From Alloascoidea africana (taxonomy: Eukaryota > Ascomycota > Alloascoideomycetes > Alloascoideales > Alloascoideaceae): a stretch of 64,000 nt of DNA. The notes under the pieces are model-generated. The model searched no databases, was not told the DNA's origin, and saw only the letters and a program-made list of their open reading frames with translations. Positions 1 to 64,000 of the stretch are shown in pieces. A program made the position numbers and the translations under genes. Each line of letters opens with the position of its first letter. Position 1 is the stretch's first letter. The DNA is taken from positions 62,001-126,000 of the forward strand of contig JAKTTT010000037.1 in NCBI GenBank assembly GCA_030581615.1, read 5' to 3'.

Positions 1-2
1 GA

Positions 3-1154
3 GAATACGGTGCTGGTTATATGACAAATCCACTGACGCTTGGTTGTGACTGCAAAGGTGTGATTCATTACCTCGATGCCCACTTTGCAGACAGAGCAGG
101 CGAGCCCATTACTGTTAAAAACGCCGTTTGCATCCATGAAGAAGACAATGGTTTGTTGTTCAAGCACTCTGACTTTAGAGACAACTTTGGCACTTCCATT
201 GTGACTCGTGCCACAAAGCTTATCATCTCTCAAATCTTCACTGCCGCAAACTATGAGTACATGGTCTACTGGATTTTCCACCAGGATGGTACCATTCAGT
301 TGGAGTTGAAGCTGACAGGTATCCTGAATACCTTCATTTTGGGCGAGAATGAAGACGCTGGTCCTTGGGGAACAAGAGTTTACCCAGGTGTGAATGCCCA
401 TAATCACCAGCATCTGTTCGCTCTACGAATCCACCCAAGAATTGATGGCGATGGCAACTCTGTTGCAGTGGTGGATGCTGCCGTTCCCGATGCTCCTGTC
501 GGCTCTAAAGAAAACTACTATGGAAATGCATTTTACGCAAAGAAGACGGTTTTCAAGACTGTTAATGACTCTATCACGGACTATGATGGAAACACTGGAC
601 GATCCTGGGATATCTTCAACCCCAAGAAACTAAACAAGTACTCTGGCAAACCTGTCTCTTACAAGATTGTATCTAGGGAATGTCCTCCTTTGCTTCCTAA
701 AGCTGGTGGCTTGGTCTGGAAACGTGCTGGTTTTGCCCGTCATCATATTCACGTTGTTCCATATAAAGATGGCCGAGTCTTCCCAGCTGGCGAATACGTT
801 CCTCAAACATCTGGTGAGCCATCTCGTGGACTTCCAGAGTGGATTGGTGATGGTTCTGCCAAGATCGAGGATAGCGACGTGATTGTTTACCACACTTTTG
901 GAATCACACACTTCCCTGCTCCAGAAGACTTCCCAGTCATGCCTGCTGAGCCCATGACTCTTTTGCTTCGTCCCCGTCATTTCTTCTTGCAGAACCCTGC
1001 ACTGGATGTTAAACCAAGCCATGCTTTTACCACTACTCAGGCAAGAGCCTACGCCAACGGTGATATTAAAAGTCTTACCGATTCAGCTTCGAGATTGGCT
1101 TTTACCGAGACAAACAGCATTGCTCAATCTTCATGTTGCAGCAAAAAACTTTAA
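3..1154 (+). CDS. AMO1: Copper amine oxidase, C-terminal part (5' end outside window)
   Basis: Oxidises primary amines to aldehydes with release of ammonia and hydrogen peroxide; in methylotrophic yeasts the enzyme is peroxisomal and lets cells use methylamine or ethylamine as nitrogen source. The frame is open from base 3, reading EYGAGYM before the first internal Met at base 21, so the gene begins upstream. Counting from that Met, Y78 in the motif TAANYE is the tyrosine that becomes topaquinone. H129 and H131 (HQH) and H297 (THFPAPED) are the copper ligands; their spacing from the tyrosine (51, 53 and 219 residues) equals that in the Hansenula polymorpha enzyme as I recall it. The C-terminus is SSCCSKKL, so the last tripeptide is KKL rather than a canonical SKL-type peroxisomal signal. 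Convergent with the SANT-protein gene downstream. Family assignment is very secure; peroxisomal location is inferred. Confidence 0.97.
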   Translation, partial: EYGAGYMTNPLTLGCDCKGVIHYLDAHFADRAGEPITVKNAVCIHEEDNGLLFKHSDFRDNFGTSIVTRATKLIISQIFTAANYEYMVYWIFHQDGTIQLELKLTGILNTFILGENEDAGPWGTRVYPGVNAHNHQHLFALRIHPRIDGDGNSVAVVDAAVPDAPVGSKENYYGNAFYAKKTVFKTVNDSITDYDGNTGRSWDIFNPKKLNKYSGKPVSYKIVSRECPPLLPKAGGLVWKRAGFARHHIHVVPYKDGRVFPAGEYVPQTSGEPSRGLPEWIGDGSAKIEDSDVIVYHTFGITHFPAPEDFPVMPAEPMTLLLRPRHFFLQNPALDVKPSHAFTTTQARAYANGDIKSLTDSASRLAFTETNSIAQSSCCSKKL

Positions 1155-1611
1155 GAACATATAAATAGTTGTGGGCATTGTTTTTCCTTTGTTCTCTTTT
1201 TGATGATGGATCTTGTTATTTTTATTGAACTCTTCTCTCTTGTCTACTTGAGCTAGTTTAGGTGTTGAAAGAAATTGAAGTATAAAAAATCTCTTTTATT
1301 TTGTTCATCCTAAATCGAACCATTTGGGTTTTATCAAAATTGTAGCTAAATTTCCATGTTTTCTAATAAGAGATAGCTCAAGTCGGTATGCTAATAGTAC
1401 TAAGAACGTGTAGGAAAGGAAGTAAAATACAATAACCGAAATAGAATAATAATAAACGGGACATTAAAATATTCAAAAAAGCCATAAATATAAACGCCAA
1501 GAGCAAAATAAATAGATGTGACACCGAAAGCGAATAATATAGCAAAAACAAACAAAAAAAAGGACAAATTGGAAACCAAAACAAACATTTCAAAACCAGA
1601 ACTGACCACTT
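1155..1611. other. Convergent intergenic region
   Basis: Lies between the stops of the amine oxidase (+) and the SANT-domain gene (-). A+T-rich with T-runs soon after the first stop, consistent with two facing 3' ends. The short frames here are low-complexity and I see no gene in it. Confidence 0.6.
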
Positions 1612-3249
1612 TTAAAACCCTTTTTCCAAACTCGAGGTATACAATTTCAAAAGTTCCTTTGTTTTTTCATCAAGCTTTACATTTTGTTTGCCTTTATCGT
1701 CAGTAATCAGTTCTAGCATTTTGGTTCGGCATCGCTCGATTGAAAATGAGGTCCCCATATAGCAAGAAATTCTTTTCATTCGAAACTCCCAGTCAGACTT
1801 GAGCACGTCAAACAATTTCTCTACTTCTTCTGATTCCCAAGGTGAATTGCGACTTCTCAAGGACCGAAGATATCTCATTTGGATGGCCTGCCATGTGTGT
1901 TTTCCGTTTAACTTTCCAGCCATTGACCTCCAGGTTAAATTTTCCACTTCTTTAAAATGAATAATCTGTTCATCTTCCTCTTTTGTCCATTTTGATCCTT
2001 TCGTCAACCGAGTCACTCCACGAAGCACGCCCAGTTCCTTGGGCTTTTCTGGAGTTGTAACGGCATTTTTAGAAAGTTTTGGCTGTTTCCTTGTTCTTCT
2101 TCCCTTTCTAACGCCTTGTTTAACTTTTGCCTTTCTTTTCGATTTTAATTTCGGAGTGCAAGGAGGAGAACTGGGCATCGGAGTTGGACTGGGACTTAGG
2201 CTTGGACTAGGACTCGGACTGGGACTGGGACTGGGACTGGGACTCGCACTAGAACTATCACTAGCACTTGACGAAGAAAACCCCGCCGAGCAGGTTTTTT
2301 TGTAAGACCATAAATTATTCTCTTTCAAAGAAGCAACAGGACTGTGGAAAGAACTGGATATCAATTTTATTTTGGTTTTAATTGGAGGAATGTACTCAGA
2401 ATTTGAGCAATCCGAGTTATCCTGACGGTCAATATATATTTCTCTTTCGCACAGAACTGTCTTCTCTCCACTGCATTTCAAGTGTTTTGGAGAAGCGCTT
2501 GGGATTTCTGATTTACATTTCTTAATGCCCTTTGAAAAATCGTCTGTATCTGGTTGAAAAGCTTCTGCAAGTTTGGGGCGATCCGATGACAAGTCTAACT
2601 CAAACTCAGATTCATCATCATCATCATCATCGTTGTCGTCTTCGTTATTATCTTCGTTTTCAGAGTCATCATCTTCAGTTGTGTCATCCAATTGATCAAA
2701 TTGATAAAACCACTTGGTCACTTGCTTATCCTTTTGAGGCTTTCTATAAGTAAACAATGCCGTCTGGTTCACTGCAATTGATGATTGAGAAGCTTCTAAA
2801 TATGAACTAGCCAAAAGAGGGCTTGACTCGGTGGATGAAGTTGAAGTAGGGGTATACGAAAAACTCGAGGTATCGGTTATTGTGCTCTTATGTAAAGTTC
2901 GTGCTGGGTCTGTTAAGCTGCCGTCGTCATCGCATCCGAGCCGTTTTGATTTGAAAGAAGGGAACTGGCATTTCAAAGTATCTGGGAAACTTGAGAAGGT
3001 ATAGTTCGCGCTAGAATATCTAGAAGGGGGAGTTGAAGGAGACTCATTGGTTTTATCAGCTTCTATCGAGTTGATTGTTGATGGGGAAACTTCCCTGGAA
3101 GCCATGTCGTCTTCGGTGTTGTGGGTAGCGGGGCTATTTCTAGGAAAGGATCCACCCAAGTAGCCGATGGTGTCATAGCTGCTTGATTGTGTTTGGGAAT
3201 TGCTCCGAGGAAGATCTTGAATCTGCAAAGAAGACTGCAGAATTGGCAT
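1612..3249 (-). CDS. SANT/Myb-like nuclear protein of unknown specificity
   Basis: A 545-aa protein, mostly low complexity, with a folded C-terminal part. Residues about 418-465 form a SANT/Myb-type helix-turn-helix beginning KWTKEEDEQI, with the spaced aromatic residues typical of the fold (W in KWT, W in LTW, W in HTW). A second, weaker repeat follows at about 470-515 starting SPWESEEVEKLF. Before it come an acidic D/E run (about 195-215), a long Ser-Pro dipeptide repeat (about 335-360) and a basic K/R stretch (about 370-395) that could be a nuclear signal. This architecture fits a DNA-binding or chromatin-associated regulator, but I do not recognise a specific ortholog. The start is the first ATG of the open frame. 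Single exon; no intron signals are needed. Function beyond nuclear DNA or histone-tail binding is inference. Confidence 0.8.
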   Translation of the reverse strand: MPILQSSLQIQDLPRSNSQTQSSSYDTIGYLGGSFPRNSPATHNTEDDMASREVSPSTINSIEADKTNESPSTPPSRYSSANYTFSSFPDTLKCQFPSFKSKRLGCDDDGSLTDPARTLHKSTITDTSSFSYTPTSTSSTESSPLLASSYLEASQSSIAVNQTALFTYRKPQKDKQVTKWFYQFDQLDDTTEDDDSENEDNNEDDNDDDDDDESEFELDLSSDRPKLAEAFQPDTDDFSKGIKKCKSEIPSASPKHLKCSGEKTVLCEREIYIDRQDNSDCSNSEYIPPIKTKIKLISSSFHSPVASLKENNLWSYKKTCSAGFSSSSASDSSSASPSPSPSPSPSPSPSLSPSPTPMPSSPPCTPKLKSKRKAKVKQGVRKGRRTRKQPKLSKNAVTTPEKPKELGVLRGVTRLTKGSKWTKEEDEQIIHFKEVENLTWRSMAGKLNGKHTWQAIQMRYLRSLRSRNSPWESEEVEKLFDVLKSDWEFRMKRISCYMGTSFSIERCRTKMLELITDDKGKQNVKLDEKTKELLKLYTSSLEKGF

Positions 3250-3578
3250 TTAAGAAACTGTGTAGAAAAATTCTGAACGATGGCGAGCCGCTGGGAAGAA
3301 GAAAAGAGAGAGACGAGGATGGTGGAGAGAAGGTGAACTGGTAAGAAGCAACTGCGCGGTGTCGAATCGGGAAACTGGTCTGCATTAGTCTTCCCGATTC
3401 AGTTTAGATTCAAATCCACTTCGAAAAAGAGTACTTTACATTTTATTTGTCTAAGTAAAAAGGGGTGAATGAAAACAAAAGCAAAGCATAAACAGAAGGC
3501 AAGATGGAAATCACCCACCGCCTATATAAATAATAAATAAATAAATAAATAAAATGTTCTGACTCAAAAACCAAACAA
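3250..3578. other. Upstream region of the SANT gene and 3' flank of the permease gene
   Basis: Both neighbours are on the minus strand, so this holds the promoter of the SANT gene and the terminator region of the permease. Purine-rich stretches lie near 3290-3340 and the AAAT repeat near 3540. No further gene seen. Confidence 0.5.
3529..3553. repeat. (AAAT)n microsatellite
   Basis: About five tandem AAAT units just beyond the stop of the JEN1-type gene, in its 3' flank. Simple A+T repeat; possibly transcribed in the 3' UTR. Confidence 0.8.
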
Positions 3579-5111
3579 TTAGACTTTATTATCCACGCTC
3601 TTTCTGGTGGAAGAAACATCGGAAGGACACGAATTCTCGTTAATACTTTCATCGTCGGCATTTGCATTCAAATCGCATCCCCTATTTTCGGGACCAAGCA
3701 CAACCAGAACAAGAACAAAAGCAAAAACACATCCCATGAAGATACACATTACCTTTCCGTAGTCGTAGACGTCTGTTTCTCCTTCAATTTCAATGGGAAA
3801 CTGCTCTCCGATTGTGGATTCGATAGTTGACGATGCTGAGGATGCCAGATTACCTAATTGGTAGGCAACTCCCACAATGAATGCTCTAAACTTTGGAGGA
3901 GACAGCTCAGAAAGGTGAATTGGAACCACACCCCAGGCACCTTGAACACAGAATTGCAGGAAAAAGACTGAAACATTGACGCTCTGATTGTGGACAAATC
4001 CCCATGGGTAAAGCAATGCCCCGCCAATGATACACATGACTATCATTGAGAAACGACGTCCGAAAACATTGGAACTGTGACCAATAATTATACCGCCGAT
4101 GATGGCACCAATGTTTGCAACACAATTTGTAACTGTTGATTCGTTTGAGCTGAACTGCAATTGCTTAGTCAAGTAGGTTGGGAAAAGATCTTGAGATCCG
4201 TGTGCCATAAAGTTAAAGCCAGACATTAACAACACCAGGTAGATAAAGACAGGCCAGCATTTTTTCACAGCATCTCTGGCCGAACCCCAGAAGGTAGGTG
4301 GTGGAGCAGAGTTAGGATCACGAGCAGCTTCCTTTGCTTTCATGATTTCCTTGGAGCGGAGAAAGGCTTTGGTTTCTGGAAGCATAAATCTTAGGACGAT
4401 GATGAGAAATGAGCCACCAGAGGCAAACCAGATCTGAGCTCTCCAACCCTTTGAAGTAGTATCTGCTAGAATTCTCTTGAAAATAACCGACAAAAGATAA
4501 CCTAAAGCGTAACCCTCTTGTAGAATGCCAGAAACGACACCAGCAGCTTCATTTGGACAGTCATCTAACGCGGTGGCTGCTGAGGTTCCATAAATGCCAC
4601 CCATAATCACACCAAATACTGCCCTGACACCAAGGAACTGCTCGTAAGTTTGGACAAAACCGGTTATGATTTCGATAATACACATCAAGCCAATATCAAT
4701 GATAAACGGCCACTTTCGACCGTAACGGTCACCAATGTATCCAAAGATCACAGCGCCAATGGTTCTGAACATCAGCACAAGGGTTATACCCCAAGTGATA
4801 TCTTTGACGGAGACATCAAAATCATCTGCAATGTCAGACGCGTTTAGAGAAACAAGGAAGAAATCAAAGGCATCCCAACTCCAACCAAATAGAGCAATGC
4901 CAATGAAAAGCCATTGCCTAAGAGGAACAAGCTTTAGCTGAGGAATAGGATTCAGTTTGTGTTTCTCAGCATTGAACTCTTCCTTTGTGGGGATCAATTG
5001 AGTGAACCGAGTGGTTAGATACTCTTTAACAGTGGGTTTGGTGTTGATGCTTGAAGCATCATGATCAATCTCTTTGATTTCTTGAGTAGAGTATGTTGTT
5101 CTCTTTGTCAT
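3579..5111 (-). CDS. JEN1: JEN1-type monocarboxylate/proton symporter
   Basis: Plasma-membrane permease of the major facilitator superfamily that imports lactate, pyruvate, acetate or dicarboxylates with protons. The 510-aa length, long hydrophilic N-terminus (about 75 residues) and about 12 hydrophobic segments fit the family. Near residue 300 the motif NFMAHGSQDLFPT matches the signature that defines the Jen family, whose H-x-S-Q-D core is needed for transport. MFS loop motifs GYIGDRYGRK (TM2-3) and SNVFGRR (TM8-9) are also present. The start is the first ATG, giving MTKRTTYS. In Saccharomyces the gene is repressed by glucose and activated by zinc-cluster factor Cat8; the upstream region here holds several CGG-N3-CCG palindromes. 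Whether it prefers mono- or dicarboxylates (JEN1 versus JEN2 subfamily) cannot be settled by eye. Confidence 0.92.
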   Translation of the reverse strand: MTKRTTYSTQEIKEIDHDASSINTKPTVKEYLTTRFTQLIPTKEEFNAEKHKLNPIPQLKLVPLRQWLFIGIALFGWSWDAFDFFLVSLNASDIADDFDVSVKDITWGITLVLMFRTIGAVIFGYIGDRYGRKWPFIIDIGLMCIIEIITGFVQTYEQFLGVRAVFGVIMGGIYGTSAATALDDCPNEAAGVVSGILQEGYALGYLLSVIFKRILADTTSKGWRAQIWFASGGSFLIIVLRFMLPETKAFLRSKEIMKAKEAARDPNSAPPPTFWGSARDAVKKCWPVFIYLVLLMSGFNFMAHGSQDLFPTYLTKQLQFSSNESTVTNCVANIGAIIGGIIIGHSSNVFGRRFSMIVMCIIGGALLYPWGFVHNQSVNVSVFFLQFCVQGAWGVVPIHLSELSPPKFRAFIVGVAYQLGNLASSASSTIESTIGEQFPIEIEGETDVYDYGKVMCIFMGCVFAFVLVLVVLGPENRGCDLNANADDESINENSCPSDVSSTRKSVDNKV

Positions 5112-5315
5112 TGCTGTATGTATTGCAAGCGTTCTTAGTGATTAGTAGTGTGTAAGAAAGTTATAAACAAAAATGCATTAAAGACATTAAAAGATGAAAA
5201 GACCAGCTGTATGATGGGTAAGTTGGTGAGAAGGTTTTCTTAATTTGTTTTAGCACAAGAAGAGCCATTTGAGATTCTTTTATACAAAACCTGAAGGTTT
5301 ATGAATATAAGTAGA

Positions 5316-5330
5316 AATCGGATTCCGATT
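5316..5330. promoter_or_regulatory. Zinc-cluster-type palindrome, copy 1 (CGG-N3-CCG)
   Basis: AATCGGATTCCGATT is an almost perfect 15-bp palindrome about 205 bp upstream of the JEN1-type start codon. CGG triplets in inverted orientation are the classic binding pattern of fungal Zn2Cys6 regulators. The same 9-bp core recurs at 6256 and 8009. Confidence 0.45.
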
Positions 5331-6255
5331 GATGGTTTCACCTTTGAGAACTCAATGGGTAGCAACAAGTTGACAAGGACTTCCAGGCACATTATCTTTT
5401 TTGCCATATGATACCCGTTGCGTTACTTACCCGTAAACAAGGACCCTGGATGGTCCACTTACAGCGGTAAAAATGGCGATACTATACCAACAACCGCAAA
5501 ACGTTGGGATAACCTGACTCTATTAACTGGGCATAATGCTAGCACTCTTGCAAAAAAGCATATCCCACCACTTCAACCTATAACCATATTATTGTTCAAA
5601 GCGGTTCAGTCTTGGCGCCTATATGTAGGTCATAGCTCTTCGCCAAAACGCCGCACAGCCTGCTTCATTGAGTTTTTAGAACCTTCCATCTCATCAAAGA
5701 GAGTTTCATTTTGATCTATCATGGTAGTAAAGTTTAACTGAAGCAGTAAAATTTACAGAATCTGGCTTTCAAAATTGCTCACGTATTAGCTGATAAACAT
5801 TATCAGGAGGGATTTTTCAGCCCGAAGATTTTAGGCATTCTTAGGTAACAGAATTTTATTTAATACATAAAGGTCTATCTCAGCATGAACAATAGTATTA
5901 AACCTGGCGGCTGAGTTTCATTGTAATGCTGAAAGAGGCGTCAGCAACATCTCAAAAACAATGCGCCGTTTCCTCCCATGTTTTACACTCTTAGACTGCC
6001 AATATTTGACGTTGTAAATTTGTCAACCCTTTCAAACCGGACTTTCTCTATTTTTCACTTCACAGCATCATTAACAAGCTGTTCATCCTCGGTGCAACAT
6101 AAAATCAAAGCACATGCTATGAATTTATAACGACTCGGAAATTTTGAACCTACAAGGCTTTTAGGTGTTTTATTCTTGTCCATCATGATGAACAGATGAG
6201 GATGTCTCAAAGCTGGAGTTTCATACTGCAGGTATGCATTAACCACAATACGGCT

Positions 6256-6264
6256 CGGAATCCG
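6256..6264. promoter_or_regulatory. Zinc-cluster-type palindrome, copy 2
   Basis: CGGAATCCG, the exact reverse complement of the core at 5319-5327; the 12-mer TCGGAATCCGAT is shared by both copies. Confidence 0.35.
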
Positions 6265-6630
6265 ATGTCAAATATTGCGGTTGCGGTGGAACAACCAAGC
6301 TTTATTTTCCTCTTCCTTGTTTTCACAATTTTTTTCATCTCTTAAGCTTTGCTTCATCGTGATAGTTGGCGTGAGTATCTCATCATATTTGCAAATTTCT
6401 CTTTTGCTTGAAATCACTCAGCAGAATTTAAATACTGTCATCTTTTTCGTTAGGAGTCTTGAAACTGAGTCATTTCGTCAAGCGAACAGCACATTTCCGA
6501 AGAGTTTTGAAAAAAATATGTCCCTTGAAAATTTTAAGCTCCTGGTAAACTCATCTCCCAACGGCTGCCCTACAGAGCTATTTGCAGGGATGACCAGGGC
6601 TCATCAGGAGCCGCCAGAACAGTAAACACT

Positions 6631-6639
6631 CGGATCCCG
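6631..6639. promoter_or_regulatory. Zinc-cluster-type palindrome, copy 3 (CGGATCCCG)
   Basis: A further CGG-N3-CCG element with a different spacer, in a locally GC-rich stretch. A perfect 7-bp inverted repeat (GTGCCGC and GCGGCAC) follows between about 6650 and 6682. Confidence 0.25.
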
Positions 6640-8008
6640 CAAGGGTTGTGCCGCTATTTTCGCTTGCAAGAGCGCGGCACGTAACGTTTTGCGCCCTGTG
6701 TCTACTTTATCATGGTTCATGGCAAATTCTAGAAGATGGGCAGCCAAAAAAGTTTGCTTGGGCTAGAGTCAAGATATTCCTCGCCAGAACAGCCTGAAAG
6801 GGTCTAACCGCCGCATATCCATCAGGTGGTGAATGAAGCCAGCTCTAGTGTTTGACAATAGGGCCGACAAAGCGCGCCATGCCAAGAGAGCACACGGTAA
6901 GTGGGGCTTTGTTGGGTCTCAAGCGACGATACAGAGCTGGCGAGGCCCGTCGGGGACGCAAACCCATCCAGTGCTCTATAAAATAAGGTAGCATGAGTTC
7001 AAGCGGTAATTTCCATTTTGCTGCTGTTGATATCTTATCGTCCATAATAGCTCTTGCGGGATTTAACAACTTGAATGCCAGTGGCGTTTGTTTTGACCGG
7101 CGCCTGGAAGCAAGGACCAGTTTTATTCTTGGGTTTTCTGTAGTAACTGGTGACTTTCGACTGTAACCACATGTTCTTTTGCTTTTGTGTTTCACTTATC
7201 TCAGCAAATAGCTCTCGAAGTCATGAAAGAATAACTGGCTTAGCTATAATTATCTTCTTCAGTAACCATGACCTTCTCGAGAGCAATAATGAAAAGTGTG
7301 ACTTAGAGAAAGCCAGGTTCGTAGTTAATTTACCATTCTGTTTCTTGAAAGTAAAAAATCTAACAAACTTTCAAGTCGATAGTTGCATCTGGTCGTATAC
7401 TAAAACTTTGGAAGAGTGAGGAAAGCTCGAAGTTGCCAAGCTTTCTTGGTATTCCAGCATTCTAATGTTTTTTGTGCGTTAACAGGAAAAGAGAATAAAA
7501 GCTGCCCTATATACATTTCAATAAATTAAAACCACTCGGATCATTACTCCGATGATTCTAATAAACCTCGGAGCGCGACAAATGTTGTGAAAACCCGCCA
7601 GAGTTTAAAAGAATCTTATATACCTTTTTTGAGCAATTGTGAATAAAAATCTCTCAAATTCATTCTTTTAGTTTGCATGCAATATCATGACGTTACAGTT
7701 GGATATGTGGAAGTGTTCCGAGAACTCTATCCAGAGGCAGAAAAAAGAGAAGAAAACCAATGAATGGTGAAACATCCAGCCCATCAGTTTGAGAACCAAA
7801 AGATTCTGATCAGGCTCATGAGCACGGAAAAGACATGCGCTTCTTGATCAAACACCCTTTCCAGGAAGGTATTGTCTTACTTTTCGTTTTATCGAGAGCA
7901 CCTCATAGTTTGTTTTTTTTTTTGAGCTTTTATGATCTGTGTTGATAGAACACTCCGTTTCGTGATTTACTTCCTCTTTAGGAGTACTAAAATGTTCCCT
8001 AGTTTCTT

Positions 8009-8017
8009 CGGAATCCG
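8009..8017. promoter_or_regulatory. Zinc-cluster-type palindrome, copy 4
   Basis: CGGAATCCG, identical in core to the copy at 6256, embedded in TCGGAATCCGAATTC and followed by another CCGG-rich stretch. It lies about 2.9 kb from the JEN1-type gene, so it may serve another transcript or be a chance or relic site. Confidence 0.25.
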
Positions 8018-9503
8018 AATTCGCCGGCTCGGGACAGAAATATAGTGCTCTGATATGAAAAAAGTCCTAAAAACTATGCAAATTCTTTACTTTTTACCCG
8101 TTAAATGGCCCCTAATCTTTATTTTTTGTTTCCCTTTAACACTAACATGATGTCTGCGTGGTTTTCTTCGACTACTACTCATGAACGTTTATAATTGACT
8201 CATATATTCCTAAACACAGTATATAGATAGAATTTTAGACAAACCAGAATGTCCCTTTTGTAAAGTTGGTTGATAGTCCCATCAATAATTTTATCTTCGT
8301 GTCTTTTGGGCCGCTCCTAAGCATTCAGATTCATATGTTGTACTTATTTCTCACCTTTAAATATCCATCTGAGGGAGAAACATTGTGAACATGGTGCGTA
8401 AAACAATGAATATTAGTTGTAAAGTCTACTTACAATTCAGTTTATATGCCGTTCATTCTTTCAATAGATTATTTTGCAAGTAAAAGTGTGAGTAGAACCA
8501 AAGCTAAACCTCAAACACATGATAATTATGAAAACTCTTTAAGCAGCAGACTAGGCATCAAATTCTCTGAAGTAGTTTTGCCATCTTCAAATTTTAATCC
8601 CTCTGGTGATGGCTTTGGTATCATTTATGAATCTAATATCTTTTAATTGCCGGTTTCATATGGATGCTGTGCCTTTCCAAATCATTGCAACAGAACACAA
8701 AGAAGAATTTTAAAGGACTGATCCGACTTTCATTCTCAAATCCGTTCAGTAAGCTGTATTCATCTTCTTAATGGTTAAAGTATGCATTATTCATTGGTTA
8801 AACTGGGCTACCTTGAAGCCTTGAGAAGCACCTGGTGGCACAGGTATAGAAAAGTTTTTTGTTTACTTCACTACAACAGTAAGCAAAACTCTTACTCGGA
8901 GTAAGAAATTTCTAGGTTTTGTGTGCTGCTCTAGTAAGAATCAGCGCAACAGTATCCAAATAATACGAAGGATTCATCAATATCCTAAACTTTTTTAAAG
9001 CTAGCCAAGAACCAGTTCCTTTCGTCTTGAATGGACTTAAGTGGGATTTCAACTTACCTTCATACTGGCTTATGAATTTGTAATTTTAAAGTAACGCTAC
9101 ATTCATGAAGGAAAAATAAGTTAGAGGAACCCTGAAGGTAGATAGCACAGAAGTAATACCTTCTAAGTAGTAGACTGGTTGAGATGGAAATGGAGGCGAG
9201 TGATGGTACTGGATCAGTTCCTAAAGCTACAAAATCAGCAATAAGAAAACTAAAATTACAAGTTCATTACTAGTATTTCATACTATACACTCTCTATTAC
9301 TCATATCAGAGTTGTATTCGAAAGCAGATTATTAGCCAAGTCCCAGGAGAACACAAGAGTAGAGAGTTCATTAGTACAGAAAACGCAAAAATATCAAAGG
9401 AAATTTTAAAAGACTGGCTAAGTCACTGGTATGCCTTTACAAAGAAAGAACAGAAAAAACAGAATATGTAAAACCGAAAAGCAAGAAAAAACGTGATATC
9501 ACA

Positions 9504-12500
9504 TCATTGACGAGGTTGGTGCAAACTATCATTCCTATTTTTCTCAACTGCCAATCTCCATTTCATAGGAAGGCGGCCCGTATTTGTTTGCTGCACATTG
9601 TTTCCAATTATTGAAGTCCTCCTGCTACTTGTAGTTGATACTGCTTTGTTCTCTCTAAACGGCTCATCATTTAGTGAAATATACTCAACTGCTTCAGCAT
9701 TGATCCAGTCAGCAGCCATTGGATGCTTTTCTTTCACAAGCTTGAAAACCTCTTCAGCATTTAACCATGATAACTCTAGGCTTTTGAAATTTTTTTTGTC
9801 TTCTTCCCTGTCTCTAACCTGTGTTTCGAAAGAAATCGTAGAAAACTTTTCGTACTTCCTCCCAAGAAAGGTGTTGAAAACCCTCCATAATTTCACCTTC
9901 TCCTCTTCTGATATCGGGATTCTAGTGAGTTGGGGATCTAGAAATACCTAATGTTAATAATCATACTTTTTCAACTTTGTAAAAAATCAGATACTCACAT
10001 AAACTGTTGAACGATTCTAAACCAAGCATCAAAATAATCTGGACGTCTGCGAAGAGAGATCCACTTCCCAAGGGACGACCAACATCTTCCGGATTAACCC
10101 CATAAAGCGGAGCATATTGCTTCAAGTTACTTATCGAAAGCTCATCGCTAAATTCGGCTTGTTGTAATCCAAACGGGTACAATTTTCGAATGTTCACACG
10201 TCGCTGGCTTTCTCTCTTTAATTCTTCCTCTTTCTGCTTTTGAAGAGCCTCAGCCTTCTTCTTTTCCTCCAACTCCTTTTCTTGCTTCTTTCTCTCCAGG
10301 AGTTCCTCATCTTGTTTCTTTTTCTGCTCGTTCTTGCGTTTCTCCATGTCCACCAAACCATTCAAAATTTCCTGTTCGCGAGCTTTTTTCTTTAGCATTT
10401 TTTGATGTTCATAAAGTTCTCGTTTCCGTTGATCTTCTTTTACTTTAGCTTGGTCAGTAGGTGACGTTAATACAGACTCCGTGGAAGCTTTGCGCACTAT
10501 TTCCTGAGCAGGTGGTTTCTCTTCGACTGGCGCTATCGCCTTGGTTCCTTCTGTCTTACCACTCGCTTCAGAGGAATCAGGCTCACGCTCGGCAAACTGA
10601 GGAGAGCTAGACTTTTCTCTCTTCTTACGCTTGTTAGACTCTTTGCTATTTTCAACATGTAACCCAATTTCACTCGATTTTTCATGAGAACCGTTTACTA
10701 TCAGCTCCTTCGATTTACTCGTTTTCAATTTGCTTGAAAAGGGCTTTTTAGGAGATTGGCGAGGTGCGAATAGTGAGCTCTTGTGATTGGTATGATGGTG
10801 AGAAGAGTGCTGCTTGGATTTTTCATCTGGTGTAACTGAAGTACTAGAGTCGGAGTGAGCATGCCCATCGATAGGTGTAGAAGGTCTCGAACGTTCTTTA
10901 GATTGATCATTCTTCTGCTCAAAGTGCTCAACGCTTGGTAGCCTATGTTCAAGTCTCCTCTTTGACCTGTTATTCTCATCTGCTTTTTTGCTTTTAATAT
11001 CAAGGTCTTCGGTACTAGTAGAAAATTTCGATTTGACATCCTCATTCCTGGATTCTTTATCTGGAATTTTCTCTTTGGTATCTATTCCCACTGTAGCATT
11101 ATGTTTTTCGGGCTCTTTTTGTAGCGTAGTTTGCTTTGGCGTTTGAATACTCTCTTCATCATCCAGATCCATTTTGTCAACATCTTTATCACTCAGCTCG
11201 GTTCGGTCGTCATCATGGCTTAACTTCACAGAAGTCGAGGTTTCTTGGTGCTTAGAGCTCCTGAATGATTTTTCTCTTACCCGATTACTACTGTTGAGCT
11301 TTTCTTCCTGCTTTTCTCCTCTCTCATGGTCAAGAACTGATGTTTTTGACTTTGAACGGACATGCGCTGGTCTCTCCTCTTTCACATACTTGTCATCATC
11401 TGAAGAAGATAATTGTGGAGATGAAATAGGAGCTCTTGATTTTGCTTGAATAAGCCGTCTTTTCTTTGTTTTTCTATCTGATTCCGAGTCACATTCACTT
11501 GATACCGCGTGTGATCTGTTCTTTTTGGCATGGTGATCCCGTTTACGCTCCTTTTCTTTTTCTTTTTCTCTCTCGCCCTCGCTTTCCTTGTCCTTTTCCC
11601 TTTCTGTCGACGTTTTATCGTTATTCAAATTGACTGATCTCCTTTCGGGTATATAATCGCCATGCTTTCTCTTGTAGGACTCGATAGCATTCTTTATTAA
11701 TATCGTTTCTTCGTCATCAGAACCTAATGCCTCTTTTGAGACCTCTAACAACGTTTTCCCTTCTGAGGTTAAGCGACAAGGGTTCGCACCAGATTGTAAT
11801 AACAATTCAACTGTTTGTAGATGCCCTCTACCTACAGTTTCCTCTAAAGCCGTAGAACCATCTTCATTCACTCCATCACTTTCAGCACCAAACGCCAGTA
11901 AAAGATTAACCACATCCGTGTGTCCGTGTTTTGCAGCCAGTGCAAGACAATCTGAGTTTGCTGTCCCTCCATTCTCTAAATACTTTCCAACAAACTCAAT
12001 ATCTCCATCGGCCGCCCTGCTGTATACTTGATCTCTTCCGGTTCTCGATACCAGATCCATCCACAAAAGGTCGTTTCGAGTAGGGTGGTAGCGAGAGCCA
12101 CCTCTTCTTCCTGAGTGACCTTTTGATCCTGAGGTAGAATCGGATTTAGCACCAGGAACGTTTGGACTTTTGCTTCTATGAGAAAGATTATCGTCTTCAT
12201 TGCTGAGTCTTCGTTTCTTTCGTATAGATATAGCAGCTTCCTTTAGCATCTCATACAAAGCCTTTGCATTTGGACTATCCTCCTGTATACAGTCGGCTGC
12301 ATTTTGACCTAACGCGTTGCATATTCTTGGATCAGCTCCTCTTTTCAACAACAGTTCAACCGTGTCCATATGATCATTTGAAACAGCATCGATAAGTGGA
12401 GTATCCTGATCCGGGGGGTATGATCGTATATCTATAATTGCACCATGATCCAAGAGCAGTTTTACCAAATTTGTGTGACCTTTCAATGCTGCTTCGTGTA

Positions 12501-13905
12501 AAGAGGTATTACCAGCATAATCTTGGTCATTTACGTCTGCACCTTCGAGAATAAGCATTTTGGCTTCGTCAAACTTGCCTTTATCACAAAATCGTTGAAG
12601 TCTTGACCTTCCATTTGCGTCTCTCCCAGACCGTCCCGATTTCTTGCGATGATGCCCCAGAACTGGTTTTCGAGACTCTTCGCCTTTCGTGGGCACAGTA
12701 TAGGTTTTACCATCAGTTGTACTTGGCGAATTAGACCTCGATCTTTCAGAGATACTTCCACGTTGTTTTAATATCTTTCTTGTGAGCTGTTGTTGTTCAC
12801 TAGATAACGATCGGATATTTGCAGGCATAAATTCATCTTCAGATTCGCTCTTGACCTCCCTCTTCAGTCTTTTCTTACCTTGCTCCAGACGTTTATGTTT
12901 TCGACTTCTACTCGATCGGCGTGGTGGTGAATCTGCGATATCGGTGTCATCATCAGAAAAATTATGAGTGCTGTACTTTTTGGGTTTTGTAATAACCGGC
13001 TCTTGTTCCTGTTCTTTCTCTTTCTCTTTCTCTTTATCTTTTTCTTTGTCTTTGTCCTTTTCCCTCTCTCTTCCTCTTTCACCGTCTCTGTCGCCAGATA
13101 CTCCAACAGAAGGTGTTTGGGATCGTGAGAGAGATTTCGAATGCGATTGATGACTACGAGCTGGCTTGGGTGTAGGGGTACTTGTTGATGCAGTATTATC
13201 AGACTCTGAGCGAGTCGCATCCACTGATGTCCTACTGTGTTTTGAAAGTGGCCTTGATTTTAAGCTGGATGATAAGGGTGGGTTTCCCGAACTAGTATTT
13301 GAGCTTGTACCAAGAGTTTTGTTCTTTGACTTGTGCTTCGAGAATATCGATGAGGTTGAGTTTGCATTCGTTATTGAGCCCGAGTCTTTGCTCTTGCTTT
13401 CTTTTAATCTCTCCCTGTCCTTGGTATGCATGAGTTCTCTTATCTTTTCCCGGTCTGTGTTGCCGCTGCTTGTTGTTCCAGAGCCTGCCTTGTCCCCAGC
13501 TCCAGTACCGGATCCAGTGCCAGCGTTAGTGCTTGACTTTTTCGATACAACTTTTAGTTTTGGGGTTAATGGATTAACTACCCTTCCAGACGCCAGGCTA
13601 TTCTTGTTTACGCTGAAGATGGAAGAAGTCTTTTTCATCAGACCTTCACCAGAGGCATTGTGTTTATTAGAGGATCCGGCCATGGTTGACAATGTCGATG
13701 ATGATAAAGATGACGCAGTTGAATTGGATGGTCTCTTTGCGTGATTCCCAGTTTGACCGCTGCCAGATCCAGATCCAGTGTTGTTGACTCTGTTCACTGA
13801 TCCAAATATTCTCGCTTTCTTTATGCTGTTGTTACCACTATTGTTGCTATTATCGACGCTATCATGAGAAGGCGCTTTTGAAGATCTTCCACTATATTCA
13901 CCCAT
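9504..13905 (-). CDS. HOS4: HOS4-like ankyrin-repeat protein (Set3 histone deacetylase complex), two exons
   Basis: Predicted CDS is complement(join(9504..9937, 9999..13905)), 1446 aa. In Saccharomyces, Hos4 is an ankyrin subunit of the nuclear Set3C deacetylase complex. The N-terminal third is Ser/Thr/Lys-rich and disordered. Ankyrin repeats lie at about 430-540 (for example NTSLHEAALKGHTNLVKLLL) and 625-725 (for example DCLALAAKHGHTDVVNLLL). A long charged, Lys/Glu-rich coiled-coil lies at about 1150-1235, followed by a conserved-looking C-terminal region. The 61-nt intron (9938-9998) has donor GTGAGT, a TTAAC branch site and acceptor CTAG; splicing joins SFNSLY to PQLTRIPISEEEK. I chose ATG at 13905 because the frame upstream offers only a TTG start. 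The S. cerevisiae protein is shorter (about 1080 aa), with the difference in disordered segments. The ankyrin protein call is certain; HOS4 orthology is probable. Confidence 0.85.
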
Positions 13906-15017
13906 ATCCCAACAGTGCAAAATGCATTTACTTGGCGTTTACGTACAGAGTTTGCAAAAGAAATTCCCAAGTGCTGTTTTTGAAGATTTGGACAGTGGAG
14001 GCTTTATGTTTTCTCAAGTGAGAGTGAGGAGGAGAAGAACCAAGTGACCTGCTTACACCCAGTCACCTCCGGAGAGAGACGAAGGGCCTGCAAAGGTCGA
14101 AGAAAAGAGCTGTAGATCATCTTTCGGTTGCTCAAAAGTAATTCTTGAGATGTGCAAATGGATAAAAGACCCAAAGCACAAGTGGCATACCAGATAATCC
14201 GAAATAAATGGCATGTTTGTGGGTCTGTTTTGCCGAGAGTAGCCTTCCAGTAGTGCAGAGAGACGAAGAGGTGCTCCCGAGACTGATATTTCGCACGGGA
14301 CATAATTTACGCGTATGAGCAATAGTTGCTGTGTCGAGTTTTGTCAAACAGAGAGCAATCCTCAGATGCCTGGGGGAGTTGCCGAGAAGGTAGTTCATTG
14401 AGAGTGATGGTTACATTATTCTAATGGAAAAACAGAGGAAACAAACAAAAAAAGAACGGTAGAAATCAAAAAAGACCAACTTAAAAGATAAGCCTAAAGA
14501 ACAAAACAAAAGCCAAAAAAAAAATAGGAAAATAGGAAAATAGGAAAAGCAATTAATAGTAGTACGTTACAAGCGAATCCGTTAGACAAAATGCAATTTA
14601 GTATTTCAAGATATCCTTGCTCCTTCCAGTGGTGGTGATAGTTTCATGTTTAGTCCTAGTATCTCCGAAACATGAAACGGACCGTTCTCAGGAACAAGGC
14701 ATGGCATACAAAGCTTTGCTGACCAGAGACATCCCATTCAGAAAGATGGATATTCATGATGTCTATGCCAGCATCCCCGATGCCAGATCCCCGATCCATA
14801 GCAAGTGGCAGTTAGAGTGCACTTCAAGTGTGAATGCCAATGACAATTATTACCAAGGTGTCTTGGTGTTCGCCATATTTTGCGCATTACGACTTTTGAG
14901 AGTAATGGATGCTTCGGTGGCAGTGAAGACAGCTCATAATATTGGTGTTAATGCTGTATTTCTCGGGTCTTGAAAAAAATGAATCAAGCAGGTAACTCTA
15001 ACTCTTGTACTCCTTCT
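13906..15017. other. Upstream region of HOS4-like gene
   Basis: Between the HOS4-like start and the 3' end of the phosphatase pseudogene, both minus strand. Contains an A-rich stretch with three AAAATAGG repeats near 14520-14548. A + strand frame at 14617-14973 lacks an ATG start and shows no recognisable domain. I see no convincing gene. Confidence 0.5.
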
Positions 15018-16333
15018 TCAAAGGTTGCTTTTCCACTGTCCCCATTCCATTAATTGGATTATTCGATTCATATTCGGGCTGATCTCGGGAGCCCTATCCT
15101 TGGTCCATGTGTAGGTGTCGTTTAGGTCCATAGTTTTGGTCTTCATAACCCAGGCGATGATGAGAGACGCAGATCGAGATATGCTGCATTGACAGTCTAC
15201 CGTAGATCAACTCAGTTAAAACTGGGAGCTCGTGCACTATCTTGCTACTATGATCCCAGGGTATCATTACATACTCGGTTTTGCCCTTTTCGTGAAGAAA
15301 CAGGTTCCTTGAGCTCTTGATACGCGATTGGGTTGAAAGATCAAATGACTTGGCAGCATGTGCTCCGCATCGGTCCTAGGCCAAAAGATTACTTGAGTTA
15401 GCCCACTCAACTGTTCCTCGAATGTTTCTGCCAAGCCCAAGTCCAAATCGGAGTTTTCGAATGGGCTTTTAACCTCTTTGGCTACGTTGAAAACGACATC
15501 AAAGTTCTTGAGATGCTGTAGAGATGGCTCGTTAAAAAGATACAGATCGTTTTGCGTTTTCATGGGCCATGTCGGGTAGTAGTTGATCTGCTTTTTAGAA
15601 ATACCCATATCGTGACCTGGAGAGCGCTGCTATCGTTTCAAGAAGGTAGAAAGAAGAACGTGGTCCCGTCCCCAGGATGAGATGCTAAGCTTGCTGTTGA
15701 TGGTCTGGTCCGAGGTTGGGTGAAAGGGACAAAAGAGGAAGTTGACGAAAAATTGCTTGTGGGAGAATCGGTTCTCGCAGTAGACGCTGAACTGGTACAA
15801 GTCGAAGCACTATTGATACTTGGACTAGCACCAGCCATGGAACCAACAGTGCTTGTGAATGTGGTATTAAGAAACAGGGGATTGTTGCTTCCTGTACTGA
15901 GACTATGGGCTTGGTCAGCCTCCACAAGGCTCTTTTTCTTCCTAGTTGCATTTGTAGCCACTCCCAGACTCAGCTACCGGGGCAAGGCTGTGGAGATGGG
16001 CCTCAGCGTCTTTGGAGATCGATAAGAGTTGTAGACAGATGCGAAAGGTGTAATCTGGGGCTCTTTTTGATGGGTATAATTAGCAACTGGAGTAGTGCTG
16101 TCTTGACAGGTGCTCGCACCAGAAAGAACAATACCGGCAGAAGCCGATCGATCGGCAGTGGCCGTCACCAATGTCGCCACCAGCCTCTTTGTGGCCAACC
16201 TGTGGAAACATGAACAAGCACCTGGATCAGTGGGGGCAGTATTGGAACCGGTGATTGCGAGAAGCAGGAGGGCACAGGAGAAAGGGTCCACCTCTAATCC
16301 CCGGGCGTTTTGCAAAAATAGCCCCAGGCACAT
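15018..16333 (-). pseudogene. Decayed dual-specificity phosphatase (MSG5/CPP1-like)
   Basis: Family members dephosphorylate MAP kinases. Three adjacent minus-strand pieces in two frames read like consecutive parts of one such protein. 15608 to about 15350 has LYLFNEPSLQHLKNFDVVF and NVAKEVK. About 15310-15210 has EYVMIPWDHSSKI then ELPVLTELIYG. 15200-15018 has VDCQCSISRSASLII then WVMKTKTMDLNDTY and ends ISPNMNRIIQLMEWGQW before a stop. The last piece corresponds to the catalytic loop (HCxxGxSRSA in the family): Cys and Arg remain, but the preceding His reads Asp and the Gly reads Ser. About ten residues normally found before the loop are absent at the second frame change. Upstream, a Ser/Thr-rich frame (15961-15638) and a piece ending SVYNSYRSPKTLRPISTALP (near 15975-16060) look like the N-terminal region, interrupted by stops. 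The 5' limit is uncertain. Confidence 0.72.
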
Positions 16334-16529
16334 GCCGCGGTGTCCGGGTGTACTACCCTCATTGTGGAAATCTATGCAAATAAGAATATGTTTATGACTA
16401 TGTGAACAAGACTGAGCGAAAAGTGAAATACTATGGGTACGACGTCTGCTCTAAACCTTCTCGAAAGACTCGTTTCTATTTCTCATTGGGTTGGTGGTGT
16501 ATCGTTTCTCGTTTGGATCGTTTTCTTCT

Positions 16530-17288
16530 TCATCGGTATGGCGCATCAGCTTCCAGAGCATACTGGATTTCAAGCTCCCATTTGTCACCATTAGACAACA
16601 GCTTCTCTTTGTTGTACAGTAGTTCTTCCCGTGAGTGGGTTGTGTACTCCGTGTTGGGGGTCTCGACAATTGCGTCAACAGGACAGGATTCCTGGCAGTA
16701 GCCACAGTAAATGCATTTCGTCATGTCAATATCATACTTGACAGTACGTCTTGATCCGTCAACTCGTTCTTCTGCTTCAATCGTAATTGCTTGGGCAGGA
16801 CAAATGGCTTCACACAGCTTGCAAGCAATGCATCTCTCTTCTCCGGAAGGATACCTCCTCAAAGCGTGCTCTCCTCTGAATCTCGGTGAGACGGGTCCTT
16901 TTTCAAAAGGGTAATAAATTGTGTATGGAGCTCTGAAGTACTGTTCCAACACAATGTACATGCCTCTGAACATTTCAGCCAAAAGGAAAAACTTGGTGGC
17001 TTTACTCAGTGCAGATTCACTCTCTTCCTCCCACGTCTTTGGTCGTGGAACTCTGAAGCCGACGGGTGGTGTGCCAGATGGTGATCCACCGGTTGCTGAG
17101 AACAGAGAAGGTGTGGTTGGAGCAGCAGCTGTAGCAGCCCGCTCTGATCCCGATGTGTTGAACAGACGGACTGAATATGGGGATAAAGCAATTCTGGCAG
17201 TCCGAACAGTCATCTGCCTGCCTGCCAAGGGCAAACATAAAGGAGCCCGGATTGCAACTTGCCTAGTGGTTCCAATCACAAATGACAT
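16530..17288 (-). CDS. NUIM: Mitochondrial complex I subunit TYKY/NDUFS8 (two 4Fe-4S clusters)
   Basis: Peripheral-arm subunit of NADH:ubiquinone oxidoreductase that carries iron-sulphur clusters N6a and N6b on the electron path to quinone. The 252-aa product starts with a basic, hydroxylated, acid-poor presequence (about 45 residues) typical of mitochondrial import. Two ferredoxin-like motifs are complete: C153, C156, C159 and C163 ([12 protein letters not shown]) and C192, C195, C198 and C202 ([12 protein letters not shown]). The family signature [17 protein letters not shown] precedes the first. The start is the first ATG, next to the import signal. Its presence shows the organism keeps respiratory complex I, unlike Saccharomyces. 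Upstream is an E-box CACGTG at 17595; downstream, only 196 bp away, lies the phosphatase pseudogene. Confidence 0.97.
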
Positions 17289-17594
17289 TGCTTATCAACT
17301 CGTTCGCTAATAACCCAACGTATACGTTTAGTTTCCGTTTTGCTCCAAAAACCTATCAATCTAGCCCGGTCCGTACAACCTAAGATCGAAAGCCTGTTTG
17401 AAGATAATGTGTGTTGGGAAAGAGAAGAGGGTTGTGGAAGCGAACAAGATCTCGGTCTCAATGAGGAAGAAAAAGGTGTGCCAGTGCCGGTTTTGAATTT
17501 TTGTGTTTGTCGCTTACAGCACACAATTGCGATTACGCACCAGCTGATTGGCCGCCCGCCCGCGACGGGTAAGTCCGTTGGTTGACTCCGATGG

Positions 17595-17600
17595 CACGTG
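17595..17600. promoter_or_regulatory. E-box CACGTG upstream of complex I gene
   Basis: GGCACGTGATAT, about 307 bp upstream of the TYKY/NDUFS8 start. CACGTG is the core site of Cbf1-type bHLH factors, which influence respiratory genes in several yeasts. A six-base match alone is weak evidence. Confidence 0.3.
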
Positions 17601-18779
17601 ATATCTGCACCCATACGCCCTTGGGATTCAGAGCATTACGTTTGTGTTTTGGGACCCTGGTTTAGCTTGTTTCGTTCATGTTTTGACATCTCGCGTTCAA
17701 GAAAGCATTGTAGTTGCCGGTACAGACGATGTTTTGACCGTGATAATGCTCTGCTTCTGTATTTCCCCATCCTTTGGCCTGTAAGATCCAAGGCAAGCCT
17801 CTAGTTCTCCCAAGTATGAGCTAAATTGATGCTTAAATGAGAAATGAATGACTTGTACGACCCAGCCGTTCCACGTCCACCGCTACCAGCAAACTGAATC
17901 AGTATAGTAGACTATTGCGTAGTAAAGCAGGACGATCTGATTTCAGCTTTTGTGTTCTTGCTCAACAAGCGTGTGGATAATAGCGAGCTCCCACCAGGAC
18001 CTTTTAACGGTTTCATCACAAGTAATAAATCTCTATAGACCTGTTGTGAAACACTTGTTCTCACTTGGGCTAGAAGTGCATCCCGTTAGACATAGGCCAT
18101 GTGTCCCAAAAGGTGGACGAACTTTAACGTTCATTTCTTCATGGCACAACAATCAAACATGAACTATGGAAGTGAAAGATGCCGCAGGGATTTGCCATGG
18201 AATGTTGTTGTCTGACTTAACGCTTAGAACCCGCAAACAATCGATTTCTTAGTTTGATCCTGAAAACTGATCTTGTCTTATATCTTGATCTATGGAAGAC
18301 TTTCAACGAAAGCTCAACTTGTAATTATTGGCGCCAAGAGATTTGAACTTTTGATCTCTGACGTATTCTGAGTGTATTCAGCTATAGGGTAGTTCGATGT
18401 TTTGGTGGAGATTTGCTTACATCGATAGAACGAACTGAAACGGAACATCTACTTGCATAATCACAAAGTTTAAATTGACACCATTTAAGCGCGTCTTGTT
18501 TTGTTTTCCACCAGTTTGCAGATAAATGATCACACATGGAAGAATTTTTATGCATAGAACACTAGTTTTTGCAGCAAATTTCACCTGTGTTTATATTCAA
18601 GAAAATTGTTCTTTCTAGAGAAAAATTCGGCATCGAAACCATAACTAACTTGCGCTGAACACTAGTTTCAATTTCCGTTGTTTATTGGTTCCAGATCTGG
18701 GATCTTGAGCTTGAGACCCTTTTGGACATGAAACGTTTTAACAGTCAACTACGATACTTTTAAAAAATACATGCTCGTC

Positions 18780-19410
18780 AATGATTGCTTTACCTTGATG
18801 GATTGATTGCTTCTATTGTCAAGGGGTTGAATTGCTTCAATGTACCAAGCAGTACAAGATACTTGTTTAAAGGCGTTTGAAATAATCCGTGAATCTTTAC
18901 TAAGAAAGACAATCGAGCTGGAAATAAACAGTCCGCTGAAGCTAGTTGAAATCGATATGGAACCAAGATGTGGAAAATCGTTCTATTTCGAATTTTGTGT
19001 TCATGACTAATGATTGAACTAGATTTAGAATCAAAAACTATGGCTTGATATGTCCTTTTCCAATGGGGACTGTCCAAAACTATTTTTCACTGGATGATAT
19101 GCGCGATAATATTGCAACAGCTCTCACCCTTTGAAAAACTCAAGTATTTGATGATTTACTTTATGGAGTACGCGCAGATTGAGTTCAGCTCTTGAATCTT
19201 GTAGTCTTAGAAGAAAGGTAATCTTTTCTCAAATGTGCTCCGCTTGGGGAATAAGATGTCAATCCAAGAAAGACAATTGGTATTCTAATAGCCCTAAAGT
19301 CATTAATGGGGTTATACTACCTTGCGGTTAGTTCATTGCTAAAACGGGGCATTTCTACAAGCAATAAAATGTTCATGTCATCTCCATAATCATGTGAATA
19401 AGTTCTCATG
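18780..19410 (+). mobile_element. Possible Ty1/copia-type retroelement pol fossil (broken)
   Basis: Two short stretches on the plus strand read like reverse-transcriptase landmarks of Ty1/copia elements, in the right order and roughly the right distance apart. Around 18785 there is LYLDGLIAS, compare the family's LYVDDLLIAS active-site region. Around 19303 there is LMGLYYLAVS followed by MFMSSP, compare the family's IGSLLYLAVS and FMSNP. The element is heavily broken, and no terminal repeats were found at its edges. It appears old. The call rests on two short motifs and is tentative. Confidence 0.38.
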
Positions 19411-22120
19411 AGTACTTCCCCTGCGTTACCTAAAACTTCAATGCAAATTCACTAATGTCTTCGGGTTTTCATTTACTGTTTGTTCCTAACTTTGCTGCAG
19501 CTTCATAAGCTTTAGTGTTATTTGTGCAACAGTAAAATTCCTACAGCTTCTCCAAAATAATATCTACAAAGAGATTATACTGAGAAATAGAAAGTAATAC
19601 TTGTAAAACGGAGCAGTAGAGGTATAGCACAATCCAAGAATGGTGTCAAATCATACTAGTTATCAGTTAGCGCCATTTGACATCATAATCAGCTTTCAAT
19701 GGTTTGAAGAGATTGAACGCATTAAAGTTGTGTTTTGTCTCCTCGTCTTTCTAATTTGATTTAAATCTTAACTTGAGATGAGTAGCTATATTTCGCTGAC
19801 TCTGGGTGCTATACATCAATGATGAAAGAAGGGGATGTTTTTGGAGCGGTTTGGCAGGAAAAACAACTCCAACGTGGGCACTTTTACTAGTCGTAGGATT
19901 ATGATAGAATGAGGGAAGAAAGAAAATATCCGAAATTATTACAATGGACTGACTCATTTGTTAATTATCGAAAACCCTGAAAGATACTAGGGCTGAAATT
20001 TGTCACCTAACCCAAATGTCGATAGCCGTTCAGAGTATTCGGGTTACTTTTTTGCGTTTAGTGTTGGAAGCACTTTCCACAAGCAACCAGTCCTCAAAAT
20101 ATTAAGGTAGCCTACTTCAAATTCTTCCTTGCCCTATCACAAAAAAAATCAGCATATCATTCTAGAACAAATCTGAAGAAGGAAAAAAAATCATACATGT
20201 CGGATTTTTTTTATGCAGGCCTCATCGGGTGAAAAAAAATAAAAAATCAAAAAATATGAAAAGCGGCGTGCTTTGCAGTGGAAGGTGTAGCCTGTGGATG
20301 AATGCTGTCTCATTACTGTAGTAATCTACAATTATCAACTAAAGTTTGTCCAAGTCAATTCCTAACGGCCCATGAACATTCACATTCAGGAATATTCATG
20401 TGGAAAATAGCACAACAGAGAACAAGATGGGTGTGATTATTCAGGAACTTTTCTTGTGAGCTCTTAACGATGCACACTATATTCGACCAACGCACCGAAC
20501 AGCAGGCTACAAACAATTAACTTTGGGTAGTATAGACATTTTTTTTCTTTTGACCAGTGTTGTAAACCGCCATTGTAAGACACTGTATTCTGATAGTTGT
20601 GGACTATGAGACCGACATTTGTTAATGTCCATTCGATGACAGTTTTGGAAACTTGTGTCTAAATTATGGAATAGCATATCTTATACGTTTCTCGTGGCTT
20701 TCCCCAAACCACACGGTTTGACAGACCAGGGGCAGATAAATAAATAACTGGACGTTCTAGAAATTAGCATTGACAACTACATGTGATATGGTGAGGATAT
20801 ACGCGTACGGTCGTTAGGAACAAGATTACATTTAAGGTATTCCTGACTATGTCATTTTACGCAATAGTTTCCCCATGTGATCTTCACATATTGTTGATAT
20901 ACCTACTATTTAGTTCGTATGGAGAACCAACGAGATCAAGAAAGTTTTCCAAAACAACCTGGATCAGAAGTTGGGAGAGTAGCAAACAAGGATTGCACTC
21001 TAACAAAACCACCCTGAATAATTCAATATGTTTAAGCTTGGACCGGGATAACTCACGGTTGCTTTAAGTCGTATTTTACAGATTATGTCAAAGATTGTAC
21101 GCTATAGCATTAATGTATGTGCGTTCAAGGGCAAGCTCAGATATGTAAGACAATAACAATGCTTTTATCTCTGGAGAATGATTGATCCAGTTAATAGGAG
21201 TACCCACTATGAGAAGAAAAGTAGATGTGGTAGGCAAGAAATTTAATCTTCAATTTGCTGTCTTATTCCCGAAATGTGGGACCAATGTTATTCAAGGTAC
21301 AGTATATCCTTCCTGTCAGCCTCGGATGGGTGATCTTCTCATCCGCATCTCTCGTGTCTGAGCCGAGTTCAGTTCAGTCCAACTAGGTCTCCAAGGAACG
21401 GCGTTAGGATACCTGAATTAGCTCAACCAGCATTTTATTACTTTCCCTTGTGGATCACTGTGTATTCTGATGGTAACTAATTCTGACAGATTTAAGCAAA
21501 GTGTGTGTTAGCGCGCATCTCTCTGTTGCTATTTACTTTTTGCGCTTGATTCCGCAACCGGTGCTTTCCTTCCCAATGTGATGCATACAATAGATAAACC
21601 AACTCTCTTACAGATAGATTGGCACCCGGTCTTCCTGGATTATGTATGGTGTGTTATTGTGTGCCAAGAAGAACAATTGTTCTACCCCACGATGAGAATG
21701 CGATACTTCTGTCCGCATTACTATAAGAAGGAACAAAAATAGCAAAAGTTTATTGCCTAATTAGATTGTTTTTGCGCACATGGGAATAAACTAATGCGAA
21801 TAGGTATAGACACGCTTCTTGGAACTTTATCTCGATCTAACCAACAGCCAGTGGAGAAACGGGTCCTATCCCGTGTGGCACACAAATCTAGTAAGACATG
21901 GATCAGTTTGCAATGGTCCCATCCAATGGACACACTTGTGCCTGCATCTGTGGCACGGTTTCATGGCGAGCAGATTGATGGCTCAGTAGCCCCACGGAGC
22001 AAGTATTCCTATAACCTGGCATTATAGATTAACCAAGACGAGACAAGTTAGCCCTATTTCTTATTACTTCTTTCTGTTCCAAACAAGTTTAACCGTTTGC
22101 CTGCAGTTATCCAGAGCGTC

Positions 22121-22126
22121 ACGCGT
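22121..22126. promoter_or_regulatory. MCB-like element ACGCGT upstream of MIH1
   Basis: ACGCGT lies 173 bp upstream of the MIH1 start, in TCACGCGTGC. In yeasts this is the MluI cell-cycle box bound by MBF (Mbp1/Swi6), which drives G1/S genes. Position upstream of a cell-cycle gene is suggestive only; the hexamer also occurs elsewhere in the window. Confidence 0.3.
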
Positions 22127-22298
22127 GCAGCCTCTGTTATCCGCTTGCCCAATTCAGAAAATGGAAAAAGTCCTCCATTTAACTATTCCTGTGCTTTATC
22201 GGCTTCTTTCTTAACCAACAGGATTCGCTCTTTCTTTCTTCTCTCTCACTTTCTTCTTCTCTCTCCTTCTATCTTGATCGTCCCAAATTAAGCCCTAA

Positions 22299-24530
22299 AT
22301 GGCGATTGATACCCGACAGATCTTGCTGCCGCGCACAATCCAGGATGCTACAAGATCAAAGCTCCCAATCAAGGAGCTGGGTTTGGCAATACAAACCTCA
22401 ACCGGCTCTCAGGACATCGGCCGGAATCAGCATGTATTCAAAACATCTAACGGTGTAGGCATAGACCGTAACAACATTTTTGAGAGTGATGAGTCCAAGT
22501 TGTACTCTTCCTCGAAGAACTTAGCTCTAGATATAGATCATCTTTATGTGGATTCTCCATTGGTCCAAACAAGATCTATTTCAATGATTCCAAAAGACGT
22601 GACTGCTTCGGATACTGAAGCATTGAAGACTAAGCCAATTACTTCTAATTCGCTAACAGGTTCGCCCAGTACAGGGAAATCGACTGATACTCTCAACGAG
22701 CCGTTTAAATCGCCATTGTTCAATCTGAAAAGGGAAAGAAGACGACGGATATCTCGATCAACTTCATCTGTCTGCACATTGCTGAGCAACAGAACAAGAC
22801 TTCAGAGCAGCTTTCGATGTCAAGAAGTGGCGTCAACCTCTGTTTCAGATGAAAGCAAGCAAAGCGAAAAGGAAAATATCCCCGAAAATTATATAGACGA
22901 GGAGTCCGGAGATTACTTTGGCTTCACAAGTCCAGTTACGAGAAGGAGAAGGACAAAAATTAGACGTACACAATCTATGTTTCAAAGTGCTCAAGAATTG
23001 TTGAATTTACAAATAGATGAGGAAGAACGAAGTGTTTCCGGTGACAATATAGCATCATCAACATTTGCATCTGCATCTACATCTACATCTACATCAACAT
23101 CTACATCTACATCTACATCAGCTTCAATTTCAGCATCATCATCGTCATCTTCCCCGTCTACGTCATCCTTACACTCAGTTGCACAGGTAGAAACACCAAA
23201 TCATGCTAATGCTTGTTTCAGGTATTCTACCAGCTTGGAGTTCTCAAGCTCCTCAACTAGAGTTCCAGGTTCAAATCCCCTCGATGTTTCGCCCTCTTCT
23301 TTCATTTCTATCCTGGATTGCCCTTCTTGCCCTATAAAGCATTTCAACGTTGCTACAGATCCCTTCAATAGAATCACAAGCGAGACCCTATGCGAGATCA
23401 TGGACGCTAGATTCAATGAAATTTTTAACGATTACATTATCATCGATTGTCGTTTCAAATACGAATATGATGGTGGTCATATTGATGGCGCAATAAACAT
23501 TTATGACCATGATTACCTCGAAACTAAACTGCTCAAAGTTGGTGCAGGTGGAATAAAAGCACAAACTGATAAATTGGGCAACAAAAATAGTAAAACACTT
23601 TTGATATTCCACTGCGAGTTGAGCTCGCATCGTGGACCGTTAATGGCTGCACATCTTCGAAAATGTGACCGATCCATAAACAGACAGAACTACCCTTATC
23701 TGACCTACCCCAACATCCTAATTCTCGAAGGTGGCTACAAATCCTTTTTCAAGCAGTTTTCAGGCCGTTGTGTTCCACAAAAATATGTTGAGATGAATGA
23801 CAAACAGCATGCGGCTACCTGTGAACGTGAACTTCACAGATTTAGAAGAGGAAATTTGATAAGTGAAAAGGGCATAAATGCGATTGAAAAAAAATGGAGA
23901 AGAACGCAGAGTTATGCCTATGGTTTTACTGGATCAAAACCTAATTGGGATATCGATAATGCTAGTGCTTCGCTTGAGAATGAACGTTGCCGGAAAAACG
24001 TCATTTCCGAATCATCTTCTTCCTTAAATTTTTCTTTCAAATTCCCGCTGGTTAATGGGGCATGTGATTCTAATGCACCGAACTTAAACAAAAGCTCTCC
24101 CACAAAGTTGTTCTTTCCTACTTTCAATAAAGCAGACCTTAAACCAAATTCAATTTTCAAATCACCATTACAAACTCCAAAGTTGCCTTCATTTGACCTA
24201 TATTCTCGACCTAATTCTTCCAGCTCTTTATCAAGCTCGGGTTCAAGTGCATTCACCAGCGTTTCTACTTTTTCTATCGGGGAAAAGTCCTCAAATACCC
24301 ATGGCTCATCCTACTTCCCATTCGATGGGTTTGTGCCTGTTGGCCAAAACGATACCAAAGATGATATCTTCAACAAAGAAAACAGAATCGACAATGCAAG
24401 AAGACAAGTGACAGTGCCTTCGACTGCAACTCACAGAAAGTTCGTGCGATCGATTTCGGGCGTAAGCAAAAGAAGCATTACCCGAAGCTTTACGCAACCT
24501 GTAAACGTTTTTAATAATTGCAAACTTTGA
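22299..24530 (+). CDS. MIH1: MIH1/CDC25-type M-phase inducer phosphatase
   Basis: Protein tyrosine phosphatase that removes the inhibitory phosphate from cyclin-dependent kinase Cdc28/Cdk1 and so promotes mitotic entry. The 743-aa protein has a long, Ser-rich regulatory N-terminus. A rhodanese-fold CDC25 domain spans about residues 350-505. Landmarks are YIIIDCRFKYEYDGGHIDGA near 378-397 and the catalytic loop HCELSSHRGP, with nucleophile C439 and R445. The usual loop is HCEFSSERGP, so the invariant H, C, S-S and R are kept. The C-terminal 240 residues are low complexity. A run of Ser-Thr pairs (about 258-280) comes from a TACATC repeat. The start is the first ATG, after a pyrimidine-rich leader (22205-22275). 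Confidence 0.92.
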   Translation: MAIDTRQILLPRTIQDATRSKLPIKELGLAIQTSTGSQDIGRNQHVFKTSNGVGIDRNNIFESDESKLYSSSKNLALDIDHLYVDSPLVQTRSISMIPKDVTASDTEALKTKPITSNSLTGSPSTGKSTDTLNEPFKSPLFNLKRERRRRISRSTSSVCTLLSNRTRLQSSFRCQEVASTSVSDESKQSEKENIPENYIDEESGDYFGFTSPVTRRRRTKIRRTQSMFQSAQELLNLQIDEEERSVSGDNIASSTFASASTSTSTSTSTSTSTSASISASSSSSSPSTSSLHSVAQVETPNHANACFRYSTSLEFSSSSTRVPGSNPLDVSPSSFISILDCPSCPIKHFNVATDPFNRITSETLCEIMDARFNEIFNDYIIIDCRFKYEYDGGHIDGAINIYDHDYLETKLLKVGAGGIKAQTDKLGNKNSKTLLIFHCELSSHRGPLMAAHLRKCDRSINRQNYPYLTYPNILILEGGYKSFFKQFSGRCVPQKYVEMNDKQHAATCERELHRFRRGNLISEKGINAIEKKWRRTQSYAYGFTGSKPNWDIDNASASLENERCRKNVISESSSSLNFSFKFPLVNGACDSNAPNLNKSSPTKLFFPTFNKADLKPNSIFKSPLQTPKLPSFDLYSRPNSSSSLSSSGSSAFTSVSTFSIGEKSSNTHGSSYFPFDGFVPVGQNDTKDDIFNKENRIDNARRQVTVPSTATHRKFVRSISGVSKRSITRSFTQPVNVFNNCKL
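23066..23130 (+). repeat. (ACATCT)n hexanucleotide repeat coding Ser-Thr
   Basis: About nine imperfect ACATCT units inside the MIH1 reading frame encode alternating Ser and Thr. Being a multiple of three, length changes keep the frame; it sits in the disordered N-terminal region. Confidence 0.8.
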
Positions 24531-27472
24531 GTTGTTGACTAAGATAACCACATCTTCTTTTTCTTATTTGTTTTTTCTCCACGCAACATAGAAAACAATT
24601 CTTTTTTTCAGCGCATGGCAAGCAAGCCTACTTGAATATTGTTTTTCTTTTTCAAAGAAGGAAGAGGAAGGAAAATGCTCTTTGTCTCTCTGATTCTTCT
24701 TTTATGTTGCGAAGATCCCCCGTTACATTACAAATGACCCTGTTCAACTTCCAAAGCATGGGCGATTAATGTTTTTTTCTCATTTAAAGCTTTGTCTCGT
24801 GTTTTTATTTAATGTCTTTAGTGTAATACTGTTGTAGTGTACCTCTCCATGCCTTTATTGTCCTCTCAGTTACTCCTTACTTTTTACGTTTGATTCCTTA
24901 TATAGAGTGGACTTTAAGTGTATTAAGCCCCACAAAGTATGAGATCTTAATGTCCTTATTGTAGACATTGATTTAGCCTTTTTGACAAAAGCAAAAACTT
25001 CATCATTATTTCTTGTCCCGGTTGACCCACAACAACCAACTATTCTGGCTTGCCCTAATTTAATTCAGATACATTAGGCCAAGCTTGCCATTACATTGCC
25101 TTCCAAGAATTAAATGAATGCTTTTGTTTCTTTTTTGAAAAACCACCACCATTTTATTTATTTAGTCACAGATTTGCTTTTTCGTTTTATTGGAAGGTTT
25201 AGTGTCTTGACTCAATGTGTAGGTGGATCCATAAAGTTTCCGATGTCGCGATTACCGAAAAGACAGGAATTTTTTTAAAGCATGTACTTGGTTTTAATCT
25301 AGGTTAAAAAACGAAATTGAAAAGCTATACATTATCGTATTTCATGCGATCCTACTCACGTGTAAAGCAGTCTCGATTCTCTTAGTTTCTATCAAGTCTG
25401 GCAAATAGAAACTGGAAAGCTTCTCCAACCTTCTTTACAAATGTTTTCGATGATACTAGCAGGTATATGGATATTCTCCAAGCTTTATCTTTATAAAGCG
25501 TTAGCACTCCGGTGTTCCCGCAAAACTTTGGCCTGGCATGTCTAACAAAGTTGCGATTAGCAAGGGACTGCAACGTATTACAGATGGTGGATTGTCAGTA
25601 ACCAAAAGGAGAGCGGAACTGTAAAACTGACATCAGCTTTGACTATAACCTGTAAGCGCAAAAGCATCCAGTAGGATGGTGCTATTTTTCATGTCAATTG
25701 ATGAATGTGCAATTTTAGCACTTCGGGTGAAAGCGCTAACATGTTGTGTATTGTCTCTGGGGCAACAGAGAACTACTCATCATAAACATTATCGATTTGT
25801 CTTAGGAGTGGTAGGTATGTGAATGGACGGAGAGATAGAGCCATGTGATTCTGGATTGTGGTGTCAATCATTGGAGTCAGCTTGGGGTGGAAACTCCAGC
25901 TTTCAGGTTCCTCAGAGTCAAAGTATTCTATCTGAGCGTCAAATATTTTACCTATCTTTGTGTAAAGTCTAATATTCCCTTACAATGCTTGTTAAATACA
26001 AGTCGTTTTGGCTACAAACTTCCGACTTTGGCGCTTAGGCCCTCCTCATTTTTCCAGTAGATACTGACTTTTCTGTTGCATTAATACATTGTGTGTTCTT
26101 CCCTAATAGAATCTAGCTGCTTTTCCAAGTGGATTTCAAATAAAGTGAACTTAGGATATAGCAAGACCCAGTGCAAGTGGGTTATCAGACAAGAATCTAG
26201 GCTTCTAGGCTCAATGGGACAAAATCTTATTTTTCAGGGCCAGCCGATACTACAAGACAGCTTGGATACATTGAGGCATTGTATCTGCTCGTTGTTTTCG
26301 GTTATATCTTCTACCTCACTGGTACAACAAACCTCATTCCACTTACATAGAGTACAGCTGCCCGAGATATTCATTAAAAGTTTTCAAGATCTCAGGGAAA
26401 TATAAATCTTTGAAAAATAGACGAGAAAGGGAGGCAATCTTGTAAATTGTGGAGTTGGCTGTTTGATTGTGGTTCGTCGAGTTCTTGACCCGAGGCATCG
26501 GAAAATCTTGGGAAGCACCAGCTTGGGAGTACTATTTGGGTTCTGTGGACATTGGAGAATAAATGAAAAGCCAGGATAGTTCGTTGTGAGAAGAATTTTT
26601 GGATGGAGATAAACAAAACAAATTACGTCAATTACAGTGCGAATATATAACCTTTCACTTTGTGTACATCAACCTAGATCAAAGTTGAGCACACACTTAA
26701 AACAATTTCCTGTCATCTCTGTCATCACACAACATTAGAAACTTTGGTTCCACCTACACATTAAGTCAAGACACTAAACCTTCTAATCAAACAAAAAGTA
26801 AATGGAATGGTGGCAGTGGTTTAAAAAGAAACAAACGCATGCGCTCAAGTTTGAAAGTACTGTGTGTAAGGGATACACACAGATAGTTCACAATTCACAC
26901 ACTTTCTTGATGCTTTTTCTATTGTCTATTGCAAAGTAGGAAGTAGGCTATTTATATAGAGGAATGCCTCGGCTGAAGCTGGGATGCCATGAGGCAGGAA
27001 CATCCATATCCTAACACTGTGTATTGTTTGTATTCACGGGAAACTTTATCATGCTTCACACTTGGACGACCGGTCAATAAAACAATTATTAGCTTGCTAG
27101 TATTTTCACAGGCACTGAAAAATGTTTTACCAGAGACCCGAAAAAGAAAAAAAATTCATGTAGGAGTTGGATTAGTCCAGGGAAAACTTTACACAGATAC
27201 GATCTGAAAAAAGCTCTGTTGATCCGGTCGCTAAACAGAAAAGAATTGCTTCTAGCAGATAACCTAGTTGAGAACTTTTGAAACATAACTTAACTATCGA
27301 GTATCCTTATTAATATATACCAGAGGAATGCAAGGCTATTTACAAATTATTAAACTTTGCTTGCAATGCTGCTATTTGTTCCCTCTTTGTGATAAAATCC
27401 GTTTTCCATACCTTTTGTGGGACTATACTCCCTTGTAAAAAAGCACACCTGTAATAATGATTGTAAAACCTT
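24531..27472. other. Convergent gene-poor region between MIH1 and RPO41
   Basis: 2.9 kb between two facing 3' ends. The first 300 bp is T-rich. A minus-strand frame at 25382-25573 and a plus-strand frame at 26091-26405 have no recognisable product. One solo LTR with target-site duplication lies at 26865-27016. Otherwise I see nothing that supports a gene. Confidence 0.55.
26865..27016 (+). mobile_element. Solo LTR, 152 bp, with 5-bp target-site duplication (fossil)
   Basis: Begins TGTAAGGG and ends CCTAACA, so it has the TG...CA ends of retrotransposon LTRs. It is flanked on both sides by the same pentamer CTGTG (26860-26864 and 27017-27021), the expected target-site duplication. A TATA-like stretch (TATTTATATAGAGG) sits near 26950, where an LTR promoter would be. 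It resembles the LTR at 55302-55449 along its whole length (roughly 70% by eye). The internal region has been lost, so this is a relic. Ty1/copia or Ty3 affiliation cannot be told from the LTR alone. Confidence 0.82.
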
Positions 27473-30400
27473 TTATGAAAAGAAATATTTGCTGTTCATA
27501 ACCTCATCAATGTTAAAATCACCCTTCTCTGGAACCGTAGGTAAAGTCAGTGGGACAAAAACGCCATTAGCAGATCGAGTGAAGCGACCGGATTTTGCCT
27601 TTGCATCCTCATTGGTTTCGCTTTCTTCCTCAGAGAGAATAGGCTTCTTATGGACTGGCTGATCTAGCCCAAGATCGTAGCCCTTCAGAATCGTAGAAGG
27701 CGTTTCCATCTTCAGGCCTCTTTCTCTTTCTTTGATGTTATCAGAGTTGATCAAAAGGAAACGCTCCTTTTCCAAGTCAAGCTCCTCAGGTAAAGTCAAC
27801 TTTTTTTTCAAGCCGTGAACTTTCCTGTAGCTCTCACGCCAATTTTGAAGTACGGTATTCGCCTCGGATGAGGGGTCTAAGGTGACATACTGCAAAAAAT
27901 TGGCATATCGGGTCTGAAATTCTTCAGTCAACTTTTTGATGAGATCGCTTCGGTGAAGCTCAATAAACTCCTTCCTCAGTATTCTCGACATGTCATTGAT
28001 ATCTGAGGGATGGGTCCAGTAAGAATCATGAACAGCAGCAAAGCATATACCAGCTTTGCCACACTCTACTGAAGACATCAGCATATGTGTTGCATCTAAA
28101 GAATGAACGTAGTTTGGGGGTAGCGCACTCATTTGTTTCCTAGCATTAACCGGTGCTCGTTTGAAAGGATCAACAATGAACACCGTTTGCAAGCTTGTCG
28201 TAACTTGCTTCTTTGAAGTTTCTCTATATGGCTGCACAATAGTGAGCCCTAATGGCGTAGTCCACACCACCGAGGACATGAATTCAGGTTTCGACTTGTT
28301 CTTTGCACTTGGAGATGTTGGATCCAAATTGCTGCTTAAGCTGGTAGACTTTGATATCCTTTTAGCACATTCGCCTAGCCAGTCTTGAATCAAATGGGCA
28401 CCTGTAAACAATTGACGAACTGCGGCAAAGACGTGGCGTGTCAGAAATTGTGATAGTTCATTGATGTCTTCTGTATCAAATTTCTTCATGTCTTTCAACT
28501 GTCCTCTAATTTGCTCCCTAGCGCCAATATAAGTGACTCCATACACATTTGTCATAACGGTTTGCTTCACCAGCTTTCGAGTTATATTATTCACTGCCAG
28601 TTTAGCTAATCGAATCTCATTGTTTTTCTTGCCCTCATTATCACTAAGAAATTGTGAGATGTTCTCACGAACCAGCTTGGCAACATGGGTATACACATCT
28701 TGAGGCGAATCGCTCGGCAACAAATTCACCTGTTTGGCTCCATCGACATCACCTCCAAGAGCTGCATAATGTTGAAGTCCATTACAAGTACCGTCTTGAT
28801 GCACAGGTAAATGGCAAACATATTTTGTTGGATCAGGTAACTTTAAAGCATTTGATAGTTCCATACATGTCGCCAAGGTCTGCCAGGGCTTGTCTGCTTT
28901 GGTCCACCATCGCTCTCCATTCAATGGATTTTCGGCTGATTCCACAACATTCTTAATATTCTCATCAGTGAAAGCAATGCGCTTGTCAAAAGGCTGTTTA
29001 TCGAGACCGTAAAGATTAGCCAGATGCACTTTGAGCCAATCCAAACCATCTGATCCCAGCTCCTTGCCTTTCCAAAACAAAAGCAATGATCTGCTTAAAT
29101 CATTTCCTAAATGGTTAAAGTTGGCGGAAAGGGGATATGCTCTCCCTCTAAAGTCTAAATTATGTGGGAAATAGAACTTTTCACCAGAAAAAGCCCTTGC
29201 TATCTCCAATCTATAGTTTGTGTCGCATCGTTGAGACAGCTCAGATTGTAGAGTGTTTTTGATCAACTTGAAATTCTTTTGCCAATTTCTCATTTCCTCC
29301 GGCTCACAATTTCTTGGAGGTCTAGCGGGTAGTTTTTCCTTTAGTTTCTCTGTAGTAATTGCTTCGGGAATTCCATACATTCTCTTTCCCGAGTTCCAAA
29401 CTTTGCTGATAATATCAAGAATCGGGGTATTGATTGTCCAGGAAGCCTCGCCAAGGTGGTTTAATCCGGCGTAAACTTCATCCATTGCATTTTGAGCGCT
29501 TGCCGCTTTTAGGTATGCAACCTGCTCAGGACTGTCCTTGGTTCGAATGAGCATGTTTCTAGAGTAGAGGTAGCCACCAGACTGATAGTCAACCCATGAA
29601 CATGGCCTTACCAACATTGGTAATAATTGAGGATTAACAGAACCTCCAATGTCTTCAGCGCTGAGTTTTGCTGAGAGTTTTGGATGGATCTTAATAACAC
29701 CAACTTTCACACCTTTATGGTATTGATAGCCATGATACAATGCTGGGACTTCGCCCGAAACCTTTTTTCCTGTCTCTGGATCATTTGCAGTAACAGGAAT
29801 CTTGGCAACATGCATTAAAATAGCAACAAGAACAGAGCCGATTTTTATCAAAACCTCCGAATCCCATGCAATAGTGTTCTTGTCGAGATAAGAACTCCTT
29901 AGTTTAGCCCGAACTTCGCTCAGTGCAGAGCGGGCTTCCTCTGTTTTCTTCAATCTGAAATCCTTCAGAGCTTCTTTCTCAGCTGCCATCAGCTTAGATG
30001 TCCTATATTCTGTTTCAATGGCCTTGCCCACAGTTATCAAACAACGAGCAGTTCTCATCCCTTCGCTAATGCCGTTGGTAGAATTCAGCTTCAAAACTTC
30101 GAGAATTGTTACAACGCATAGCTTCTCAGGAGGAACAAGCTTTAAAAACGTGCCGTGTTCTGGTGACGATTTCCCTGTGAGGTCTTTTTTCGAGCCAACA
30201 TCTGCAAATTTCTCCAGTTCCTGATTCACAAGTGGTAACATATCTGTATACCATTGCCAAAGGTTTACGCTTAGGCCTTTGGTAGGCAAGTCTCCTCTTT
30301 CTTTCATCAATTCAAAGTCATGTTTCCAACGTTCCTTGGCAGCTTCATATGCTCGAACCTCTAATAGTTTTTGTCTCTCTTGGTTAAAGTCCTCCAGGCT

Positions 30401-31473
30401 ATCTTCAAAAGATTGTTTTTCTTCTTCTGGCAGGCTCTTATAAACTTCAAAAAAATTGATGCCGTTGCCAGTCTGCGTTTTTAATATTGGCGAGATGCTC
30501 TCGAGAAGACTTAATTTGTCTACGAAATTCTGGCTTTTATCGGTTTTCATTTTCAAGCCCAAAAGTGTGGATCGGATAACTTTCATACCAAAGGTGTTAA
30601 CAGAGATCAGCTCGTCTAAGCTTTTCTCTAAAGTTTCTGGTAACTCGGTTCGTTCGATTTGTTTGAGGACTTCTTCGGCTGTAGCTGCTTTGACAATATC
30701 ATCTTCTTGAGCAGCAACAAGTTTTCGATAATAATCTGGAATTATGTTGGGGTTGATATCACAAGACTATCATCAGAACCTAGTGTTAATAACTAAAACA
30801 AGGGGCAACGGAATATCAATCAAGGACTTACCTCCACCAACTTTTCCAAGCACTTGATTCCAAGAGCATCAATATTTCGACAGAGCTGTTCCGCTGTACA
30901 AAACGCCGCTGGGTTATCCACATACCGTTTGTAGTATACTTTGAGGGATTCCGGATCTTCAGATTTTTCAAGTACGGAATGCAAAAGAATGGCGTAAGTC
31001 CTAGCGTTTGGGTTGACGTTATATTTTGATTTCAAGCTTTGGAGCCAGCTCTCGATAGTATCCAGTGAATGGGAGGGATCTGAGGCGAATTTTGTGAAGT
31101 ATAGATTTGCAACTGTCATAAACGAGGTATCATCCATCTCACGCAAGTTCTGTAATATCAACTCTGCCCTCTTGAACTGTCCAGCATCTAAACAAGCTTC
31201 CAGCAAAGAAAGCAATCGAGTGTGATCTTTTTCGAAAGACCTGAAGTGCATCGCATCATAGGCACTAGTATAACCAAACGTTCCTGGGTCGTGCACGTTA
31301 TTAGTACTGATATTTTCTACCTGCCCATCCACTTTGGATAACTTTGAAATGCTTTGGAAACTTCCAAACGGTAAAGGTAAGGCAGGCCCTTTGACAGGAA
31401 TCAGACCCAATCGCTGTATAGTTCGACCTTTGGATGCCACCTTTGCTAATCCCCCTCTAGCTAGCCGAATCAT
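27473..31473 (-). CDS. RPO41: Mitochondrial RNA polymerase (T7-phage type), two exons
   Basis: Single-subunit polymerase that transcribes mitochondrial DNA and makes replication primers in the matrix. Predicted CDS is complement(join(27473..30766, 30832..31473)), 1311 aa, close to the 1351 aa of S. cerevisiae. The 65-nt intron (30767-30831) has donor GTAAGT, a TTAAC branch site and acceptor ATAG; splicing is in phase 0 and joins KCLEKLVE to SCDINPNIIPDYYRKL. Exon 1 has a basic N-terminus (MIRLARGGLAKVASKGR) suited to import and a PPR-like helical region. All T7-family catalytic motifs are visible: motif A HQDGTCNGLQHYAALGGD, motif B KQTVMTNVYGVTYIG and motif C AAVHDSYWTHP with the second catalytic aspartate. 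An alternative start at 30586 inside exon 2 would drop the presequence and is rejected. Confidence 0.96.
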
Positions 31474-31795
31474 CTTGCTCCAAGTGATGGGAATATAAAG
31501 GCTGGCAAATTTTTCTTTTTCATAGGTCGAATGTCCTGAGATGCGTGAAGGTCATGTGATGCATAAACGCTCTACCACATTTGCATTTGTGCACTTTAGA
31601 TCTACAGACTAGGAAGCCATATTCTGGAGAATACGAAGCACACGCGAGCATCAAAACATTAACTTATTATTGATAATATTATACTAAGATTAAAGGATTT
31701 CTGGATGGGAATGCATTGGTATAGTCTCTTTTGTCCACAAAGAAAATGCATGGCTTGTGCCTGTTAGCGTCAGATGTATAGATGATCCGCCAACC
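31474..31795. other. RPO41 promoter / IRC22 3' flank
   Basis: 322 bp between two minus-strand genes; A+T-rich with no gene seen. It should contain the RPO41 promoter and the IRC22 terminator region. Confidence 0.5.
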
Positions 31796-32515
31796 TCATG
31801 TAGTCTTTTTGGACCTTTTTGCACTAGCCTTCAAATGGGATTCTGGAATCCAACTCTCATCATAACCGCTGCTCTTAGCTTGAGGAGCCAAAGATTTTTT
31901 CTCTTTGGGTTGGATACTGGTGTGGGTGCCAACCGAGGAGCCAAAGCCGGCAATGTTGTTTTCACGAAGATAAGGTAGCAGAAATGCATTTCCAGCAAAA
32001 TAGACAATAGCCCCAACTGTTGATAGCAGAATCGATCCAAATAATACAAACTGCACATCAAAAAAGGAAATCGGTTTCTCTTCAACTACAAAGTTGGAAA
32101 CTGATCGACTGATTTTGAGTAACTGGTTGTCGTATTTGGCAAGAAGTGAGATTTCCAAATTGTAATTGTTAGGCTTCAACTGGAACTCAAATGGTTGGGA
32201 AAATTCAATTGATTCGCTGGGATCAACTGTAAATGGTCCCACCCGGATCGTGGTAAGATTTGCAATTGTCTCATCTGACTTGACATCTTTCAAAATTCCT
32301 TTAATTCCAAAAACTTCCAAGTCGGTTTCTCCGTTATTTTTCACATTGAAAGAAAGTAGAGTGTCATCAACGCTGTAGACCAAAATATTTTCATCACGCT
32401 TTTGAGCCGTAGGGAAATCAACGGAAGCGGAAAATCGGCTATCAAAATCTGTGGCTAAGCCTAAGGCCGGATATGTCCCCAAAAGAGCAAGGGATATACA
32501 CTTTAACAAAAACAT
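31796..32515 (-). CDS. IRC22: IRC22-like ER membrane protein (TRAP-alpha-related)
   Basis: 239-aa type I membrane protein, probably in the endoplasmic reticulum. A cleavable signal peptide is evident at 1-21 (MFLLKCISLALLGTYPALGLA). A lumenal beta-rich domain follows to about residue 150, then one transmembrane helix at about 155-183 (QFVLFGSILLSTVGAIVYFA) and a short basic cytosolic tail containing SGYDESWIPESHLK. That tail motif and the overall layout match fungal Irc22, which is distantly related to the alpha subunit of the translocon-associated (TRAP/SSR) complex. The precise role in yeast is unclear. Divergent from ADI1, with 233 bp between the two start codons. Confidence 0.85.
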   Translation of the reverse strand: MFLLKCISLALLGTYPALGLATDFDSRFSASVDFPTAQKRDENILVYSVDDTLLSFNVKNNGETDLEVFGIKGILKDVKSDETIANLTTIRVGPFTVDPSESIEFSQPFEFQLKPNNYNLEISLLAKYDNQLLKISRSVSNFVVEEKPISFFDVQFVLFGSILLSTVGAIVYFAGNAFLLPYLRENNIAGFGSSVGTHTSIQPKEKKSLAPQAKSSGYDESWIPESHLKASAKRSKKTT

Positions 32516-32615
32516 TCTAAAATCGAGTAATGAAAAGGGTTTGCAGCTGATTCTGAAAATGCGAATAGGTGGCTCTTTTCAACTGCAGCGTAACCCGGAC
32601 ATGGTGAGTAATATA

Positions 32616-32623
32616 TCACGTGA
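32616..32623. promoter_or_regulatory. TCACGTGA palindrome in shared IRC22/ADI1 promoter
   Basis: Perfect 8-bp TCACGTGA, 126 bp upstream of ADI1 and about 100 bp upstream of IRC22. This is the optimal site of Cbf1, which with Met4/Met28 controls sulphur-amino-acid genes in yeast. Its place next to a methionine-salvage gene makes it a plausible functional site. Confidence 0.55.
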
Positions 32624-32748
32624 AATCAAACAACCCACATGTTTAATCGCCAACTGCTGGATACTTCTTAGCCAATCCTCAATTTTTTTTTCGATCTGTT
32701 TCTTTTCCTTCTATTTCACAGTTCGGCTTTCAAGAAAACGTCTGTAAA

Positions 32749-33285
32749 ATGCTTTTGTATATCCACGACAATAAGAACGAGGTTGATCAACGTGAGGATC
32801 ACAATAGCGGGACAGATGTGTCAATCGAAGACCTTTCAAAGCTTGGAGTAATCGCTCTACACATTGACGATCAGGACGAGTTAGAGAAGATTGCAAAAGA
32901 AAGGGAATACAAGAATCGTGATGTCATCGAAATTACCAAGGAAACTTTTGGAAGCGAAGAAGCGCTAAAACGGAAGCTAGATGAGTTTTACACTGAGCAT
33001 ATCCATGAAGATGAAGAAATTAGATACATTTTGGATGGTGAAGGATACTTTGATGTGCGTGACAATGAGGAGAGATGGGTCAGAAGTAAATTGAATAAAG
33101 GAGATCTCTTGATATTGCCGGCAGGCATCTACCATCGGTTTACCCTTTCATCAACCAATTACGTTAAAGCTTTACGATTGTTCAAAGACGAACCCAAATG
33201 GATAGCAATAAACAGAGGCGAGGACGCGGATTCTAATGCCCATAGAACTGGATACTTGAAATCCATTGGGATCGAAGTCAATTAG
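32749..33285 (+). CDS. ADI1: Acireductone dioxygenase (methionine salvage)
   Basis: Converts acireductone (1,2-dihydroxy-3-keto-5-methylthiopentene) plus oxygen to the ketoacid precursor of methionine and formate, the penultimate step of the methylthioadenosine salvage cycle. The 178-aa cupin has the full metal-binding set: H84, H86 and E90 (EHIHEDEEIRYIL) and H129 (AGIYHRF). Length matches S. cerevisiae Adi1 (179 aa). The start is the first ATG, after a T-rich leader. It shares a 233-bp promoter with IRC22, including the TCACGTGA box. The coding region is followed by T-runs at 33285-33307 that may help 3'-end formation. Confidence 0.97.
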   Translation: MLLYIHDNKNEVDQREDHNSGTDVSIEDLSKLGVIALHIDDQDELEKIAKEREYKNRDVIEITKETFGSEEALKRKLDEFYTEHIHEDEEIRYILDGEGYFDVRDNEERWVRSKLNKGDLLILPAGIYHRFTLSSTNYVKALRLFKDEPKWIAINRGEDADSNAHRTGYLKSIGIEVN

Positions 33286-36200
33286 TTTTTTTATTGTTTT
33301 TTTTTTTGATTTAAGGATGGGGTATTTCAAGATGTATAGTTAGGTGATGTAGCTGTGCACGAACAGTTGATTTGTGTTGGTATTTCAAACGTTTTTGATT
33401 TCACATGCTATGTCAATTTCAACGGCGCTAATCCTGCTGACCGTAGTTCCGTTTGCAAGCATTTAAAATAGAAAGGCATCATAAGCCCCGCCAGATGGAA
33501 AGTAATCAGCAAGTATTGCTGTAACCCATGTTTGGAGGCTCAGATTTTAATCGCTGACTGGAGTATAGACCAGAAATCATCTCAAATGTATTGGCATTAA
33601 GATGATGCATTATTAGAGTGTAACCCCAGATTTGTGAAACATCTAGAGTCGGTGGTCAGTATCCTCAAAAAGAATAATTAAGAAAATTGGACGCAATTTA
33701 ACACAAAAGGAGACAAATCCACAGGGAAAGAAAAAGACCAATCCCCTGTCATCATTGACTGGTTAGATCAGTTTGCCTTTTATAATCTGAGCATTCAGCA
33801 GACTCCAAGCATCGACATCTTGAACTGATAATATTTAAGTCATCTTACTGAATTATGGTTATTCCTGATTGCATCTGTCTCTATAGCTGTACTCAGTCTC
33901 TTTTGTTAACCTATACCGTAGAATGCTTCCGCAAGATTAGCCTTAAAAGTTTAGAACCATACAGTTTGCATATTTCGTAATACTTGAACAAACAGTAAAT
34001 ATTCTTGGTCTTACCCGTCATTTTTAGATATAGATCCATCAAGTTCGCTTGTTTATTACTTCTTAGTACCCCTGACTATGGCTGCGTATCCTAGAAGTTA
34101 AAAATATTTGAAGGGTTCTAAACTAAATCAAAAGGTGGCTTTCAAAGGTCTCCTACTTGCAAATATCAAAAGTTATTATCCCTAAAGCTGTGATTTGAAT
34201 CTAAAACCGGTTCAATACATATTCTGCTTATGAAGCCAATCATTTGTTTTACGACCAGTATATCAAAGCTAAAAATACTGGTAGGACGGTGAACCTGGTC
34301 AAATTAAATGCTCCAAAATTATTTCAGTTTGTCGACTTGGCCGAACAGCATCTGTAGACTTTTGTGATTAAAGACGTTCAAATTCAAAATACATGTAGAA
34401 CCATTGTAAACAGAGTGCTCATATGCCCAGTGATCTACAAAATGGAATTCTCTTTAGATCAGTGTCCCCCGCAACTAATAAACAAGCTCTGTTTTGTGTT
34501 TCTTCAAACATAACAGATTAGGGATGATCCTGGAAATACGAGAACTTATGCACTCCTTGAAATGGTATGGATCTTTTCTTTGCGATAAGTTTCTAGCCAA
34601 TAAAGAGGGGTAAAACCAATTCTTAAAATGGGTAGGATCTAAACTGTCTAATTTCCAGAGCAGTTATAATACTTGAGAAGCGAACTGTTGCTCTGATTGT
34701 TAATTACAGCAGTTGGGAGTAGAGGAAGAGAAGGTTATCAATCTCAAAGCTCTGACCTAAAAAGTCGAGGATATTTCAGGCTATAGAAGAGCATTACTTT
34801 AAATAAAGTAGCACTACAAATTAGCCGTAACCACGGAAAGTTCAAAGCTCAAGCTTGCACTAAAGAAATAAAAAATTCCTAGATGATAGGAGGAACTTTG
34901 ACATTGAGTTGTTAGCACCAGTTTCAACAGCGTGGTATTAAATTTAGACAGAAAAAAGTACTGAATTCAATAGAACCAGCCTTTTGCCATTTGCATATTA
35001 ATGTCAACTTAACTGCCATACTACGAGCTATAGAACTGTTTCTAACGACACGGCATTCGCACCTCAAGGTACTGGTAGGGCTCGCAGATACAAAATAGAA
35101 CTGTAAAAGATAAAATGTCTTAAAGGTGTATTGGGAATTGTAGATCCTAACAATTGCGATATATTTATTACAAATATCATTTCATTTTGTTTTTGAGAAG
35201 AGTGTTGGAATAGCCGAGAAGCATAGATGTCTCACTTTGTAGGTTATTTTGGCGCAAGGCTGATAGCTGCGTACCATACTACTCTGTTTTAAATCTTAAC
35301 ATTAATGCTTTTACCCAAATTCCAAATTTAAGGTTATGCAGGGCCACTGTAACTACAAATAGGGAAGTAATTATTGCTCCAAATACAATGTACTGAGGAG
35401 ATCTTAGTCGGTTCAAAAGGTGTAACAAGAGGTTTTTTCCGGTTCAATTACTTATAATCATATAAAAAGCGTTATTTTACAATTTTATAGTTGATGAATT
35501 GAACTCCTTTAGCTTATGCCGACCCAAGTCAATCGTCAGCCTGACTCTATACTGGCTCTAAGACCCTCGCTTTATTCTTTTCCTGACCAAATTAGATTGA
35601 TTACATCAACAATCGTTGCTCCGTCCTTCTTGCCCGACTAAAGAGAATTTCTAGATAGAGTCTCGTACTCCGTGTGCATTAATTTTAATATTCAATTCTA
35701 TCATAAACCTGTCAATCCCTTTGAAATCCGCTCTCAGCACTTTGAGCCCTGGACTTGTTTCCGCTTCGTCCTCAGTGAACGCAAAAAGCATTCATATATA
35801 AGATCAGGCCACCTAGACAGTTTTAAAAAGACGATGAAGAATGCCTGGATCGGTAACCATATGACTTTATCAGCATGGTACGAGTGTTCTCTGACTGAAT
35901 AAATTAGGCCTCTCATTGTTAGGGCCTGTTATCGGAGTTACCATTATCACGTTAGTTCATAAAGGTCGAAGGTATCCATATTCTTATGAGCAACATAATA
36001 AGACAAAGCCACACTACTCATAATCTCACAGTAATCATGTCTGCATTATAGCCTTCTTCTAGAGGCAGTTGTGATAATTCAATGACTGTCCCAACGCAAG
36101 AGAAAGTTGCTATGTCATGATTTTGGAAGCTTGTGAACTAGAGGCGTAAGCCAATTAGGTGTTTTTCAAAGGCTAGAATACTCTGGGTTATTATTTATCT

Positions 36201-37325
36201 TAAGAGGGTGAGGATAAGGCAGAGGACTATAGTTCAATTCTATCTTTGAACGCCAATATTTTGTGCTATGCAATTGGGAGACTCCGTTCCTTTTGCTGTG
36301 ACCCAAACTTTAAATAGAAAACTTCTGCATTGCTAATCCACCTTTTTTTTTCTATTTTCAAAAATTATGGCACAGTCCGCCCCAACTAGCGACAGGTTAA
36401 TCCTAAAATCTTCGCCGTCGGTTTTTGAGAAAAGCGGTACATACGGGATAAAACGCCTCCATTCGTCCTCGTTATCATCTGGGTATACATATTAAAATCT
36501 TTGGTCACTCATCTAACATAATAGAGCGATCGATTACGAAATATGGATAATGCTGTTCGACTTGCCTATCCAATCACAAATATTCTCGAGAAGAAGAGCA
36601 AAGCTGGTAACCTGGTACTATTGGCTCGCTTAGATCCCACAAGGAACAAATTAAACATGGGGTCCTTAAAGAAAAAACCGATTTATAAAGCTATGTGGCC
36701 ATCTAGAGCGGTCCACTATGAAAGAATCTGTACCAATTAAGGACAAGGACGCAAGATGGCAGAACGATTCACTTACAATTCCACAAAATCGACCAAACGT
36801 GAGGTACTGCCATGATGTGTTCCACCCAGTTTCAATTTCATTTCTACTCTGGTATAAGTATATTGATGATACTTTTGAAAGTCCTTTGAATTCTATAAGG
36901 CTACCTGAACTCCGCGCAATTTAGATACAGAAGATATTAATATAGCTTGATCATTTAAACGAGCTACAAACCCATCTCTAGCATGAAAAATAACCATGAA
37001 TTATCATCAGCAGAATTCACGACAGAAACCCTTTCTGAAGCATAAATATCCATCATCTCCACCATACTCTGGGCCCATTAAACTCTATCTATCATCCCTC
37101 AAATCATCATACTTCTTGTTCCTAAACTTTTCCAATTCTCGCAGTATTGTTATTATAAAGCGACATTGTTCATATAATAATACGGACCAGCCGTTAGATA
37201 GAATTATAGTTTGAAAACATCGAGACATATTTATTTGGAGTGAGTGCACTGATACTAATACTCTTACAACTGCAATATTCTGACTGCAGGCTTCCATTGG
37301 TTTATTTTCTCAGTGTTACAAATAA
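33286..37325. other. Gene desert with decayed sequence
   Basis: 4 kb, A+T-rich, crowded with stops in all frames. Readable patches without supportable identity include 36367-36495 (ATG frame of 42 codons starting MAQSAPTSDRL, preceded by a T-rich leader), followed at 36543-36740 by a 65-codon frame. Between them GTATAC, TCTAACA and TAG occur as in a 42-nt intron, which is shorter than the 61-70 nt introns seen here. These may be remains of a small gene. A B-box-like GTTCAATTC near 36234 is not accompanied by a foldable tRNA. Confidence 0.5.
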
Positions 37326-37583
37326 ATGGGAATAAATATCAGCATCAAAGACACGCCAAAGTACTCGTTTATTGAGATTAATGGGGACAACTTTTCCTCT
37401 TCAAATCTCGATGTAAGGATGATGTCATTCACCAGTGTGCAACTAGTAAGTCGAGGGGCAGACAAAGAAACAAGACTTATCTCACTGCCTTACAAGCATC
37501 GATATCTGATTGATAAGGTAGACATCTGCTCTTCCGCTGCCATTGTTCGACTTTTGAAGCTGGACAGTAAGAAAAGAAACTAG
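37326..37583 (+). CDS. Orphan small protein, family member B (85 aa)
   Basis: I do not recognise this protein. It is 85 aa and predicted soluble: no signal peptide or membrane segment, alternating hydrophobic pattern suggestive of beta strands, basic C-terminus (DSKKRN). Residue by residue it matches the 85-aa ORF at 46013-46270 at about 59 of 84 positions (70%), including SFIEING, NLDVRM, SFTSV, KHRYLID and RLLKLD. Many DNA differences between the two are silent, for example in the SFIEING and NLDVRM stretches, which points to selection on the protein. It lies on the opposite strand to its three relatives, isolated in a gene desert. The relation to the longer members at 42148 and 44472 is weaker (shared KxKDxxxxY and LPxKxxY patterns). 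Confidence 0.72.
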   Translation: MGINISIKDTPKYSFIEINGDNFSSSNLDVRMMSFTSVQLVSRGADKETRLISLPYKHRYLIDKVDICSSAAIVRLLKLDSKKRN

Positions 37584-39153
37584 GCCTAGACAGGACCATG
37601 GAAATTGATTTAACAATAATATAATCAAATTACACGCATATCTAAAATGGAGAAGGATACAGTCTATTTTATTCAAGTATTTGAGGACACTGCTAGGATG
37701 TTTAAACTTGGTACGCATATTTTGGATCTCATTATTTATTTGTTTATTTATTTTCTTTCATTTGAAGCAGCAGTATTGCCTCAGTTATTACAAAAGCAAA
37801 AGCTCTAAGATTTGTCAGACATTAAAAAGCAAGTTGTTTAGAAGCTCAATACTAAAGGGCAGTATTAAAACAGATAATTTGATATTGAATTGGAGATATC
37901 GCGCTGGATCCAAAAGTGTTGATAAAGGAACTCCAGATGTCCATAACGCCTCTTTTAACTTGTCATTATTATTACTCATCCAGCCAAATCGAGTGGGGAG
38001 ATTGCTTCTATTGGTTTTGATTTGGATAATGATGGATTATTATTGTTCTTTATCTTCTTAATGGAGTATATGTTGAAAAGGTATTAGCCATCAAAATGAT
38101 TCTTTTTGTAAAAAGTTCAGCTTATCTCAAGAATTAGCTTTTAGAAAGAGATAATTAATATCAAAAAGTATTGAAAGTGGTCATTGTAGACGACTCACAG
38201 CAAAATGAGTTATGACCAAAGATTCTAACTGTTTCTAAGGAATAGTCATGTCCACAGCCAAAAGCTAAGAACAAGGGTCCATAAAAAATTACAAAAAGCT
38301 CCCCACATTGAGGATGGAACGGATCTATTTCTTGAAAAAAACATATGAATATGACGCTAGTGGCATCATGCTGAAAATGGGGCACGTATGGGCTTTAAAG
38401 ACCACGGAAATCTCAGAGCCGTGTCATATTTAATCATTTGGTGTTTAGATCATGATCGATGGACTCAGCATCTCTGGAATGTACTACTACATGACCGAAA
38501 ACCACATGCATTCAGCATTGAGTACTACTTTCTATTGGTTGTTTGTTCACTACAGGAGATGCCACAATGCTCCATCTCTTACTTTATTTATTAGATCTTT
38601 TTTTTCTCCTCTGGTGTGCGTGTTAGGTCTTTTATAGTAGTTGATTTGAGTACTATTTATTGAGTTCTTAATTAGCATAAATAAACAGTTAAATAAAAAT
38701 TGTCATATCTTGAGAGAATGCAAAGCTAAAGCAAATTCGCTCTATCCGCAAAGCGCTGTACAAAGAAAGCTGCTTGTTATAAGACGAACATTTCATGATA
38801 AAGAAGTCTAACAATGAATGAGTAACCAATTTATTTTATAACTCATAAATCAAATGCAAACAACAAATTTAAATAGTCATTAATACATATTTTGAAGAAT
38901 AACATATGCTTTTAGTTTTGTTATTCATTTTTTCCCTCTTTTAACCCAGCCAAGTAACAGCATTAACCTTGTAAGCCATACATTGATAAACATATAAACC
39001 CAGTTACCTTTGAACTTTTGAAAACTTATGATAGCCGGGTCATTCGAACAGAGATTCTTAGATTATCCTAGTTCTATGCAGCTTTTCTTGAAATTGAAAA
39101 GCCCCATTTCATAAAAAAGATTAGAACACAACCATCAATTTCGATGGAAAAAG
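37584..39153. other. Gene-poor interval
   Basis: 1.6 kb, A+T-rich. A frame at 37681-38061 starts with TTG and has hydrophobic low-complexity content; one at 38161-38385 (-) has no recognised features. Nothing convincing. Confidence 0.5.
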
Positions 39154-39642
39154 CTAACAATCACATTCTGGCCTGAAATGGTAGCTTTCAGTTGCTGTTA
39201 CAAGAAAACTCGTAATTTCAATCGGGTAATATTCAAAAAAAGATTCCTTTTGAAGTCCACTCTCAACTGCTCTGTTCTTTAACCGCTTCAAACCTTCAAT
39301 AATGCTCGTTAGCATAGCATAGTGCTTTGTGAATAATTTGTTCAGGTCTGTGTTTTTAATAATCCTTTTTAGTATGATTAAAATTGGAATGTTGTCTCTG
39401 ACAACTGCCAAGTCCAGGTCAACAACTCTGCCACCTCCAAACTCTTTGTTATTATCATTAAAGACAGAATACATCCGAAGAGAGTTTAGAGCCGAATCCA
39501 AGCAATGTAGTGTTATGCAGTCTGATTTTCGCCGTTCATCAACAGTGACGAGGATTGCATTTATCAGCTTGCCCCTTGCCTCATCATCAAGTGCAAAACT
39601 TTTCAGAATCTCAAGATTTTTTTCGATCGTTCCGTAGGCCAT
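39154..39642 (-). CDS. Hypothetical helical protein (162 aa)
   Basis: Not recognised. The frame opens with ATG (MAYGTIEKNLEIL) and gives 162 aa with mixed, globular composition and a mostly helical hydrophobic pattern, unlike the low-complexity frames nearby. A segment VVDLDLAVVRDNIPILIILK near residues 72-91 resembles a segment in the 141-aa ORF at 54008-54433 (VVKNDLPVLSTLK). The following part (KRIIKNTDLNKLF, IIEGLKRLKNR) loosely recalls TFIIS N-terminal-like helical bundles, but I would not rely on this. It ends in a Cys-containing tail (RPECDC). It sits amid the orphan family cluster and may be lineage-specific. Confidence 0.5.
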   Translation of the reverse strand: MAYGTIEKNLEILKSFALDDEARGKLINAILVTVDERRKSDCITLHCLDSALNSLRMYSVFNDNNKEFGGGRVVDLDLAVVRDNIPILIILKRIIKNTDLNKLFTKHYAMLTSIIEGLKRLKNRAVESGLQKESFFEYYPIEITSFLVTATESYHFRPECDC

Positions 39643-42147
39643 AATAAACTTATGTTATTCTCGTTTGTGACAGTTAGGATACAGCAACAACGAAAGTATG
39701 AGAGCTTTAAGGTAATCTGGTCGTGCCGAGGCATATGGGCAAAGTAGGTTAGCACTTCTAAAAAGATCCCTTTTCTTGCTAAAGAAGAATAATAATAAGC
39801 ATACAACTTTGAATGGGGTTGAACAAGTTTTTATACTTCCCCGTGTATTTTTTTTTCATTATTCATCATTCACCAGTTGCCACTGTTTTTGTGATCCCGG
39901 AATGAACAACTGTCTTTAGTGATACCATAGTCATAAGCTCAGACATCTTTTGGCTCCTATTATTTTTACATTGCCCTTCGCTCGGCCTGAATAACTGAAT
40001 TTGGAGTCACCGAAACTCTTGATCACTCAAAAATTGTGTTACTCTATCTTTCCCTTTTTTTTTTTTTTCTAATCTCTTTCTTCGAACTTTTGATCTGTAC
40101 TAATCACCGACCTCGTAGAATCATCTACACAGAGCACCCCCGTACCCTTTGCTACTTGCGCCACTTTGTAGCTCTACGAAACCAAGGAAATAAATTATCA
40201 AATCAGTAGTATGGGTACTATCGTAAAGAACCCCCAGCTCCTGCCATGTTATGCGCAGCAGTCAATGGCTACCATAAACCTTGGGTTTTTACAAAAACAC
40301 GAGAGTATTATTCTATTATGTTAATAGTTTTCTGCTTTGTTGTTACCAGATTAATTGTGGCCCCTAACAGGCACTCAAGCTGAGCTTCAAGTTTCAGGAA
40401 GATGGCACCGAAGAGCTTTGAAAAAGGATCCTGCTCATAGGTGAGACATTCTTTTCTTGCATTCCATGCTAGGCAAAAATTCCTTCTTCCCCTCCCCCTG
40501 AAATCAAGGAGGGCAAAAGAATGTTTGTATTTGTGTGATCCCAGACATGGCTCCCAAGGGAATATTTGGTAATGTGTTTGATTGTCCGATCCACTCAATG
40601 ATCAACTGCTCCGTCTTTCGTATGTGTCAGCATTCGTGACAGATAAATTTGATCTTGTTTCTCACGGTGGCAAAGAGCCAGGTATTGAATAATTGCGTCG
40701 TAAACCGAGTAACTGGAGAAACGTTCAGGGGGAGAAGAAGTTGGCTAGCCTCTAAACTTGCTGACCCACTATAAACTACTCAGAGCCATAATGGATTTTT
40801 ACTAATGAACATATCTCAGCGAGAAGAGTAAAGGCAGCTTTATCCAATATGTTACACTACCAAATCAAAAGATATAATTATTTCATAGTTACAGATTTTA
40901 TAATGATGGTCGTTTTAATGCTTGATCCATCAGCAACCCGAAGAGGTACTCTTGAATCACCCAACTTGATAGACACAATTTGAAGTTGGATGCCAACGTA
41001 TTACAGAATAATTCAGACCGTTTAATGGAATTAGGGAGACGACATACCGCATACTCTCGTATATCTTTCTTATTTCATTTATTGTTCAGGATCAATTTAG
41101 ATGTAAATTGAGCTGTTTCACAACTTTAATTCGCGCTAACCGATCAGTACAAGCAGACATCAGCGTTTATAGACTCTGAAGGGAAATGCCTCGATTTTTA
41201 TGATTTTCAGGGACCTATCCCAGAAATAAAAAGAAAAAATAAACTACTCAACTCTGAAACATTTGTATATTTATATATTTTTTTTTTGACACATATAAAA
41301 TTGTGCTTTTTGACAGACCGGCCATTTCTAGAAAGACATGACTGTTGACAGTTACAAATTACGCTTCTGGACTTTTTGGAAACTAGAGTCACATTCACTT
41401 CGAAACGCCATTCTTTTCAGAAGGCATCAAACTATTCTTTTACCCCAAACATAGTTTTCCTCTTGCATTCTTCTTTTAAGCAATCTGAGATTTCTCAATG
41501 ACGGTTAGCATTCATTTATAGCGTATTTCTAAGGAAGACGAAATCAAACAAAAATCAACTGAAAAAAAGGCATTTGCTTCCTACTCGTAATATTCTGCTG
41601 AAACATTAAATCGCTCTGCGGCTTTGGAAAGAAACCGATTCGGTGTCATTTGACTCATGTGGAGATGTGAAGGGGCAATCATAAACGCTTTGTCTAGATG
41701 CTTCAGATCAAGACAATAATATTAATAATATCAATAATAGAAACAGTTCGCTAAACAAAACATATAATGTAACTATACCATATTCGTACACACACATGTC
41801 AAAAAGAGAGGGAAGATGCAGTCCTGAGTACTGCCAAAGATTCAAAGTTGTAACACAGCCAAAGTTGACAAAAAAGTAGGGGATCTTAATTTATTCACCT
41901 GCCAACAGAAGTATTGATTGTAGAAAAGAAACAATTCGATCTCAACGTTGTGGAAAACATAAAGTCAGTGATCGTATTAAGCATAATCTTAAAGCCTCAG
42001 AAATGAGTCTTATATCTGGGGGTGATGGTTTATTTTTCCTTCTTTTAGCTTGTAGAGGCAAGAGGCTATAAGCACGATCTAACGGTCATGCTTTGTTGCT
42101 CGACTTGGAAATGTTGATCATGAGAAGCAATTCCAAAATCCAAGAGA
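39643..42147. other. Gene-poor interval
   Basis: 2.5 kb. A T-run occurs near 40050-40068. A minus-strand frame at 40308-40598 reads like protein in its second half but opens with TTG. A frame at 41207-41398 (-) is short and Cys/Lys-rich. No RNA gene, tRNA or recognised domain found. Confidence 0.5.
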
Positions 42148-42987
42148 TCATAGTATCCTAGGTCCACCATAATTCATCCTATTTTCCGGCGGGATTATTG
42201 GCTGGTGGTTTGCACCATTCAAATGTGCAATATTGACTGCGCGTGGCCCTCCCATTTCATGACCTGCTTGATTTCGCTGCTGTGCCAGTGCTTCCTGATA
42301 CTGTTGATACTGTTGATGGAGCTGCTGCTGCCTCATTTTCTCTTGCAGTGCCAGCAACTGTTGCTGCTGCTGCTGCTGTTGTTGTTGTTGTTGTTGTTGC
42401 TGCTGCTGCTGCTGCTGTTGTCGTTGAAGAAGCAATTGATGATGCAGTTGTCGCTGCTGTTGCTCATGCTGTAACTGCCTGAGCTTGATTTCAGCTTCAG
42501 AATTAGGTCTCGACAATTGTTTTGCACGCTTAAGATGCGCGCCAGGAACTTCTAGTCTCTCACGTCCCTGAGCAGGATGAACGAACGGATGGGCAACATT
42601 TGAGTTTGCAATTGGGACAAATCTAGGGTTTTCGTGTACTACTTTAGGACTGATGATTGGCACTGCCATCCCAGCTGGATTCAGAGCGTCTCTATTATGG
42701 CCATGGTGATGTGGTTGCTTACTTTGGCTTTTCATCAATTTTATAAGAAGGTCGTTAGTTTGTTGTTTTGTATTGACCGTAAACACGGTGATGGTAGGGA
42801 TTTGCATGTTTGTTTGATACATCCACTTAGAGGGCAACACGATGGTATAACGCGATCCATTTTTTGCAATAAGTATTAGCTTTTGTGGAGGTCGGAAGCT
42901 GATTTTAAAGTTTTCAACGTTGTAACCACGGACTTGGACACAAAAATAGTCCTTATCGTAATCTTTGAATTTTACGTATATCGGCAT
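42148..42987 (-). CDS. Orphan protein with polyglutamine tract, family member C (279 aa)
   Basis: Not recognised. Residues 1-90 (MPIYVKFKDYDKDYFCVQV onward) form a beta-rich domain that appears related to the small ORFs at 37326, 44472 and 46013: shared features are the opening I-x-V/I-K-x-K-D pattern, VRGxN, a central basic turn and LPSKWxYQ. After this come a low-complexity linker and a glutamine-rich region with 21 consecutive Gln (encoded at 42358-42420 by mixed CAA/CAG). A Q/H/L-rich coiled-coil-like segment and a Pro/Asn-rich C-terminus (NRMNYGGPRIL) follow. Such Q-rich tails occur in yeast regulators and RNA-granule proteins, so a regulatory or condensate role is conceivable but is not shown. 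The start is the only in-frame ATG before the domain. Confidence 0.72.
   Translation of the reverse strand: MPIYVKFKDYDKDYFCVQVRGYNVENFKISFRPPQKLILIAKNGSRYTIVLPSKWMYQTNMQIPTITVFTVNTKQQTNDLLIKLMKSQSKQPHHHGHNRDALNPAGMAVPIISPKVVHENPRFVPIANSNVAHPFVHPAQGRERLEVPGAHLKRAKQLSRPNSEAEIKLRQLQHEQQQRQLHHQLLLQRQQQQQQQQQQQQQQQQQQQQQLLALQEKMRQQQLHQQYQQYQEALAQQRNQAGHEMGGPRAVNIAHLNGANHQPIIPPENRMNYGGPRIL
42358..42420 (-). repeat. CAG/CAA repeat, 21 glutamine codons
   Basis: Uninterrupted run of CAA and CAG codons inside the 279-aa orphan ORF, flanked by further Gln/Leu/His-rich sequence. Mixed codons suggest selection for glutamine rather than simple slippage alone. Confidence 0.9.
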
Positions 42988-44471
42988 TTCAAAGATCTAC
43001 CTCTGTTAAAAGTGACAAAGTGAGAACTCTAAACAGGAGAAGGTTCCCTTTATACCTTGAGTTGAAAACCTGGATGAGCTTTGAGTAAAAGTAAGTCAAA
43101 ATCTGTTGTTCTCCTACTTCGATGGGAAAAGAGAGGAGGGAAAAGATTTGGTATCAAGAGTCCAGCTTGTTTAAGTGGTGGTTCAGTTCAATTATTGATT
43201 GCAATTAATTGCAATGAGTTCAGGAATGTAAACAGTCACTCACTTCAGCTTGGACTAAAGTGGCGATTCTGGCTGGCTGACCAAGGGTGCTTCCAAAAAC
43301 TAAAGAGAAAAGAGAGATTGTGATGAAAAAAGACTAGTTTGTTTAACAACAAACAAAACAAGCTGCTCCATTCCCATTTGCTACGCCTGAACCAGCAAGC
43401 CAGTCGTATCATCTGAAGCACGCATATGAAAAATATTTTATTAATAGAGCACTCTTTATTATTTCTAGCAATATACACAAGCCATTATGGTTTGGGATTA
43501 TTCAAAACCAGATCCAGTACTAAATAGAAGCCAAACATCTTTTTGTCTCATATTCGACCCCAATATAAAAGGTGTCGACAGGCCTTGAACGGAGAAGTTG
43601 GATGCAAAGATGCAGTTAGTGCCGTTTTAGGAGTTTATTCGAGAAAACTGTCACTGACTTTGTCAGAAAACTTGGCGCCAGCATTTAGTGGTAAGTATCT
43701 ATCGGTAGATATTGTGGCAGATTGGGTTGTTTCTACTTCTGCCCAAGATCCTATCCTCAGTGATTGATAGATTTACAAAACCAGACTTATGCAAATATTC
43801 CACGAGGCTGGTGTGTGTTTCCTGAACGTGCGATTGAACTCTGGAATCAAGAAGAAAAAAGCAAGTAAAACCATATGGCATCAAGCCTTAACTATTTCCT
43901 TGGTTATTATCTGATAAGACAAGTGATCCGCTTTCACCAGCCCTCAATCATCTTTGCTTCTTTTTTTCCGGGGATAGAATGAGAGAAGGAAATCTAGATA
44001 TAATAGAAACCGATTTATGTGGGATGAAGGACAAGCATAAAATGGATCTTGATCCGAATCTAATTTTGAGCTTTTGAGCTTGGCTGAGGGTCCGAAAGCC
44101 TAGCCTCTGTTCACATACCCATGCGGGCTCAATTAAATCATTTGTGAGTGTCGCTGTACAACAGGAACATGACCTCCTATCCAGAAGGTCATTCCGGGTG
44201 GCAAAAAATGTTTTTGTCATTCTGCTGATCTCAAATCCTAGATTAATATGAAATGGACTCCAAGCATTTATCTCGAATTTTAAAAACAAGCTTCAGCAAA
44301 CCAAAACTTTACTAATATAGCACCAAAATTGCAATGACATAGAACTCATTATTCAAAAAAGGTCATACACTTCAAAAACTAAACAAGCCGTCAAGATTGA
44401 AAACATTTATGCAAAACAAAACATAACAAAAAAAAACATAGCAGAATACAGCATTACCTTTAATCAAACAA
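42988..44471. other. Gene-poor interval
   Basis: 1.5 kb between two minus-strand orphan genes. The first 100 bp or so is likely the promoter of the poly-Q gene. The frames at 43543-43767 (+) and 43948-44289 (-) have no recognisable features. Nothing else seen. Confidence 0.5.
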
Positions 44472-44765
44472 TTAGCCTGTTCCAGCAACATTAACAAACA
44501 GTTTTAATCTGTTCTGCCCCACTTCAGCAGAAACCTTTCCATCGTATTGCCAGATAGAAGGCAGGTAAATGTAGTAATGGTCTTCAGGTCTGTCCTTTTT
44601 GCTCAACACAATTCTCGAGTATGATCTCTGTTTGTCATAGAGAATGTCAACAGACTGTATGTCTGCAGATGACCCCCTCACATCAATGCTAATGAAATGT
44701 AGATATGTGGAGTTTGCATAGGTGTAATCCATATCTATCTTAAACATTCGCGGATTTAGCATCAT
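44472..44765 (-). CDS. Orphan small protein, family member D (97 aa)
   Basis: Not recognised. 97 aa from the first ATG (MMLNPRMFKIDMDYTY); the open frame extends further up only with a TTG start. Strongly alternating hydrophobic pattern suggests a small beta sandwich. Similarity to the poly-Q ORF at 42148: ISIDVRGSSADI compares with CVQVRGYNVENF, and YYIYLPSIWQY compares with YTIVLPSKWMY, with the same spacing of about 30 residues between the two blocks. Members at 37326 and 46013 keep the LP-x-K-x-x-Y part. No signal peptide or membrane segment. Same strand as the members at 42148 and 46013. Confidence 0.6.
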   Translation of the reverse strand: MMLNPRMFKIDMDYTYANSTYLHFISIDVRGSSADIQSVDILYDKQRSYSRIVLSKKDRPEDHYYIYLPSIWQYDGKVSAEVGQNRLKLFVNVAGTG

Positions 44766-46012
44766 CTTGGCGATTAAGTGTGTTTGTAGTATAAATGGTG
44801 AGTGCAGAGATCTCTCTAGTACGGCTACCAACCCAATCTTGAGCGTACTAAGAGTCTGAATGAAAGTTCGACCTTAGTTGGAATGTTCTGTGCTAAAGGT
44901 TTTTAACAATACCAGCGAAGAAGTATCGTGGGTACCGACAAGAAGATAAGAGTCCAGGATAAGGAGGTAGAACAAAACTCCAAGGGTCGAATTGAAGTAG
45001 GGAGGTATGAGAATGTGACACAATATTGTGTCTTTTGCTCTCATTTCAGCAGGATTTCCTCCAAGCCCTTGCCAAACAGGAAAGTTGCCATAATCGTTGA
45101 AACTCCCATGTCTGAGCACCATATTTCCAGAGTTTACCAGAAGCCATAGGTACAACAATACCCATTCAACAATGTGAATCAAAAGTTTCTCCGTCAATGT
45201 CCGTGGACGGTGTTCATGACATCAGACACCAAATATTACAGCTAGCATCTGCAGGACATAATAATTTCGCCCTTCTTTGCCAACAAAGCAATTTGAGAAA
45301 GTAGACATTATAGCATATGCCGATGCCATCACCTTCAAAATCTCAGTAACACTGCACATCTCGTTTTTCAGCGCCAGACAGACAATCCGGCTGGATAAAG
45401 AGCGTGTGATACTGACATTTATGCAAAAATTGAAAAACAAATGGCGTAACAAACTGAAAGAGTCTTGTTCAAGATAGTAATGGCCAAGAACAGGAGATAG
45501 TTTTGTGCTCTATAATCAATCAGCGTAGATAGATAAAATAGAAATCTACATGAAAAAGGGAAGCGAGCACATGCGTTACATCCTATTGTCGAGCAATCCT
45601 GCTTCTCTGGGAAAATGTGTAGTACTTTTATTGAAGAAAAAAAAAGTTATCCAAATAATTCTTACAGTTTTACATTTTGAAAGAATTAGACACAAAAATG
45701 CTACATGGTGATAAGACTTCCCCGCACCTTGCCGTTAACCTGTAAAGATGAAAAAAATGAACAAATTGCAAAGCCTACAGTCAGAAAGATAAAAAATAGA
45801 TAAAAAAGGCGACTGCAAACCATCTGTGGGACTGCTCGTTTGGCATTGGCAAGAAAAACTGGGCTGTTGGTATGGTACAGTTCAAAATGGTATTCTGTTC
45901 CTTCAATTTGAAGATTGGGTTAAAAGCCTTAGATTTCAAACAAGTATTCAAATTCATAATAAGCCGAGTGTTGCCTGGAAATAATGTGGTTTAGTGGGAG
46001 CAGTTCAATCCA
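44766..46012. other. Gene-poor interval
   Basis: 1.25 kb. A minus-strand hydrophobic frame (44874-45197) starts with TTG, and a short plus-strand frame lies at 45277-45477. Neither has a recognised product. A-run at 45636-45645. Confidence 0.5.
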
Positions 46013-46270
46013 TTAACGTCTCTTGCTTTCATCCAGCTTCAACAATCGAATAATGGCCACTGAAGAGTTGCAATCAACATGATCAATCAAGTAGCGATGC
46101 TTTCCTGGTAGAGAAATATGTTGCGTCTCTTTACTTTTCCTGTTTATGAGCTTTACGCTTGTGAAGGATGTCATTCTCACGTCGAGGTTTGTCTGAGACA
46201 GGTTACTGCCATTGATCTCAATAAACGAATACTCGTGAGGTGTATCTTTAACAATTATATGTATTCCCAT
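46013..46270 (-). CDS. Orphan small protein, family member A (85 aa)
   Basis: Not recognised. 85 aa, closest relative of the ORF at 37326 (about 70% identity over the full length with a single compensating gap pair). Conserved blocks are KDTP, YSFIEING, NLDVRM, SFTSV, ISLP, KHRYLID and RLLKLD; both end in a short basic tail (ESKRR here). Flanking DNA of the two genes is not detectably similar, so only the coding part has been kept. This is typical of an old duplication under purifying selection. The ATG start is shared in position between both copies. Likely soluble and beta-rich. Confidence 0.72.
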   Translation of the reverse strand: MGIHIIVKDTPHEYSFIEINGSNLSQTNLDVRMTSFTSVKLINRKSKETQHISLPGKHRYLIDHVDCNSSVAIIRLLKLDESKRR

Positions 46271-49200
46271 GTTTGCAAGGTGAAATCTTTCCTGAGTTTC
46301 TTATTTGTAAGTTGTTGGTATTTTGAAATTTGAACGACGAAATATCTCTCTATTTAATTGATATGAACCTCTTGATTCTTTAATTGCTTTGGCTTGCTTT
46401 TTTGCTTGCTATGCTTTTTTGCTTTGCTGGCTAAGTGATAGAGCGCTGTTGGTTTGCCGCTTAGATTCAAAGAGAGAAATATGATAATCGGTATGTTGCG
46501 AAGAATTTTTGATTGCAAATTCGACCTCTTGATGTTCCAGCTGATTTTTTTTCCCACTTCCTTAAATCTTTTTTTTTCTTTTTTTGTTTTCTTGAGCTCA
46601 GGCAACTGACGAGTGGTGATCCAAACCAAAAATGTACGCAATTGTAAACCCAAACAAGCCCAAAATGAAATAATAACAAGCTAGACCGAACTGGAAAATC
46701 TGGAGTATTGAGAAGTGAAGCACTGATCTATAATCGTGTCTATATCCTTTCTATAGAGTGGAAATGTGATATTAAAAACTAGTCGAAGAGCATGAAGAGC
46801 GTCTGGAACATGGGTCCAAAGCTCTATTTATCCTTTTTGCTTGGACATGGCTTATTCTCAATTTTTCATTCGTGCTGACTGGTCTCCGTTGAAAGAGTTA
46901 GACAAGGGAAAGGAAAAAATTCCTCTGCTTAGAATCAACATTTAATAAAATATTCCGTCATCCAAGCCGGTTCATTTAAGCTGTAATTATATCTTGGACT
47001 TAACCGATTTCCCGCTTCGCGGGAAGAGAAGTGTTTACCACTCCCAAATGATAGCTCTACCTCAAATTTCTGAGCACCAGATAGAGTTTTTTTGCTTTTA
47101 CTTTAATTTTTATGTTTATTTTTATTTTTATTTGTGTTTTCGTGGACTAAAAAGGGGGCAATGGCATATGACTGAGATTATTAATGGTCAATGTGGAGGA
47201 TTTTATTTCAAGTAGACGCTTTTTACGCGTTTTGAATGATTGATTAACAGATCCTGGAGTAAACTAGCTGTTCGTATTCTAATAGCAAAAAGGTGCAACA
47301 TCGTTTCTCTAATGTTGGCACTACCCTCCGTTCTTCTCGTCCAAGAAGATCAGCTCTCTGATAAGGCGTAACAGCAACAGATACTAGTTGAAATGAAATC
47401 TAGAGCTAGTATCCCTTTCTCTAAAAAGGATTTGGAGAAAAAATGTGACCAAACCACGAACACTCAATTCTTCAAGTCGTGAGTAAGGCGTAAGTAATCG
47501 TGGCACTGCACATCTGTCTTTCTGGATATGGGGCTAACCCAGGCATAACACTCAGCATCTCTCAATTGGAAGATAACGGTCGACGACATGTAAAAATTCT
47601 TTTCTCCTGCTGCTTTCTGTGTGCGTGGTGCAAGATTGCCTATGAACGAGGACGTACCGTAATTTTGCTGTAGCTGGCAGCATCCTGCTATACATTGAAA
47701 ACAATTCTGATTTTATCAGTTTTTGATTCTGATGATAGGACAATGACATGCTTACTCTTGTTTCATCGCAAATGAAGATCTTATTGGTTGTATCAGTGCA
47801 CTTCAACGCTCATTCATAATAATCCGTTTAGAATGTACGGCCCATCCCGATCGGATGAAATATTCGGCAGTTGAATTCTAAGCGCTCCATTCATCCTATA
47901 CCACAAAGGTTCCAAGAATCGGTCCTGTTCCATAGTATTGTCCTTGTTACAAGGCATATTACCGATTACACGTCTCAAATATTCCATTAGTCAAGATGTA
48001 CTAGATATGAGGTTGCATCACTCTCAAAAGTTTTGCCTAAAAGCAACAATATTGATTTTTGTCCATCTCTCTTATCCAACGGTGCCGTTTTAATTGAATA
48101 TCGGAATGGTCTGCAAATTAAATTTTCATTCCTTCAGTCGTTTTTCTTCCTTGCCCTGATTACACGCAGTTTAGAAGAGAACCAAGCCTCCGGTTTAACC
48201 AGCTGAATCGGTAAACTCCTCCTTTCCTAAGACAGAAAAAAGATGGTAAGCGTCTATTGATCGCTATTTACTAACCCAATTCACCAGCGTGTGAATACGG
48301 TGGTAGCCTCCAAGGTCTGCACTTGCACATTTATTTCCGAAATCCAGCCAGTCACCCTTGTCCTGCGATACTCCTTGCTTTTATTGGCAATGCTTGGAAG
48401 AATGAAAAGGAAATGCTTGCCCCTTCGTACTGAGTATTACTTAACATTTGGACTTTGAGCATAACTCTAAAGAAACCGAAATTGTGTAACCTAAGGCAGC
48501 TAGAACTAGAAGGAACGATAAAATATAAAGAATGTACTGCGGGAGCGAGTACCATGGAAAAATTGAGGACAGGGGAAGGTTGGGACCAACCTTAACGATG
48601 ACTTAATATCCTTGGAGAAGGTCTCGTTCTACTTGGTGGTAAATTGGGCAATACTCGCAGTCTACAGAGGGCACGCTCACGAATCGTTTCTTTAAGCGAA
48701 ACTCCAGTTAAAAAGAGGAACTTAGAAATATATTTCCGGGAAGAAAGCACAAATGACCATCATCAATGCCTCTCTGTGCTTGACGAAGCAAAAATTGCTC
48801 CAACCCTGCATAAAAACGTTTAGATCGGCCAAGCAAATCCAGATCCACCTTTATTGTTTCCCTAGCTAGAATACAGGGATGCATGCTGCAATATATGATC
48901 ATTCTGGTAATAAACTGTGGTGACGCATGATCAAACAGAAATAATAAGATGGTTTCTCCATTCTTACCCGCACATGGCTGAATAATCCTATATTGAAGGG
49001 GAGCAGCAGCAAAGAGACAACTTTATGTCTTGTCCAAGCTTTAGTTCTAATGGAGGTCTTGCCGCTTATTTCATTTTCGAAAACAAAACTCTGTAGTATT
49101 GGGACCTGGCATGGAAGGGAAATAATTCGTCCATGTCAGGGACTGCGTAACGGGATTAAGATTAATCAATATACAGTTGGCTTTTTTTAATAGAAGCCCT

Positions 49201-50019
49201 AAATGCCTCGATTCTTTTCAAATTACGGTATTCGGAAACCGAACACTTACACTAAGACCATTTCTATCTAAGACAATTTACGATTCTTTTTTTTTCTTTT
49301 TTTTTTTTGAGAGAGAGAGAGAGAAAGAGAGACAGAGAGTGTACAGTAAGAGGCTAATTGCTGTATGCCTATGCAGTGAAACATAGAACGATGTAGTACG
49401 GATCTAAAAATTGGTGTACTCTACTGGAAGGCCTCGGTAAGATCTGACACTATATATCGAATTCTGATATCAAGCGTTCAAGGCATTCTTTTGCCCTATT
49501 ATAGTTCTAGTTCAGTGAGATTTACCGTATTATCAATAGAAATCTATACTGTTTAATCTGGTTACTGTGGGATATTTCTCGTATTTTATCAAAGCCTACT
49601 GTAATAAGAAATGCAAAGAGCTTTAGACGCTTGCAAGGATCTTACCAAAAGTTTATGGGAAAAAAAAGGATTCAGCAAGAATGTGGAAAGGGAATGCTAT
49701 AACGCTTGATACTTTCAGAAAGCAAAAAGATATACTGTGGTGTAGTGCTATACCTCAGATTGTACTTAATCCATTCCCAGAAAAATAAGAAGAATATGTA
49801 AGTGAAAAAGTCTTTTACAGTATTTCGGCTTTATTCATAAAGATGTTTATCCATTATAATAAGTATGAAGGAAAGAATGGCTTTAACCGATCCGAATTTT
49901 TTTTTGACTTTTCGTAACTGAAAGAAATTAAGTGAAGCGAATCAAAACATGCAAAAGAAATATACAATGTGTTTGATTAAACCATAAAAATTTTTAACAA
50001 ATACCAAAACTTGAAAAAC
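46271..50019. other. Gene-poor interval upstream of the orphan cluster
   Basis: 3.7 kb. Contains T-rich stretches (46540-46590, 47090-47140), short frames on both strands with no recognised domain (for example 47552-47806 and 48708-48902, minus) and a T-tract/GA microsatellite near 49290-49340. The last 100 bp is the 3' flank of the first siderophore transporter. No RNA gene recognised. Confidence 0.5.
49286..49340. repeat. T-tract followed by (GA)n microsatellite
   Basis: About 23 pyrimidines (mostly T) followed by about 30 purines of alternating G and A with few interruptions. A pyrimidine/purine strand switch of this kind is a simple-repeat tract; no coding role seen. Confidence 0.8.
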
Positions 50020-51928
50020 TTAACTGGAAAAGCCTTTTCTTTCCAAATCAAGCACTTGAGAATGATCTACTTGTTCCTCTGCCTTATCGTGATCTTCCTT
50101 GTGGAGGTCGAGATCCTTCATGAGAAACATCAAAAAGATCATGGGGATTGTAAAGCAGGTAGATGCGATGGCAAGCTTCTTTTGGGTGACCCGGTAAGCA
50201 CGGTCGATGGCCTCTCTAGCTGGTGTTCCAACCTCAAACTTTTGTGCAACCACAATGCTCTTGAAGATTGCCTCTGCTTGGGCCTTGTTCTTCTCTGGCA
50301 GAAATTTTTCAAGCCTGTTGGGCAAGATGTTGTTCCAAATAGAAGCGCCAATAGCAGTACCAAAAGCACCTCCGAATACCATAGTTGCAAAATAAATGGC
50401 AGTCGAAATAGCAACTTCATTCTTTGAAACTATTCCTTGAATAATGACCTGGGCCGTTGTTTGGTAGAACCCTCTTCCAACACCGAATATTGCCTTGGCC
50501 GTTACAAAGGAAGCTTCATTCGCAACGGCACCGTCCTTATCAATAAGATAGATCAACAAACCCTGGCCCAAAGTGACCATTGGCACGCCTATCCAAACCC
50601 AAATCCTAGCCATTTTTGTGTATTTGATGACTACACCGACTACCACAGATGATATCTCAAACCCTACTCTAGTGGCATTGTCTACCCGAGTTGCTTTTCC
50701 TGGACTCATATGACCAGCAACTTGCAAAAAAGAAGGCAAAAACGATGAAGAAGCAGCATAACCTAAAAAGTCGAATGCTCCTATCAAACATGCAACAATT
50801 AACGTGAGCGTGCGAACCATTTTGTAAGGAAGGAAAGGCTTTTTGGCGAATTTCAGGTCCCATACGAAGAAGGCTATTAGAATCAAGGGACCTAGAACGA
50901 TTGTGACAATTGAAGAGGCCTGCTTCCATCTGTAGGAGTACCCCTTGCCTGTTGTCGTAAGAGGGATCAGTGTCAGGGCAAGACCAGCCAGAAGCAAAAA
51001 CGCTCCGAAGAGGTCAAACTCTGTCCACATCAGATACCAAGCTGTTTTTGCTTTTGAGTGTCTCTTGTCCTCAGGAACAAGACCCATAACTGCAACCCTT
51101 CTCTTGTCACCGTGCAACTTGGCCTTGTGGTTAAGATAGAACAGAGAAATGATGAGTGGAGCGATAGCAAAAGGGAGGATAATGGCCCACATTCCGTATC
51201 CCCATCTCCAAGTCGAATGGTCAAGCACACTTTCACCAACAATACTTCCTAGATAAAGAGTCGGAATAGCAGTCAAGGCTTGGGGCAAACTGGACCAGAG
51301 ACCTCTATTAATCAAGTTTGTCGTATCTGCAATAAAGACCTGCTGCATTATTCCGTAACCAACATCACCAATTCCTCCGAAAATCTCTCCTGCAACGTAG
51401 GTTGAAATGTTATTACTGGCGGCAAACATAATGTAACTGAGAACCAAGATGAAAACGGAGAGGGTGAAACCATCAGGTCTACCGAATATATCAGATAGTT
51501 TAGCAATTATTGGATAGGAAATGATGCTTGCAATTCTGCTCACAACATTTGCAGTTGTTAACATGGAATGCGCTTTGAAAGCACTAGTTGCATAAGGCAC
51601 ATAGGTCGATGAAGTGTATCTGCAAAATGCAATGATCAAGGCAGAGAAAATTAGACTAAACAGTTGTATTTTGATTGTTAATATAATGGTAGTTTGTAAT
51701 GTTCAACTGTTATTTGAAAACTTACCAAGCATAGGATGTTATCAATAGTTTCTTTGGCCATGCATTTCTCAAAATTTCAGCACGGCTAACACCCGGGAGA
51801 TACTCAGATGAAGATGAATCATCTGCGACCGGATTTTCTCTGTTTATCTGGGTCCTAGTATCTTTTTCCTCGCTGTATTCTTTTGAATCACTGGCCGACT
51901 CTCTTCTACTACTATGAATAGAAACCAT
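50020..51928 (-). CDS. Siderophore-iron transporter, SIT1/ARN family, copy 1 (two exons)
   Basis: MFS permease importing ferric siderophores with protons. Predicted CDS is complement(join(50020..51655, 51726..51928)), 612 aa, about 14 membrane segments. The 70-nt intron (51656-51725) has donor GTAAGT and acceptor TTTAG, with a TTAAC branch-like site; it splits a codon after SYA and leads into LIFSALIIAFCRYT. Exon 1 encodes the acidic, Ser-rich cytosolic N-terminus ending in the conserved EYLPGVSRAEILRNAWPKKLL. Family marks are SSTYVPYATSAFKAHS in the first helix and loop, and IAKLSDIFGRPDGF between TM2 and TM3. The start ATG at 51928 precedes MVSIHSSRRESAS. A paralog with the same intron position lies 6.1 kb away on the same strand. 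Substrate specificity cannot be read from the sequence. Confidence 0.9.
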
Positions 51929-54007
51929 GACTGAAAGATTGAGCTCTCTTACTTTCTTGATCAAGAAAATATAATTGTGGTAATTAATGGAACTATTAGT
52001 GGAGCGTGTAAATAACTGGAAAGAAGGGAAATGAAGTGTCTTATGAAGAAAAGGGGAGGAGAGAGCGGATGCTTTATAAGAAATCTTTTCAAGACAGAAC
52101 TGCTTGTGATCTTGCGCAAACAAGTCTTGGTACCATTCTCAGATCATCGCGATAATGCTTAACAAAAGGAAAATCAGGCCGGCTTATTGTAATTTTTTTC
52201 CGTTTCTACCTTGCAATATCTGAGACAATACAGGAAATCCAGCTCCCTTGCATAATGACAAGTTGCCCCAGCCTCTATTAAACGGTAGTACTAATTTTTG
52301 ATTTCCTATCTCTAATATTAATCGAAAGTCTGTTCTCTTGCTATAGTCTTAAAATCAACATTCAATAATCGCCCAAGCGAGTTTTACAAGAAACATCTGG
52401 AGCACTGTAAGGCGTATGCGCGTACTTTAGAGATACCAACATCTGTCATTCTCTCCTTAGGCAAACTTGAACGTATTATACAGTCTAGTTATCAATAGAC
52501 CAATTGGAAGGCTCAATTATTTTTACTAGAAGTCATGAGAACGGTTAATCCTTGAATTTTGGTACTTTCATTTGATATTGAGGTTGGTATTATTAAAAGG
52601 CCTGGTTGCATGTGGCTAATTGTGGCTTATTGGCACTCTCTACGTTTCCTTTCTGTTGCCTATCACCTGCTTGTGGGGCTATTGATAACAATGTTTCAAG
52701 CACTGTTCAGAGTCTTGAACTTTTCAAGATTTTTTTTATTCAAGTGAAGTAAACGATATAGTAACAAAGACACCGAATCTTGTTTATTGTTCCAAAAATT
52801 TTATCTTGTCACACCGCATTTTTTTAAAACTGATCTCAAGGTGTACAACTTTGAATTTTGAGATGGCTGATTTGGATAAAATGGGCCATTTTCCTGTAGA
52901 GCTCGTTCAAACCAGTTCTTTGCATTTCATAATTATTCTCATTATCAGAAGTTTTAAACCCATATACTGCACTTGTTGCATTTCACGAGGTGTTGACTAA
53001 GATAATAGTAGTTTCTTCTGCTTTATTTAGAAATATCAAATCCCTGATTATGTACCGGTATGGCCGAGCACAAAGCTTTTTCCGTTATTTCTTCTATTGT
53101 TTTGTTCGCTTCAAGTTTTGTCCAGTACATATTCCGCAACCGATCTGTTTATCTGAAACCGAGATTAGAATATCTCAGGTTCTCGGATGTTCTTTTACGG
53201 CAATACGTAACTCACTTTGTCACAACACATCTCTATATAAGCGACAGATATCCTTCATCTACACATGTAGCTGAGGATGAAAAAGCGGAAAATCCATGGG
53301 CTTGACTTTTTGCTTCCCTACCTAGTAATTCCATGCTCTCTCATCTCCTCGAAAATACACTGACATGTATTCCAAGAACACTATGAACGTGGGGTGATAA
53401 CATAAAATAATTCAGCAACCATTAATACCTGAATATTATAGTAGATTAAAACTTCATTATGGTTCTTTATTCAGGTTTTGCGTGGCATTGTCTTTGATTA
53501 TTGATACCCACACATTTTGAAATTTCCTCAACTTGGTTTATGTTGATAACATGACAATTTCGATTTAATGAAAGGTACTAACACATACCAAATATCTAAT
53601 CTGGTATTTTCTTTGGGGGCTTTATACAGCAGAGCATGTATTTCAGACAGTATTCAGAGAATATCCAAAACCAAAAAGAAAAATCGCTCTTGACAACTCT
53701 TGACAACAATCTCATTTCAGGTCATCAGAGTAAAGATGAAACATTTCAAAGTTTCCTCTTACTTTCGATTTTGTTTATCATGTATCGTACATGTTGACAT
53801 CGTCATCCTGTTAGTAAATATTCGAGCAAGTGCTCTGTACTTGAATTCAACTTTGACCAGAAGGAATCGTACTTGGGTCATGATGACAACCCCTAGTCAT
53901 ATGTTCAACAGAGTTTGTGAGTACTATCTGTTTTTTTATTTCAGACCGATCAAGTGATTTCAAACCTCACTTCTAGTCTCCAGGTAGTGAGCAAATGTGT
54001 ATTTCAC
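51929..54007. other. Promoter of transporter copy 1 and gene-poor DNA
   Basis: 2.1 kb. The part next to 51928 is the transporter promoter. Further out, overlapping plus-strand frames at 52990-53305 encode hydrophobic stretches with no recognised family, and another short frame lies at 53700-53957. I see no supported gene. Confidence 0.5.
52144..52155. promoter_or_regulatory. GATA-type motif upstream of transporter copy 1
   Basis: TCATCGCGATAA, about 216 bp upstream of the start codon, aligns with TTATCACGATAA upstream of copy 2; flanking bases also match (AGAT before, AAT after). Fungal GATA repressors of iron uptake (Fep1/Sfu1/SreA type) bind GATAA cores. Confidence 0.4.
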
Positions 54008-54433
54008 TCAGTTCCGTTGAAATTCTGAGTTTAGGAATTTATTTCCAGTCTCCCCTTTCAAAGTGGACAATACAGGTAAGTCGTTCTTAACAACTATTGG
54101 GATAACTTTGGTATCATAGATATCAAGTACTCGCGTAAAACTTTTTTCTGACTCTCTCTCGACGATCGCAAGGCTCTGAAGATTGGCTACAACTAATTCG
54201 CAGATACCTATCCTCATTCCCTGAATCCGAAAAATCCGAAACTTCTTCCACCGTCTAAGTACATTCTCTGGGAACAACCGGAAACCAATCCTCAAATGCT
54301 GGGCTCTACCCAAAGATGCTATGCTAAGATTGTGAATAGTACCAAGCACTTTTTCAGATATCTTTATGTTGGAAATGAGAGTTGTGATGAGCTTTGATCT
54401 TTGCTTTGAGCTACCTTTTGAAACCCTGGTCAT
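54008..54433 (-). CDS. Hypothetical basic protein (141 aa), possibly degenerate
   Basis: Not recognised. ATG-initiated, 141 aa, rich in Arg, Lys and Ser at the N-terminus (MTRVSKGSSKQRSK) with leucine/isoleucine-rich helical-looking middle. Near residues 100-125 it has RVLDIYDTKVIPIVVKNDLP, which partly resembles RVVDLDLAVVRDNIP in the 162-aa ORF at 39154; the resemblance covers only about 30 residues. It lies between the two siderophore transporters in otherwise gene-poor DNA. It may be a small lineage-specific gene or a chance frame. Confidence 0.35.
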   Translation of the reverse strand: MTRVSKGSSKQRSKLITTLISNIKISEKVLGTIHNLSIASLGRAQHLRIGFRLFPENVLRRWKKFRIFRIQGMRIGICELVVANLQSLAIVERESEKSFTRVLDIYDTKVIPIVVKNDLPVLSTLKGETGNKFLNSEFQRN

Positions 54434-56121
54434 GAATTTACTCCTTTAAACTTTGGATTTGTTCCATATTGCTTTTCAGAAACCACAGGGATGATCTCAA
54501 CCATTCTCAGAGCAATTTTACATCAAAGAGGATACAAATTCAGGACAAAGACAACATTTGGCGTCAAATTTGCAATTTTCTCAAGAGATTGGATAATCCA
54601 AAAACGATGTGGTTGTCAATAGATTAACAATAAACGTGATGTTTAGTGCGGTTTGCGACCCAGCTTTCTTCAGCTCAAGAATTACCTGTAATTAACAAAA
54701 TAGTCCAGCAGATCAGGCTATGAGGGGTTAGATAGCCGTAATTTGAAGTGGCAATAGAGAATGAAGGAGGGAATTTTTCGCTTAAGAGGGCTTTTCAATG
54801 TGCTAGCCTGGCAACTATGTGCGCAACTTTTGGCAAAGGGAAACAGACGTTTTAACCTTTGAGCCACTTTGCATGAAGCTGAATGGAAAAAGTAAGTTTT
54901 TCTGGCCAAAAGATATAGCCCAGTATACAATAGCAAAACATCATGAATAGCTTTTCTGTAGAGATGGACTTTTTACTTAGATTTGAATATGTTTCTAAAG
55001 TGATTCAACCGACACTCTATTGGTCAAGGACAAACCCTCTTCTTCCGACTAATTAGGAAACTTGTCTTTACTCTGCATATGCTGAGTTGCATACTACCGA
55101 AAATGTGCGCTGTTGTATCACTCTTCTTTTATCTCTGCTTCTTATAAATGTTGAGGCCGAAACTGAAGGACTACCCTTGCCTTTCTTATGTGTTGAGCTT
55201 TGTTAGGATAATATTAATGTGAATGTATTTCTTGTAGATGAAAATGTCAAAGATAATGAAACTTTAACGATGATTGAGCTATTAACATGTAGTTTGGTGT
55301 TTGTAAGGGTTCCGAAGGCTATAGGTTGACTATTCACAGACTTCCTTGTTGATCCCTCTATTGCAAGGTAGGAACTCGGTTATTTATATAGAGGAATTCT
55401 TTGGCTGATACCGGGTTCTACGGGAGACAGGGACATCCGTATCTTAACAGTGTTCATTTTAACGTCATTTACTCAAATGCATCATGAGTTGGGTTCTTGA
55501 ATGCTTTGCTGGACTCCTTCAGCAGCACCTAGGGGGTATTCACATTTGTAAGTGTGTAGACTTTCCGTAGCTTAGTGAGTTGAAAAATCTAAAAGAGTCG
55601 ACCTTGCAATAATTGCAATCTTTGTTTACATAGGCTCACAATTGTGAAACAGCAATTCATGGCCGAATTCAGTCTTATACCGTTTTGTAGGATCAAAACA
55701 GTTGACTGGCGCTCACTTCATAACCAAAGAATATTTGAGCTTTTACACGATATGTAAATAAAAGGTGACTGTCATATTTAGATTGCTGGCTTTTGTGAGA
55801 ACCAGTTTTTCATTACATTGGAGAAGAAGAGGAATTGAACTGCATCGGCCCATGAATTCCTGTCTATAGATTCTCCCAACCGAGGTTAATTTCGCCAGCT
55901 TTTCCCCAAGCATGTTTAAACACTAACTGTCAAATAATCTTCTTAAAATTCATCATATATTACTAAGATTTTCCGCCTGGGAATAGAATAGGTAGTAGGA
56001 ACAATTCAAAGAGCAAAACACAAGACAAGACAAGACGCAAAGTTTATCTTTGGAAGAAAACAAAAAGTCATAACAAGCAATTAAAGGGGAAAAAACATAA
56101 TAGAATTCGAAAACTTTTTGT
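54434..56121. other. Gene-poor interval with solo LTR
   Basis: 1.7 kb between the hypothetical 141-aa frame and the 3' end of transporter copy 2. It includes a Lys/Ser-rich minus frame (54718-54936) without recognised product, the solo LTR at 55302-55449, and a stretch near 55828-55895 with tRNA-like A- and B-box resemblance but no foldable tRNA. Confidence 0.5.
55302..55449 (+). mobile_element. Solo LTR, 148 bp, with 5-bp target-site duplication (fossil)
   Basis: Begins TGTAAGGG and ends CTTAACA. It is flanked by the identical pentamer GTGTT at 55297-55301 and 55450-55454. It shares the TATTTATATAGAGGAAT promoter-like block, the ATTGCAA(A/G)GTAGGAA block and the GGGACATCC/GGAACATCC block with the LTR at 26865-27016, in the same order. 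Roughly 70% similar to it by eye, so the two come from distinct, diverged insertions of one family. Internal region absent. Confidence 0.82.
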
Positions 56122-58068
56122 TTAATTCAAAACGCTTTTCCTTTGTAAATCAAGCGCCTGTTGTTGAATTTGATCTTGTGCGTCATTGACTTCTTCTCCC
56201 GCCTTCTCTTCGTCTTCCTTATGAAGTTTGAGATCTTTTATAAACCACATCAAAAAGATCATTGGAATCATAAAACAGGTGGATGCGATACCAAGCTTCT
56301 TCTGGGTGTCTCTGTAAGCACGATCAATTGCCTCTCTAGCTGGTGTTCCAACTTCAAACTTTTGTGCAACGACAATGCTCTTGAAGATTGCCTCTGCTTG
56401 GGCCTTGTTCTTCTCTGGCAAGTACTTCTCGAGTCTATTCGGCAAAATGTTATTCCAGATTGCAGCGCCAATAGTAGTACCAAAAGCACCTCCGAATGTC
56501 ATAGTGGCAAAGAATATACTGGTTGTGATTGCAACTTCATTCTTTGAGACTATTCCTTGAACAATAACCTGAGAAGCGGTCTGGTAAACGCCCCTACCGA
56601 CACCAAAAATCGTCTTTGCTGTGACGAATGCAGCCTCATTTCCAACAGAGCCATTGGTATCAACAAGGTGGATCATCAAACCCTGGCCCAAAATGGCCAA
56701 AGGCACACCGATCCAAACATAAATTCTGGTTCTCTTTGTAAACTTCATCACAATGCCGATCAATACAGATGCAACCTGGAAAGACACTCTGGTCGCATTA
56801 TCAACTCTAGTTGCCTTTCCTGGACTCATATGACCAGCAACTTGCAAAAATGATGGCAAAAAGGTAGTGAATGTTGCATAGTTGAGGAAATCAAAGCCGC
56901 CGATAAGACATGCTGCAATGATTGTAAGTGTGCGCACCATTTTGTAAGGAAGGAATGGCTTTTTGGCGAATTTTGTATCCCAAACAAAGAAGGCTATTAG
57001 AATCAAGGGACCTAGAACGATTGTGACAATTGAAGAGGCCTGCTTCCATCTGTAGGAGTACCCTCTGCCTGTTGTCGTAAGAGGGATCAGTGTCAGGGCA
57101 AGACCAGCCAGAAGCAAAAACGCTCCGAAGAGGTCAAACTCTGTCCACATCAGATACCAAGCTGTTTTTGCTTTTGAGTGTCTCTTGTCCTCAGGAACAA
57201 GACCCATAACTGCAACCCTTCTCTTGTCACCGTGCAACTTGGCCTTGTGGTTAAGATAGAACAGAGAAATGATGAGTGGAGCGATAGCAAAAGGGAGGAT
57301 AATGGCCCACATTCCGAATCCCCATCTCCAAGTCGAATGGTCAAGCACACTTTCACCAACAATACTTCCTAAATACAATGTGGGGATGGCGGTGAGAGCC
57401 TCTGGAAGAGAGGACCAGAGACCTCTATTAATCAAGTCTGTCGTATCTGCAATAAAGACCTGTTGCATTATTCCGTAACCAACATCACCAATTCCTCCGA
57501 AAATCTCTCCTGCAACGTAGGTTGAGATGTTTGTACTGGCAGCGTACATGACGTAGCTGAGAACCAGGATGAAAACGGAGAAGGTGAAACCATCCGGTCT
57601 GCCAAATATATCGGACAGTTTAGCAATGATGGGGTAGGAAATGATACTTGCAATTCTATCGACCACATTTGCGGTTGTCAACATGGAGTGTGCTTTGAAA
57701 GAGCTGGTAGCATAAGGCACATAGGTCGAGGACGTGTATTTACAGAAAGAAATAATCAAGGCCGAGAAAATAAGGCTTGACATTTGGTTAGTGAAAAGTC
57801 TAAAATGAAAAAAAAAGGTTTTCCACCTGCGTAGACTTGCTTACCATGCGTAGGAAATGATTAAGAGCTTTCTTGGCCAAGCATTTCGCAGAATTTCAGC
57901 GCGGGAAACACCAGGCAAGTACTCGCTTGAAGAAGAAGAAGCGTTATCTCTGGCGGGTGTTGTGGTGTGGATTGGTGAAGAAGAGTGCTCCAACTCTTTG
58001 ATCTTTTCATTGTCATGGTCATCCAAATCGCTATTGGAAGCCCTTCTGTCATTCTCAATTGCGGCCAT
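56122..58068 (-). CDS. Siderophore-iron transporter, SIT1/ARN family, copy 2 (two exons)
   Basis: Paralog of the gene at 50020. Predicted CDS is complement(join(56122..57775, 57845..58068)), 625 aa. The 69-nt intron (57776-57844) uses donor GTAAGC, branch CACTAAC only a few bases before acceptor TCAAG, and splits the same codon as in copy 1. The N-terminus differs between copies (MAAIENDRRASNSDLDD here) up to the shared block EYLPGVSRAEILRNAWP. TM1 motif SSTYVPYATSSFKAHS and loop motif IAKLSDIFGRPDGF are conserved. The coding sequences are overall similar, but bases 56991-57370 are almost identical to 50871-51250. The C-terminal tail is longer (QQQALDLQRKSVLN). The GATA palindrome upstream suggests iron-dependent repression. 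A role as a siderophore importer is well supported; the exact ligand is unknown. Confidence 0.9.
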
Positions 58069-59871
58069 CTTGATTTATTTTTTATCCCACAATTCCCGAT
58101 ACGCCACCGATTTAGAGTGAACAGTTTGAGAAAAAGAATTAAGATATTAATGAAATCTGTGTAAGGGATTAAAAGCTAGTTGATAGAAAGTGATAGCAAG
58201 AAGAAGCGAAGGAGGAAAGAGAGGAACGGGAAATCTTTTTATACGCTTTTTTGCTCCGTCCCTCATCATTTAATATAAAGTTTTTGGTTTGTTTTTTTGG
58301 TTTCTAGTCGTGCATGTAGAAAAGAAAATGCCCTATGTGCATACTCATATTTCCCTTTTCAGAGATTATCACGATAATACTTTTTTTTATCAAAACCATC
58401 TGATCTGGATTGTTTGGATCATAGACAAAAAGAAAAAGCTGAAACCTTACGACAATTTGTTTTCGGACTCTATGGAGAAGACAACCCCCCAAAAAGAAAA
58501 AAAATATTAATATAATAAGCGTAGGCGCGGCTACAGGTTGGCCACCAAGCAGTTGTTTCACTCGGTAAGACCGAACCTCGTCGACTCAAACGCTCGCCCC
58601 TCCTTCATTGTTGATCTTGAACGTGAAAGATCCATGCTTTACCACGTTAATGATATTTTTAAAAATCTATTGCCATAGATTGAGATTTTAAGGAGGCTCT
58701 GGTCCGCAGCCTTTTTTCTCCTCATCAATTCGAAGGTGAACAACATTTCGATCGATACGAAGCATTTGAGATCTCAAAGGGTCATGGATCATGTATACCA
58801 AGACCAAGATCAAAAGCCAGACCACTTTTGCGTTTTTTTTCTGGCCGTCTTGGGTCTTGGGTCTTGGGTCAATTTGGCAATAGGAAGACGCTTCACCATT
58901 ATCTAGCTTGATTATTATTCGTATAATGGAGCAATATAGCCGATTGGCTTGGTGTCCTTGTCCCTGAAGCACAAAGCCTACAATATTAATAGCATATTGA
59001 AAAAAAATAAAGGTACATGTGTTTGCCTGTCAGTGGCTTTCAATGCTAATGCTGACAAAGAAAACCCAAGAGAAACGCTCAATATATTATTTCTGCATCT
59101 CGATATCTGAAAAATCTGTCCATTTAGTCTCTTCCTTGAATATGACTATCGGAAAAGGTTGAGATTACATCACAGATAATAAAAATGTCCTGGACAAATT
59201 GGCACCTCGCAGAATTAGGACTTGGCAGCATTTGTGGCACTGGCTTGTCAATCCAAGCGTAACAGTGCCAGCACTAGGTCTGGTCTTGCGGCATTTGACC
59301 CGGTATAACCGACTTTCCAGCCTTGTTCACCTGGTCCAAAGGCTCTGTGGAGGCTTGTGCATCGTCGTTGGAGACTCCCAGGGCTTGACACTTTTGTTTT
59401 GCCTGCTGCAGGGTCCAACACGCAGGTCGGTGGTATCGCCCGGAGATTGAGTCTCTCCGTAGGGCTCTCTTTTCTTACAGGCAGGTTTCCAACCTTGTGA
59501 TCTTTAGCTGGCTTGGCACTGAACACGAAGCCATATAGAGGGAAATGGCGATCGATAGGAAAAGCGGCGCCCAACTCTCTTCTAGTCTACGCGCTGGGTT
59601 AAAAATTGGGCTAATTACTGGTGGTCAGCCGCTCTCGGGCATGGACGATGGTGTCCGAGCCTGACTAAAGCATCAGGAAAAGGGTGCTAAGACAGCTTTG
59701 TGCCTACTAAATGCTACGTTCTAGATGAATATTATTCTTGATCCCTGTAAAACAGACATGGGCTGGTATTTGCAGTTAATCCTATGATCCTGTTTCCAGG
59801 CGAAATCAGAGCAGATTAGATTGAATTAATTCGCTTCGGGTTTTTACTAATCTAACATATAAATAATCCGT
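58069..59871. other. Transporter copy 2 promoter and INO1 downstream region
   Basis: 1.8 kb. Includes the transporter promoter, three tandem copies of TCTTGGG near 58850-58870 and a GC-richer segment at about 59190-59660 with a perfect hairpin CGGAGA/TCTCCG (about 59441-59460). The GC-rich segment has a 108-codon minus frame with no recognisable product. Confidence 0.5.
58366..58377. promoter_or_regulatory. GATA palindrome TTATCACGATAA upstream of transporter copy 2
   Basis: Two GATAA half-sites in inverted orientation separated by two bases, about 300 bp upstream of the start codon. It is partly conserved at the paralog (52144). Consistent with control by an iron-sensing GATA repressor; not proven. 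Confidence 0.45.
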
Positions 59872-61482
59872 TTATTTCAATCTTTCTTCGAGTTTAAGCT
59901 CGTTTTGAGCTCCAAGTCCAATCAGCAGTCTCAAAAAGTTCTCAAGACCGGTTCTCTGCTTGTTCAAACCGTTAACGGGCTCAGTGCTTGGTCTAGCCAA
60001 AGGTGCCTTCAACCAGTAACTCAAGAAGGAAAGAACGGAGTGCAATTTCTCGTAAGGGGTGTCTGCGCCCTTCTTCTTGTAAGAGACACGAGACAAAAAT
60101 TCGGCAACGACAACCAAATCGATGATCAATGGAGTGGCCAACAAAGAGTCTTCACAAACATTGTGAATAGAAATAGTGTTGTGACCGCCCAACATTAGCT
60201 CGGAGTGGTATTCATCCATGGCAACCTTGTCATCTCCAACCGCCGGAATGTACTTGATAACAATGCAGTGGTCGACCTTCTTTCCCTTCTTATCGTTGTA
60301 CAAGATCTGATTCGAATCAATTATGTCGTCGATAACAGATGCTTTTGAAATCTCCTTTGATCTGAATTGCTTGGGGGAGGACAGATTGTAACCGTCATTA
60401 TTTCCCAAATGGTTGTAAGAGGCAACCGAAACAGGTCTGATACCAGCATCAACGAGGAATTGAGCAAGAACAGACTTGAGCTTGGTCTGTCCGGATTTGA
60501 AATCGTCACCACCGATGAAAGAGTCATACTTCTCAGCAAGCTCGATAGCACCAGGGACAAAAGTGTTTTGGGGAGAACCGTTGATGTAAGGAACGCCTTC
60601 CAAGATAGAAGCAACGGCGAAAACGGTAGATGGTGATACCTCGCTGTGGGACTCCTTGATAGACTTGATCAAATTGTCGGCGGTATCGTTAACACCTTCG
60701 ATGATATCAGCATATCTCTCTGTATTGGCAGTCCACAAGACGATAACGCTATCCAAATCGTTGGCCTGTTTGAAATCACGGATATCCTTTCTGATATGCT
60801 CGACATGCTCCCATTTGTCGTCACCGGGGATCACATTGTCGGCACGCTCACCCTGATTGGCGGCAATGAAATCAGGGTAGTAGATAGAGGGCAGAGGTGT
60901 GATCTTGGACAAGGGCTCGTACAGCTGGCGCTGAAGATCGTAGTCCAAAACCTTTGATCTCTTGACGGCATCAGCAAGGTTGAGCTTGCTGATATCCCAG
61001 CCACCGACAACAAAATCGTTAGGGTGAACCAAAGGCAAAACCTCGTTGAAAGGAACGTAGACATCCTTGCCAGATTCGTCAATTCCCAATTTCAAAGTGC
61101 TGGCCTGTGTAACAGAACCGTAGTAGTTGGGCTCTTGGAGACCCAATTTGTTATGGAAAGAAAGCTTGTGCTTGTTGGCATAAACGGCAGAAGTCAAGGT
61201 TGTACCGTTGTTACCGCCCAAACCCACGAGCAGAAGACCAGTTTTGCCGACCTTCAAATCGAGCTTGAACTCATAGTCAGTCTTGGTGGGCTTGACGAGG
61301 TATTTCCCACTGGGGTCCTTGGAAACAAGAGCATTCTCATAGGTGTAAGTAGAGTAGAGATTTCCATCTGCAACTCTGGTCTTATCAGAGAGGACCTGGA
61401 CTGTGGTAATACCAGAGGTTTGAGATGCAGGCGAAGCACTCGCATCAACAATAGTAGGGGTAGTAGTAGCAATTGGGGCCAT
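59872..61482 (-). CDS. INO1: Inositol-3-phosphate synthase
   Basis: Converts glucose-6-phosphate to 1L-myo-inositol-1-phosphate with NAD+ as catalytic cofactor, the committed step of inositol and hence phosphatidylinositol synthesis; cytosolic. 536 aa compared with 533 in S. cerevisiae. The NAD-binding glycine-rich motif GLGGNNGTT lies at residues 87-95. Other family blocks are [43 protein letters not shown] and [16 protein letters not shown] with the nearby catalytic lysines. Start at the first ATG ([10 protein letters not shown]), directly downstream of an A/T-rich leader. In Saccharomyces the gene is derepressed without inositol through CATGTG-type UASINO sites; here one CACATG (62165-62170) lies about 680 bp upstream within a GC-rich promoter region. 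Confidence 0.98.
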
Positions 61483-63307
61483 TTTTAATTGGTAATCAAG
61501 AGTAGTTAATGGTAGAATATGAATACACCTCCTTCACTTGAAGCAGATCGGGAACAATTGAAGGGATGGTGAGCGGACGTCAGAAATGTGGAGAAAATCC
61601 TGAAAAAGTATGAGGTAGTGTTTACTTGTAGAATACACTATAAGTGAACACTGGAGAGTAGCAGAAAATGTTTCTTTGCTGTTGGATAGAGAACAGAAGA
61701 AGGAAGGACAAGCCCCAATATTTATATTCACGGGTTGGCGCCGGCAAGGGATTGTTGATCTGTGTTTGTGTCCGGGGCGCGGAACCGGGGCCGAAGCAAA
61801 CGCGTCTGCGGGTCCATGCGCGAGCAGGCCCGGTACCCAACCTCTCCTTCCCAAAAGGGCAGCACCTCCCATAGCGAAGAAATCCGCCGTTTTCGCCGGA
61901 GGACTTCCCACTCTGGCAAAAACGGCTTCTGGTGCCTTTGCGGGTTGAAAACGGCTGGACCAAACCTCCAAAATCTGACGGCCGCTTCACCAACTAGGTC
62001 TGAAACATGCCTTTCTCACCTCCCTCACCTCCCGTTCGCGCTGATGGTGGCGGGCAATGCCAGCCGATCTCAACAGCAAGGACCCGTTCCGAGGCCCCGC
62101 GCGGAAGCCACCAAGTCCGTGTGGCCAATGGGAGCGGCCGGATCTGGCTGGAGCATTCCCGAGGCACATGGCCCAACAACCAAACAGAGCGTGATTATAT
62201 GATCCTACCCGGGCCAGCAGGGGATACCCAAAGGGGACACGTAATGGCGTGTGAGCATAATACAGTGCTCTGAAACTCGCCTCATACAACGAGATACACA
62301 TCAATTTCCCCCTGCTCATATCTATCACAGGTGTCTGGCGATTTGAGGTGCAATCTCAGAAGAAACTTTAGATAAGCACGTCAACACTAACTCGGCTTGC
62401 CAATCGGATCGCCACCAAAGCTGAACCCAGGAATCTTTCTCTGTTTGACTACTTAGTGTGCTTGCTTTAGGAGACATTGAGTGCAATTATCGAGTTTTCC
62501 AAAGCGCTACTTGGAATCAATCGAGTTATCTTTTTCTCGTTTGTTGAAGAGATCCTTAAATCAATTCTACATTAGAGTTGTAAATTAAATCTGTACTGTA
62601 ATAAGATCGATCTTCAAGCTTTTAATTTGTAGCTGACAGTGGCCAAAACCCAAAGGTGGGCAGTATGCTCTATCAGAATAAACTATCCATTCCATTTTGA
62701 CTTTCTTCTTTGATCAACCTCGAGCAGATGAAAACGTCATCAACCACTCTTTTTCTCCCCGCCCTCATTTGTCGCCCGACCTTTTGTTCAAAGAAATCCA
62801 AAAAAGTTGTCTTGATTCAATTTCAAGGGCGATCATTGATCTCCTAATTTTGACCTTAGAGCCTCATCCTAATGCTGGCCTTATCAGTTGGGGCTCCGCT
62901 TGCAAGGTCATTTTCGGACAGATAGAAATCAAGATATGGATAAGGAAACACTTGGAGTCTTCCAAGAACTTCACCTCCAATCTATTCTGACTCTGTTCAC
63001 AAAGTCCCCAGCCCTGCCGAGTCAATTCGTACTTGCACAGCAATATGTCCTCCACTTTCACTCTTCCCCAGAGAAACACCCATACACACTCCTCACCATA
63101 CCCCACAGCAGATTTTCCGAATGTGTCGGGGAATGAAGGTACCATCCAAGAAGAAAAGTCCCAGAACTCTTTCGTACTGGCGATAGTGCTACTGCTTTAC
63201 TTTTCCATCACGGCGTATATACTCGACAGGCGCAATCCATCGCATTTCCACCGCTCACGCTTTGCACATCACTGGAAAAAACAGAAGTACTCGACCCTAG
63301 CCGGACA
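61483..63307. other. Divergent region between INO1 and the rightmost gene, with GC-rich segment
   Basis: 1.8 kb between two outward-facing starts. Bases about 61730-62220 are clearly richer in G+C than the neighbourhood and contain C+T-rich and CGG/CCG-rich clusters. Overlapping frames on both strands there (up to 146 codons) are what high GC would give by chance. Beyond 62300 the sequence returns to A+T-rich, with no gene seen. Probably the INO1 upstream control region plus the promoter of the rightmost gene. Confidence 0.5.
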
Positions 63308-64000
63308 ATGATCCGCCCGGCATCTTCCAGACAAAGGAAGACTCAAGAAATATCACTTAGGCATCCTAGCTTTGAAATAAAGACTGGAAATGAAGCGGCA
63401 CCTAGCTTAGAAGAGCTACTGGCGCAGAAAGAATCAACAGGCACAGTAGGCATGACTATGCTGACCCACACACGACCTACCGAGAACCTGTCCCGAAGAA
63501 ACAGTTTTAATTCGTCCTCATGGACCTTTGAAAAGGAAGGATCCGGAGCAGCAGAGCATGTTGAAAACGTTCTTCAGACTCATACCCCAGGAAAGACTGA
63601 TGATGGAAGCACATCATCTTCGGGCTCATTGTCTTCCTGTAGTTCTTCAACTGCTCAGGACCATGATCTTAATGAGGCATTTTCGAATGATCAACTTGAC
63701 CTAGAAACGGGTGACACCTTGGTTGGGAGGCTATCTTACGATGACGATGAGGAGAGAGGTGGGGATACAAGCAGTGACTTCACTTTCGGCTCCAATCTTG
63801 GGCGAGTTATAAGCATCACTACCAATGCCATGCCTCCAAGTGCCTTAAGCTCTTACTTTCAAATACACAGAGGTCATGTCTCCTCTATCAGTTCGGATCC
63901 TCCGGTGTTTGGAATCACAGGCGAGATGGCAGCAGGTGCAATAAACTGGCATTACTGTAAACCTCTCCCCGTACTCAAAGACGTTTTCCCCTGGTTTCAT
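63308..64000 (+). CDS. Serine-rich protein, N-terminal part (3' end outside window)
   Basis: ATG at 63308 opens a frame that stays open for 231 codons to the window edge, beginning MIRPASSRQRKTQEIS. The first 150 residues are Ser/Thr/Asp-rich and probably disordered (for example SSSGSLSSCSSST and DDDEERGGDTSSD). From about residue 165 the sequence looks conserved and globular: SSYFQIHRGHVSSISSD, then NWHYCKPLPVLKDVFPWFH. The last block reminds me of the region ahead of the catalytic domain in some fungal dual-specificity phosphatases, but the catalytic part is outside the window, so this is only a guess. No introns needed. That it is a real gene is likely; its family is unresolved. Confidence 0.75.
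   Translation, partial: MIRPASSRQRKTQEISLRHPSFEIKTGNEAAPSLEELLAQKESTGTVGMTMLTHTRPTENLSRRNSFNSSSWTFEKEGSGAAEHVENVLQTHTPGKTDDGSTSSSGSLSSCSSSTAQDHDLNEAFSNDQLDLETGDTLVGRLSYDDDEERGGDTSSDFTFGSNLGRVISITTNAMPPSALSSYFQIHRGHVSSISSDPPVFGITGEMAAGAINWHYCKPLPVLKDVFPWFH

Follow-up and report, generated by a model that had tools for sequence, protein, structure and literature searches.

Four reading frames in a sparsely coding stretch

The window analyzed here, 64,000 nucleotides of Alloascoidea africana DNA, contains four ATG-initiated ORFs, A to D, all situated inside 9 kb (Table 1). An earlier note on this DNA, made from the sequence alone, had reported them with coordinates and strands that all proved correct.

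Table 1. Positions in the window and strands of the four ORFs and their parts
Feature	Position	Strand	Remarks
ORF A, 85 aa	37326..37583	+	ATG-initiated; HSP20-like domain by predicted model
ORF B, 85 aa	46013..46270	-	paralogue of A, inverted, 8.4 kb apart
N-terminal domain of C, residues 1-87 of 279	42727..42987	-	probable third member of the family
C tail, H/P/Q-rich, poly-Q	42148..42726	-	presumably disordered; CAG/CAA mixture
ORF D, 97 aa	44472..44765	-	possible fourth member of the family

The surroundings had been described as a gene desert. They are indeed sparse, with frames of at least 150 aa covering 11% of positions 33301-50000 as compared to 22-89% (mean 52%) in 20 samples of 10 kb drawn from this genome, but they are only partly unusual: gaps longer than 4 kb occurred in four of the 20 samples, the longest being 7.4 kb, and a further ORF of 162 aa lies inside the sparse stretch at 39154-39642. 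Low gene density around A-D is partly normal for this genome.

A centromere or a mobile element was rejected as the nature of this stretch. Among inverted repeats found in 33200-50100, the longest two (I1 and I2) consist of the coding sequences of A and B, and all 48 matches listed when the DNA of the sparse stretch was searched against the genome fall on the poly-Q repeat of C; this search is weak as a proof of absence because it scores best candidates only and leaves the query's own place unlisted. Extension of A by an N-terminal intron was also rejected, as a stop codon lies in frame directly before its ATG. Weak intron-like signals end just 5' of the start codons in A and C and would lie in 5' leaders. 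The standard code fits, five of the six CTG codons of the INO1 gene being opposite Leu and one opposite Met in the best PDB match.

Selection on the A/B pair

A and B are 70% identical, with identical start and stop positions. That the two share about 70% of residues with many silent differences was confirmed: in 84 aligned codons there are 33 synonymous and 25 nonsynonymous differences, and differences at the three codon positions are distributed as 22/16/48 (chi-square P 4e-5). Four methods gave dN of 0.24-0.29 and three gave dS of 1.46-3.33, dS being saturated and not estimable by NG86. Such dN in relation to dS of at least 1.46 or saturated indicates that purifying selection has acted on both A and B since an old duplication, and both are under purifying selection. 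The dN/dS check which the earlier note had proposed for this pair gave 0.07-0.20, not near 1, and its description of the family as fast-evolving is contradicted for A/B, where the ratio is well below 1.

In a search of the genome (23 Mb) with A only two matches had E <=0.001, A itself and B (E 3.5e-29), and the two retrieve each other by profile at E 2e-31. Similarity of their 500-bp flanks was not above shuffles, in agreement with the remark that the flanks are dissimilar, which held for A/B. Local amplification, also suggested, is reduced to one old inverted duplication that gave A/B, the rest being one or two far more distant relatives.

One hundred random sequences matched to this stretch in trinucleotide composition contained on average 3.2 ORFs of at least 85 aa and 1.6 of at least 97 aa, so length is no proof for A, B or D. 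Around three ORFs of at least 85 aa are therefore expected by chance in this stretch, and A-D could be regarded as chance ORFs or decayed genes. We consider this very improbable, because differences between A and B are biased by codon position and dN/dS is low, and because C exceeds every ORF in the 100 simulated sequences, none of which held one of 279 aa.

Relation of C and D to A/B

All four ORFs had been described as apparently one family, which is clear for A and B from their identity. For the others we estimated the significance of alignments from 2000 shuffles, uncorrected for the choice of these four ORFs in the earlier note. Local alignments gave P 0.007 for A-C, 0.0005 for B-C, 0.006 for C-D, 0.025 for B-D and 0.09 for A-D, while global alignments gave 0.001 for A-C, 0 of 2000 shuffles for B-C, 0.085 for C-D, 0.56 for B-D and 0.83 for A-D. 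The similarity of B and C is located in the first 60 aa of C, and hhalign of the A+B profile with C gave P 0.0065. The codon score of D (0.069) is higher than that of all 126 non-coding pieces.

The profile search that had been proposed retrieved A and B mutually, but neither C nor D at significance. In held-out HMMER rankings among 4304 scored pieces the A+B profile placed C only 16th (E 16) and D 211th. With A+B+C as the profile, D was the first non-member (E 0.25, the runner-up having E 0.36), and with C+D, B was fourth (E 1.5). Queries with single sequences ranked C 4th at best (query B) and D 8th at best (query C). From these ranks and the alignment P values, both drawn from sequence, C is probably a third member of the family and D a possible fourth one.

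A model of D, made with C as second row, has seven predicted strands and pLDDT of only 59.8. Nothing meaningful was found for it in PDB among 64 matches at E up to 10, the list being headed by a chain of RNA polymerase III (E 0.72), with a small heat-shock protein in fourth place (E 2.1). A TFIIA match of C in Pfam (E 0.0051, 17.3 bits, cut-off 36.2) was dismissed as an effect of composition, since residues 79-238 which it covers are mostly in the Q-rich part.

It could also be that neither C nor D shares an ancestry with A/B and that the pattern common to them is a convergence of small beta proteins, an explanation compatible with any of the other readings. The low places of C and D in the A+B ranking point this way, as do the uninformative model of D and its global alignments with the other three ORFs, none of which goes beyond shuffles at 5%. 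On the other hand, the B-C shuffle P of 0.0005, the position of D at the head of non-members in the A+B+C ranking and the clustering of all four ORFs speak for relatedness, and we leave to convergence a considerable chance, although one clearly below even.

Predicted fold and comparison with known systems

Searches of Pfam and NCBIfam with lax thresholds (E up to 10) gave no match above cut-off for A, B, the C domain or D, and NCBIfam gave none at all; at the same threshold hmmscan found no Pfam HSP20 (PF00011) or CS (PF04969) match in any of them. The genome searched with these two models has eight HSP20 and four CS places, and the A-D locus is in neither list. No match was obtained by hhalign with this genome's HSP20 domains (P 0.089 for A+B+C, 0.35 for C+D) or its CS domains (P 0.75 and 0.33, respectively), and the best E in PDB sequence searches was 1.5 with the three-member and 0.33 with the four-member profile. 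None of the titles listed in literature searches describes free-standing HSP20-like orphans of budding yeasts, which does not prove that no published account exists.

The AlphaFold2 model of A, for which the alignment consisted of the three window sequences A, B and C, is a seven-stranded sandwich with pLDDT 84.6 and pTM 0.74; four of the five models had pLDDT >82 and one was poor at 61.1. Its strands extend from residue 4 to residue 79 of 85, leaving no arms, and strands 4 (37-42) and 5 (48-53) are separated by 5 residues in a tight hairpin. All 50 matches listed by Foldseek against PDB (of 942, E up to 10) are HSP20-like, a fold common to small heat-shock proteins and Hsp90 helpers: 43 are small heat-shock proteins and seven are CS domains (Sgt1, p23, Shq1). 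The best ones, the CS domain of Sgt1 (2jki) and a Sulfolobus ACD (4rzk), have TM 0.76 of query and rmsd 2.3 A. Sequence identity to A among the 50 is 5-21%, and E-values are modest, the best being 1e-3 and one of 942 being <=0.001. Of the 20 top matches of the model in a viral library, 14 are named CS, SGS or HSP20/heat-shock proteins.

Judging by this model, A would belong to the HSP20-like fold superfamily (ACD/CS), and B probably as well by its identity to A. Structure prediction, as had been proposed, was informative for A and uninformative for D. The view that no known yeast family has this pattern stands in so far as no family library gave a match above cut-off, but not at the level of fold, and the undescribed system that had been suspected is not borne out, the A/B model being an HSP20-like domain. 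A small beta-rich orphan family is supported for A/B and probable for C.

The fold match could be a loose one and A/B a lineage-specific beta-sandwich of other origin (e.g. T-box/Ig-like) with a non-chaperone role. Besides the modest Foldseek E-values, Pfam T-box matches B with E 0.0079 (16.5 bits, cut-off 26) over 37 residues, and T-box proteins are the best PDB sequence matches of the four-member profile (E 0.33-0.99). However, this match spans about a fifth of the 182 model positions, A, despite its identity to B, does not match T-box even at E up to 10, and T-box chains are absent from the 50 listed fold matches (of 942) of A. We regard such an origin as unlikely.

The reading we put forward, with about an even chance of being right as a whole, is that A and B are old paralogues, each with a single predicted HSP20-like domain, acting as bare CS-like docking or co-chaperone modules. 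Since A/B resemble the bare HSP20-like fold, what had been taken for an unknown family probably represents a known fold in a strongly diverged branch, not a new kind of system; sequence resemblance to the parent family would have been lost through divergence. As A and B have no assembly arms, they are best read as bare domains of CS type that serve as adaptors or co-chaperones. They may then be soluble and dock onto a single partner, and would not form holdase oligomers. p23 and Sgt1 bind Hsp90 while Shq1 binds a particular client, and the partner of A/B could be Hsp90, as for the former, or one particular client, as for the latter. In C the same domain is probably fused to the Q-rich disordered tail, which could gather C into assemblies, and D is perhaps a further diverged copy. 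One can extend this to partner-specific chaperone modules A/B regulating C as a scaffold with a prion-like Q-rich tail, in a self-contained assembly-controlling system, which we consider a long shot; if true, bare HSP20-like domains specific to this lineage would form a small system controlling a protein assembly. The locus is also a compact case in which the probable origin of an orphan family is visible only at the level of fold, in a predicted structure; at 85 residues the HSP20-like fold is very small, and with two copies kept by selection the role of the bare domain could be addressed in a simple setting.

Small heat-shock proteins assemble via arms and carry a beta-6 loop, an N-terminal arm and a C-terminal I-x-I tail. 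A/B could be minimal members, armless alpha-crystallin domains that bind unfolding proteins, perhaps in mixed oligomers with the genome's HSP20 proteins. The 43 listed fold matches put A in the same fold superfamily, and the eight HSP20 places would offer such company, but the model of A is without arms and beta-6 loop, I-x-I does not occur in the last six residues of A or B, the G-v-L-type signature (A-x-x-x-n-G-v-L) that four of the genome's HSP20 domains show is missing from A/B, and hhalign with those domains gave no match. We regard this reading, too, as unlikely.

By the tight hairpin and the lack of an N-terminal arm and I-x-I, A/B appear closer to CS domains. Those of Sgt1, p23 and Shq1 are, like the A model, seven-stranded sandwiches of comparable size with a tight hairpin replacing the beta-6 loop, and the CS structures 2jki, 2xcm, 1ejf and 3eud compare with it at TM 0.67-0.76 of query and rmsd 2.3-2.9 A. 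A/B differ in having no significant sequence match to CS domains and in being a bare domain, whereas CS-domain proteins (Sgt1, p23/Sba1, Shq1) carry other domains or tails. The W-x-Q N-terminal start of CS domains is absent from A and B and present in L041 and L042 of this genome, on which this comparison rests because the CS stretches of L043 and L044 begin past that point. A/B also resemble orphan genes that diverged beyond recognition, being old and selected and having no family-library match above cut-off, with a predicted fold that is still recognisable.

A conserved gene pair in a gene-poor stretch

Positions of ORFs and associated features in the window
Feature	Position	Strand	Description
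A	37326-37583	+	ATG ORF, 85 aa
B	46013-46270	-	ATG ORF, 85 aa
C	42148-42987	-	ATG ORF, 279 aa
D	44472-44765	-	ATG ORF, 97 aa
E	39154-39642	-	ATG ORF, 162 aa
Poly-Q tract of C	42350-42430	-	CAG/CAA mixture
Signal upstream of A	37240-37313	+	intron-like, weak
Signal upstream of C	43243-42997	-	intron-like, weak
MFS transporter gene	50020-51725	-	
Apparent intron of this gene	51725-51656	-	70 nt, GTAAGT...TTTAG
MFS transporter gene	56122-57783		

The ORFs A, B, C and D, which an earlier note had read from sequence as one orphan family of beta-rich proteins, are all present as ATG ORFs as described there and represent four of the nine ATG ORFs of at least 82 aa in the stretch 33301-50000. Chance alone would yield ORFs as long as A, B and D (on average 3.2 of at least 85 aa and 1.6 of at least 97 aa per simulated sequence), and an ORF as long as C was found in 0 of 100 simulated sequences. 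Codon scores, in mean bits per codon, were 0.012 for A, 0.001 for B, 0.069 for D, 0.014 for the additional ORF E and -0.049 for C. Non-coding pieces of at least 50 aa (126, some taken from stretches also used as background) averaged -0.128 (sd 0.073, highest 0.040), while leave-one-out scores of 11 ORFs in the window, each either recognised or long, ranged from -0.013 to 0.229. D scored above all 126 non-coding pieces; A, B and E are high within the non-coding spread, not above it, and under 10 of the 11 comparison ORFs, and C is under all 11. The coding case for A and B comes from the comparison of the two, not from codon use.

As the earlier note had claimed, A and B share 70% identity, their alignment holding two indels of one residue each, and carry many silent differences: among 84 aligned codons 33 show a silent difference and 25 a residue change, and the differences at codon positions 1, 2 and 3 number 22, 16 and 48 (chi-square P 4e-5). 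Three methods gave dN of 0.24-0.29 with dS of 1.46, 1.62 and 3.33, while NG86 gave dN 0.24 and a dS that could not be estimated. The dN/dS of about 0.07-0.20, together with dS values near saturation, indicates an old duplication after which both copies stayed under constraint; this check, proposed in the note itself, contradicts its description of A and B as fast-evolving. Their flanks are indeed unlike, since 500 bases on each side are not above 200 shuffles and the coding parts are, which, with start and stop coinciding, supports the gene limits. A genome search with A listed two places only, A and B (E-value up to 0.001). A and B are real genes, an old constrained pair.

The assembly comprises 23.18 Mb in 138 contigs. 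It is not doubled at the INO1 locus, for which one place was listed, and five of six INO1 CTG codons face Leu in the best PDB match (the sixth Met), which indicates the standard code at CTG. The supposed gene desert holds in part: frames of at least 150 aa cover 11% of 33301-50000, compared with 22-89% in 20 sampled stretches, all shorter (10 kb) and all less sparse, but four of the 20 samples hold a single gap of more than 4 kb. A centromere or a mobile element was rejected for want of supporting repeats, as the two longest inverted repeats in the stretch are A and B themselves and a DNA search of the genome, scoring best candidates only, listed 48 matches, all on the poly-Q repeat. Poly-Q tracts look common in Alloascoidea africana.

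ORF E is unrelated to A-D (ranks 788 to 1910 in four profile searches), has no family matches and was alone listed in a genome search (E-value up to 1). About 4% of sequences simulated for the region contain an ORF of this length; E is possibly an orphan gene. The two MFS transporter genes are tandem and similar; splicing the apparent intron adds to the N-terminus of the first a part that resembles the beginning of the second gene's frame. The weak intron-like signals end 12 bases before the ATG of A and 9 bases before that of C, and are possibly introns in 5' leaders.

Membership of C and D

Alignments were compared with 2000 shuffles per pair; the P values are uncorrected for the earlier note's having picked these sequences. 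The local and global P values were 0.0005 and 0/2000 for B-C, 0.007 and 0.001 for A-C, 0.006 and 0.085 for C-D, 0.025 and 0.56 for B-D, and 0.09 and 0.83 for A-D. With hhalign, A+B matched C at P 0.0065, D at P 0.31 and C+D at P 0.011, and A+B+C matched D at P 0.0015. The profile searches covered 5014 stop-to-stop pieces of at least 30 aa, drawn from the window together with 20 further stretches (264 kb). The A+B profile placed held-out C at rank 16 (E-value 16) and D at rank 211 of 4304 scored; C+D placed held-out B at rank 4 (E-value 1.5) and A at rank 21. With A+B+C, D was ranked 4 (E-value 0.25), right behind the profile's own members and ahead of a piece at 0.36. Single sequences retrieve relatives less well than combined profiles: A placed C and D at ranks 180 and 355, B at 4 (E-value 2.6) and 40, C placed B, D and A at 5, 8 and 16, and D placed C, B and A at 9, 17 and 129. 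Searched against the genome, the C domain and D each listed nothing but their own place at E-values up to 10. The family of four therefore stands for A and B, while by profile and shuffle tests C probably belongs to it and D possibly does; the locus is an old constrained pair with one probable and one possible relative.

Predicted fold and its relatives

Pfam and NCBIfam scans of A-D gave no model above its cut-off. The AlphaFold2 model of A, built from an alignment that also included B and C, has a mean pLDDT of 84.6, a pTM of 0.74 and seven strands (residues 4-9, 13-19, 28-34, 37-42, 48-53, 59-67 and 71-79). In confidence, four of the five models were alike and the fifth had pLDDT 61.1. As C was part of the input, its membership gains no independent support from the model. 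Foldseek listed 942 PDB matches at E-values up to 10, one of them at or below 0.001. All of the best 50 of these are HSP20-like by title, 43 small heat-shock and seven CS-type proteins (three Sgt1, three p23, one Shq1; in entries of complexes the matched chain was taken to be the co-chaperone), with TM up to 0.76 of the query and identities of 5-21%. The rmsd is 2.3 A to an Sgt1 CS domain and likewise to a Sulfolobus alpha-crystallin domain, and 14 of the first 20 rows from a viral structure library were named CS, SGS or HSP20/heat-shock proteins. The model of D (with C as second row) has pLDDT 59.8 and seven strands in similar order; a structural search with it gave nothing meaningful. B has a sub-threshold Pfam T-box match (E-value 0.0079, 37 residues), A has none, and the best PDB sequence matches of the four-member profile were T-box proteins (E-values 0.33-0.99); this resemblance is probably a chance likeness of beta strands. 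The proposed undescribed system is thus not categorically new, given the HSP20-like fold predicted for A, and the interest of A and B is that of an orphan family accounted for by its fold.

Many small heat-shock proteins possess a beta-6 loop. It is absent from the model of A, where strands 4 and 5 are joined by a 5-residue hairpin, and so are their arms, the model having three residues ahead of strand 1 and six beyond strand 7; in these features the model is CS-like. However, CS domains of the same genome begin with W-x-Q in the two stretches reaching that far, and A and B lack this motif. Family profiles matched neither own-genome CS domains (P 0.75, 0.33) nor HSP20 domains (P 0.089, 0.35), in profiles built from all four CS places and four of the eight HSP20 places listed. 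Because of this we claim the fold and not membership in either family: judging by the model, A and B most likely belong to an HSP20-like branch that has diverged strongly. Elsewhere, single CS-type domains act by binding, p23 and Sgt1 to Hsp90 and Shq1 to a specific client. By analogy, the most economical reading is that A and B would be bare docking domains, and C such a domain with an added Q-rich tail.
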